Shown here: piece by piece, positions 1 to 53,202 of the stretch | How positions within the stretch are numbered: the first letter of the stretch is position 1 | How the letters are laid out: each line of letters starts with the position of its first letter | Assembly (NCBI GenBank): GCA_027005735.1 | Contig: JALTLF010000151.1 | Location: forward strand, 1-53,202 | Source of the DNA: Chromatiales bacterium | GTDB taxonomy: Bacteria; Pseudomonadota; Gammaproteobacteria; CAMYNG01 | DNA: 53,202 nucleotides | Direction: 5' to 3' | Position numbers and translations under genes: made by a program | Notes under the pieces: model-generated | The model's input: only the letters and a program-made list of their open reading frames with translations | What the model was told of the DNA's origin: nothing | Database searches by the model: none

Positions 1-19
1 GGGCGGAGCCATGCAGCGC

Positions 20-105
20 ATGGCGAAGACCCGGAATCCAGTGGCCAACGCGTTTCTCTGGATTCCGGATACACGCTGCGCGTGTTCCGGAATGACGGCG
101 TGTCG
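20..105. repeat. Intergenic palindromic repeat unit (CCGGAATCCAG...CTGGATTCCGG plus ACACGC/GCGTGT and TTCCGGAA)
   Basis: CCGGAATCCAG at 31-41 is inverted as CTGGATTCCGG at 58-68, followed by hairpin ACACGC-TGC-GCGTGT and TTCCGGAATGACGG; non-coding. Confidence 0.6.
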
Positions 106-207
106 TTGCGGGTTCAAAATCGCACCGAGGCGGCGCTCCTGCAGAGGCCTGTTTCAGTACAGAGGGAAAAGATCGATCTTCTCGCACCTCGTCACTCGCC
201 CCTGAAT

Positions 208-1026
208 TCATCGCATCCCCCGCGCGTGCCTGATCTGTTCCCAGGCGGCCTGGATCTCCTGGGTCTTTTCCTTGGCCACGGTGATCATCTCTTCGGGCAG
301 GCCGCGGGCCACCAGCTTGTCGGGGTGGTGCTGGTTCATCAGGCGGCGGTAGGCCTTCTTGACTTCGGCATCACTGGCATCGGGTGAGACACCCAGCGCG
401 CGGTAGGCATCGCCCAGCGTGGGGCCGCGCTGCGCGGCACCACCGCCAGTCCCGGCGCCCGCCTGGCCATGGAATTGCCGCTGGGCGACGACCATGGCCT
501 CCAGTTGTTCATAGACGAAACGCGATACGCGCAGGCATTCACAGACGTGGTGGAGCAGGCGACGCTCGGCCTCGTGCAGCCGGCCGTCGGCAAAGGCGGC
601 ATTGATCTGGATCTCGAGGAACATCTGGATGAGGGTGCGCCGGCCGTGACATTCGCGACGAAACTGTTCCAGTACGTCGTCGAGGGGAAAATCCGGCTGC
701 TTGCCTTCATTGAAGAGATTGATGGCCACCTTGCGCTGTTCCGCATCCAGCGCCATCTCGCGCATGACCGCCTCGGCCATGGCGATCTCATCGCGGCTGA
801 CGCGCCCATCCGCCTTGGCCAGCCGTCCCATGACACTGAACACGGCGGTAAAGAAGGCAGTCTGCACGCGTTGCTGGTCACCGGTCTGCCAGGACCCTGC
901 GCGCGTATCGAGGCCGGCGAGGCCCTCATCGAACGTGTGTCCCACCGCGGCACCCAGGATGGCGCTCACTGGCCCACCCAGCGCGTAACCGAAGGCACCG
1001 CCAATGATCTTGCCCCACCAACTCAC
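208..1026 (-). CDS. djlA: Co-chaperone DjlA (TerB-like domain plus C-terminal J domain)
   Basis: N-terminal glycine-rich membrane segment MSWWGKIIGGAFGYALGGPVSAILGAAVG; C-terminal J domain DAYRALGVSPDASDAEVKKAYRRLMNQHHPDK. Confidence 0.92.
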   Translation of the reverse strand: MSWWGKIIGGAFGYALGGPVSAILGAAVGHTFDEGLAGLDTRAGSWQTGDQQRVQTAFFTAVFSVMGRLAKADGRVSRDEIAMAEAVMREMALDAEQRKVAINLFNEGKQPDFPLDDVLEQFRRECHGRRTLIQMFLEIQINAAFADGRLHEAERRLLHHVCECLRVSRFVYEQLEAMVVAQRQFHGQAGAGTGGGAAQRGPTLGDAYRALGVSPDASDAEVKKAYRRLMNQHHPDKLVARGLPEEMITVAKEKTQEIQAAWEQIRHARGMR

Positions 1027-1268
1027 GATGATCCTCCACTGCCAGAAAAAAGCGCTGATCGTCCAGTACCGGACAGCGACATCTTACCCAGCGCCCGCAT
1101 GGCTTGCACACGCATCGCAGAAATCTGGAATGTCTCTAACTGTCGATACACGTTCGATGGCCGCACGGAAGCAAGCCGGGATAGCTTCTTTCCCCTCCCG
1201 CGCATTGATCACGCTGGCCGATTCTGACAAGATAAGATGCAAATAAGATATAACAAAAGCGAGTTTCG

Positions 1269-2135
1269 ATGCCTTCCACCCCCAAGGCACTGATTGACCA
1301 GAACCTGCGCCTGTTTTCCCTGCCCGAGATCGCCCTGCGCCTCACGGAGATGGTCGAAGATCCGGCTTGCAGCGTGGTGCGGATCGGCGAGGAGATCGCC
1401 CGTGACCCGGGGCTGAGCGCACGCCTGTTGCGCGTGGTCAACAGCCCTGTTTACGGCTTTCCCTCTGAGATCGACAGCATCCCCATGGCCATCACCATCC
1501 TCGGCACGCGGCAATTGCGTGACCTGGTACTGGCGACTTCCGTGTTCCAGGCCTTCGGCAAGGCTGACAGCAGCAAGCAGGACATGGAGGTATTCTGGGT
1601 TCACAGCATCACCTGCGCGCTCGCCGCCCGGGAGATCGCCAACGAACTCAAGCTGGGCTACGGCGAACGCCTCTTTGTCGCCGGCCTGCTGCACGATATC
1701 GGCAAGCTCGTCATGCTGAGCGCATTGCGGCACGAGTACCGTGAACTGATCACGCGACTACAGGACTCGCCCGCCTCCAGCCACGGCTCGCTGGAAAGGG
1801 AGATCTTCGGTTTCGATCACAGTGATATCGGCAGCGAACTGCTTGGCCGCTGGAACCTGCCGGAATCACTCATCGAGCCGGTGCGCTGTCACCACGCTCC
1901 GCAGAAGGCCCGCCAGTTTCGGCCTGACAGCTACATCGTGCACCTGGCCAATCACCTTGCCAACACCATAAGCCCCATCATCAGCCGCGACGACGCCCCC
2001 ATGCTGGCCCCGGAAACCCTGGCCACCCTCACCCTGGACGAAGACGGGCTCGAGGCCGTGGTGGCCCGCACGCGGGAAAAGCAACCGGCGGTCGTGGAGG
2101 TGCTCTACCCGGAAGCCAGAACGGCGACCGGCTAG
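1269..2135 (+). CDS. HDOD domain-containing protein
   Basis: LPEIALRLTEMVEDP...ARDPGLSARLLRVVNSPVYG...FVAGLLHDIGKLVM pattern of HDOD signalling proteins. Confidence 0.88.
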   Translation: MPSTPKALIDQNLRLFSLPEIALRLTEMVEDPACSVVRIGEEIARDPGLSARLLRVVNSPVYGFPSEIDSIPMAITILGTRQLRDLVLATSVFQAFGKADSSKQDMEVFWVHSITCALAAREIANELKLGYGERLFVAGLLHDIGKLVMLSALRHEYRELITRLQDSPASSHGSLEREIFGFDHSDIGSELLGRWNLPESLIEPVRCHHAPQKARQFRPDSYIVHLANHLANTISPIISRDDAPMLAPETLATLTLDEDGLEAVVARTREKQPAVVEVLYPEARTATG

Positions 2136-2163
2136 CCCGACCGGGAACAGGCGCGGGAAACAG

Positions 2164-2266
2164 ACGCCGGATCCGGCGTTCCGAATTCCACTGCCGTTCA
2201 CGGATCCCGGACTCTCGCCGGGTGGCTCCCGCCACCCGGATGAGGTCACCCGGACATCTCCGGGTT
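2164..2266. terminator. Cluster of three hairpins between convergent HDOD gene and DUF302 gene
   Basis: ACGCCGGATCCGGCGT (2164-2179); CCGGGTGGC-tccc-GCCACCCGG (2218-2239); CCCGGA-catc-TCCGGG-TTT (2249-2267). Confidence 0.5.
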
Positions 2267-2649
2267 TAGAGGGCGGCACATACCCGTTGCAGTCGCTCGC
2301 GCACTTCGCCGGCGAGTTCCTCGATACCTTCCTTGTCCACCAGGCCAAGGACAGCGGCCGGATCCATGAAGGCGACCACAACGGAGCCATCTTCTTCCTC
2401 GCGCACGACGACGTTGCAGGGCAGGAGCAGGCCGATGTCGGGATCGGCGCTCAGGGCCTTGTTGGCCAGTACCGGATTACAGGCACCGAGGATCTTGTAG
2501 GGGCGCTTGTCGATATCGAGCTTCTTCTTCATCACTGCCTTGACATCGATCTCGGTCAACACACCAAAGCCTTCCTTCTGCAACTCCTCGGTAACCTTCT
2601 CGACAGCCGCGTCGAAACCAAGTTGGGTCTTCGTGTCGAATCCATACAT
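2266..2649 (-). CDS. DUF302 domain-containing protein
   Basis: [36 protein letters not shown]...[15 protein letters not shown]...LLLPCNVVV matches the DUF302 pattern. Confidence 0.9.
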
Positions 2650-2678
2650 GCCTGCGATCTCCAGTTAAGTTTGTACGC

Positions 2679-3167
2679 TCATTTCGGTGGATTGGCCTCC
2701 CGCCAGGTCCGGTAGATCTCTTCCGGCCAGCGGGAAATGATCCAGTCGATGATAGCATCAATTTCCTCGTCGCTCAGTTTCTGCTTCCATGCCGGCATGC
2801 CCCCACCCTGGGCAAGGGTTCCGTTGCGGATGACGCCCTTGAGAACGTCACGCGAGTGATGCCAGGTGTGTGCAGTACCATTGAGGGGTGGCGGCGGGAA
2901 CCTGCCCTGGGCATTACGACGCTGCCAGTTGGGATCGCCCTCGGCTTCCCTGCCGTGGCAAACTGCGCAATTTTCACGGTACAAGCGCCCACCCGTCACC
3001 ACGCGCCCGAATTCCAGGCCACGGTCCAGCGGCGCGGAACCGGGCGGCGCGGTCGCCGGCGTGTGCGCCGCCGGCGGGCGGGCGGCCTGCCGCGGTGTAT
3101 CAGCTTCCGGTGAACAGGCCGCCAGCCCCAGCAGGGAGAGCACCACAATGAGGTTCCTGAGCTTCAT
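2679..3167 (-). CDS. Class I c-type cytochrome, probable lipoprotein
   Basis: Lipobox-like LLGLAACS; single heme motif CAVCH; distal Met in GGMPAWKQKLSDEEIDAIIDWI. Confidence 0.88.
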   Translation of the reverse strand: MKLRNLIVVLSLLGLAACSPEADTPRQAARPPAAHTPATAPPGSAPLDRGLEFGRVVTGGRLYRENCAVCHGREAEGDPNWQRRNAQGRFPPPPLNGTAHTWHHSRDVLKGVIRNGTLAQGGGMPAWKQKLSDEEIDAIIDWIISRWPEEIYRTWREANPPK

Positions 3168-3188
3168 GATGTTATTCCTCCCTGCAAT

Positions 3189-6100
3189 TCACGAGTCTGC
3201 CTTGAGCTGGCGCTTGCGCCACAGCAGGAATACCGCCGGCAGCACCACCAGGGTGAGGACGGTGGCCGAGACCATGCCGCCCACCATGGGCGCGGCGATG
3301 CGGCGCATGACCTCGGAGCCCGTGCCGCCGCCGAACATGATGGGCAGCAGGCCGGCGATGATGGCCGTCACCGTCATCATGATGGGCCGCACGCGCAGCA
3401 GGGCGCCCTCGGTGACCGCCTCCTGCAGTTCTTCCAGACTCAGGTGATGCACATGGCCCGCCTGCGCCTGACGGCGATGCAGGGCCTGGTTGAGATAGAC
3501 CAGCATGATGACGCCGATCTCCACCGCCACACCGGCCAGCGCGATGAAGCCCACGCCCACCGCCACGGACATGTTGTAGCCCAGCAGGTAGAGTAGCCAG
3601 TAGCCACCCAGCAGGGCCAGCGGCAGGGTGCCCATGATGATCATGACCTCGGTGAAGTTACGGAAGTTGAGGTACAGCAGGAGGATGATGATCACCAGGG
3701 TCAGGGGCACCACGATCATCAGGCGTTCCTTGGCACGCACCATGTACTCGTACTGGCCGGACCAGGAAACGGAGTAGCCGGGTGGCAGTTCCACCTGTTC
3801 CGCCACTGCGCGCTGGGCGCGCTCGACGTAGGAGCCGATGCCAACACCGTCCTCGAGATCCACGAAGGTCCAGCCGTTGGGACGCGCATTCTCGCTCTTG
3901 ATCATGGCCGGCCCGTCCTCGACACGGATGTGCGCCACTTCACCCAGGGCGATGCGCGCCCCGCGTGGCGTGACAATGGGCAGGTTACGCAGGCGGTCCA
4001 CCGAGTCGCGCACCTCACGCGGGTAACGCACGTTGATGGGATAACGCTCCAGTCCCTCCACGCTCTCGGCGACGTTCATGCCACCCACGGCGGTGCGCAC
4101 CACGTCCTGCACGTCGGCGATATTCAGGCCGAAACGCGAGGCGGCGACGCGATCGATATCGACGGTGACGTAACGTCCGCCCACGGTGCGTTCCGAGAAG
4201 GCCGACAGGGTACCCGGTACGGTCTGCACCACCTCCTCGATACGCTTGCCGATCTCCTGGATGACATTGAGATCGGGACCCGAGACCTTGATACCCACCG
4301 GGGTCTTGATACCCGTGGCCAGCATGTCGATGCGGGTCTTGATGGGCCACACCCAGGCATTGGTCAGGCCCGGGAACTTGAGGAGGGCGTTGAATTCCTC
4401 CTTGAGTTTCGCCACCGTCATGCCCTCGCGCCACTCGCTGCGGGGTTTGAGCAGCACGGTGGTCTCGATCATGGTCAGGGGCGCCGGATCGGTGGCGGTA
4501 TCGGCACGGCCGATCTTGCCGAACACGCGCTTGACCTCGGGCACGGTGCGAATGAGGCGATCCGTCTGTTGCAGGATCTGCTGCGCCTTGCCCACCGAGA
4601 TCCCCGGGAAGGTGGTCGGCATGTACATCATGTCGCCCTCGTCGAGATCGGGCATGAATTCCGAATCGACATTCATGATGGGGACGATGATGGTCACGGC
4701 CGCCACCAGGGCGATGACCAGCACGGTACCGGGGCGCCGCAGGACGAAATTGATGAATGGCCGATAACCTGCGATGAGCACGCGGTTGACGGGATTCTCG
4801 TGCTCCGGCCGGATATGCCCGCGGATGAAATACCCCATCAATACCGGCACCAGGGTTATGGAGAGCCCCGCCGCCGCGGCCATGGCATAGGTCTTGGTAA
4901 AGGCCAGCGGCGCGAACAGGCGACCCTCCTGCGCCTCCAGGGTAAATACCGGCAGGAAGGACAGGGTGATGATCAGCAGGGAGAAGAACAACGGTGGGCC
5001 CACTTCGCGGGTCGCCTCGCGCATGATACGCCAGCGGTTTTCGTCGGTGAGCGGTTCCTTCTCGATGTGCTTGTGCACATTCTCGATCATGACGATGGCC
5101 GCATCCACCATGGCGCCGATGGCAATGGCGATACCGCCCAGCGACATGATATTGGCATTGATGCCCTGGGCATGCATGATGACGAACGCCGCCAGGATAC
5201 CGATGGGCAAGCTGATGATGGCCACCAGCGCCGAGCGCAGGTGGAACAGGAACACCGCGCACACCAGGGCGACGACGAGGAACTCCTCCAGCAGCTTGCC
5301 GTTGAGCGTATCCACCGCGCGCTCGATGAGCTGGGAGCGATCATAGGTCTCGACGATCTCCACGCCTTCCGGCAGGCCGGCCTGCAGCTCCTTCAGCTTG
5401 CGCTTGACGCCTTCGATGGTGGTCAGGGCATTTTCGCCGAAACGCATGACGATGATGCCGCCGACGACTTCACCCTCGCCGTCCAGTTCGGCGATGCCGC
5501 GGCGCATTTGCGGCCCGATACGCACCTCGGCGACATCCTTGAGCAGGATGGGCGTGCCACGATCATTGACGCCGAGGGGAATACGCCGCAGGTCGTCGAG
5601 ATCGTCGATATATCCCGTGGCGCGTACCATGAACTCCGCCTCGGCCATCTCGATGACCGATCCCCCCACTTCCTGGTTGGCACGCTTGATGGCCATGCGC
5701 ACCTTCTGCAGGGGCAGGTTGTAGGCGCGCAGGCGGTCCGGATCCAGCACCACCTGGTACTGCTTTACCATGCCGCCTATGGTGGCCACCTCGGAGACCC
5801 CTTCGACGGTCTGCAGCTCGTACTTCAGGAACCAGTCCTGCAGGGAACGCAGCTGCGCCAGGTCGTTCTGGCCGGTGCGATCCACCAGGGCATATTCATA
5901 GACCCAGCCGACGCCGGTGGCATCCGGGCCAAGGGCGGAGCGGGCCTCGGGCGGCAGGCGGCTGGCCACCTGGCTGAGGTACTCCAGCACGCGGGAACGC
6001 GCCCAGTAGGGATCCGTGCCGTCTTCGAAGATGATATACACGTAGGAATCATTGAAGAAGGAGTAGCCCCGCACGGTCACCGCCCCCGGCACCGACAGCA

Positions 6101-6317
6101 TGGCGGTGGTCAGGGGATAGGTGACCTGGTCCTCCACCACCCGGGGCGCCTGCCCCGGGTAGGTGGTCTTGATGATGACCTGTACGTCGGAGAGATCGGG
6201 GATGGCGTCCAGCGGCGTGTTCTTCACCGCGTACAGGCCCCAGCCGATCAACACCACGGTCAACAACAGAACCAGGAAGCGGTTCCCCAGTGACCAGTCA
6301 ATAATGCGATTGATCAT
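3189..6317 (-). CDS. cusA: CusA/CzcA family heavy-metal efflux RND permease
   Basis: 1042 aa; MINRIIDWSLGNRFLVLLLTVVLIGWGLYAVKNTPLDAIPDLSDVQVIIKTTYPGQAP...; multiple TM helices typical of HME-RND. Confidence 0.95.
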   Translation of the reverse strand: MINRIIDWSLGNRFLVLLLTVVLIGWGLYAVKNTPLDAIPDLSDVQVIIKTTYPGQAPRVVEDQVTYPLTTAMLSVPGAVTVRGYSFFNDSYVYIIFEDGTDPYWARSRVLEYLSQVASRLPPEARSALGPDATGVGWVYEYALVDRTGQNDLAQLRSLQDWFLKYELQTVEGVSEVATIGGMVKQYQVVLDPDRLRAYNLPLQKVRMAIKRANQEVGGSVIEMAEAEFMVRATGYIDDLDDLRRIPLGVNDRGTPILLKDVAEVRIGPQMRRGIAELDGEGEVVGGIIVMRFGENALTTIEGVKRKLKELQAGLPEGVEIVETYDRSQLIERAVDTLNGKLLEEFLVVALVCAVFLFHLRSALVAIISLPIGILAAFVIMHAQGINANIMSLGGIAIAIGAMVDAAIVMIENVHKHIEKEPLTDENRWRIMREATREVGPPLFFSLLIITLSFLPVFTLEAQEGRLFAPLAFTKTYAMAAAAGLSITLVPVLMGYFIRGHIRPEHENPVNRVLIAGYRPFINFVLRRPGTVLVIALVAAVTIIVPIMNVDSEFMPDLDEGDMMYMPTTFPGISVGKAQQILQQTDRLIRTVPEVKRVFGKIGRADTATDPAPLTMIETTVLLKPRSEWREGMTVAKLKEEFNALLKFPGLTNAWVWPIKTRIDMLATGIKTPVGIKVSGPDLNVIQEIGKRIEEVVQTVPGTLSAFSERTVGGRYVTVDIDRVAASRFGLNIADVQDVVRTAVGGMNVAESVEGLERYPINVRYPREVRDSVDRLRNLPIVTPRGARIALGEVAHIRVEDGPAMIKSENARPNGWTFVDLEDGVGIGSYVERAQRAVAEQVELPPGYSVSWSGQYEYMVRAKERLMIVVPLTLVIIILLLYLNFRNFTEVMIIMGTLPLALLGGYWLLYLLGYNMSVAVGVGFIALAGVAVEIGVIMLVYLNQALHRRQAQAGHVHHLSLEELQEAVTEGALLRVRPIMMTVTAIIAGLLPIMFGGGTGSEVMRRIAAPMVGGMVSATVLTLVVLPAVFLLWRKRQLKADS

Positions 6318-6329
6318 GATCGGCTCCCC

Positions 6330-7976
6330 TTAGTCCATTTTCATGATGGATTTGATGACATAGCCGTGGGTGGTCTCCTCCAGCTCGAAGTGCACCTTGT
6401 CTTCGGGCTTGAGAGCGGAGAGATCCACGTCCTCGGCAACATTGAAGAACATGGTCATCTCGGGCCATTCCAGCGCGGGAATGGGATCATGAGTTATCTT
6501 GATGCGCGCCTCGTCCGGGAGCACCTCGCGCACCACGCCCATGCCCATGACACCGGGCGCCGCCATGTCGTGACCGGCCTGCGCCTCGGCAGGGGGCTCG
6601 GCAGCGGCCTGCGGCGCCGTCATGCGCGCCAGGCTAGCCTTGAGGCTGGCCTCGGAATCGATGAGGAACTGGGCCGAGGTCACCACCATCTCGCCTGCGG
6701 CGAGGCCTTCCTTGATCTCGATATAGTCACCGGACTCGATACCGGCTACCACCGGGCGCGCGGCAAAGCGCCCTTCGCCCAGGGCTACAATGACGCGCTC
6801 CTCGCTGCCGGTACGGATCAATGCCTCGCGCGGGATGGAGACGACGTTCTCTTTGGCGCCACCATAGATGTGCACGGCGGCAAACATGCCCGGCTTGAGC
6901 GACTCGCCGGGGTTGTCGAAACGCAGGCGTGCGCGCAGGGTACGGGTCTTGGGATCGAGATTCGGGTAGATGTATTCCACCTTGCCTTCCCAGACGAAAC
7001 CCGGCAGATATCCGAGACGCACCTCGGCGTTCTGTCCGACCTTGACCCAGTCGGCCTGGCTCTCGAAGACCTCGGCAAGCAACCACACCGAGGAGAGATC
7101 CGCCAGGCTCATGACCTTCATCTTGGGCGTGACATACATGCCTTCGCGGATGCTCAGGTCCTCGATGATGCCGTCCTGGGAGGCATAGACCTTGACGTAC
7201 TGGTCGATCTCCCGCGTGCGACTGAGGCGCTTGATCTGCGACTGGGCGAAACCCAGCGCCACGAGGCGCTCGCGCGAGGCGCGGATGAGACGCTGGTTGC
7301 CGGTACGCAGGGCCTGTATGTATTCCTCCTGGGCATTGACCAGTTCGGGAGAATAGACCTCGAACAGCAACTGCCCCTTCCTGACCCGCTCGCCCTCGGA
7401 CTTGACCAGCAGTTTCTCGATCCAGCCCCGGGTACGCAGGTGGATATGGGTGATGAGGTTTTCATTGAAGTCCACGTAGCCCACCGTGTCGATACGGCGC
7501 CACAGCTTGCCCACTTCCGCCTGCGCGGTACGCACGCCGAGGTTGTTCTCCACCGCCGGCGAGATACGCACCGTGGGACCCTCGTCGCCGCCACCGGCCT
7601 CATCGGCATACACCGGGATGTAGTCCATGCCCATGTCGTCCTTCATGGGAACCTTGGAGGTGATCGCCGGGTTCATGGGATTGCGGTAGAACAGAATACG
7701 GCGTTCGCCACCGCCACCCGCCGCGGCCTGGGCCTGGGGTTCGGCCTCCTTTTCCACCAGCGTCATGCCGCAGATGGGGCAGGAACCCGGCTTGTCGCGG
7801 ATGATATTGGGGTGCATGGGGCAGACATACTTGGGATCCAGGTGTGCCTCGGCATGCTCCAGCGCCGTCTCCGGGGCCGCGCCCTCGGCCGGGGTCTGCT
7901 CGTCGCTGCAGGCCGCCAGTGCAAGAACCAGCAGGCCGACAAGGGAAAGACTCAGAACTCGCCAAACGGTTTTCAT
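6330..7976 (-). CDS. cusB: CusB-like RND periplasmic adaptor with N-terminal heavy-metal-binding domain and C-terminal CusF-like domain
   Basis: Lipobox [31 protein letters not shown]; adaptor core; C-terminal [34 protein letters not shown] resembles CusF. Confidence 0.93.
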
Positions 7977-9271
7977 CGCTCTTCTCCAAGAAGGTAGTTC
8001 AGACCGGCCTGTACCTTGGCGCGGTCGATCTTGAGGCGCAGGGCCTTCAGTTCGGTTTCAAATTCGACAATGCGCGCGCGCACGAGGGTGAGGAAATCGC
8101 CCTCGTCGGACTGGTAGGCGCTGAGTGCCGCACTGGCGTTTTCGTTGGAACGCGGGATCAGTTCACGCTGGTAGTACTGGATACGTTCATCGAGGCTGAC
8201 GCGATCCGCCTCCAGTCGCTCGAACATGCGCTTGAGGGACAGACGCTGATCGGCGAGGCGGTATTCCGCCGCGTTGCGTTCGTGTTCCCGCGCATTGAGG
8301 ATGCGGTCCTGCCGGTTGCCGGTGAACAGGGGAACGTCGAGGACCACCATGGCGGAGACGAAATCGGTCCGCGCCGTGCCATTGGGGTTCAGGCCGTCCC
8401 GGCTGCCATAGGTGATATCCACCATCCAGCCGGGGCTATAGGCCTCGCGCGCGAGATCCACGCCGTCGTTGCTCACCGCCACTTCCTGCTGGGCCGCCCT
8501 GATGAGGGGGTGAGCGGTGAGAACTTCCTGCAGGCCGGCGTTCCGCGACGGCGGAATGGCAGGCAGCCGGGCGGAGAGTGCGCGCGCCGCATGTTCGCTG
8601 CCGATCCAGCGCGCCAGTTGAGCGCGCATGCGTTCCTGGCGATTGCGAATGCGTTCTTCGCGGTCCTCGAGCAGGCCGTATTCCAGTTGCGCCTGGATGT
8701 AGTCCTGCTGCTTGCCGCGGCCGGCGGCGTACTGGCCTTCGGTGATGTCCAGCAACTGCTGGAACAGGCCGCGCGTCTTGCGCACGATGTTTTCCGCCTC
8801 GCGCCAGTAATAGACCTCCAGCCAGGCCTCGCGGACCGAACGCAACACCATGCGGCGGCGGTTCTCGGCCCGCGCCTCGGCAACGCCGGACATGTTGCCG
8901 GCACGGCGGGCGCGGATCTCCAGGGTGTCGCCGCGGGGGAACATCTGCCGGATGCCGATCTGCATCTGGGTCATGGCTTCCTGGTCCAGCCGGTAGGAAT
9001 CGACAGGCACGTTCATGGCCCCCAGCTTCAGCTGCGGGTCGGGCAGGGTATCGGCGGCGATGCGCTGTTCCTGGAAGGAACGCACCTGCTCGCCGAGGGC
9101 GCTGATCAGGGGATCCTGCCGTAGCGCCAGATCCTCTGCCTCGCGCAGTCCCAGCGCCACACCCAGCTCAGCAGCGTGGACGCTGCCGCCGGCCCACAGG
9201 CTCATGCCCATCAATAGCCCGGCCATCAGGCCCGGCCAGGCACCGGGCCTGGTCAAAATTTGCACTCTCAT
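7973..9271 (-). CDS. cusC: TolC family outer-membrane protein (CusC-like)
   Basis: [26 protein letters not shown]...[14 protein letters not shown]; position in cusCBA order; 4 bp overlap with cusB. Confidence 0.88.
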
Positions 9272-9368
9272 GTTGAAAATCCCTCGCGATACGAAATCCG
9301 TAAATCCTGCATTCTAGTCCAGTGATCAGCAGGCAGATACCGTCCATTGACCCGTTCCCTGCCGCATC

Positions 9369-9388
9369 GGCAAACCGACAGGCAAACC
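9369..9388. promoter_or_regulatory. Tandem direct repeat GGCAAACC-gaca-GGCAAACC upstream of cusC
   Basis: Two identical octamers, 12 bp period, about 100 bp upstream of the cusC start. Confidence 0.35.
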
Positions 9389-9428
9389 AGGGAGGTGTTT
9401 CGGCGAGAAAACCGGGGTATCCGCCCGA

Positions 9429-9785
9429 TCAGGCGGCAGGCCGGGGAGGCCGGAGATACGGTCGTGAGTCGAGGTGGGTGGGAATGGCGTGGCCTTCGGC
9501 GCTCAGGGTGTCCGGCCCGGGGACAATCTCGGCGCGTACATGCACGAGTAGCGCCCCGGTGACGAAGCTGGCGCACATGTCACACTGGCTGGGACAGGCC
9601 TGCTCGCAGCACTGGTGGGCATCCTGCTCGTGGGACGCGCAGGCGCGATCATGGCCGGCAGAGGCCGACAGCGTCGCGTTGTCGCCCGCGGGCGCGGGCA
9701 TGCCCGCCATCACCGGCAGGGGCACCGCCACCGCCAGCGACAGCAGAAGGTAGAAACGCGCTGCCTGTTTGAGAAATCCCGTCAT
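9429..9785 (-). CDS. Small exported Cys/His-rich protein, possible metal-binding (DUF2946/CopL-like)
   Basis: 118 aa from ATG at 9785; signal peptide FYLLLSLAVAVPLPVMA; HDRACASHEQDAHQCCEQACPSQCDMC; head of the cus cluster. Confidence 0.65.
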   Translation of the reverse strand: MTGFLKQAARFYLLLSLAVAVPLPVMAGMPAPAGDNATLSASAGHDRACASHEQDAHQCCEQACPSQCDMCASFVTGALLVHVRAEIVPGPDTLSAEGHAIPTHLDSRPYLRPPRPAA

Positions 9786-9878
9786 ATGTCCGCTAAACAA
9801 TAGAGCAACATCAGCTGTGGTCGCTTCGGTGGGACCCCATTGTTGCCGCCACGCATGACCAGCAAGTGTAGGCCATAC

Positions 9879-9901
9879 CATAGCCGGCCACAACGGCTAT
9901 G
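9879..9901. promoter_or_regulatory. Inverted repeat CATAGCCG-gccacaa-CGGCTATG in divergent intergenic region
   Basis: Perfect 8-7-8 palindrome between the divergent small Cys-rich gene and ppk. Confidence 0.4.
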
Positions 9902-9904
9902 ACC

Positions 9905-9918
9905 CTGATCCGGATCAA
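9905..9918. promoter_or_regulatory. Candidate FNR/Anr box CTGATCCGGATCAA
   Basis: 9 of 10 specified positions match TTGAT-N4-ATCAA. Confidence 0.4.
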
Positions 9919-9980
9919 TGGTTCCCCGGCCGGGAGGGGATCGCATCCCTGAGACAGGGCACTAATTCCGTGTCTATACT

Positions 9981-12107
9981 ATGGAAAACCCCCGGAGATC
10001 GCCTCTCATGGTCGCAGACAGCCCCAGCATCGATGCCGGCGCACTCTTTTTTTCGCGCGAGCTCAGCCTGCTGGCCTTCAACGAACGCGTCCTCGAGCAG
10101 GCCGCCGACACCGAGGTGCCCCTGCTCGAGCGCCTGCGCTACCTGTGTATTTCTTCCACCAACCTGGACGAGTTCTTCGAGATCCGCATCGCCGGCCTCA
10201 AGCAGCGACTCGCCGCGGGCGAGCTGCACGGTGAAACGGATACGCCCGCCTCCTCGGCGGCCGGCACCCTGCGCACCCTCTCGGTGCGCGCCCATCAACT
10301 GGTGGACCGGCAATACCAGTTGCTCAACGAGGTCCTGCAGCCGGCGCTGGAGGCCGAACAGATCCGCTTCATCCGCCGCGGGGACTGGGATGCCGAACAG
10401 GAACAGTGGCTGGAGGACTTCTTCCGCAATGAGCTGCTGCCGGTGCTGAGCCCCATCGGCCTCGATCCCGCGCACCCCTTTCCACGCATCCTCAACAAGA
10501 GTCTCAATTTCATCGTCTCGCTGGAGGGCAAGGATGCCTTCGGGCGCAACAGCGGCATGGCCATCGTGCAGGCGCCGCGTTCCCTGCCCCGCCTCATTCC
10601 CCTGCCCACGGGGATCGGCGGCAGCGGACCCTACGACTACGTCTTCCTGTCGTCCATCATCCATGCCTTCTCCGACCAGCTCTTCCCGGGCATGGAGATC
10701 CGCGGCTGTTACCAGTTCCGCGTCACGCGCAACAGCGATCTCTTCGTCGACGAAGAAGAGGTCGACGATCTCCTCCATGCCCTGCAGGGCGAGTTGCCCG
10801 CCCGGCGCTACGGTGACGCAGTGCGCCTCGAGGTGGCCGACAACTGCCCGCCCGACATGGCGCGCTTTCTCGCCCGCCAGTTCCACCTCGAGGAAGACGA
10901 TATCTACCAGGTCAACGGGCCGGTGAACCTCAACCGCCTGCTGGCCATCGTCGATCTCGTCGATCGCCCGGACCTCAAGTTTCCCCCCTTCACGCCGCAA
11001 CTGGACACCGCCCTCTGGCAGGGCAATGTCTTCGCCACCCTGCGCCGCCGGGACATGCTGCTCTACCACCCCTTCGACTCCTTCGTCCCGGTGATCGATT
11101 TCCTGCGCCAGGCGGCACGTGACAGCAAGGTGCTGGCCATCAAGATGACCCTCTACCGCACCGGGCCGGACTCCATCATCGTCGAGACCCTCGCCAGTGC
11201 GGCACGCGCCGGCAAGGAGGTCACGGTGGTCATCGAGTTGCGCGCGCGTTTCGACGAGGAGGAAAACATCGCCGTGGCCAGTCGCCTGCAGGAGGCCGGC
11301 GCCCACGTGGTCTATGGCGTCGTCGGCTACAAGACCCACGCCAAGATGACCCTGGTGATCCGCAGGGAGAAGGCAGGGCTGCGGCACTACGTGCACCTCG
11401 GCACCGGCAACTACCACCCGAAGACCGCGCGCGTGTACACCGACTATGGCCTGTTCACCTCCGATGCGGCCATCGGCGACGATGTACGCAAGATCTTTCT
11501 GCAACTCACCAGCCTCGGCAAGGTAACGAAGCTGAAGAAACTCCTGCAGTCGCCCTTTACCCTGCACAGCGGCCTGAGCGAGAAGATCCGGCGCGAGACC
11601 GAACATGCCGCCGCGGGCAGGACGGCGCGCATCATCATCAAGGTCAACTCCCTGGTGGAAAAAACGATGATCAAGAGCCTCTACGCCGCCTCGCAGGCGG
11701 GGGTGGCCATCCAGCTCATCGTGCGCGGCATGTGCCGCCTGCGACCGGGGGTCGCGGGGATCTCGGACAACATCGAGGTGCGCTCCATCGTCGGCCGCTT
11801 CCTGGAGCATTCACGGGTGTATTACTTCGAGAACGACGGCGCGCCCGAGGTCTATTGCGCCAGCGCCGATCTCATGGAACGCAATCTCTACCGCCGCGTG
11901 GAGGCCTGTTTCCCCATCGAAGACCCGCAACTGCGGCAGGGGATCATCGAGGATCTGCATCGCTACCTCGCCGACAACACCCACGCCTGGATCCTGCAGG
12001 AGGACGGCGAGTACCGGCGTCTGCGGCCCGCGCCCGGCGAGGCGCCCCGCCACGCCCAGGCGGAGATCCTTGCCGCCCATGTCCGAAGCCCGTCTCCGGG
12101 CGAGTGA
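9981..12107 (+). CDS. ppk: Polyphosphate kinase 1
   Basis: FFSRELSLLAFNERVLEQA...LRYLCISSTNLDEFFEIR...VKVNSLVEKTMIKSLYAASQAGV; start could also be ATG at 10008. Confidence 0.95.
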   Translation: MENPRRSPLMVADSPSIDAGALFFSRELSLLAFNERVLEQAADTEVPLLERLRYLCISSTNLDEFFEIRIAGLKQRLAAGELHGETDTPASSAAGTLRTLSVRAHQLVDRQYQLLNEVLQPALEAEQIRFIRRGDWDAEQEQWLEDFFRNELLPVLSPIGLDPAHPFPRILNKSLNFIVSLEGKDAFGRNSGMAIVQAPRSLPRLIPLPTGIGGSGPYDYVFLSSIIHAFSDQLFPGMEIRGCYQFRVTRNSDLFVDEEEVDDLLHALQGELPARRYGDAVRLEVADNCPPDMARFLARQFHLEEDDIYQVNGPVNLNRLLAIVDLVDRPDLKFPPFTPQLDTALWQGNVFATLRRRDMLLYHPFDSFVPVIDFLRQAARDSKVLAIKMTLYRTGPDSIIVETLASAARAGKEVTVVIELRARFDEEENIAVASRLQEAGAHVVYGVVGYKTHAKMTLVIRREKAGLRHYVHLGTGNYHPKTARVYTDYGLFTSDAAIGDDVRKIFLQLTSLGKVTKLKKLLQSPFTLHSGLSEKIRRETEHAAAGRTARIIIKVNSLVEKTMIKSLYAASQAGVAIQLIVRGMCRLRPGVAGISDNIEVRSIVGRFLEHSRVYYFENDGAPEVYCASADLMERNLYRRVEACFPIEDPQLRQGIIEDLHRYLADNTHAWILQEDGEYRRLRPAPGEAPRHAQAEILAAHVRSPSPGE

Positions 12108-12121
12108 GCCGGACCGGCGGC

Positions 12122-13501
12122 TCACTCGCAATGCAGCCGGAACGGCAGGGGCGCCAGGTACTCCGCCTCCCGGGCGAGATCGGTGGCCAGCAGGGCATGC
12201 TCCGCCAGCCAGCCAGGGGGAAACCTCAGTTCCAGTGAATTTTTGCCCGCCCTGGCCGCCGGCGCGGGGATGCCGCGCGCCCGGCGTCCGCGGTTGAACA
12301 ACACCGCGAGGCGCAGGAGGACGGCCATGCGGTGGATGAGGGACTGATCGTCGGGGTGGAAATCGCGCAATTCGGCCTGCGGGAACTTGCGCCGCTGGGC
12401 GCGCACCAGCACCGCCAGCACCCGCTGTTCCTGGCGCGAGAAACCCGGCATGTCGGCATGGGTCAGCACGTAGGCGCCGTGGCGGTGATACTGGGCATGA
12501 GCGATGTCGAGACCGATTTCGTGCAGGCGGGCCGCCCAGCGCAGCAGCCTTTCGTCGTCACCCTGCGCCAGCCCCCAGTCCTCGGCCACCTGCCGGTAGA
12601 GGGCCATGAGGCTGGCCTCCACGCGTTCTGCCTGGGCGATGTCCACCGCATAGCGCCGAGCCATGGCGCCGACGGTGGCCTCGCGCACGTCTTCGTGCTG
12701 CTTGCGCCCCAGCAGATCGTAGAGCGCGCCCTCGCGCAACGCGCCGTCGGAGACCTCCATTTCCGCGATCCCCAGTTCGTCGAAGATGGCCATGAGCACC
12801 ACCACCCCGCCGGCAAACACCGGGCGGCGCGCTGCACTCAGGCCCTCAAACTTGAGTTTTTCTACCTCACCCACCTCGATCAGGCGTTTGACCAGTTGCT
12901 CGAGGGCGGCCTTACGAATAATACCGTCCTGTCCCCTGTCCGTTCCCGTCACGCGCGCGATGGCGCGGATGGATCCCGAGGTGCCGATGGCGCGCTCCCA
13001 GCCCAGCTCCTGATAGCGCGCGCGGATCCCCTCCACCTCGCTGGCCGCGGCGAGCAGGGCCTTGCGGACGCGCTTCCTGCCCAGCCTGCCGTCGGCAAAA
13101 AAACGCCGCGTGATGGATACGCAACCCATGTAGAGGCTTTCCAGTTCCAGCGGTTCGCGGCCGCGACCGATGATGCATTCGGTACTGCCGCCGCCGATGT
13201 CCACCACCAGGCGCTGGCGACCCTCGTCGGACAGGCTGTTGGCCACGCCCGCGTAGATCAGGCGCGCCTCCTCGATACCCGAGATTATTTCCACCACGTG
13301 GTTGAGACAACGCTCCGCGCGGGCGAGGAAGCCACTGCTGTCGCGGAGCTTGCGCAGGGTATTGGTGCCCAGCACGCGCACGTGGCCCGGCGGCAGATCG
13401 CGCAGCAGGCCGGCAAAGCGTTCCAGGCAGGCCAGCGCGCGGGCTTCCACCTCGGGTGACAGGGAGCCGTCCTCGCTCAGACCCTCGGCAAGGCGCACCA
13501 T
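12122..13501 (-). CDS. ppx: Exopolyphosphatase (Ppx/GppA family); N-terminus apparently out of frame upstream
   Basis: MVRLAEGLSEDGSL...GTNTLRKLRDSSGFLARAE...IISGIEEARLIYAGV...VDIGGGSTECIIG. In-frame upstream DNA encodes AAVDLGSNSFHLITARV without a standard start codon. Confidence 0.9.
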   Translation of the reverse strand: MVRLAEGLSEDGSLSPEVEARALACLERFAGLLRDLPPGHVRVLGTNTLRKLRDSSGFLARAERCLNHVVEIISGIEEARLIYAGVANSLSDEGRQRLVVDIGGGSTECIIGRGREPLELESLYMGCVSITRRFFADGRLGRKRVRKALLAAASEVEGIRARYQELGWERAIGTSGSIRAIARVTGTDRGQDGIIRKAALEQLVKRLIEVGEVEKLKFEGLSAARRPVFAGGVVVLMAIFDELGIAEMEVSDGALREGALYDLLGRKQHEDVREATVGAMARRYAVDIAQAERVEASLMALYRQVAEDWGLAQGDDERLLRWAARLHEIGLDIAHAQYHRHGAYVLTHADMPGFSRQEQRVLAVLVRAQRRKFPQAELRDFHPDDQSLIHRMAVLLRLAVLFNRGRRARGIPAPAARAGKNSLELRFPPGWLAEHALLATDLAREAEYLAPLPFRLHCE

Positions 13502-13728
13502 TTCCCGCTGGCGATCGACGACGGCGAAACCGTGGGGCGTGACGCGCGCGGTAATGAGATGAAAGCTGTTGGAACCGAGATCGACGGCGGCGATGAGATC
13601 ACCGTCGGCGAGGGGACGGCGATCGGCGCTGGAAAGAAAACGAAAGATGGGACATTCCCCCCTGACTCGCCACGGTAAGGCCTGGTGGCAGCTTCAGGAT
13701 AGAGATCCGGGGGATCGAATTCAAGCAC

Positions 13729-14508
13729 TCACCAGCAACGGGAGAAGGCGGCATGCTTGCGCACGCGTGCCAGCACCTGCTCCGCCTCGCGCATGCCGTT
13801 TTCCGCCGAGCGCCGCCACCAGCGCACCGCTTCGCAATAGTTGGTGCGCGTGCCCTCGCCATTGGCATACAGGGTACCGAGGTTGAATTGCGCGAGGGCA
13901 TCGCCGTTGGCGGCGGCCTTGCGCCACCAGCGCACCGCCTGCGCGGGATCGGGACGCAGATCACCGTGCCCCATGATGTAGATCATGCCCAGGTTGTACT
14001 GGGCGTCGATGTTGCCGAGATCGGCGGACTGGATCCACCAGCGCACCGCCTTGCGGATGTCGGCGCGCACGCCCAGACCCTCGGCATAGGCCACGGCGAG
14101 ATTGTGCTGTGCATCGAGATGGCCCTGACGTGCCGCGGCGCGGTACCAGCCGAAGGCCCGCCTGGCATCGCGCGGCACACCCTGCCCCAGCTCATGCATC
14201 TGGCCGAGGTAGAACTGGGCCTCGGCGTTGCCCGCGCGCGCGAGGGGCAGGAAGTGGCGCAGGGCCAGCCGGTGGTGCCCGTTGCGATAGGCCTGCTCGG
14301 CGGCCTGCAGGCGGCGCTGCTGATCGGCATGGGCGAAGCCCAGGCGGGCAACGAGATCCTGCTGGAAGCGCCAGGCGGCGAGGTTCACCTGGGCGGCGTG
14401 CAGCGGCGGCGCGGCCAGCAAGGCCAGCAGGAGGACGAGCGGCAGGCGGGCCGCGATGGCCCGGGGGGATGCGCCGTGGGCGCGTGTGGCGGCTTGCTGG
14501 TACGACAT
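13729..14508 (-). CDS. Exported Sel1-like repeat protein
   Basis: Signal peptide then several SLR units: AQFYLGQMHELGQGVPRDARRAFGWYRAAARQG..., AQHNLAVAYAEGLGV..., AQYNLGMIYIMGHG..., AQFNLGTLYANGEG... Confidence 0.88.
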   Translation of the reverse strand: MSYQQAATRAHGASPRAIAARLPLVLLLALLAAPPLHAAQVNLAAWRFQQDLVARLGFAHADQQRRLQAAEQAYRNGHHRLALRHFLPLARAGNAEAQFYLGQMHELGQGVPRDARRAFGWYRAAARQGHLDAQHNLAVAYAEGLGVRADIRKAVRWWIQSADLGNIDAQYNLGMIYIMGHGDLRPDPAQAVRWWRKAAANGDALAQFNLGTLYANGEGTRTNYCEAVRWWRRSAENGMREAEQVLARVRKHAAFSRCW

Positions 14509-14661
14509 GAGGACGCTTCCCTGGCGCGGACTGGCAAAACGGCGCGCCTGGTGATCCTATCGACGCGCGGCCGGGAAGACTTTAGGGAGAAAAAACACCC
14601 AATATTCAGCATGTTACAAGATGCGCAATGGAGAGAGTGGGCGGATGCCGCGGCCGCCATG

Positions 14662-14694
14662 AAAAAAGGGGACGTGCCGGGTGGCACGTCCCCC
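14662..14694 (-). terminator. Rho-independent terminator downstream of fba
   Basis: On the minus strand: GGGGACGTGCC-accc-GGCACGTCCCC-TTTTTT, 11-bp perfect stem with T6 tract. Confidence 0.92.
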
Positions 14695-14718
14695 TGTTGC
14701 GCCGAGGCGCGGTGCGGC

Positions 14719-15783
14719 TTACTTGACCTGCTGCTCCAGCTCGCCCTTCTCGTAGCGCTGGTACATGACCTCGAGGCTGACGGGCTTGATTTTGGCCGCC
14801 TGGCCGGCGCAGCCGAAGGCCTCGTAGCGCGCCTTGCAGATCTCCTTCATCCCCTTGGTGGCTTCCTTGAGGAACTTGCGTGGATCGAAGTTGGCCGGGT
14901 TGTCGTGCAGGTGCTTGCGAATGGCGCCGGTGGAAGCCATGCGCAGGTCGGTGTCGATATTGACCTTGCGCACGCCGTTCTTGATGCCTTCGACGATCTC
15001 CTCCACCGGCACGCCGTAGGTCTGGCCCATGTCGCCGCCGTAGTCGTTGATGATCTTCAGCCAGTCCTGCGGTACCGAGGAGGAACCGTGCATGACGAGG
15101 TGGGTGTTGGGGATACGTGCATGGATCTCCTTGATGCGATCGATGCGCAGGATCTCGCCGGTGGGCTCCTTGGTGAACTTGTAGGCACCGTGGGAAGTGC
15201 CGATGGCGATGGCCAGGGCATCGACCCCCGTCTGCTTGACGAAGTCGGCCGCCTGTTCCGGATCGGTGAGCAACTGGTCCATGTCCAGCTTGCCCTCGGC
15301 GCCGTGACCGTCCTCTTCACCCATCTCGCCGGTTTCCAGCGAGCCCAGGCAACCCAGTTCGCCTTCCACGGACACGCCGCCGGCGTGGGCCATTTCCACC
15401 ACCTTGCGGGTGACCTCGACGTTGTACTCGTAGCTCGAGGGCGTCTTCATGTCCGGCATCAGGGAGCCGTCCATCATCACCGAGCTGAAACCGGACTGGA
15501 TGGAGCGCAGGCAGACCGCCGGCTCGGAACCGTGGTCCTGGTGCATGACGATGGGGATGTGCGGATACATCTCCACTGCCGCAGCGATGAGGTGACGCAG
15601 GAAAGGTTCACCGGCATAGGAACGCGCGCCCGCCGAGCCCTGCATGATGACCGGGCTGTTGGTCTCATCGGCAGCCTGCATGATGGCATGCACCTGCTCC
15701 ATGTTGTTGACGTTGAATGCGGGCATGCCGTAACCGTTCTCGGCGGCATGATCCAGCAGCTGGCGAAGTGAAATCAGGGCCAT
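14719..15783 (-). CDS. fba: Fructose-bisphosphate aldolase class II
   Basis: [39 protein letters not shown]...[28 protein letters not shown]. Confidence 0.96.
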
Positions 15784-15874
15784 GTCGGACCTCCTTAGGG
15801 TTTGTTAATTCCTGAAAAAAGCGATTCCTGTTTCTACGTCTTTCTACGTCTCTATACCGGCAGGCGAGTGCCGA

Positions 15875-17329
15875 TTATTCATTTGCACTGTTGGGCTCGC
15901 CGAGGCTGCCCACGCGCACGATCTTCATGGCATTGGTGCCGCCATGGACACCCATCAGGTCACCCTTGGTGATGATCACCAGGTCACCATCGCGTACCGC
16001 GCCACGGCGCAACAACTCATCGATCACGTCCTGGTTGACCTCGGCATGGTCCTGGCTGGTGACGTCGAAGCTCACTGGATAGACGCCGCGATAGAGGGTC
16101 ACCTTGCGCCGTGTCTGCACATGGCGCGTCAGCGCGTAGATGGGGATCCCCGAGGAGATCCGCGACATCCAGCGTGTCGTCGAACCCGACTCCGTGAGGG
16201 CGGCGATGGCCTTCACGCCGAGGTGGTTGGCAGTGTACATGGAGGCCATGGCGATGGCCTCGTCGATGTGTTCGAAGCGCGTATCAATGCGGTGGTGAGA
16301 ACGCGTCACGGCGCGCTGCTTCTCCGCCTCGCGGCAGATCCGGTCCATGGCCTCGATGGCGCAATCGGGATACTTGCCGGTGGCCGTCTCCGCCGAGAGC
16401 ATCACCGCATCGGTACCGTCGAGCACCGCATTGGCCACATCGAAGACCTCGGCGCGCGTGGGGATATGGCTCTCGATCATCGACTCCATCATCTGCGTCG
16501 CCGTGATGACCACCTTGTTCATGTCGCGCGTCTGGGAGATGAGCCGCTTCTGCACCGGCGGCAGGCCGGCGTCGCCGATCTCCACGCCGAGGTCGCCGCG
16601 CGCCACCATGATGACGTCGGAGGCCTCGATGATCTCGTCGATGACCTTGAGGGACTCGGCACGCTCGATCTTGGCGACAATGCCGCCCTCGCCCCCGGCC
16701 TCGCGCAACAGCGCGCGCGCCTCGTTGACGTCCTCGGCGTGGCGCACGAAGGACACGGCGAGATAGTCCGCCTGTACCTTCGCGGCGAGGCGGATATCCT
16801 CACGGTCCTTCTGCGTCAGTGCCGGCGCCGAAAGGCCGCCGCCCTGCTTGTTGATGCCCTTGCGGTCGTAGAGCGTACCGCCAGCAATCACGCGGCAGAT
16901 GATCTCGCTGCCCTTGACCTCGTTGACCCACAGGGTGATGCGGCCGTCGTCCAGCAGCAGCGTGTCGCCGCGCTCCACGTCGTCGGGCAGGGCCTTGTAG
17001 GTGATCCCCACCCGCTCGCTGTTGCCCTTCTTCGGGTCGTGGGCCGTATCGAGGATGAAGGTCTGGCCTTCCTTGAGTTCCACCTCGCCGTTCTCGAAAC
17101 AGTCGATGCGGATCTTGGGGCCCTGCAGATCCACCAGTACGCCCACCTGGCGCCCGTGGGCGCGGGCGCGGTTACGCACGCGCTCGATACGCTCCTCGTG
17201 TTCCTCCGGGGTGCCGTGGGAGAAATTGACGCGCACCACATCGACGCCCGCCTCGATGATCTTGTCGAGCATCTTGGGATCGTCGGTGGACGGCCCCAGG
17301 GTGGCTACAATCTTGGTTCTTCTCTGCAT
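15875..17329 (-). CDS. pyk: Pyruvate kinase
   Basis: MQRRTKIVATLGPSTDDPKMLDKIIEAGVDVVRVNFSHG...VMVARGDLGVEIG...ITATQMMESMI. Confidence 0.97.
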   Translation of the reverse strand: MQRRTKIVATLGPSTDDPKMLDKIIEAGVDVVRVNFSHGTPEEHEERIERVRNRARAHGRQVGVLVDLQGPKIRIDCFENGEVELKEGQTFILDTAHDPKKGNSERVGITYKALPDDVERGDTLLLDDGRITLWVNEVKGSEIICRVIAGGTLYDRKGINKQGGGLSAPALTQKDREDIRLAAKVQADYLAVSFVRHAEDVNEARALLREAGGEGGIVAKIERAESLKVIDEIIEASDVIMVARGDLGVEIGDAGLPPVQKRLISQTRDMNKVVITATQMMESMIESHIPTRAEVFDVANAVLDGTDAVMLSAETATGKYPDCAIEAMDRICREAEKQRAVTRSHHRIDTRFEHIDEAIAMASMYTANHLGVKAIAALTESGSTTRWMSRISSGIPIYALTRHVQTRRKVTLYRGVYPVSFDVTSQDHAEVNQDVIDELLRRGAVRDGDLVIITKGDLMGVHGGTNAMKIVRVGSLGEPNSANE

Positions 17330-17370
17330 AATGTTCCTGGTGGTGGATGGGCCTCCGCTCGGCCCGGGCC

Positions 17371-18552
17371 TCAGGCCTTCGCGCGCTCTTCCAGGATCGC
17401 CACGGCCGGCAACGTCTTGCCTTCCAGGTATTCCAGGAAGGCGCCGCCAGCGGTGGAAATATAGGACACCTTGTCATAGATGTCATATTTCTGGATGGCC
17501 GCGATGGTATCGCCGCCACCGGCAAGGCTGAAACCGTCGGCCTCGGCAATGGCCATGGCAACGGTACGGGTACCCTCGCCAAACTGGTCGAACTCGAACA
17601 CGCCCACCGGCCCGTTCCAGACGATGGTGCCGGCCTGCTTGATGATGTCGGCCAGTTCCTGCGCGCTCTCGGGGCCGATGTCGAAAATCATGTCATCATC
17701 CTCGACGTCCTCGACCTTCTTCAATACCGCCGCTTCGTTCTCATCGAACTTCTTGCCGCAAACCACGTCCTTCGCGATGGGGATATTGGCGCCGCGGGCC
17801 TTCATCTTCTCGTACAGGGCGCGGGCGGTCTCCACGAGGTCATCCTCGCACAGGGACTTGCCCACATTGTACCCCATGGCCTTGAGGAAGGTATTGGCAA
17901 TACCGCCGCCCACCACCAGCTGGTCCACCTTCTCGGACAGGGCCTCGAGCACAGTGAGCTTGGTGGAGACCTTGGAGCCGCCGACGATGGCCACCATGGG
18001 GCGCGCCGGATTGGCCAGGGCGCGGGCGAGGTTGTCCAGTTCGTCGGCCAGCAGCAGGCCGGCGCAGGCGGTGGGAGCAAACTTCGCCACCCCGTGGGTG
18101 GAGGCCTGGGCGCGGTGCGCGGTGCCGAAGGCGTCCATGACGAAGACGTCGCACAGGGCGGCGTACTTCTTTGCCAGCGCCTCGTCGTTCTTCTTCTCAC
18201 CGGCATTGAAGCGCACGTTCTCCAGCAGCACCACCTCACCGGCGGCCACCTGCGGCGGCTTGTCGAGATAGTCCTTGATGAGGCGCACTTCCCTGCCCAG
18301 CTTGGCCGACATGTCCGCGGCGATGGGCGCCATGGAGTTCTCCTCGTCCGCCTTGCCCTCTTCCGGGCGGCCACGGTGTGACATCACCATCACGGCGGCG
18401 CCGGCCTTCATGCAGTGCTCAATGGTGGGCATGGAGGCGGCGATACGCGCATCGGAGGTCACCTTGCCGTCCTTGACGGGCACATTGAGATCGGCGCGAA
18501 TGAGGACGCGTTTACCGGCAAGATCGAGATCGGTCAGCTTGATGAAAGACAT
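17371..18552 (-). CDS. pgk: Phosphoglycerate kinase
   Basis: [28 protein letters not shown]...[11 protein letters not shown]...[13 protein letters not shown]. Confidence 0.97.
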
Positions 18553-18651
18553 TGCTTATCTCCTGAAAAAACTGAAAAGTTATTTGGCAAACCTCCGGGC
18601 TTGACGAATAACTCGCGGCAACTGTTATGGACGCGTCACTGGAGAACAGGC

Positions 18652-18677
18652 GTCAGGGGGCAAACTTGCCCCCTGAC
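18652..18677. repeat. Perfect inverted repeat GTCAGGGGGCAA-ac-TTGCCCCCTGAC between gap and pgk
   Basis: 12-bp arms, 2-nt centre, no adjacent T-tract. Confidence 0.7.
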
Positions 18678-18713
18678 TCCCATACTCGCAACCAGCTACT
18701 GGCCACTCGACAC

Positions 18714-19763
<1,050 letters not shown>

Positions 19764-21740
19764 TTACAAAACTTCGTTGACGGCCTTCACCACGTTGTCC
19801 ACGGTGAAACCGAATTCCTTGAAAAGTTCGCCGGCCGGCGCGGACTCGCCGAAGCGATCGATGCCCACGACCTTGCTGGCGTACCTGTACCAGCAGCTGG
19901 TGGCGGCGGCCTCGACGACCACGCGCGCGCTGACGCCGGAGGGCAGGACCGACTCGCGGTAAGCCTCGTCCTGCGCCTCGAAGACGTCCACCGAGGGCAT
20001 GGAGACCACGCGGATCTTGCGGTCGCTGAGTTCTTCCGCCGCGCCCATGGCCAGCGCCACCTCGGAGCCGGTGGCGATGATGATGGCCTCGGGCGTCCCG
20101 TCGCAGTCTTTCAGGACATAGCCGCCCCGGCTGATGGCGGCGACCTGTTCCTCGCTGCGTTCCTGGTGCGGCAGGCCCTGGCGCGAGAAGATCAGGCTGG
20201 TGGGACCTTCCTTGCGCTCGATGGCGCGCGCCCAGGCCACGGCGGTCTCGACGGCATCGCAGGGACGCCATACCGACATGTTGGGGATCAGCCGCAGGGT
20301 CGGGATCTGCTCGATGGGCTGGTGGGTCGGACCGTCTTCGCCCAGGCCGATGGAGTCATGGGTGTAGACGAAGATGGAGCGGATCTTCATCAGCGCCGCC
20401 ATGCGCAGGGCGTTGCGGGCATATTCGGAGAACATCAGGAAGGTGGCGCCGAAGGGGATCAGCCCGCCGTGCAGAGCGATGCCGTTCATGATGGCCGACA
20501 TGCCGAACTCGCGCACGCCATAGCGCACGTAGTTGGGCTCCTCGCTGTTGTCCATGGGCTTGAAGCCGGACCACTCGGTGAGGTTGGAACAACCGAGGTC
20601 GGCGGAACCGCCGAACAGCTCGGGCAGCGCCGGAGAATAGGCCTCGATGGCCGCCAGCGAGGCCTGGCGCGTGGCCGGGCTCTTGGCCTCGGCGACGGTG
20701 CGGGCGACGAAGTCCTCCGCCGTCTTCTGCCAGTCGGCGGGCAGATCGCCGGCCATGCGGCGTTCGAACTCGGCGGCCAGTTCCGGGTAGTCCTTCTTGT
20801 AGGCGTCGAATTTCTCCTGCCAGGCCTGCTCGGCGGCGGCGCCCTTCTCCCTGGCATCCCAGGCGTGATAGATCTCGGAAGGGATCTCGAAGGGGCCGTG
20901 GTCCCAGCCCAGTGCCGCCTTGGTCAGGTTGATTTCCTCCTCGCCCAGCGGCGCGCCGTGGGAAGCGTGGCTGCCAGCCTTGTTGGGCGAACCGAAGCCG
21001 ATGGTGGTCTTGCAGCAGATCAGGGTCGGCTTGTCGGTCATGGCGCGCGCCAGATCCACGGCCTTCTTGATGGACTCGGGATCATGGCCGTCCACGTCCG
21101 GGATGACGTGCCAGCCGTAGGCCTCGAAGCGCTTCGGCGTGTCGTCGGTGAACCAGCCCTCCACGTGGCCGTCGATGGAGATGCCGTTGTCGTCCCAGAA
21201 GGCGATGAGCTTGCCCAGGCCGAGGGTGCCGGCCAGCGAGCAGGCCTCGTGAGAGATCCCTTCCATCAGGCAGCCGTCACCGAGGAACACCCAGGTGTGG
21301 TGATCGACGATGTCGTGACCCTTCTGGTTGAAACGCGCGGCGAGGGCCTTCTCGGCGATGGCCATGCCGACGGCATTGGTAATACCCTGGCCCAGCGGCC
21401 CGGTGGTGGTCTCGACGCCCGGCGTGTAGCCGTATTCCGGGTGGCCGGGGGTCTTCGAATGCAGCTGGCGGAACTGCTTGAGATCCTCGATGGTGAGCGC
21501 GTAGCCGGTCAGGTGCAGGAGAGAATAGATCAGCATGGAACCGTGGCCGTTGGAGAGCACGAAACGGTCGCGGTTGGCCCAGTGGGGATTGGCGGGGTTG
21601 TGGACCAGGTAGTCGTTCCACAGTACCTCGGCGATGTCCGCCATGCCCATGGGGGCGCCGGGGTGTCCAGACTTGGCCTTCTGCACCGCGTCCATGCTGA
21701 GGGCGCGAATGGCATTGGCGAGTTCTCTGCGAGATGGCAT
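19764..21740 (-). CDS. tkt: Transketolase
   Basis: [37 protein letters not shown]...[13 protein letters not shown]...[19 protein letters not shown]. Confidence 0.97.
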
Positions 21741-22055
21741 AACACTCTCCTGTTTTCAAAATTGAAAAAACGACCGTACCCGTCCGGCGCCCTGCGGCGG
21801 CCAGGTCAGACACGTCGCCGGCCGTGCCGGCGGAAACCTGCTTTAATCGTGGGAATACGGCTGGACAGCCGTCCCTGTGGCGTTTCGGCCTCCCCACTTC
21901 CCCCGGCGTCTCCCCACGTCGCCAGGGCCGAAGAGGCGCAATTTTCCCTTTTTTACCCCCCCCGGGCAATAGCCGGGGGCAGATTTTCCCGCGCCCGATA
22001 AGCCCGTTTATAACGTAAATAAATGATTTTTATTGTCTTTTTGGTCCGGTCGGTG

Positions 22056-22616
22056 TCAGTCCCCGTCCTTCCACTTGATGGAACAGCCCATGGATGGCAC
22101 CTGCTCAGCGGGCCCCTGGCCGGTCTTCGCCACCTGAACCATGGCCTCAAAGAGCTCGCGGCGGGCGTCCTCAGGGGCGGTCTCCTTGCGGCTGGCGTCG
22201 AGGCGTCCGCGGTACTGGAGTTCCAGATCGGCGTTGTAGCCGAAGAAGTCCGGGGTGCACACCGCGCCGTAGGCCTTCGCCACCGCCTGGGAGGCGTCCA
22301 TTAAATAAGGAAAGGGGAAGTCGAATTCCTCGGCCACGCGCTGCATGTTCTCGAAGGAGTCCTCCTCGTAGAGGCTCGGATCGTTGGACATGATGGCAAC
22401 GCTCTTTATGCCGTAGTCCAGCAGTTCGCGGGTGTCGCGCACCAGGCGCTCGCGGATGGCCTTGACGTAGGGGCAGTGGTTGCAGATGAACATCACCAGC
22501 AGGCCGTTTTCGCCGCGGCACTCTGCCAGCGTCCAGGTACGCCCGTCCACGCCGGGCAGGGCAAAGTCCACCGCGGGCTTGCCGAATTCACATACTGGGG
22601 TCTCGAGACTGACCAT
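22056..22616 (-). CDS. Thioredoxin-like AhpC/TSA family protein
   Basis: 186 aa from ATG at 22616 preceded by AGGAGG; FALPGVDGRTWTLAECRGENGLLVMFICNHCPYVKAIRERL. Confidence 0.88.
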   Translation of the reverse strand: MVSLETPVCEFGKPAVDFALPGVDGRTWTLAECRGENGLLVMFICNHCPYVKAIRERLVRDTRELLDYGIKSVAIMSNDPSLYEEDSFENMQRVAEEFDFPFPYLMDASQAVAKAYGAVCTPDFFGYNADLELQYRGRLDASRKETAPEDARRELFEAMVQVAKTGQGPAEQVPSMGCSIKWKDGD

Positions 22617-22844
22617 GAGCTTCCTCCTGCCGGCTGGCTGTCTGTGCGTTTCAGTCCGGCCACACGCGGCCGGGGCGGCAGTATACCCCACTCCCGCGCG
22701 CCCGGGGACACGCCCCCGGACCAGCCGCTTCCCTTGCTGTTCAAACACCGTGTTAGCCGCTAGACTAGGGCGCTCTCCACTACCCGGGGACACACCGGGC
22801 CCCCGCGTGGTGCGGGCACGATAACGACAGACGAAGGGATACCC

Positions 22845-24005
<1,161 letters not shown>

Positions 24006-24081
24006 AGAACGGCGCGTGCAGGGGGACTTGCATCTGCGCGGAGATAGTCTAAAAATATCTTTCGGAAATACACCGTCCTTG

Positions 24082-24206
24082 TCTGAGGGGCGCTGCAGCC
24101 TCGCTATTAAATCCGGTCACAGGACTGTCGGCGCCCACCCGGCCCGGCGGCGGGATTTGGTAGCGGGGTCAGGCTCAGACAGCGGTTTCTGTGACAACGG
24201 CGCTCA
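24082..24206 (+). ncRNA. SAH (S-adenosylhomocysteine) riboswitch upstream of ahcY
   Basis: TCTGAGGGGCGCTGCAGCC ... GGGGTCAGGCTCAGA ... AACGGCGCTCA; P1 GTCTGAG/CTCAGAC; hairpin ACAG/CTGT; pseudoknot GCGC pairing; located just before ahcY. Confidence 0.93.
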
Positions 24207-24226
24207 GTAAGCATGGAGAACTCACC

Positions 24227-25642
24227 ATGAGTGCTGTTGCCGATTCAAAATTCACCGATTTCAAGGTTGCCGATCTGTCCCTCGCCGAGTGGGGCCACAA
24301 GGAGATCGCCATCGCCGAGTCCGAGATGCCGGGCCTCATGGCCCTGCGCGAGGAATACGGCGACAGCAAGCCCCTCGAGGGCGCGCGCATCTCCGGCAGC
24401 CTGCACATGACCATCCAGACCGCGGTACTCATCGAGACCCTCGTGGCGCTGGGCGCCGAGGTGCGCTGGGCCTCGTGCAACATCTTCTCCACCCAGGACC
24501 ATGCCGCCGCCGCCATCGCCGACCAGGGGATCCCGGTGTTCGCCTGGAAGGGCGAGACCATCGAGGAATACTGGTGGTGTACCGAGCAGATGATGACCTG
24601 GCCGGACGGCAAGCTGCCCAACATGATCCTCGACGACGGCGGTGACGCCACCCTGCTGGTGCACAAGGGCGCCGAGTTCGAGCGCGCCGGCAAGGTACCC
24701 GACGCCCAGCCGGGTGACAATGAAGAATGGGTCGCCATTCTCAATGTCCTGCGCAACACGAAGGAAAAGGACAAGTGGACGCGTATCGCCGAGAGCGTCA
24801 GGGGCGTCACCGAGGAGACCACCACCGGCGTGCATCGCCTCTACCAGATGGAACAGAAGAACGAGCTGCTGTTCCCGGCCATGAACGTCAACGACTCGGT
24901 GACCAAGTCCAAGTTCGACAACCTCTACGGCTGTCGCGAGTCCCTGCTCGACGGCATCAAGCGCGCCACCGACGTCATGGTCGCCGGCAAGATCTGCGTG
25001 GTGCTGGGCTACGGCGACGTGGGCAAGGGCTGCGCGCAGGCCTTCCGCGGCATGGGTGCCACGGTGCTGGTCACCGAGATCGACCCCATCTGCGCCCTGC
25101 AGGCGGCGATGGAAGGCTACCGCGTGGTCACCATGGACGAGGCCTGCAAGTACGGCGATATCTTCGTCACCGCCACCGGCAACGTGCATGTCATCAACCA
25201 CGACCACATGGCCGCCATGAAGGACGAGGCCATCGTCTGCAACATCGGCCACTTCGACTCCGAGATCGACATCGCCTCGCTGGAGAAGTACCAGTGGGAG
25301 GAGATCAAGCCGGAAGTGGACCACGTCATCTTTCCCGACGGCAAGAAGATCATCGTGCTCGCCAGGGGCCGCCTGGTCAACCTGGGTTGCGCCACCGGCC
25401 ACCCCAGTTTCGTCATGTCGGCCTCCTTCACCAACCAGGTGATGGCGCAGATCGAGTTCTTCCAGCACGCCGACAAGTACGAGAACAGGGTCTATGTGCT
25501 GCCCAAGCACCTCGACGAAAAGGTCGCGCGCCTGCACCTTGGCAAGATCGGCGCCCAGCTGACGCAACTCAGCCAGGAACAGGCCGACTACATCGGCGTG
25601 CCGGTGGACGGTCCCTACAAGCCCGACCACTACCGCTATTAA
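24227..25642 (+). CDS. ahcY: Adenosylhomocysteinase
   Basis: [42 protein letters not shown]...; start placed at ATG 24227 with GGAGAA upstream, not the GTG at 24191 inside the riboswitch. Confidence 0.96.
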
Positions 25643-25730
25643 GTCAGTCACGAGGTACGCGCGGCGAGGAACGAGGATCAAATCCCTGTTCCTGTCGCCT
25701 GTGCCGCGTGACTTGCGCTGACACCCTGTC

Positions 25731-26576
25731 ATGGATACGCAAAAAAAATATCAACCCACCTTCAGTTTCGAGTTCTTTCCGCCCAAGACGACGGAGGGCG
25801 CGGAGAAATTGCGCCGCGTGCGCGAGGAACTGGGGGCGCTCAAGCCGCGCTACTTCTCCGTCACCTTTGGCGCCGGCGGCAGCACGCAGAAGGGCACGCT
25901 GGAGACGGTGCTGGAGATCCGCGCCGCCGGTTACGACGCCGCGCCGCACCTGTCCTGCATCGGCACCAGCCGCGAGTTCATCCGTGAACTGCTCAACACC
26001 TACCTGGAGCACGACATCACTCACATCGTCGCGCTGCGCGGCGACATGCCCTCCGGCATGGGCGGCAACGGCGATTTCGCCCACGCCAATGAGCTGGTGA
26101 GTTTCATTCGCGCCGAGACCGGCGACCGCTTCCACATCGAGGTGGCGGCCTATCCCGAGTTTCACCCCCAGGCACGCTCGGCGCAGGACGACCTGCAAAA
26201 CTTCAAGCGCAAGGTGGACGCCGGCGCCAGTAGCGCCCTGACGCAGTATTTCTACAACCCGGATGCCTATTTCCGTTTCATCGAGAGTTGCGAAAAGATG
26301 GGCGTGGACATCCCGGTGGTGCCCGGCATCATGCCCATCACCAATTACACGCAACTGGCGCGCTTCTCCGATGCCTGTGGCGCCGAGATCCCGCGCTGGA
26401 TCCGCAAACGACTCGAAGGCTTCGGCGACGATCGCGACTCCCTGCTGGCCTTCGGTCACGACGTGGTCACCACCCTGTGCCGCCAGCTTCTGGACGCGGG
26501 CGCGCCGGGCCTGCATTTCTACACCATGAACCGCACCGCGCCGACCCTGGCCATCTGGAAAGATCTGGGTCTGTAG
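25731..26576 (+). CDS. metF: Methylenetetrahydrofolate reductase
   Basis: PTFSFEFFPPKTTEGAEKLRRVREEL...SVTFGAGGSTQKGTLETV...FYTMNRTAPTLAIWKDLGL. Confidence 0.96.
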   Translation: MDTQKKYQPTFSFEFFPPKTTEGAEKLRRVREELGALKPRYFSVTFGAGGSTQKGTLETVLEIRAAGYDAAPHLSCIGTSREFIRELLNTYLEHDITHIVALRGDMPSGMGGNGDFAHANELVSFIRAETGDRFHIEVAAYPEFHPQARSAQDDLQNFKRKVDAGASSALTQYFYNPDAYFRFIESCEKMGVDIPVVPGIMPITNYTQLARFSDACGAEIPRWIRKRLEGFGDDRDSLLAFGHDVVTTLCRQLLDAGAPGLHFYTMNRTAPTLAIWKDLGL

Positions 26577-26640
26577 TTCGATCCACGCTGGTCAAAATTC
26601 ATCTCGTGACGGAACGGTGGTACAAGCGACGGGAACGCGG

Positions 26641-26726
26641 TTGTTACCTGCCGGGACCGTGCGCCAGAGGGATGTGGCGCCCGAGCCTGCAGGGATGCAT
26701 ATACGGCGTGTCCCGGCAGGTAACAA
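26641..26726. repeat. Dispersed palindromic repeat (copy A) with 17-bp inverted ends and inner hairpin
   Basis: TTGTTACCTGCCGGGAC (26641-26657) inverted at 26710-26726; inner GCGCCA-gagggatg-TGGCGC (26661-26680); shares CGAGC...CAGGGATG...GCGTGTCC with 53138-53169. Confidence 0.75.
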
Positions 26727-26750
26727 GCGCGTGACCATTCGAGCCTGAAC

Positions 26751-28118
26751 ATGTCCCACAGCCGACATCCAGACAACAAGGCACTGACCCGGCGCGACCT
26801 CGCCGTGCTCTGGCATCCCTGCACGCAGATGAAGGACCACGAGTCCCTGCCCATGATCCCCATTGCCCGCGGCGAGGGCGTATGGCTCTACGACTTCGAC
26901 GGCCGGCGCTACCTCGATGCCATCTCCTCCTGGTGGGTCAACCTGTTTGGCCACTGCAACCCGCATATCAACCAGCGCCTGCGTGAACAACTCGAAACCC
27001 TGGAACACGTCATCCTCGCTGGTTTCACCCACGAGGCGGTGGTGGAGCTGTCGGAAAAACTCGTCGCCCTGACGCCGCCGGGACTCAAGCGCTGCTTCTA
27101 TGCCGACAACGGCTCCTCGGCCATCGAGGTGGCTTTGAAGATGAGCTTTCACTACTGGCACAACCGCGGACAGACGGGCAAGACGCGCTTCATCTCGCTG
27201 AGCAACAGCTACCACGGCGAGACCCTCGGCGCCCTGTCGGTGGGCAACGTGGAACTCTACAAGGACACCTACGGCCCCCTGCTGCTCGACGTCATCACCG
27301 TGCCTGGCCCCGACTGTTACCACCGCGAGGCGGGCGAATCCTGTCGCGACTACAGCGCCCGCATGTTCGCCCACATGGAAACGGCGCTGGAGAAGCACGC
27401 CGAGGAAACCTGCGCGGTGGTGGTGGAACCGCTTGTGCAGTGCGCCGGCGGCATGCGCATGTACGATGCCGTGTACCTCGAAATGCTGCGCGAGGCCTGC
27501 GACCGCCACGGCGTGCATCTCATCGCCGACGAGATCGCCGTGGGCTTTGGCCGCAGCGGCACCCTGTTTGCCTGCGAACAGGCGGGCATTACGCCCGACT
27601 TCATGTGCCTGTCCAAGGGGCTCACCGGCGGCTACCTGCCCCTGTCGGTATGCCTCACCACCGACGACATCTATGCCGCCTTCTACGACGACTACGCAAG
27701 GCTCACCGCCTTCCTGCATTCCCATAGCTATACCGGCAACGCGCTGGCCTGCCGCGCCGCGCTGGCGACGCTGGAGCTGTTCGAGGCCAGTGATGTCATC
27801 GGCGCCAACCGCACCCTCGCCGCCCACATGGCCGGGGCCGCGGCACGCCTGGCGGATCATCCCCACGTGGGCGAGGTACGCCAGACCGGCATGATACTCG
27901 CCATGGAGATGAGCCCCGACGGCACGCGCAACACCGCCTATCCCTGGCAGGAACGCCGCGGCCTGCGCGTTTACCGCCATGCGCTGGAAAACGAGGTCCT
28001 GCTGCGCCCGCTGGGCAACGTCATCTATCTCATGCCGCCCTACGTCATCACCCCTGAAGAGATCGATCACTGCCTCGCCGTGGCCGCGCGGGGGATCGAC
28101 CTGGCCACATGCGACTGA
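26751..28118 (+). CDS. bioA: Adenosylmethionine-8-amino-7-oxononanoate aminotransferase
   Basis: LWHPCTQMKDHESLPMIPIARGEGVWLYDFDGRRYLDAISSWWVNLFGHCNP...FYADNGSSAIEVALKMSFHYW. Confidence 0.96.
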   Translation: MSHSRHPDNKALTRRDLAVLWHPCTQMKDHESLPMIPIARGEGVWLYDFDGRRYLDAISSWWVNLFGHCNPHINQRLREQLETLEHVILAGFTHEAVVELSEKLVALTPPGLKRCFYADNGSSAIEVALKMSFHYWHNRGQTGKTRFISLSNSYHGETLGALSVGNVELYKDTYGPLLLDVITVPGPDCYHREAGESCRDYSARMFAHMETALEKHAEETCAVVVEPLVQCAGGMRMYDAVYLEMLREACDRHGVHLIADEIAVGFGRSGTLFACEQAGITPDFMCLSKGLTGGYLPLSVCLTTDDIYAAFYDDYARLTAFLHSHSYTGNALACRAALATLELFEASDVIGANRTLAAHMAGAAARLADHPHVGEVRQTGMILAMEMSPDGTRNTAYPWQERRGLRVYRHALENEVLLRPLGNVIYLMPPYVITPEEIDHCLAVAARGIDLATCD

Positions 28119-28852
28119 CCCGCCTCTACACACCCCAGCCGCTCGCCAGCGGCGCGACGGTGACGCTGGATCCCCGCGCCGCCGGTCACTGCGCCCGGGT
28201 GCTGCGCATGCGCGCCGGTGACGCCATCGTGCTTTTCAACGGCGAAGGAGGCGAGTACCAGGCCCGCCTGGAGACGGTCAACAGGCGGGAAGTCCGCGCG
28301 GAGGTGGGCCGCTTCGATGCGGTGTCGCGGGAATCCTCCCTGCGCGTCACGCTCTACCAGGCGCTGGCGCGGGGCGAACGCATGGACTATGCGCTGCAGA
28401 AAGCCGTCGAACTGGGGGTCGCGGCCGTGGTCCCGGTGCTCACGCGCCGCTGCGTGGTGCAACTGGACGCGCAGAAGCGGGAACGGCGCATGGCCCACTG
28501 GGCCGGCGTCGTCACCAGCGCCTGCGAACAGAGCGGACGCACGCGCCTGCCGGCGCTGCACCCGCCCATGACACTGGCGCAGGTACTCGAAACAGGCGGG
28601 GGTAACGATACGCAACTGCGGCTGGTGCTCGATCCCGAAGCGCAGGAGGGGCTCTCGCAACTGGCGAACAATTCCGACGAGGTGGATCTGCTCATCGGCC
28701 CGGAGGGCGGCCTGGACACGGCGGAGATCGCCGCCTGCCGGGCGGCGGGCTTCACGCCGCTGCGCTTCGGCCCCCGCGTCCTGCGCACGGAGACTGCCGG
28801 CGCGGCGGTGATCGCCGCGCTACAGTCACGCTGGGGGGATCTCGATCACTGA
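28109..28852 (+). CDS. rsmE: 16S rRNA m3U1498 methyltransferase
   Basis: HCARVLRMRAGDAIVLFNGEGGEY...KAVELGVAAVVPVLTRRCVV...LIGPEGGLDTAEIAACRAAGFTPLRFGPRVLRTETA. Confidence 0.95.
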   Translation: MRLTRLYTPQPLASGATVTLDPRAAGHCARVLRMRAGDAIVLFNGEGGEYQARLETVNRREVRAEVGRFDAVSRESSLRVTLYQALARGERMDYALQKAVELGVAAVVPVLTRRCVVQLDAQKRERRMAHWAGVVTSACEQSGRTRLPALHPPMTLAQVLETGGGNDTQLRLVLDPEAQEGLSQLANNSDEVDLLIGPEGGLDTAEIAACRAAGFTPLRFGPRVLRTETAGAAVIAALQSRWGDLDH

Positions 28853-28864
28853 GGGCCGGGGGGA

Positions 28865-29371
28865 TCAGCTGGACAGCAGGCGCAGCAGGCGTGCCTCGAG
28901 ATCGTCGATGTTGGGCACCATCACCGGCTGGTTGCCCAGCAGGGCGTAGCTGGCCACGGTGGGCGATGGCACGCTGATGTCGTTGTTGGGCATGATGGCG
29001 TTCATGCCCACCACCTGGAGATGGGGGATACCCTGTGAAAGGAGGCCGATGTAGGGCAGCCGCGCGTTGCCATTGAGGGTATTGAGCACCACGATGCGGG
29101 AACGCGAGGTGGGTGCCGCTACCTTGCCGCCGATGGCCGCCTCGAAGGAGAACACCGGCACGCGGTAGTCACGCCAGTTGACCATGCCCAGGAACCACTC
29201 GGGGCCGTCCTGCGTGGGTTCGGGTTTGTCGTAGGACACCACCTCGGCGACGGTGGTGTTGGGCAACAGCACCTGTTCACCCTTGAGGGGTATGAGCAGG
29301 CAGTTGACGACATCGGCGCGGCCGCTCTGCGCGACGCCTTCGTCAGTACCGATCTGGGTTACGTCCACCAT
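28865..29371 (-). CDS. chpC: CheW-like protein ChpC of the Pil-Chp system
   Basis: CheW fold (LLPNTTVAEVVSYDKPEPTQDGPEWFLGMVNWRDYRVPVFSFE); last gene of the pil-chp cluster. Confidence 0.85.
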   Translation of the reverse strand: MVDVTQIGTDEGVAQSGRADVVNCLLIPLKGEQVLLPNTTVAEVVSYDKPEPTQDGPEWFLGMVNWRDYRVPVFSFEAAIGGKVAAPTSRSRIVVLNTLNGNARLPYIGLLSQGIPHLQVVGMNAIMPNNDISVPSPTVASYALLGNQPVMVPNIDDLEARLLRLLSS

Positions 29372-29386
29372 GGCGGATCATCCTGT

Positions 29387-30511
29387 CTAGTTGAGACTGT
29401 TGAAATGCTTGACCAGTTGTTGCGCCAGTTCCTCGGGGCTGGCGGACAGGGCCACCAGGCCGGTGGCGCGTGCGGCATCGGGCATGCTGCTCATGACGCA
29501 ACTGGCACCGTCCTGCGCCCACACCAGTCCGCCGCGTCGATGCATCTCGCGGATCCCCTCGCGGCCATCGTCCCCCAGGCCGCTGAAGAGGATCGCCCCG
29601 GAACGCGCCGGGTAACGCCGTGCCACGTCCTCGATGACCATGTCGATGGAGGGCGTGTAACGCGCCCGGCTCGGCGCGGGATGCAGTTCCACCGTACCCA
29701 CGGAGTTGATCACCAGGCGCTCCGCCACCGGCGCGAGCAAAACCTGCCCGTGGCGCAAGACGTGGCCCACCTGGGGCTGGCATACGCGCAACGGCGTCTC
29801 CCGGTCCAGTTGCTCGGCCAGCAGGCCGACGAAACGCGTGCCGAGGTGCTGCGCCAGCACGAAGGCCGCCGGGATGTCCGCCGGCAGGGCGGCGAGAAAA
29901 CGCTTGAGGGCCTCCGGCCCCCCCAGCGAGGCGCCGAGCACCCACACGTTCATGGCCACCTCGCCCTTGGGCGTCTGGCCGGGGAAGACGCGATCCTCGC
30001 CCAGCTTGATGGAGCCGCTGTCGAGGGCGTACATGCCCGAATCCATGCCCTCGCTGAGATTGACCTCGATGCCCGATTCGCGCGAGGCCAGCTCGACGAT
30101 CTTGCGTAACAGGGTGGTATGCCAGCGCGCCAGCGAGCGCGGCTCCCTGAGGGTCAGCGCGGAGATGTCGTTGAAGACGATGGGCACCGGCGAATCGTCC
30201 AGCAGGGCGTCGAGTACCGCCTCGTCGTGCTCAATGTCGTCATGCAGATCGAGGATCAACACCTCGGCCTCGCTGGCGGCGAGGCGGTCAATGAGACCGG
30301 CATGCAGGGATTCGCTCAGCACCACCTTGAGACCACGATCCTTGAGGGCGTTTTCCAGGTAGCTGCGCTGGCGCAGGGAATCGGAGGCAATGGCGATGTG
30401 GACCTTGCGCAACTCCAGCGTCGCGGGAGATGGCGAACGTTCCTCGGGCTTGCTCTCTGCGCCAGCGGCATCGACGGATAGCGCCTTGATGAATTTCATC
30501 GAGCCCTTCAT
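29387..30511 (-). CDS. chpB: CheB-type methylesterase with divergent receiver domain
   Basis: WVLGASLGGPEALKRFLAAL, AQHLG, LFSGLGDDGREGIREM carry CheB-like Ser/His/Asp positions; N-terminal receiver-like domain is degenerate. Confidence 0.88.
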   Translation of the reverse strand: MKGSMKFIKALSVDAAGAESKPEERSPSPATLELRKVHIAIASDSLRQRSYLENALKDRGLKVVLSESLHAGLIDRLAASEAEVLILDLHDDIEHDEAVLDALLDDSPVPIVFNDISALTLREPRSLARWHTTLLRKIVELASRESGIEVNLSEGMDSGMYALDSGSIKLGEDRVFPGQTPKGEVAMNVWVLGASLGGPEALKRFLAALPADIPAAFVLAQHLGTRFVGLLAEQLDRETPLRVCQPQVGHVLRHGQVLLAPVAERLVINSVGTVELHPAPSRARYTPSIDMVIEDVARRYPARSGAILFSGLGDDGREGIREMHRRGGLVWAQDGASCVMSSMPDAARATGLVALSASPEELAQQLVKHFNSLN

Positions 30512-30523
30512 GGCGCGGCCCGC

Positions 30524-33500
30524 CTACTGCGACTCGGCGAGCAGGGCCGAAATATTGTCGATCAGGTCCGTCTCCTGGAAGGGCTTGCCCATGTAACGGT
30601 TCACACCGATGGCGAGCGCGCGATCACGGTGCTTTTCACCCGTACGCGAGGTGATCATGATAATGGGGATATTCTCCAGCGCCCTGTCGTTGCGCATGTT
30701 GGTGGCCAGCTCGAAACCGTCCATGCGTGGCATCTCGATGTCCAGCAGCATGATGTCGGGCTTCACTTCCTGCAACTGGGCCAGCGCATCGACGCCGTCC
30801 TTCGCGGTGACCACCTCCATGTCGTTGCGCTCCAGCAGGCGCGTGGTGACCTTGCGCACGGTGATGGAGTCGTCGACCACCATGACCAGGGGTTTCTTCG
30901 CCTCGGCGGCCTCTTCCTCGCTCGGCGCCACCGGCATGATCTCGGCCTCGGTGTGCTCGGCGAAGTCCACCATGCGCACCAGTGCGCCAAGATCGAGGAT
31001 CAGCACGACACTGCCGTCGCCCATGATGGTGGCACCGGAAATCCCCCGCAGGGTGCTCAGTTGCGGGCCCACCGGCTTGACCACCACTTCGCGGCTGCCG
31101 ATGAGGCCATCGACGCGGATGGCGGCGCGGAAGTCACCGCTGCGCACCAGCAACAGGGGGATGCGCTCGTCGGGCGCGGGCGTGCCGGCCTCGGCCAGGC
31201 CCAGCGTGGCGCCGAGGTTGAGGTAACGGTAGTCCTGCCCTACCCACTTGTAGAGCTTCTTCTCCGACTGCTGCAACTGCTGGATGACCTCGCCGCTGAC
31301 GCGCTCGACGCCTTCCACGCCCAGCAGCGGCACGGCGTAGGTTTCGTCGGCCACGTGTACCAGCAGGGCGCGGGTGACCGACAGCGATTGCGGCAGGCGC
31401 ACGATGAAGCTGGTGCCCTTACCCTTCTCGGTATCGATCTGCAGGGCGCCGCCGAGTTTCTTGATCTCGCTGCTCACCACGTCCATGCCCACGCCACGCC
31501 CGGCGATCTGGGTGACCTCGCTGGCGGTACTGAAGCCGGACTCCATGATCAGGTCCAGCAGTTCGTTCTTGCCCGGTGTCGCGTCGGGATCGAGCAGGCC
31601 ACGGTCGATGGCGGTGGCGCGCACGGCATCGAGATCGATGCCGCGACCGTCGTCACGCATGGTGATCACCAGGTCGTTGCCCTCGCGTTCCAGGTGCAGA
31701 TGGATCTGGCCTGTTTCCTTCTTGCCCGCCGCACTGCGCTCCGCGGGGCTTTCGATACCGTGGGCGATGGCATTGCGCAGCATGTGTTCCAGCGGCGCGA
31801 GCACGCGCTCGAGCACGGTGCGATCAAGTTCATTGTCCATGCCGTGGATGTGCAACTCGGCCTGCTTGCCCAGCTCCTGGCTGGTCTGGCGCGCGATGCG
31901 CCGCAGGCGCGGTACCTGGTTGGAGAAGGGCACCATGCGCGTGCGCATGAGGCCTTCCTGCAGCTCGGTATTCACGCGTGACTGTTGCAGCAGCAGGGTT
32001 TCCGACTCGCGCGTCAGGTTGGCAAGAATGTTGCGCAGGCTGTCGAGGTCATTGAGACTCTCCATCATGCCGCGCGAGAGCTGCTGCATCATGGTGAAGC
32101 GGTCGAACTCCAGCGGGTCGAAGTCTTCGTAACTGCGTCCCGTGGTCTCCTCGAAACGGTGCTGGATCTGCGCCTCGGCCTCGATCTCAAACTTGCGCAA
32201 CTGTTCGCGCAGGCGCGTGACGGTATCGTCCAGTTCCTGCAGGTTGTAGCGGAAGGTATTGTTCTGCTGCTCGAGGCGCGAGCGGTAAATACTCACTTCG
32301 CCGGCAAAGTTGACCAGATCGTCGACGAGATCGGCGCGCACGCGGATCTGCTCGCCCTGGGGTCGCACCACGGGCCGCGCGGGCTCCTTCTCCGCCGGCG
32401 CGACATCGGGAGCGGCCTCCGGCACCGGCTCGGGCGCGCGGCCCTCCAGCGGCACCACGTTGTCGGCGCCCGGGCTGGTGTCCGGGGCTTCCTCGGCCGG
32501 GACGGTGAGATCGAGATCCGGCGCGGGCCCTTCCTCTTCCTCGGGCAACATCAATTCCATCTCCTCGGAATCGGCGCCACCCGGCTCCGGCGAGGACGCC
32601 GGGCCGTCCGTGTCATCGACCTCGGTCTCCGCAGTGGCTTCGGAGAAGTCAAATTCGATCTCCTGGGTCCGATCCGCGGCCTCCGGCGAGGACGACGCGC
32701 TCTCCTCGGCGGGAGACACGGGCGACGGCGCCGCGGCTTCTTCTGCCACCTCGCCGCCGGCGGCCAGGGTGTCGAGCTGGCCGACGAGTTCCGTCGCGGC
32801 CGCCAGGGGACCACGCCGGCGCAGCTGTTCGAGCATCTCGACGAGGCGGTCCTGCGCCTTGAGCAGCAGATTGAACATGGTCGGCGAGACCTGGAGGCGG
32901 CCATCCACCACCGCGGTCAGGAGGGTCTCGATACTGTGGGCAAGATCGCCGATCTCGCTGACCCCCGCCATGCGCGCGCCGCCCTTGAGGGTGTGGAGCT
33001 GGCGTTGCAGGGCCTCGATGTATTCACCATTGGCCTCGTCCTCGGCCCAGGCATGCAGGGTATTGTCGCTCTCCTCGAGGATTTCCGTGCCTTCTTCGAG
33101 GAAGATCTCCAGCAACTCCTCGTCATACTCCTGCGGCAGGGCCGCCGCTTCGGGCGCCGGCGCCGCGTCCGCGCCCCCGGCCGTGGCGGCATCGTCGCCC
33201 GGCGCGCTCTCCGCCGCAAGCTCGTCGTGGAGGGCCTGGATACGCGTGAGCAGGGCGCTGTTGTCGGCCAGCGGCTCGCCCGGCGTGCCCACCTGTTCCA
33301 CCGCCTGGGTGACGTACTCAACGTAGTCCTCGAGCAGATCCACCGCGGCCGTGGGCAGGGACTGCGAGACATCGGACAGCAGCTTGACGTACTTCTCGAA
33401 CAGACCGCTCAGTGCCGCCACGGGCTGCATGCCGGTGGTGCGCGAACTGCCCGAGAGGGTATGCAGGGCACGCAGCAGCTCCGGCGTGACCTCGCTGTTT

Positions 33501-36500
33501 TCCATGATGCGCGCATTGAAGATATATTCGCGCAAGGTCTTGAGGTGAACGTCGGCCTCGTTGCTGTAGATCTGGCGCAGACCGGGATCGATGTCCGGCA
33601 CCACGAACTCACCCTCGACCGCCTCGTGACTCACCGGTGGAGCGGGAGCGACACCCTCTTCCTCGAGACGCTCGATCTCCGTCTCCAGCACCTGCAGGCC
33701 GGTATCCAGATCCACCGGCGTCTCGGCCGCACCCTCCGGTGTTTCATCGGACCGTTCCTCCGCCTGTATCTCGGGAGCGGTGCCCGTGATGTCGGCTTCA
33801 CCGGGGGGCTCGGGCACGGCCTCCAGCATGTCCTCGCTGACTTCCTTGCCCTGGGAAATGTCATGGGCCATTTCCATGAGATGGAAGACCTGGTGATCCG
33901 GCGTCGTGCCCTTGCGGAAGGCATCGAACAGGGCCGGCAGGAGGGCCTGCGCCTTTTCCAGCAGGCGGAAGATGGCCGGTGTGGGCTCGATGGTCCCGTC
34001 GATGACGCGGTTGAGCATGTTCTCGCAGGCCCAGGCAAACTCGCCCAGATCCTGTGCCCCCACCAGGCGGCCACTGCCCTTGAGGGTATGGAAGGAACGT
34101 CGCAGCTCCTTGAGCGATTCGCTGTCCTCCTGGTTGGCCAGCCAGCGCGGCAGCAGGCGGGAGATATTGCCGTGCTCCTCATCGGCCTCTTCGAGGAAGA
34201 TTTCGATGATCTCGTCATCGATCTCCTCGATCACCGAGGCCGGCTGTGCGGCGCTGCTCGAAGCGGCGGTGGGCGCCGGCGTGTTCGCGGTGTCGCCGGC
34301 GGCGGTCTCGAGGGCGACCTCTTCCTCGACGCTGAAGGGGATCTCGCCGCTGGCAAGGGCATCGAGATCCAGATCGGAGAGATCGTCCATGCCCTCGATA
34401 CGAAACTCTTCGCTACCCAGTCCCTTGCGCGTTTCACTGCTGTCATTGACCGGCGACAGATCCACCACCGTGTCTTCGTCGGGGCCTCCACCCATGCCGG
34501 TATCGATGTCGATACCGCCTGCCGCCTCGCCGTCAGCGGCACCTTCCACATCCGGCGCCCGCAGTTCGGCGGTATCCAGTTCCGGGCCTTCCTCCTCGAG
34601 CGGGATATCGAGCAACATCTCTTCCGAGTCGGCCCCTTCCAGGGCATCGCCGATATCGGTCAGGGTCTCGGCCGAGGGATCGATGCCGCCCTCGGGCATG
34701 GGGATGTCGGTCAGGGTGTCATCGTTGAGATCGACCGAATCCGCCTGCGGAGGAGACTCCGGCAGGTCGCCGAGCTCGATATCGACCATGGTTTGATCAT
34801 CATGATCAGGAAAATCATCTGTCGACAACACCTCCGTATCGGCGCTACTGCGTTCATGCACATCCGTGTACTCGGTATCACTGAGCAGGCCAAGCTGGGT
34901 GAGACTCTGCTCGGCCACCTGCAGGATGGACTCGGGACGGCCCCAGCCCTCCATGAGGGACTCGAGATAGTATTCGATGCTGCTGATGGCATCGGCGAGC
35001 ACATCCAGCGAGGAGTCTTCAGGCGCTATCTTGCCGGGAATGAGTTCCTGCTCGATGTAACGGCCGGCGACACTGAGCAGTTCCGCCGCCTGCTCGAGAT
35101 TGAGCATCGCCAGGCCACCCTGGATCTGCGCCATGTATTGGGGCACCTTCTCCAGCAGGTCGGGCCGCGAGGGCGTGCGGCTGAAGTCGGTGAGGGCCTC
35201 CTTGATGCGCGCCATGTCCTCGGAGACTTCCTTGAGGACCGACTTCATCAGCTGGCGGTCGGTAATGTTTATCGAGGTGGCAACGGCATCGGCGTCCTCC
35301 GCCTCTTCGTTGACCACCCGCGCGGTAGACAGATCACCGAGTGCACCCTCCACCGCCAGCAGGGAAGCGGCGGTATCCATGAGCACCGCCTCGTCGATGT
35401 CACGCTTGCCCTGCACCATGTCGTTGAGGACCGCGGCCTGGTCGATCACTTCCTTGCGCTGCACGCCGAGGCCCAGCATGCCGAGGGTATCGGACATCTG
35501 GGTGAGGGTTTCGGCCAGTCCCCGCAGGGTACCGGTATCGCGCGACTCGCTGCGCACGAACAGGTCGAGGCCGTCCTTGACGCGGGTCAGATCGTCGATG
35601 AGCACCGCCGAGACGGTCTTCATCAGTTCGGCGTTGGGACCCGTCATGTCGGCACGGGCCTTCTCCAGGGATTCCTTGTCGGGCAGGGCCTCGGCAAGGC
35701 CGAAGGCATCCTTGAGCTCGGTAACCAGTTCGCCGCTGGAGCGGGAGCAGGAGACGTAATAAAGGAGGTTCTTCAGCAACTCGGTGGGCGGTGTCTCCTT
35801 CAGCGCCGCCTCGCCATGATCGATGATGCGCTTGATCTGGCGATCGACGTTACCCATCAGCAGCTTCAGTGCCACGCTGGATTCGAGCCCGCCGTCGCGC
35901 AGACCCTCCACCACGCCACTGGCCACCCAGAACATGCGGTTGGCCTCGTTGTCGTTGGCGGCCTTGCGCAGCTTGTCGATGACCTGCTGGATCCTGTTCA
36001 GGCTGCCGTCGGGGTCGGTATCGCGGAACCAGCCCAGCAGGCCCAGGTGGTAGGCATGGCGCAACTTGCTGGCGAGATGCGGCAGGTCCTCGGTCTCCTC
36101 GGCCAGCGGCGCCACCAGCGGCGCCTCGACGGAGAGATCGGGCTGGAAGAGGGCGTTTTCCGTCAACAGGGCTTCGCCGCGCGCGGCACGCAGATCATTG
36201 AGCAGGGGCAGCAACAGGACCGGCATGTCCCGCGCGCCGTTCTGCAGGCGCTCCAGGTAATCCGGCAACTGCAGGATACCGCGCATCAGGACCTCGTAGG
36301 CGTCCTCGCGGTTGTTGACCCTGTTCTCGAGCAGGGCCTCGGTGAGCTTCTCCATCTCCTCGGCCACCATGGAGGCGCCGTAGAGTTCCACCATCTGCAG
36401 GGTGCCGTGCACCTGGTGCAGGTAGTTGATGCAGAAACGCAGCTGCGACTCGTCGTCCGGCGTCTCGACATAGGTCTCGAGTGCCGAACGCGCCTGGTTG

Positions 36501-36574
36501 AGAGTGTCGTCGATCTCCGACTTGACCCAGCCAAGCGTGTTGATATCGAGCTGACTCTGGCTCGGCACGCTCAT
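30524..36574 (-). CDS. chpA: ChpA: multi-Hpt CheA-type hybrid histidine kinase with CheW-like and C-terminal receiver domains
   Basis: 2016 aa from ATG 36574 (4 bp overlap with cheR); Hpt motifs FHTLKGSGRLVG, LHTLSGSSRTTG, LHTLKGGARMAG; HATPase; receiver VMVVDDSITVRKVTTRLLERNDMEVVTAKDG. Confidence 0.95.
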   Translation of the reverse strand: MSVPSQSQLDINTLGWVKSEIDDTLNQARSALETYVETPDDESQLRFCINYLHQVHGTLQMVELYGASMVAEEMEKLTEALLENRVNNREDAYEVLMRGILQLPDYLERLQNGARDMPVLLLPLLNDLRAARGEALLTENALFQPDLSVEAPLVAPLAEETEDLPHLASKLRHAYHLGLLGWFRDTDPDGSLNRIQQVIDKLRKAANDNEANRMFWVASGVVEGLRDGGLESSVALKLLMGNVDRQIKRIIDHGEAALKETPPTELLKNLLYYVSCSRSSGELVTELKDAFGLAEALPDKESLEKARADMTGPNAELMKTVSAVLIDDLTRVKDGLDLFVRSESRDTGTLRGLAETLTQMSDTLGMLGLGVQRKEVIDQAAVLNDMVQGKRDIDEAVLMDTAASLLAVEGALGDLSTARVVNEEAEDADAVATSINITDRQLMKSVLKEVSEDMARIKEALTDFSRTPSRPDLLEKVPQYMAQIQGGLAMLNLEQAAELLSVAGRYIEQELIPGKIAPEDSSLDVLADAISSIEYYLESLMEGWGRPESILQVAEQSLTQLGLLSDTEYTDVHERSSADTEVLSTDDFPDHDDQTMVDIELGDLPESPPQADSVDLNDDTLTDIPMPEGGIDPSAETLTDIGDALEGADSEEMLLDIPLEEEGPELDTAELRAPDVEGAADGEAAGGIDIDTGMGGGPDEDTVVDLSPVNDSSETRKGLGSEEFRIEGMDDLSDLDLDALASGEIPFSVEEEVALETAAGDTANTPAPTAASSSAAQPASVIEEIDDEIIEIFLEEADEEHGNISRLLPRWLANQEDSESLKELRRSFHTLKGSGRLVGAQDLGEFAWACENMLNRVIDGTIEPTPAIFRLLEKAQALLPALFDAFRKGTTPDHQVFHLMEMAHDISQGKEVSEDMLEAVPEPPGEADITGTAPEIQAEERSDETPEGAAETPVDLDTGLQVLETEIERLEEEGVAPAPPVSHEAVEGEFVVPDIDPGLRQIYSNEADVHLKTLREYIFNARIMENSEVTPELLRALHTLSGSSRTTGMQPVAALSGLFEKYVKLLSDVSQSLPTAAVDLLEDYVEYVTQAVEQVGTPGEPLADNSALLTRIQALHDELAAESAPGDDAATAGGADAAPAPEAAALPQEYDEELLEIFLEEGTEILEESDNTLHAWAEDEANGEYIEALQRQLHTLKGGARMAGVSEIGDLAHSIETLLTAVVDGRLQVSPTMFNLLLKAQDRLVEMLEQLRRRGPLAAATELVGQLDTLAAGGEVAEEAAAPSPVSPAEESASSSPEAADRTQEIEFDFSEATAETEVDDTDGPASSPEPGGADSEEMELMLPEEEEGPAPDLDLTVPAEEAPDTSPGADNVVPLEGRAPEPVPEAAPDVAPAEKEPARPVVRPQGEQIRVRADLVDDLVNFAGEVSIYRSRLEQQNNTFRYNLQELDDTVTRLREQLRKFEIEAEAQIQHRFEETTGRSYEDFDPLEFDRFTMMQQLSRGMMESLNDLDSLRNILANLTRESETLLLQQSRVNTELQEGLMRTRMVPFSNQVPRLRRIARQTSQELGKQAELHIHGMDNELDRTVLERVLAPLEHMLRNAIAHGIESPAERSAAGKKETGQIHLHLEREGNDLVITMRDDGRGIDLDAVRATAIDRGLLDPDATPGKNELLDLIMESGFSTASEVTQIAGRGVGMDVVSSEIKKLGGALQIDTEKGKGTSFIVRLPQSLSVTRALLVHVADETYAVPLLGVEGVERVSGEVIQQLQQSEKKLYKWVGQDYRYLNLGATLGLAEAGTPAPDERIPLLLVRSGDFRAAIRVDGLIGSREVVVKPVGPQLSTLRGISGATIMGDGSVVLILDLGALVRMVDFAEHTEAEIMPVAPSEEEAAEAKKPLVMVVDDSITVRKVTTRLLERNDMEVVTAKDGVDALAQLQEVKPDIMLLDIEMPRMDGFELATNMRNDRALENIPIIMITSRTGEKHRDRALAIGVNRYMGKPFQETDLIDNISALLAESQ

Positions 36575-37482
36575 GCGGCCCTCTCCTCGTCGGGCAGCCG
36601 CCGGAAAGCGACCACGTCTTCGTTGGGTATCTGCACCAGTCGTTCGTGGCGCCACTTGACGAGTTCGCCGGCGCCAAGGATCAGCAGGCCGCCAGGACGC
36701 AGGTGCTCCACCAGGCTGTTGGCGATTTCCGCGCGCCGTTCGCGCTTGAAATAAATGAGCACATTCTGACAGAAGATGATGTCCATCTTGCCCAGCGAGG
36801 CATCGCCTACATCGACGAGATTCATGAGCGTGAAGCACACGCGATCACGGATGGTCCGGCTGAGACGGTAGTGATCGAGGTCATAGGGCAGGAAATAGCG
36901 GCGCAGGAGCTTCACCGGCAGGTTGCGCAGGCGATTGCGATGGTAGATCCCCTGGCGGGCCGTGGCCAGCGAGGCGCGGCTGATATCCGTCGCGGTGACG
37001 GAGAAATAGTTTTCCAGTTCGTGATTGAGAAGGTAGTCGTCCAGTGCGATGGCAAGGGAATACGGCTCTTCACCGGTGGCGCACCCGACGCTCCACACGT
37101 CGATATTGGTCCGGCTTTCATCGCCACGACCGATGAAGCGGAAGAACTGGTCCTCCAGCAGTTGCAGGGCGGCACTGTCACGGTAGAAACGGGTTTCGTG
37201 CACCGTCAGGTGATCGACCAGCAGCTCCCACTCCACGGCACCGTGCGGTCCGTCCTCCAGCAGGCGCATGTATTCGCCATAGCTGTGGCAACCCACTTCG
37301 CTCATGCGCTGGTCGAGGCTGGTGACCAGGAAGGAGCGCCGCTCCGCCGGGATGGTAATGCCGATACGTTCCTCCAGCATTTCCTGCCAGTGCTGAAACA
37401 TACCGTCATCCATGGGCAGAGGGCTGTGCATGGGCCGCCTTCCAGGTTCTGTCGCCAGCGTCTGTGCCGTACTCGTCGTCAT
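36571..37482 (-). CDS. pilK: CheR-type chemotaxis methyltransferase (PilK)
   Basis: ETRFYRDSAALQLLEDQFF...VWSVGCATGEEPYSLAIALDDYL...DIIFCQNVLIYFKRERRAEI. Confidence 0.92.
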   Translation of the reverse strand: MTTSTAQTLATEPGRRPMHSPLPMDDGMFQHWQEMLEERIGITIPAERRSFLVTSLDQRMSEVGCHSYGEYMRLLEDGPHGAVEWELLVDHLTVHETRFYRDSAALQLLEDQFFRFIGRGDESRTNIDVWSVGCATGEEPYSLAIALDDYLLNHELENYFSVTATDISRASLATARQGIYHRNRLRNLPVKLLRRYFLPYDLDHYRLSRTIRDRVCFTLMNLVDVGDASLGKMDIIFCQNVLIYFKRERRAEIANSLVEHLRPGGLLILGAGELVKWRHERLVQIPNEDVVAFRRLPDEERAA

Positions 37483-37508
37483 AGATTAGCGCCGTTGTCG
37501 CCGCACGC

Positions 37509-39554
37509 TCAGGCCGGCAGCTTGAAGCCCGCAACCGAACGACGCAGCTCGTTGGCCAGCTCGGCAAGGTTACCGATGGAGGCCGCCGTTTCGTTGGTAC
37601 CGGCCGACGTCTGCGTGGTGATCTCCTGAATGACGTTCATGGTATCGGAGATGTTGGCCGCGGCGCTTGCCTGTTGCGCGGCGGACTCGGAAATGTTCCG
37701 GATCAGCTCCGACAGGTGGGTGTTGGCCTGCTCGATGGCCGCCAGCGCCTGGCCGGCGTCCTGCGCCAGTTGCGCCCCCTGCACCACGTTGGAGGTACTT
37801 TGCTCCATGGAGGCCACCGCCTCATTGGTGTCGGTCTGGATGGTTTTCACCAGGGCCTCGATTTGGCGCGTCGCATCGGCGGAGCGTTCCGCGAGTCGCT
37901 GTACTTCGTCCGCCACCACCGCGAAGCCGCGGCCCGCCTCGCCGGCCATGGCGGCCTGGATGGCGGCGTTCAGCGCGAGGATGTTCGTCTGCTCGGCGAT
38001 GTCGTTGATGAGTTCCACGATTTCACCGATTTCCTGCGAGGACTCACCGAGACGCTTGATACGCTTCGAGGTCTCCTGGATGTTTTCGCGGATGGCATCC
38101 ATACCCTGGATGGTCTTCTGTACCGCGAGGGTCCCTTCGTGGGCCGTGGCCACCGAGCGGTTCGCTTCGTTGGCCAGTTCCGCCGCATGCGAGGAAACGC
38201 CCTCGATGGACACCGCCATCTCGTTGATGGCGGAGCTCGCCGCCGTGATCTGCTGGGCCTGGTGGTCCGAGGCCTCGGCGAGGTGCATGGCGGTGGCCTG
38301 CGTCTGCTGGGCCGCCGAGGAGACCTGCTGCGTGGTCTCGTTGATGGCGGTAACCAGGTTACGCAGCGCGTCGATAGTGTAGTTGATGGAGTCCGCGATG
38401 GCGCCCGTGATGTCCTCGGTTACCGTCGCCTCCACCGTCAGGTCACCGTCGGCGAGGTCACCCATTTCGTCGAGCAGCCGCAGGATGGCCTGCTGGTTGC
38501 GTTCGTTGGTTTCCTGGGTCTCCTGGCGCTGCTGCATGGCCAGCTCGCGTTGTTCTTCCACGAAGCTCAACTGCTCGCGGCTGTAACGCCAGTAGGTAAA
38601 GCCGAGCAACAACAGCAGAACGAGGGTCAGGATGGAGAGACCCTGGGCCAGTTGCCCGGAGAGGCGCGTGGAGATGGCGTCGCTGTAGGCACCTTCCAGC
38701 GCCACGATGCTGGCAAACAGGGGCTCGCTGTCCGCGATGACCGCCTCCGCCGCGTCGGAAATGTTGAACATCTCCGGTGAGCGCTCGAGGATGGCGCCCA
38801 CCTTGGCGCTCATCTGGTCGAACAGCCTGGAGACTTCCTGCAGGCGCTTGCGCGCCACGGGGTTAGTGACCCGGGTGACACCGATGGTGCGACTGCCGCG
38901 CAACATGCCGTCGAGAACGCGGCCATAGGTGGCAGCGTCACGACCAAAGGTGTCCGCCGCGGTGACCGCACCCTCACCACCTTCCAGTACGCGGGGCACG
39001 TTGGAGGCGATACGCTGGATGAGCATCAACTGGCGCGTGGCGATATAGACCTGTTCGGGGTCGGTGTTGATGCGCTTGAGCGTAGAAACCACTTCGTCGG
39101 TTTGCGCCAGCAGGGTCGGTATCTGCTCGTTGATACTCTGGATACTGCCACGCATGGAGGCGATCACGTCGCGGCCGTTGACGATGATGTCGACGTTCTT
39201 CGAAAACCCGCCCCACTGATCTTCCAGTTCCAGCAGGCGGCTGCTGGCCAGCGCCGGGGTGTTTTCCCGTTGCCATTGAACGATGCCGTCGAATTCATCG
39301 CGCGCCGTCTGCAGGGCCGGGAACATGGCCACGTCGCCACGCGCAGCCTCGGCGGCCAGCTTGGCGATCTTCTGTGACAGTACCTTCTGGGTACCAAGTC
39401 GGGCGATGTATTCGTTGTCCTGTTTACCCTGCTGGGCATCGACGATGAAGAAACCGACCGTGGCAAGCACGGACAGGATCAATGCGCCGATGACGACCAG
39501 CAGAATGCGACCGGATGACAACCCGGTCAAACCGCCTTTCTGTGTCTCCGCCAT
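37509..39554 (-). CDS. pilJ: PilJ methyl-accepting chemotaxis protein
   Basis: 681 aa from ATG 39554; TM; HAMP; signalling hairpin [48 protein letters not shown]. Confidence 0.94.
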
Positions 39555-39658
39555 GGTAGTACTCCTAGCGTCGGTGGTGTATTCATTATGTTCATGTATC
39601 CGCCGGACATTTCTCAGCCACACCGGCGGCATTACCCGATTTTCAACATCCTGTCAGA

Positions 39659-40210
39659 TCAGCTGTGCGAGGCCACCTGCACGAACTGATCGCTCTCGCG
39701 CAACTTGCGCAAGCTGAAAATCGCCCACAGGTCGTTTCCCTGCCGGTAGGCGCCGGAGAGATACCGTCGCATGCTGTCCGATGCGGGCGGTAACTCGTCG
39801 GTATAATCCTCATCGAAAAAATGCCGCATGCCGACGACTTCGTCGACCACCAGTCCCGCCGAGAGATCACCCTCGTGGACCACCAGCACCCGCGTGCTAC
39901 GCCCCGTTTGCGAGACGCGCTCGTCGATGAGCCCCTGCAAGTCCAGTATCGGCAGCAGGGTACCGCGAATGTTCGCCAGCCCCCTGACCCAGCTATGCGC
40001 ACCCGGTACGCGCGTCATCTCCGGGTAGTCGAGTATCTCGTCCACGTCTTCGAGCCTGGAGACCAGGTTCAGGCCGGCCACCGAGAAGCCGATGCCCGAC
40101 CAGGTACGCCGCACCTCTACCTGTTGCGGCAGGCCCAGCGCGTGGCTGCGGCTGCGTTGTTCCAGTTCCCGCAGCAGGTCGAAAGGCTGTTGCGGCTGCG
40201 TGGCAACCAT
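39659..40210 (-). CDS. pilI: PilI CheW-like adaptor
   Basis: PFDLLRELEQRSRSHALGLPQQVEVRRTWSGIGFSVAGLNLVSRLEDVDEILDYPEMTRVPGAHSWVRGLANIRGTLLPILDLQGLI. Confidence 0.93.
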   Translation of the reverse strand: MVATQPQQPFDLLRELEQRSRSHALGLPQQVEVRRTWSGIGFSVAGLNLVSRLEDVDEILDYPEMTRVPGAHSWVRGLANIRGTLLPILDLQGLIDERVSQTGRSTRVLVVHEGDLSAGLVVDEVVGMRHFFDEDYTDELPPASDSMRRYLSGAYRQGNDLWAIFSLRKLRESDQFVQVASHS

Positions 40211-40218
40211 CTTCGTCG

Positions 40219-40584
40219 CTAGCCCGCCAGCGCCGTGTTCATCTTGCTCACCAGCTCGGCCTCGTCCACCGGCTTGGTGATGTAGTCCTTGGCGCCCTGG
40301 CGAAGACCCCAGACGCGATCCGTTTCCTGATCCTTGGTGGTCACGATGATGATGGGGATGTTCTGCGTTTCCGGATCCTTGGTCAGGGCGCGGGTGGCCT
40401 GGAAGCCGTTGAGCCCCGGCATCACCACGTCCATCAGGATGAGTTCCGGTTTTTCTTCCTTTGCCTTGGCGATACCGGACTCACCATCGGGCGCCGTGCT
40501 CACCGTGTGCCCGTTCTTTTCCAGCATCCCCTTCAGCACATGGGCCTCGGTGGGCGAATCGTCAACTACCAGTATGCGTGCCAT
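40219..40584 (-). CDS. pilH: PilH response regulator
   Basis: MARILVVDDSPTEAHVLKGMLEKNGHTVSTAPDGESGIAKAKEEKPELILMDVVMPGLNGFQATR. Confidence 0.94.
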   Translation of the reverse strand: MARILVVDDSPTEAHVLKGMLEKNGHTVSTAPDGESGIAKAKEEKPELILMDVVMPGLNGFQATRALTKDPETQNIPIIIVTTKDQETDRVWGLRQGAKDYITKPVDEAELVSKMNTALAG

Positions 40585-40670
40585 ATCAGACTCCTGAAAA
40601 CTTCCAACTCGTTGTTCGACTATACCAGCTGGCCCGATGCCGGCTCTGTAACCCTGGTACCGTGTTTCCG

Positions 40671-41087
40671 TCAGGCCAGTACATGCTTTCTGATCGCACC
40701 CAGCAGTTCATCCTTGGTGAAGGGCTTGGTCAGGTACTCCTCCGACCCCACGATTCTCCCCCTCGCCCTGTCAAACAAACCGTCCTTGCTCGACAACATG
40801 ATCACCGGCGTCTTGCTGAAGACCTTGTTGTTCTTGATCAGACGCGTGGTCTGATAACCGTCGAGGCGCGGCATCATGATGTCGACAAAAATGATATCCG
40901 GATTGTTGTCCGCGATTTTCGACAATGCCTCGAAACCGTCCGTTGCGGTTATCACCTCGCAACCGGCCTTTTTCAATAAGGTCTCGGCCGTCCTGCGGAT
41001 GGTCTTGGAGTCATCGATGACCATGACCTTGAGACCCTGTATTCCGTCATCCATTGTCTGCTCTGCCAGCATGTTCGTATTCTGCAA
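40671..41087 (-). CDS. pilG: PilG response regulator
   Basis: LKVMVIDDSKTIRRTAETLLKKAGCEVITATDGFEALSKIADNNPDIIFVDIMMPRLDGYQTTRLIKNN; start could be the internal ATG at 41054. Confidence 0.94.
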   Translation of the reverse strand: MQNTNMLAEQTMDDGIQGLKVMVIDDSKTIRRTAETLLKKAGCEVITATDGFEALSKIADNNPDIIFVDIMMPRLDGYQTTRLIKNNKVFSKTPVIMLSSKDGLFDRARGRIVGSEEYLTKPFTKDELLGAIRKHVLA

Positions 41088-41522
41088 TTATTGCATTTAT
41101 ATAGTATCCGCTTCGCGTCCGCTTGCGCCTCGCGGCGGCGCGTCCGCAAGCCCCCTTCTCACCGAGCCGGGAACCGCCCCCACGCGCCGCCCCGCCCCAC
41201 GGGGGTTCCGCGCGCAAGACACGATTCTCCGATATTTAACACAAATTTGAGAAACAATCCATAAGTACCCATATAATATAGGATATTTTGCAATTACCCT
41301 GTGTCAAGCAATGGAATGAAAAAAGCGGCCCGCGCCGAAGGGCGTATTACCCTGTATCCCACCCGCAATTGTCTGTATCGTCCATCGCCGGACCGGACTT
41401 AATGCTACGGGCGGATTAATCCTTCTTTTTTGGGCGTCTTTTCCAACGCCAGCGGCAAACCGCCGTAGGACAACGGGTTCCGGGCCCCTCGGGCATACTC
41501 ACGGAGCATACTGGAAACGAAC

Positions 41523-42482
41523 ATGACACGCAGACTGGCCGTCATCATGGATCCCATCGGCGAAATCAGCTTCGCCAAGGACACCACCCTTGCCATGCTG
41601 CTGGAGGCCCAGCAGCGGGGCTGGCAGCTGTTCCACCTCGCACCGGGGGACCTCGCCCTGGAGGGCGGGCGCGTGCTGGCCACCGCCCAGCCCCTCAGCG
41701 TGGCCGACGATCCGGCGGACTGGTATTCCCTCGGCGAGGCCCACCGCTTCCCGCTGGCGGACATGGACCTGGTCCTCATGCGCAAGGATCCGCCCTTCGA
41801 CATGGACTACATCTACTGCACCTACCTGCTGGAGCTGGCGGAGGCCGATGGCGTGCTGGTGGTCAACCGGCCGCAGAGCCTGCGCGACTGCAACGAGAAG
41901 CTCTTCGCCGCCTGGTTCCCCCGGTGCATGCCCGAGACCCTGGTGGCGGCACGCGCCGCGCCCCTGCGCGACTTCGTCGCCCGCCTCGGCGATGTCATCC
42001 TCAAGCCCCTCGGCGGCATGGGCGGGGCCTCGGTGTTCCGTCTGCGCGCCGACGATCCCAACATCAACGTGGTCATCGAGACCCTCACCGGCCACGGCCG
42101 CCACCTCGTCATGGCGCAGCGCTACCTGCCCGAGATCCGCGACGGCGACAAGCGCATCATCCTCATCGACGGCGAGCCGGTGCCGGGCGTGCTGGCGCGC
42201 ATCCCCGCGCCCGGCGAGACCCGCGCCAACCTCGCCACCGGCGGCCGCGGCGAGGCGGTGGCGCTGAGCGAACGGGACCGCTGGATCTGCGCCCAGATCG
42301 GCCCCGAGTTGCGCCGCCGTGGCCTGCTGTTCGTGGGCATCGACGTCATCGGCGACTACCTCACCGAGATCAATGTCACCAGCCCCACCGGCGTGCGCCA
42401 GATCGACGCCCTCTTCGGCCTCAACGTCAGCGGCCGGCTGTTCGATACCATCGAGGCGCGCCTCGCGGAGGCCGGCCGCTGA
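41523..42482 (+). CDS. gshB: Glutathione synthetase
   Basis: RLAVIMDPIGEISFAKDTTLAMLLEAQQRGWQLFHL...DVILKPLGGMGGASVFR...GIDVIGDYLTEINVTSPTG. Confidence 0.96.
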   Translation: MTRRLAVIMDPIGEISFAKDTTLAMLLEAQQRGWQLFHLAPGDLALEGGRVLATAQPLSVADDPADWYSLGEAHRFPLADMDLVLMRKDPPFDMDYIYCTYLLELAEADGVLVVNRPQSLRDCNEKLFAAWFPRCMPETLVAARAAPLRDFVARLGDVILKPLGGMGGASVFRLRADDPNINVVIETLTGHGRHLVMAQRYLPEIRDGDKRIILIDGEPVPGVLARIPAPGETRANLATGGRGEAVALSERDRWICAQIGPELRRRGLLFVGIDVIGDYLTEINVTSPTGVRQIDALFGLNVSGRLFDTIEARLAEAGR

Positions 42483-43582
42483 TGCCCGTCGCAAGACGCC
42501 GGATCCCTGCCCGCCGCGCGGCGCGGCCGTGGGTGCTGCTGCTCGCCGGCCTGTTCGCCGGCCTGCTCGCCGCCTGTGAGCGCACCCCGCCACCGCCCAC
42601 ACCGCCGGCGACCACGCAAGCGGTGTTCTTCAGTTTCGGCACCCTGGTCTCGGTGGAGCTCTGGGGCACCTCCCCCGAACTCGGCCGGCAGGCGCTGGCC
42701 GCCATCGAGGGTGACCTCAACTACATGCACTTCGCCTGGCACGCCTGGAAACCCGGCTCGCTGGGGCGGGTCAACCAGCTGCTCGCCACCGGCGCGTGGT
42801 TCACGGCCAATCCCTCGGTGCTGCCGCTGGTCAAGCGCGCCCACGCCCTGTGGCGACGCAGCGGCGGCCTGTTCAACCCCGCCATGGGCGAGCTGCTGGC
42901 CCTGTGGGGCTTCCAGTCGGACGCGCCGCCCCAGGGGCCGCCGCCGTCCGCCGAGGCCATCGCCGCCTGGCTTGCCAGCGCGCCGCGGCCCGATGACCTG
43001 GAGATGGACGGCCTGCGCCTGCGCAGCCGCAACCCCCACCTGCGTCTGGATCTCGGCGGCATCGCCAAGGGCTATGCCCTGGCGCAGATCGCCGACAACC
43101 TCCGCGACATGGGCGTGCCCGCCGCCATCCTCAACGCCGGCGGCGATCTCTATGCCTGGGGCCGTCCCGGCGAGCGCCCCTGGCGCATCGGCATTCGCCA
43201 CCCGCGCCGCGCGGGGATCATCGCCACCCTGGACATCCGCGGCGCGGAGGCGGTGTTCACCTCCGGCGACTACGAACGCTACGTGGAGTACGCTGGCCAC
43301 CGCTACCCCCACATCCTCGACCCGCGCACCGGCTACCCCGCCGAGGGCGTGCAGGCCGTGACCGTGATCCACGCCGATCCCACCCTCGCCGACGCCGCCG
43401 CCACCGCCCTCTACGTCGCTGGCGTCAGGGACTGGCCGCGCGCGGCGGTGGCCATGGGCGTGCGCGAGATACTGCTCATCGACGCCGAGGGGCGCCTCTA
43501 CCTCACCCCCGAGATGCGCCAGCGCCTGCGCTTCGTCCCCGACGCGCCGAGGCCGGTGGTGGTCCACCTGCCGGCCTCGTGA
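42482..43582 (+). CDS. apbE: FAD:protein FMN transferase (ApbE family lipoprotein)
   Basis: Lipobox FAGLLAAC; LRLDLGGIAKGYALAQIADNL...AAILNAGGDLYAWG; ATG overlaps the gshB stop. Confidence 0.9.
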   Translation: MPVARRRIPARRAARPWVLLLAGLFAGLLAACERTPPPPTPPATTQAVFFSFGTLVSVELWGTSPELGRQALAAIEGDLNYMHFAWHAWKPGSLGRVNQLLATGAWFTANPSVLPLVKRAHALWRRSGGLFNPAMGELLALWGFQSDAPPQGPPPSAEAIAAWLASAPRPDDLEMDGLRLRSRNPHLRLDLGGIAKGYALAQIADNLRDMGVPAAILNAGGDLYAWGRPGERPWRIGIRHPRRAGIIATLDIRGAEAVFTSGDYERYVEYAGHRYPHILDPRTGYPAEGVQAVTVIHADPTLADAAATALYVAGVRDWPRAAVAMGVREILLIDAEGRLYLTPEMRQRLRFVPDAPRPVVVHLPAS

Positions 43583-43714
43583 TGTCGCGCGGATCACCCC
43601 GCGGGGGAAACACCGCGTTTGCATCAGGAGGTCATTGCCGAAAGGGCGCGGGCTCACTGTCGTTTTGTCCACCGCACGCTATAATCCCGGCCAACACTCA
43701 TCGACGCGGATAAC

Positions 43715-44644
43715 GTGAACGCCACTGCCATGCTCAACCCGGGACCCGCGCCCGCCGGCAATCGCCGTAGCCCGGCGGGCGTCAGCGACGCCGACCGCCT
43801 CGGCCTGACCCTGTTCCTCGCCCTCGCCCTGCATACCATCATTATTCTCGGCGTCAGTTTCACCACCGGTGAAGACGGCGAGCCTCCGGTGCTGAACATG
43901 GAGATCACCCTGGTCACCCAGCGCAGCAACGAGGCCCCCGAGGACGCCGACTACCTCGCCCAGGACAACCAGCTCGGCGGGGGCAACACCCCCGAGCGCG
44001 TGCGCGCCATGAGTCCCTTCTCCAACCCCAACCCGGTGCCGGAGGAGGGTTTCGCCCCGGACAGCCGCCCGCAGCTGACCACCCCGCCGCTGGAGGAACA
44101 GGCCCCGCAGACCGAGATCATTACCGCCGCACGCGCGCCGCGCACGGTGGGCAGCACGCCCCACGAGGATCCCGTGCCGGTCACGGCGCAGACCCCCACC
44201 GCCGCGCAGATCTTCGAGCGCAGCCGCGAGATCGCGCGGCTCGCCGCCGAGATCAACCGCCTCAAGCAGACCTACCAGGAGACGCCGCGCCACACCCACG
44301 TCAACGGCGCCAACGCCCGCCAGTACCGCTTCGCCGCCTACATGGACGCCTGGCGCGCCAAGGTGGAACGGGTGGGCAACCTCAACTACCCCGAGGAGGC
44401 CATTCGCCGGAACCTCTCCGGCAGCCTGCTGCTCGACGTGGCCATCAATGCCGACGGCAGCCTCAACGAGGTGCGCATCCTGCGCTCCTCCGGCGAGCCC
44501 GTGCTCGACGAGGCGGCCATGCGCATCGTCAGGATGGCGGCGCCCTTCCCGCCCCTGCCGCAGGACATCAAGCAGGACACCGACATCCTGCACATCCCGC
44601 GCGTGTGGCGCTTCAAGAATACCGGCCGCCTGTCCTTCAACTGA
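43715..44644 (+). CDS. tonB: TonB family energy transducer (GTG start)
   Basis: Single N-terminal TM (LGLTLFLALALHTIIILGVSF); C-terminal TonB domain YPEEAIRRNLSGSLLLDVAINADGSLNEVRILRSSGEPVLDEAAMRIVRMAAPFPPLP. Confidence 0.88.
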   Translation: MNATAMLNPGPAPAGNRRSPAGVSDADRLGLTLFLALALHTIIILGVSFTTGEDGEPPVLNMEITLVTQRSNEAPEDADYLAQDNQLGGGNTPERVRAMSPFSNPNPVPEEGFAPDSRPQLTTPPLEEQAPQTEIITAARAPRTVGSTPHEDPVPVTAQTPTAAQIFERSREIARLAAEINRLKQTYQETPRHTHVNGANARQYRFAAYMDAWRAKVERVGNLNYPEEAIRRNLSGSLLLDVAINADGSLNEVRILRSSGEPVLDEAAMRIVRMAAPFPPLPQDIKQDTDILHIPRVWRFKNTGRLSFN

Positions 44645-44774
44645 GCCCCCGGGGCACCCGGCCACGGCGGGCCTTGAAACGCCAGCGCGCCGCCCCACAT
44701 GCTTTGCTGAACCCCGAGGATGCGCAGGCGTGACGCGCCTTGCGCCATGCAGTTTTCTACCCGATACTTGAACC

Positions 44775-45338
44775 ATGGCCAATGAACGCCTCAGCAATCA
44801 GTTCCTGATTGCCATGCCCAACCTGGCAGACCCCAACTTTTCCCGCACGGTCACCTATCTCTGTGACCACAACGAGGAAGGCGCCATGGGGGTGGTGATC
44901 AATCGGCCCACCGATGTCTCGCTGGCGGATATCGTTGGCTACATGGGCCTCGAAGGCGACGAGGAACGCCTGCGCGAGATCCCCGTCTACCAGGGCGGAC
45001 CCGTGCAGGTGGAGCGCGGCTTCGTGCTGCACCGGCCGCTGGGCAACTGGGAGGCCACCCTGCCGGTCACCGACGAAATCGGCATTACCATGTCGCGCGA
45101 CATCGTCGAGGCCATCATCCGCGGCGAGGACATGCCGAAGGACTACCTCATCGCCCTTGGCTACGCCGGCTGGGGTTCCGGCCAGCTCGAGGAAGAGATG
45201 GCCGCCAATGCCTGGCTCAACGGCCCCGCCGATCCCGCCATTCTCTTCGAGAAACCCGTCGCCGAACGCTGGGCCCTGTCGGCCGCCGATCTCGGCGTCG
45301 ATCTCAGGCTCCTCTCCACCGACGCCGGACACGCATGA
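44775..45338 (+). CDS. yqgE: YqgE/AlgH family protein
   Basis: LSNQFLIAMPNLADPNFSRTVTYLCDHNEEGAMGVVINRPTD...VYQGGPVQVERGFVLH. Confidence 0.95.
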   Translation: MANERLSNQFLIAMPNLADPNFSRTVTYLCDHNEEGAMGVVINRPTDVSLADIVGYMGLEGDEERLREIPVYQGGPVQVERGFVLHRPLGNWEATLPVTDEIGITMSRDIVEAIIRGEDMPKDYLIALGYAGWGSGQLEEEMAANAWLNGPADPAILFEKPVAERWALSAADLGVDLRLLSTDAGHA

Positions 45339-45754
45339 GCGAGGCCCCCGCCACGGTGCTGGGTTTCGACTTTGGAACCCGGCGTATCGGCGTGGCCATT
45401 GGCCAGACCCTCACCGGCACCGCCCGCCCCCTGACCACCCTGCGCGCCCGCGAGGGCCAGCCCGACTGGCAGGAAGTGGCGCGCCTGCTGGACGACTGGC
45501 GCCCCCAGGCCTTCGTCGTCGGCCTGCCGGTGCACATGGACGGGCGCGAGCACGCGCGCACCGCGGCGGCGCGGCGCTTCGGCAACCGCCTGCACGGGCG
45601 CTTCGGCCTGCCGGTGATCTGGATCGACGAACGCCTGACCTCCGAGGAGGCCGAGCGGCAACTGCGTGACGCGGGGGGCGATACCGGGGAGGTGGATGCC
45701 GTGGCCGCGCAGCTCATCGTCCAGTCATGGCTGGATCGGCACCCCGGCTCATGA
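45335..45754 (+). CDS. ruvX: Holliday junction resolvase RuvX/YqgF
   Basis: TVLGFDFGTRRIGVAIGQTLTGTARPLTTLRAREGQPDW...FGLPVIWIDERLTSEEAERQL. Confidence 0.95.
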   Translation: MSEAPATVLGFDFGTRRIGVAIGQTLTGTARPLTTLRAREGQPDWQEVARLLDDWRPQAFVVGLPVHMDGREHARTAAARRFGNRLHGRFGLPVIWIDERLTSEEAERQLRDAGGDTGEVDAVAAQLIVQSWLDRHPGS

Positions 45755-45769
45755 GAGAATCGCCCTTTA

Positions 45770-46273
45770 ATGCCTGACACCCTCGACGTACAAGCCCTGC
45801 TGGACGACATGGCCAGCCAGCTGCAGCACCTCCTGCAGCAGTCCGGTATTTCCGAACCCCTCATCATCGGCATCCATACCGGCGGCGTGTGGGTCGCCGA
45901 GGGCCTGCACCGGCGCCTCGGCTCCGAGCAGGCGCTGGGCACCCTCAGCATCACCTTCTACCGCGACGACTTCACCCGCATCGGCCTGCACCCCCAGGTG
46001 CGCCCCTCGGAACTGCCCTTCGACATCGACGAGCGCACCCTCATCCTGGTGGACGACGTACTGCATACCGGGCGCACCATTCGCGCGGCGCTGAACGAGA
46101 TCTTCGACTACGGCCGCCCGGCGCGGGTCATCCTCGCCACCCTGGTGGTACGCCCCGGGCGCGAGCTGCCCATCTGTGCCGATGTCACCGGCACCACCCT
46201 GGAACTGGGCGACAACGAGCACGTCAAGCTCACCGGCCCCGAGCCGCTGAAGCTGGAGATCCAGTCCACATGA
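45770..46273 (+). CDS. pyrR: Bifunctional pyr operon regulator/uracil phosphoribosyltransferase PyrR
   Basis: [21 protein letters not shown]...LITFYRDDF-type motif ...[45 protein letters not shown]. Confidence 0.95.
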
Positions 46274-47262
46274 CGACGCGCGACATCCAGCTCGATGACG
46301 ACGGCCGCCTGCGCCACCTGCTCACCATCGAGGGACTCAAGCGCCCCATCCTCACCGACATCCTCGACTACGCGGAGAACTTCGCCCCCGGTCCCGGCCA
46401 GTCGGTGAAGAAGGTGCCGCTGCTGCGCAGCAAGACCATCGCCAACCTGTTCTTCGAAGCCAGCACGCGCACGCGCACCACTTTCGAGCTGGCGGCCAAG
46501 CGCCTCTCGGCGGACGTGCTCAACGTCAACATCAACACCTCCTCCACGGTCAAGGGCGAGAGCCTGCTCGACATGCTGCGCAATCTCGAGGCCATGCACT
46601 GCGACATGTTCGTGGTGCGCCACAGCCGCAGCGGCGCGGCGCACTTCATCGCCCGCCACGTGGCGCCGCACATCAGCGTCATCAACGGCGGTGACGGCTC
46701 CCACGCCCACCCCACCCAGGCGATGCTGGACATGTTCACCATCCGCCGCCACAAGGGCGACTTCACCCGCCTGCGCGTGGCCATCGTCGGCGACATCCTG
46801 CACTCGCGCGTGGCGCGCTCGCAGATCCACGCGCTCACCACCCTCGGCGTGCCCGAGGTGAGGGTCATCGGTCCGCATACCCTCATCCCGAACGACGCGG
46901 AAAAACTGGGCGTGCACGTCTTCCACGACATGGAGGCCGGCCTGCGCGACTGCGACGTGGTCATCATGCTGCGCCTGCAACGCGAGCGCATGAGTGGCGC
47001 CCTGCTGCCCAGCGAGGCGGAATACTTTTCCTGTTACGGCCTCACACCGGCCAAGCTGGCGCTGGCGAAACCCGACGCCATCGTCATGCACCCGGGCCCC
47101 ATCAACCGCGGCGTGGAGATCGCCTCGGAGGTGGCCGACGGCCCGCAGTCGGTGATCCTCGAGCAGGTCACCAACGGTATCGCCGTGCGCATGGCCATCA
47201 TGGCCATGACCCTGGGCCGCCACCGCGGCGCGGAGAGCGGCGAGTCGGAGGGCGGCACATGA
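46270..47262 (+). CDS. pyrB: Aspartate carbamoyltransferase catalytic subunit
   Basis: [29 protein letters not shown]...[18 protein letters not shown]...[12 protein letters not shown]. Confidence 0.97.
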
Positions 47263-48536
47263 AGCGCGTGCACATCCAGGGCGGCCACCTCGTCGACCCG
47301 GCCAACGGCATCGACGCGCCGCGGGACCTCTTCATCGCCGAGGGCCGCGTGGTGGCCGTGGGCGAGGCGCCGGCGGGCTTTGCCGCCGATCACCGCATCG
47401 ACGCCCGCGGGCTGACCGTGGTGCCGGGACTGGTGGACCTGCAGGCGCGCCTGCGCGAGCCGGGCCAGGAACACAAGGCCACCATCGCCTCGGAGAGCGC
47501 CGCCGCCGCCGCCGGGGGCATCACCACCCTGTGCGTGCCGCCCGACACCGAGCCGGTCATCGACACCCCGGCGGTGGTGGAACTCATCCACCAGCGCGCC
47601 GAGGCCGCGGGCCGCGCCCACATCGTACCGCTGGGGGCACTGACCCGGGCACTGGAAGGCCAGCAGTTGAGCGAGATGGCGGAGCTGCAACGGGTGGGCT
47701 GTGTGGGCATGAGCAACGCGCGCCGGCCGGTGAGCAACACCCTGGTGCTGCGCCGCGCGCTGGAGTATGCCGCCAGCCACGGCATCACCGTTTTCCTGCA
47801 GCCCTGCGATGCGCACCTTGCCAGCGAGGGCTGTGCCCACGAGGGCAGCATCAGCGCGCGCCTCGGCCTGCCCGGGATCCCTGCCTCCGCCGAGACCGTG
47901 GCGGTGGCGCAGATCCTCATGCTCATCGAGCAGACGGGCACGCGCGTGCACTTCGGCCAGCTCTCCACCGCGCGCGCGGCCAGCATGATCGCCCGCGCCC
48001 GCTACGACGGCCTGCCCATCAGCGCCGACGTCGCCGCCCACCACCTGCACCTGACGGACATGGACATCGGTTACTTCAACAGCAACTGCCACGTGGAGCC
48101 ACCCCTGCGCAGCGAGCGCGACCGCGACGGCCTGCGCGCGGCGCTGGCCAGGGGCACGCTGGACGCCATCTGCTCCGATCACCAGCCCCACGACGCCGAC
48201 GCCAAGCTGGCGCCCTTCTGCGACACCGAGCCCGGCATCAGCGCGCTGGAGACCTTCCTGCCGCTGGCCCTGCGCCTGGTCACCGACGGCGTGCTCGCCC
48301 TGCCGGATCTCGTCGCCCGCCTCACCTGCCAGCCGGCGGACATCCTCGGCATCGACGCCGGCCGCCTCGGCGTGGGCGACCGCGCCGACGTGTGCATCTT
48401 CGACGCCGGGGACCACTGGCGCGTGACCGGCGAGGCGCTGGTGAGCCGTGGCCGCAATACCCCCTTCGAGGGCTGGGACCTGCAGGGACGCGTCACCCAC
48501 ACCCTGCTCGACGGCCGCCTGGTGTACAGCGCATGA
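47259..48536 (+). CDS. pyrC': Dihydroorotase-like protein lacking metal ligands (pseudo-DHOase, PyrC')
   Basis: Amidohydrolase fold [23 protein letters not shown] with QAR instead of HxH; other His ligand sites read FLQPCDAHL and VHFGQLST. Confidence 0.9.
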
Positions 48537-49402
48537 GCACGCGCAGCACCATCCACCTGGTCGAGGCCACGGTGCTCGAACACCACCACCTCGACGGCGA
48601 ACAACACATCCTGCGCGTGCAGGCCGACGACATCGCCGCCGACGCCCGTCCCGGCAGCTTCGCCCACATCACCTGCGATCCCTGCCTGCCCATGCGCCGT
48701 CCCATCTCCATCCTGCGCGCGGATCGCCGGCAGGGCTGGGTGGAATTTCTCTACAAGGTGGTGGGCGAAGGCACGCGGCGCCTGGCCGAGCGCGGGGAAG
48801 GCGAACTACTCAGTATCCTCGGGCCCATCGGCCGCCCCTTCAGTTTCGATACCGCGCGCCGGCGCCCGCTGCTCATCGGCGGTGGCGTGGGCATGCCACC
48901 CATGATCTTCCTCGCCGAGACAATGCGCGGGGAAAAAGACCTGCAGCCCTTCGTCATCCTCGGCTCCGAGGTGCCCTTCCCCTTCACCGCCCGCCCCTCC
49001 ACCGTCATGGTGCCGGGCATGCCCGAGGGCGTCATCGCCGCCATGCCGCTGCTGGAAGACCGGGGTATCGCCAGCCGGCTGGCCAGCACCCGGGGCTATG
49101 CCGGCTGCTTCGAGGGCTATGTCACCGATCTCGCCCGTCACTGGCTCGACGCGCTGGACGAGGAGGCCCGTGGGCAAGTGGAAGTCTTTGCCTGCGGCCC
49201 CCACCCCATGCTCGAAGCCGTCGCCCGGCTGGCGCGCGACTACAATCTCCCCTGCCAGGTCTCCATGGAAGAATTCATGGCCTGCGGCGTCGGCGGCTGC
49301 GCCGGCTGCGTGGTGGAAGTGCAGACCGAAACCGGCCCGGCGATGAAACGCGTGTGCGTGGACGGGCCGGTGTTCGAGGCGGGGGAGGTTTTTCCGTTTT
49401 AG
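48533..49402 (+). CDS. pyrK: Dihydroorotate dehydrogenase electron transfer subunit (PyrK-like FAD/2Fe-2S reductase)
   Basis: RPISILRADRRQGWVEFLYKVVGEGTRRLAERGEGELLSILGPIGRPF, GGGVGMPPMIFLAE, C-terminal 2Fe-2S cluster CGVGGCAGCVVEVQ...C. Confidence 0.88.
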   Translation: MSTRSTIHLVEATVLEHHHLDGEQHILRVQADDIAADARPGSFAHITCDPCLPMRRPISILRADRRQGWVEFLYKVVGEGTRRLAERGEGELLSILGPIGRPFSFDTARRRPLLIGGGVGMPPMIFLAETMRGEKDLQPFVILGSEVPFPFTARPSTVMVPGMPEGVIAAMPLLEDRGIASRLASTRGYAGCFEGYVTDLARHWLDALDEEARGQVEVFACGPHPMLEAVARLARDYNLPCQVSMEEFMACGVGGCAGCVVEVQTETGPAMKRVCVDGPVFEAGEVFPF

Positions 49403-49467
49403 CCGGGTTCTTTCTGAACCTTTATTTCAAGTTTTAAAAGGTGCTTTTTCGCTCGCACTGCGAGCGA

Positions 49468-49500
49468 GGTACTTTCTTTTGCCCCCCAAAAGAAAGTACC
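49468..49500. repeat. Left terminal hairpin GGTACTTTCTTTT-gcccccc-AAAAGAAAGTACC
   Basis: Perfect 13-bp stem, 7-nt loop; preceded by CGCTCGCA-c-TGCGAGCG at 49450-49466. Confidence 0.9.
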
Positions 49501-49912
49501 CAAAGAAAAGGGGGCCCGGAAATGCCGTCGCTGCGCGATGCCCTTGGGCCCACGGCTGGCGCGGCGCTCGCCTGGACTCGCTGATGCTCAGACACCGGCT
49601 CGCGTCCTCCTTGCCAGCCGTGTGCCCTGCGGCGGCATTTGACGGGAAGGAGGTGGTTTTCTTGCTCTTGAGCGAAGAATCCCAACTATCGCCACAAGGG
49701 TGTGCAGAGTGCGGGTGTTTACCCATCCCCTTACGCCGCGCCGAGCGCGGCGGGGTGTGAACGGACAAAGCCCCATGCGCAGCATGGGGTCGCCGCAGGG
49801 AGGCGGCGAATTGGCAGCGGGCCAGGGACGGCCCGTCTGCCAATCCCGAAACACCCCGGCCCGCGAGGGCACTGCCGCAGGCAGCGCGGCGTGGGGGGTG
49901 TCCTTTCTTTTG

Positions 49913-49946
49913 GGTACTTTTCTTTGGACAGGCAAAGAAAAGTACC
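49913..49946. repeat. Right terminal hairpin GGTACTTTTCTTT-ggacaggc-AAAGAAAAGTACC
   Basis: Perfect 13-bp stem, 8-nt loop; followed by TCGGCCCC-ggt-GGGGCCGA at 49947-49965. Confidence 0.9.
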
Positions 49947-49977
49947 TCGGCCCCGGTGGGGCCGAAAAAACTCCTTG

Positions 49978-51102
49978 TCAATCCGTCTCCTGGATGGTGA
50001 CGCCTTCGAGACCCGCCGCCATGGTGTTGGGATCGCCGCTGGAGTCGCCGAGCTTGATCATCAGGCGCAGCTCGTTGGCCGAGTCGGCGTGGGTCAGCGC
50101 GTCTTCGTAGGTGATCTCGCCTTCCTTGTAGAGATCGTAGAGCGCCTGGTCGAAGGTCTGCATGCCGAGCTGGCGGGACTTGGCCATGAGTTCCTTGAGG
50201 GTGTGGACTTCGCCCTTGCGGATCATGTCTGCCGCCAGCGGGGTGTTGATCAACACTTCGCAGGCCACGCGCCGGCCCTTGCCGTCGGGCGTGGGGATGA
50301 GTTGCTGCGCCACCATGCCCTTGAGGTTGAGCGACAGGTCCATGAGCAACTGGTTGCGGCGATCTTCCGGGAAGAAGTTGATGATGCGGTCCAGCGCCTG
50401 GTTGGCGTTGTTGGCGTGCAGGGTGGCGAGACACAGGTGACCGGTCTCGGCGAAGGCGATGGCGTGGTCCATGGTCTCGCGGGTACGGATTTCGCCGATG
50501 AGGATCACGTCCGGCGCCTGACGCAGGGTGTTCTTGAGCGCCATCTCGAAGGACTCGGTGTCGATGCCCACCTCGCGCTGGGTGACGATGCAGCCGCCGT
50601 GCTGGTGGATGTACTCGATGGGATCCTCGATGCTGACGATATGACCGGTGCTGTTGTTGTTGCGGAAACCGATCATGGAGGCCAGCGAGGTGGACTTGCC
50701 GGAACCGGTGGCGCCGACGAAGATCACCATGCCGCGCTTGGTCATGGCCAGTTCCTTGATGATGGGAGGCAGCTTGAGTTCTTCGATGGTGGGGATCTTC
50801 GTTTCGATCTTGCGCAGCACCATGCCAGCGTGATTGCGCTGCTGGAAGGCGCTGACACGGAAGCGTCCAATGCCGCTGGCGCTGATGGCGAAGTTGCACT
50901 CGTGGGTGCGATCGAATTCCTCGCGTTGCGCCGGTGTCATGATGGAATAGACGATCTCCCGCGCCTGGGTCGGCGTCAGGCTGGACTGCGTCACCGGGGT
51001 GATCTTGCCGTGCACCTTGAGGCTCGGCGCCACGCCGGCGGTGATGAACAGATCCGATGCGTTCTTGTGCACCATCAGTTTGAGCAGTTGTTCGAATTCC
51101 AT
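49978..51102 (-). CDS. pilU: Type IV pilus retraction ATPase PilU
   Basis: MEFEQLLKLMVHKNASDLFITAGVAPSLKVHGKI...GMVIFVGATGSGKSTSLASMIGFRN...ILIGEIRTRETMDHAIAFAETGHLCLATLHANN. Confidence 0.95.
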   Translation of the reverse strand: MEFEQLLKLMVHKNASDLFITAGVAPSLKVHGKITPVTQSSLTPTQAREIVYSIMTPAQREEFDRTHECNFAISASGIGRFRVSAFQQRNHAGMVLRKIETKIPTIEELKLPPIIKELAMTKRGMVIFVGATGSGKSTSLASMIGFRNNNSTGHIVSIEDPIEYIHQHGGCIVTQREVGIDTESFEMALKNTLRQAPDVILIGEIRTRETMDHAIAFAETGHLCLATLHANNANQALDRIINFFPEDRRNQLLMDLSLNLKGMVAQQLIPTPDGKGRRVACEVLINTPLAADMIRKGEVHTLKELMAKSRQLGMQTFDQALYDLYKEGEITYEDALTHADSANELRLMIKLGDSSGDPNTMAAGLEGVTIQETD

Positions 51103-51133
51103 CGCCTTCTCCTGCCTTTGCTCTACACCAGGC

Positions 51134-52171
51134 CTACTGGAAATTTTCCTTGTTCATGGCACGCAGGCGCGCGTCCTGCTTGCTGATCACGCCGCGCGCG
51201 ACGAGATCCTGGAGACACTGGTCGAGGGTCTGCATGCCTACCCCCTGGCCGGTCTGGATGGCGGAGTACATCTGCGCCACCTTGTCCTCGCGGATGAGGT
51301 TACGAATGGCCGGGGTGCCGATCATGATCTCGTGGGCCGCCACGCGCCCGCCGCCGATCTTCTTGATCAGGGTCTGGGCAATGACCGCGCGCAGGGACTC
51401 CGACAGCATGGAGCGCACCATGCCCTTCTCGGCGGCGGGGAAGACGTCGATGATACGGTCGATGGTCTTGGCCGCCGAACTGGTGTGCAGGGTACCGAAT
51501 ACCAGGTGACCGGTCTCGGCTGCGGTCAGCGCGAGGCGAATGGTCTCCAGGTCGCGCAGCTCGCCGACGAGGATGATGTCGGGGTCTTCACGCAGCGCCG
51601 AGCGCAGGGCCTCGTTGAAGCCGTGGGTGTCGCGGTGCACCTCGCGCTGGTTGATGAGACACTTCTTGGATTCGTGCACGAATTCGATGGGATCCTCGAT
51701 GGTGAGGATGTGGCCGTACTCGTTCTCGTTCTTGTAGTCGATCATCGCCGCCAGCGTGGTGGACTTGCCCGAACCCGTCGGCCCGGTGACCAGCACGATG
51801 CCGCGCGGGTTGTCGGCGATGTCCTTGAACACCGCCGGGCAGCCCAGTTCCTCGAGGCTGAGGATGTTGGAGGGGATGGTGCGGAAGACCACGCCTGCGC
51901 CGCGGTTCTGGTTGAAGGCATTGACGCGGAAGCGCGCCACGCCCTGGATCTCGAAGGAGAAGTCGGTCTCGAGAAATTCCTCGTAATCCTTGCGCTGCTT
52001 GTCGTTCATGATGTCATAGACAAGGCTGTGGACGGTCTTATGGTCCAGCGGCGGTACGTTGATGCGGCGGATGTCGCCGTCCACGCGGATCATCGGCGGC
52101 AGGCCGGCCGAGAGATGTAAATCCGAAGCCTTGTTCTTGACGCTAAAGGCCAGCAGCTCTGTGATATCCAT
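51134..52171 (-). CDS. pilT: Type IV pilus twitching motility ATPase PilT
   Basis: MDITELLAFSVKNKASDLHLSAGLPPMIRVDGDIRRINVPPL...GIVLVTGPTGSGKSTTLAAMIDYKN...LRDLETIRLALTAAETGHLVFGTLHTSSA. Confidence 0.96.
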   Translation of the reverse strand: MDITELLAFSVKNKASDLHLSAGLPPMIRVDGDIRRINVPPLDHKTVHSLVYDIMNDKQRKDYEEFLETDFSFEIQGVARFRVNAFNQNRGAGVVFRTIPSNILSLEELGCPAVFKDIADNPRGIVLVTGPTGSGKSTTLAAMIDYKNENEYGHILTIEDPIEFVHESKKCLINQREVHRDTHGFNEALRSALREDPDIILVGELRDLETIRLALTAAETGHLVFGTLHTSSAAKTIDRIIDVFPAAEKGMVRSMLSESLRAVIAQTLIKKIGGGRVAAHEIMIGTPAIRNLIREDKVAQMYSAIQTGQGVGMQTLDQCLQDLVARGVISKQDARLRAMNKENFQ

Positions 52172-52368
52172 GGGTGGTAAGGTCCCTTCGTTCTGGTTGA
52201 CGCTTGTTATAATGGTCGAATCCACGGGGGCACGGTAGCCGCCGGCGGTCCGGTCTGGGCATCATCTTGCATATCGGACAGGCGCCATAAAGACTTAACC
52301 CCGACAGGGAATAACTTACCCCCCCGGCAGGGGCCTGACAAGCTGATGATTCCACAGGTTTTCCTCCC

Positions 52369-53058
52369 ATGAGTATAGAGCAGGCCCTGGCTGCGATACG
52401 GGCGCGCATCGCAAAGGCGGAGATTGCCGCGGGCCGGCCGCCGGGCAGCGTCAGCCTGCTGGCGGTGAGCAAGACCCGCGAGGTCGCCGATCTGCGCGCG
52501 GCGCTGGCCGCCGGGCAGCACCGCTTCGGCGAGAGCTACGTGCAGGAGGCGCTGGACAAGATCGCCGCCCTCGCCGAGGAGGACATCGAATGGCATTTCA
52601 TCGGTCCGCTGCAATCCAACAAGAGCCGTCAGGTGGCCGAACACTTCCACTGGTGCCACAGCGTCGATCGCCTCAAGCTGGCGCGACGCCTGTCCGCGCA
52701 GCGCCCGGCGGGGCTGCCGCCCCTGCAGGTCTGCCTGCAGGTCAACATCAGCGGCGAGGCCAGCAAGTCCGGTTTCGCCCCCGCCGCGGTGTGCGCCGCG
52801 GCGGCCGAAATTGCCAGCTTGCCGAACCTGGTGCTGCGCGGCCTGATGGCCATTCCCGCGCGCGAGCGCGACTTTCACCGCCAGCGCGCGGCCTTTGCCC
52901 GCCTGCGGGAACTACGCGATGCCCTCAACGCGGAACGGGATCTCTCGCTGGACACCCTGTCCATGGGCATGACCGGCGACCTGGAGGCCGCCATTGCCGA
53001 GGGCGCCACCCTCGTGCGCGTGGGCACGGGGATCTTCGGGTCACGGACCGGGGACTAA
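52369..53058 (+). CDS. yggS: YggS family PLP homeostasis protein
   Basis: LLAVSKTREVADLRAALAAGQHRFGESYVQEALDKI...EWHFIGPLQSNKSRQVAEHF...LSMGMTGDLEAAIAEGATLVRVGTGIFG. Confidence 0.95.
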   Translation: MSIEQALAAIRARIAKAEIAAGRPPGSVSLLAVSKTREVADLRAALAAGQHRFGESYVQEALDKIAALAEEDIEWHFIGPLQSNKSRQVAEHFHWCHSVDRLKLARRLSAQRPAGLPPLQVCLQVNISGEASKSGFAPAAVCAAAAEIASLPNLVLRGLMAIPARERDFHRQRAAFARLRELRDALNAERDLSLDTLSMGMTGDLEAAIAEGATLVRVGTGIFGSRTGD

Positions 53059-53137
53059 ATACATGTGCCGAATACCCGATCACCTGAAGATAACCGGATT
53101 ACATCATCTGCCTGCCTCTCACCGGGGCGGCGTTCAC

Positions 53138-53169
53138 GGACACGCGGCAAATACATCCCTGTACGCTCG
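53138..53169 (-). repeat. Dispersed repeat (copy B) related to 26682-26713
   Basis: Reverse complement CGAGCGTACAGGGATGTATTTGCCGCGTGTCC matches CGAGCCTGCAGGGATGCATATACGGCGTGTCC at 26 of 32 positions. Confidence 0.7.
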
Positions 53170-53202
53170 ACAGCCGGGGCCGCTCCGGGCCTCCTGCCCT
53201 CT

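Follow-up and report, generated by a model that had tools for sequence, protein, structure and literature searches.

The locus raises a simple question: what occupies the 539 bp or so between a pyrK-like gene and a gene of the PilT/PilU family? The window (the whole stretch of 53,202 nucleotides that was analysed, from a Chromatiales bacterium) contains the end of a pyrK-like electron-transfer subunit gene at 49402 and, on the minus strand, a PilT/PilU-family ATPase gene at 49978–51102 whose stop codon is 49978–49980. From their positions and strands the two genes are convergent, and the end of the block between them, 49438–49976, is 1 bp from pilU. Inspection of the sequence, self-comparison and an ORF check describe this block as an element with imperfect inverted ends and no recognisable gene inside; the interior ORFs that were tested had no Pfam matches. 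A preliminary description of this DNA had proposed such a non-coding block, with its right end 1 bp short of the pilU stop codon, and was correct on both counts. Its suggestion of an insertion in this lineage is supported by the sister species, whose pyrK-pilU gap (locus L014) lacks the element and has other repeats instead; the gap is therefore a repeat hot spot. In L014, at about 1520–1860, there is an apparently decayed BoxC-like repeat, CCCTC...GAGGG, together with further palindromic ones.

The two ends, 49438–49511 and 49902–49976, are imperfect inverted copies of 74–75 bp with 76% identity (E=4e-7). Each contains two hairpins, a GC-rich outer one and an inner one with a perfect 14-bp stem, and when folded as DNA neither end is matched in stability by any of 200 shuffles (z -5.6). 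At the left end, on the plus strand, the outer hairpin predicted by DNA folding (TTTCGCTCGC ACT GCGAGCGAGG, 49447–49469) is followed, reading inward, by a T-rich tract. The inner hairpin S1 (49468–49500) has the arms GGTACTTTCTTTTG and CAAAAGAAAGTACC (49468–49481 and 49487–49500) around the loop CCCCC (49482–49486). After it come the linker CAAAGAAAAG (49501–49510), which on comparison with the stem is a mirror of its purine strand and is the proposed third strand, and the tail GGGGG (49510–49514), which from the sequence and the family statistics is complementary to the loop (pseudoknot helix S2).

The right end has the same parts on the minus strand: a GC-rich outer hairpin, again from DNA folding, TTTCGGCCCC ACC GGGGCCGAGG (49945–49967), with a T-rich tract after it in the inward direction; an inner hairpin S1, GGTACTTTTCTTTG / loop CCTGTC / CAAAGAAAAGTACC (49913–49946, arms 49913–49926 and 49933–49946, perfect over 14 bp); a linker CAAAAGAAAG (49903–49912) that mirrors the purine strand of the right stem, by the same stem-linker comparison; and a tail GGACA (49899–49903) that is complementary to the loop TGTCC according to the unit alignment and the family statistics, giving helix S2. 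The left end thus has the stem CAAAAGAAAG and the linker CAAAGAAAAG, and the right end has them swapped, with the stem CAAAGAAAAG and the linker CAAAAGAAAG. The ends had been described as imperfect inverted copies over about 73 bp. They are indeed imperfect inverted repeats bearing hairpins, but with stem and linker exchanged they are not simple copies of one another.

Distribution and architecture of the family

The same draft genome, of 2.76 Mb, has two further copies, both partial: one, C52, corresponds to the right half, and the other, C226, to the left end. The C226 copy adjoins a prfC-like gene and is common to the sister species (L007). Beside the prfC-linked copy, at 1937–2200 of L007, a gene encodes a protein that is probably secreted and has tandem VI(E/N)DRLDHRGD repeats. 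Because the left half of 49438–49976 resembles the C226 copy and the right half the C52 copy, the element looks like a chimera of a C226-like left half and a C52-like right half. Comparison of the copies places the inner end of the left half, GCGGCATTTGACGGG (49632–49646, plus strand), near the junction of the halves, which are from different subfamilies; comparable positions hold cargo in some other family members.

The family was searched for by its core hairpin, CTTTTCTTTG-N(3-9)-CAAAGAAAAG, with the reversed pattern as a control. The hairpin was present in 29 of the 369 genomes sampled from the class, at up to 23 per genome, and the control gave none, a difference far beyond what chance would give. 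Conserved relatives of the repeat number in the hundreds, and some Paraburkholderia replicons have more than 40 hairpins each. The named positive genomes are mostly Beta- and Gammaproteobacteria, among them Dyella, Xanthomonas, Stenotrophomonas, Lysobacter, Stutzerimonas, Paraburkholderia, Polaromonas and Methylomonas; the hairpin also occurs in Selenomonadales, Bacteroidota and Ilyobacter (Fusobacteriota). Collections of phage and E. coli sequences gave no family members at the sensitivity used. With copies both in this genome and across the class, the alternative of a single-copy sequence falls, and the further copies with conserved ends that the preliminary description looked for do exist. 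An Rfam search (E up to 1) gave no match in 49438–49976, the single sub-threshold match falling outside the element, and sequence and concept searches of openly licensed PMC papers, a scope that leaves figure sequences and subscription literature outside, found no published description of this repeat. The block belongs to a bacterial repeat family that is widespread and apparently undescribed.

The units are paired, one at either end of an imperfect palindrome and both pointing inward: for pairs spaced 150–800 bp, 53 face inward as against 5 in other orientations, counts in which a few of the fetched loci overlap. Many copies have arms inverted over about 130–290 nt and a centre of 15–230 nt. 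Some have a centre of 675–1,428 nt, and in others only the end unit is still an inverted match. The copy in the window is of this last kind, its inverted match being left in the end unit itself and not in longer arms. Copies in P. caribensis (e.g. L183, 9440–9978) have a second inverted pair in the centre, GCCGCCCAGGTGGCAAACTGTGTGT / ACACACAGTTTGCCACCTGGGCGGC, which is nearly invariant within an otherwise mosaic interior.

The long centres hold small ORFs without known family. ORFs of about 94–261 aa were seen between the units at L009, L012, L013, L020, L030, L033, L035, L126 and L167; the one at L167 may be a host gene, in which case two elements may flank it. One centre ORF among the long members has a start resembling a GIY-YIG protein. 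The Methylomonas element L126 has an ORF of 178 aa and a RAYT gene between GGCGGAATAACGGGA and TCCCGTTATTCCGCC. When the cargo ORFs were compared with Pfam, PADLOC and NCBIfam there was no convincing match except RAYT, and the idea that the cargo consists of known defence genes or known families was rejected on this basis.

Covariation within the end units

Each unit has a pyrimidine/purine stem (CTTTTCTTTG...CAAAGAAAAG), then a purine linker, then a tail that pairs with the hairpin loop. Before the stem lies the outer hairpin, at times itself a pseudoknot, the 3′ strand of which matches upstream sequence over an average of 4.5 nt, compared to 3.39 (sd 0.13) when permuted. The units aligned for the loop and tail were selected for the major stem and linker, so that both of these are invariant by selection while loop and tail are free to vary. 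Over 69 distinct units and 4 pairs, loop and tail are paired at 91.7% (53.3% shuffled), with 97 doubly changed cells (34 shuffled) and a covariation of 0.885 (0.223 shuffled, and at most 0.19 in every slid register), where the shuffles, like those for the mirror relation below, ignore kinship among units. An independent permutation test gave 4.0 against 2.09 (sd 0.11). The pairs comprise 248 Watson-Crick, 5 G.T and 3 A.C; the foot of the stem covaries too, with 180 Watson-Crick, 2 G.T and 19 A.C.

The linker is a mirror of the purine strand of the stem, CAAAGAAAAG occurring with AAAAGAAA and CAAAAGAAAG with AAAGAAAA. Further types that keep the mirror are CAAGAGAAAG with AAAGAGAA and CAAAGAGAAG with AAGAGAAA, plus others, and G in the linker follows G in the stem at the mirror position. 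The mirror score of 31 minority stem-linker types is 7.32, compared to 6.06 (sd 0.17) in shuffles, none of 2000 being as high. For the stem CAAGAGAAAG the linker AAAGAGAA was predicted beforehand; a class-wide search found it in 13 of 14 distinct units and the family-consensus linker in none of the 14, in a set of genomes a few of which had already fed the earlier stem-linker list. Mirror and direct linkers were counted with 8-mers, a 7-mer count being uninformative: of 167 hairpins with an asymmetric stem, 111 have the mirror 8-mer only, 19 mirror and direct, 6 direct only and 31 neither, part of these last being decayed copies or unrelated hairpins. Among 13 elements whose two ends have identical stems, 11 have the mirror at both and 12 have no cross-end match; the mirror is thus not explained by Watson-Crick pairing between a linker and the opposite end.

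The mirror relation and the loop-tail pairing, which like the family and its inward pairing are established from sequence comparison, agree with an intrastrand DNA triplex of class II (Pu.Pu.Py) that a pseudoknot closes. These two relations are what is distinctive about the unit, and the preliminary description has neither. The linker would fold back antiparallel along the stem to become the Pu.Pu.Py third strand; the next segment would pair with the loop and lock the fold. We consider it probable that the block at 49438–49976 represents a dispersed DNA repeat, non-autonomous and in this copy chimeric, whose ends have been selected for triplex-pseudoknot folding as single-stranded DNA. Most members are imperfect palindromes, with two inverted arms, often of about 150–270 nt, flanking a short centre or, in some members, a small ORF as cargo; at each end an outer hairpin or pseudoknot would precede the triplex pseudoknot. 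The fold would arise in single-stranded or extruded DNA, where a host enzyme, or else the recombination or repair machinery, would recognise it. We infer that it forms in cells; purine-motif triplexes composed mainly of A.A.T triplets, and only about eight triplets long, are weak.

One alternative is a structured RNA. If the unit were an H-type RNA pseudoknot whose A-rich loop 3 occupies the minor groove of stem 1, acting as a cis-regulatory element or small RNA, the geometry, the A-rich third loop and the strong covariation would fit. Other details speak against it. A-minor contacts do not need the linker G to follow the stem G, the loop-tail pairs contain almost no G.T, and the element has neither an Rfam match nor a promoter-like site. 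The units also face each other, so that in any single transcript one of the two would appear in complementary form. According to PMC4666352, RNA is unable to form purine-motif triplexes, and for this reason the mirror pattern points to DNA. We therefore regard an RNA fold as unlikely, and the large structured RNA offered as one option in the preliminary description is disfavoured by the mirror rule, the near absence of G.T and the Rfam result.

A second alternative is that the element is a bidirectional transcription terminator, or mRNA 3′-end element for convergent genes, that has spread as a neutral repeat. Its position between convergent genes, 1 bp past the pilU stop, suits this, as does the fact that inward from either end, on both strands, a hairpin of 10 pairs comes first and then a T-rich tract; there are 5 terminator-like sites in the element compared to 1.1 (sd 1.2) in shuffles. 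A terminator would not, however, predict the loop-tail pairing, the mirror linker, the paired ends or the cargo, and copies are found between co-directional genes as well (L187, and dapF/DUF484 in Pasteurella). As the whole explanation it is decidedly unlikely. Under the triplex-pseudoknot reading, the inward hairpins and T-rich tracts may add some terminator activity, which would make positions after stop codons tolerable.

Insertion and exchange between copies

At one locus the intergenic region is about 1,000 bp in four Paraburkholderia carrying the element and 162–163 bp in P. phymatum and Caballeronia. Sequence comparison thus identifies an insertion with an empty site in the latter two, the comparison being one between species with diverged intergenic DNA. 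No target duplication was visible at this locus, or from the outer inverted repeats, the boundaries having diverged. Two P. caribensis strains have 20 of 20 compared loci in common, so insertion is not recent there. A closer empty site was looked for at loci of Paraburkholderia sp. PGU19, where there was no clean site, just replaced flanks near the element. At L267 and L278, PGU19 and P. caribensis have one flank of the element in common while the other has been replaced, suggesting that DNA was rearranged at or close to the element.

At orthologous loci the flanks are 99.15% identical and the elements 91.7%. For 72% of the differing sites the alleles exist in other copies, compared to 41% expected, the differing sites are clustered (538 against 347, sd 11), and 14 of 17 pairs contain donor tracts, i.e. 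an exact match to another copy across at least 6 differing sites. These three observations indicate that dispersed copies exchange sequence in a gene-conversion-like manner. In the triplex-pseudoknot reading, recognition of the fold would both spread and homogenise the copies, as has been proposed for REPINs, both processes proceeding via a nuclease or transposase, or by recombination at extruded structures.

Among the loci examined there is no transposase of the element's own. The transposases found within copies belong to inserted IS66, IS256 and IS30; in two different copies the loop of the inner hairpin has taken up IS66 and IS256 members, and in two more IS30 lies immediately past the stem, as if the inner-hairpin structure attracted insertion sequences of three families. 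Insertions in Paraburkholderia copies were observed at L202 (about 2549), L205 (about 2621), L281 (about 2108) and L285 (about 2058).

A third alternative makes the units a REPIN/TIR-type substrate of a Y1 (RAYT/TIRYT) tyrosine transposase. The inverted pairs of structured units do resemble REPINs (PMC3116915), and a RAYT gene lies inside the Methylomonas element L126. That gene is, however, flanked by its own repeats within the cargo region, no unit occurs in the scanned RAYT loci (L231–L260), Y1_Tnp is present in 24 of 29 genomes with the element and 36 of 40 without it, and no Y1 transposase was found in the genome with the most copies. With neither enrichment nor linkage, Y1/RAYT was rejected as the mobiliser, and a Y1 substrate is a very improbable account of the element. 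Finally, that the block is a decayed remnant or a set of chance palindromes belonging to no family, as the partial and chimeric copies in this genome might suggest, can be dismissed in view of the hundreds of conserved relatives, the empty reversed-pattern control and the loop-tail covariation.

Comparison with known systems

The preliminary description offered, as one option, a non-autonomous mobile element of REP or MITE type. The general part of this stands, in that the repeat is dispersed, non-coding and multi-copy, with conserved inverted ends and empty sites; membership of either class is not supported. Like MITEs, the elements have terminal inverted repeats, no coding capacity and multiple copies. 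Unlike MITEs they have long structured arms and some carry cargo in the centre, and among the loci examined there is neither a transposase of their own nor an autonomous parental transposon sharing their ends; no target duplication was seen at the diverged boundaries. The TIRs of TIRtrons (PMC3733652) are likewise long and inverted, and in some species they lie close to tyrosine transposase genes, whereas there is no consistent transposase association here; the comparison is with the description of these families, apart from the figure sequences, and identity with one of them is possible.

REPs and REPINs (PMC3116915) share with the present family the arrangement of two inverted palindromic units that together make a larger hairpin, the extragenic location and the compensatory changes. 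The ends of a REPIN are tens of bp apart, compared to hundreds here, and REPINs have a dedicated RAYT; here there is no GTAG-type tag and no linked Y1 gene, Y1 transposase genes being neither enriched nor adjacent.

The closest likeness is to the BoxC/PIT/TMECO motifs, described as class II intrastrand triplexes in which a further purine strand, in mirror order, runs antiparallel to that of a Py/Pu hairpin (PMC4666352, citing earlier work of Hoyne and Maher). The order that defines this class, a pyrimidine stem, a loop, a purine stem, a short loop and a second purine stem in mirror order, is also that of our units. Both are intergenic, multi-copy, patchy among relatives, sometimes in inverted pairs, and associated with genomic instability. 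TMECO is G/C-rich, CCCTCNCCC...GGGNGAGGG...GGGNGAGGG over 37 nt, while the new units have an A/T-rich stem, and the TMECO consensus is absent from 49438–49976. The first loop between triplex strands is 8 nt here, beyond the 1–6 nt limit of the ITxF search. The loop-tail pseudoknot and the preceding outer hairpin or pseudoknot are further differences, as is the fact that our units terminate a palindromic element with optional cargo.

Whether intrastrand DNA triplexes have a role in cells has been a question since BoxC/PIT was described (PMC4666352). Covariation of stem and third strand that keeps the mirror over several stem types is comparative evidence of the kind long used for RNA structure, and it makes this role testable; in openly licensed PMC papers we found no earlier report of such covariation for a DNA triplex. 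If the interpretation is true, the family would offer evolutionary evidence, of a kind seldom available, for the importance of a DNA triple helix in living cells. Since the family is common yet apparently unannotated, it would also account for many unassigned palindromic intergenic blocks. More tentatively, the family may represent a class of mobile or recombinogenic DNA in Pseudomonadota, Fusobacteriota, Bacteroidota and Negativicutes, the ends of which are selected as single-stranded DNA triplex pseudoknots and recognised by an enzyme; on our reading this class would be a DNA counterpart of the RNA triplex pseudoknots, and would include the cargo-carrying members. By analogy with the systems above, the repeat would work as a REPIN-like inverted pair whose units are triplex motifs of the BoxC/PIT type.
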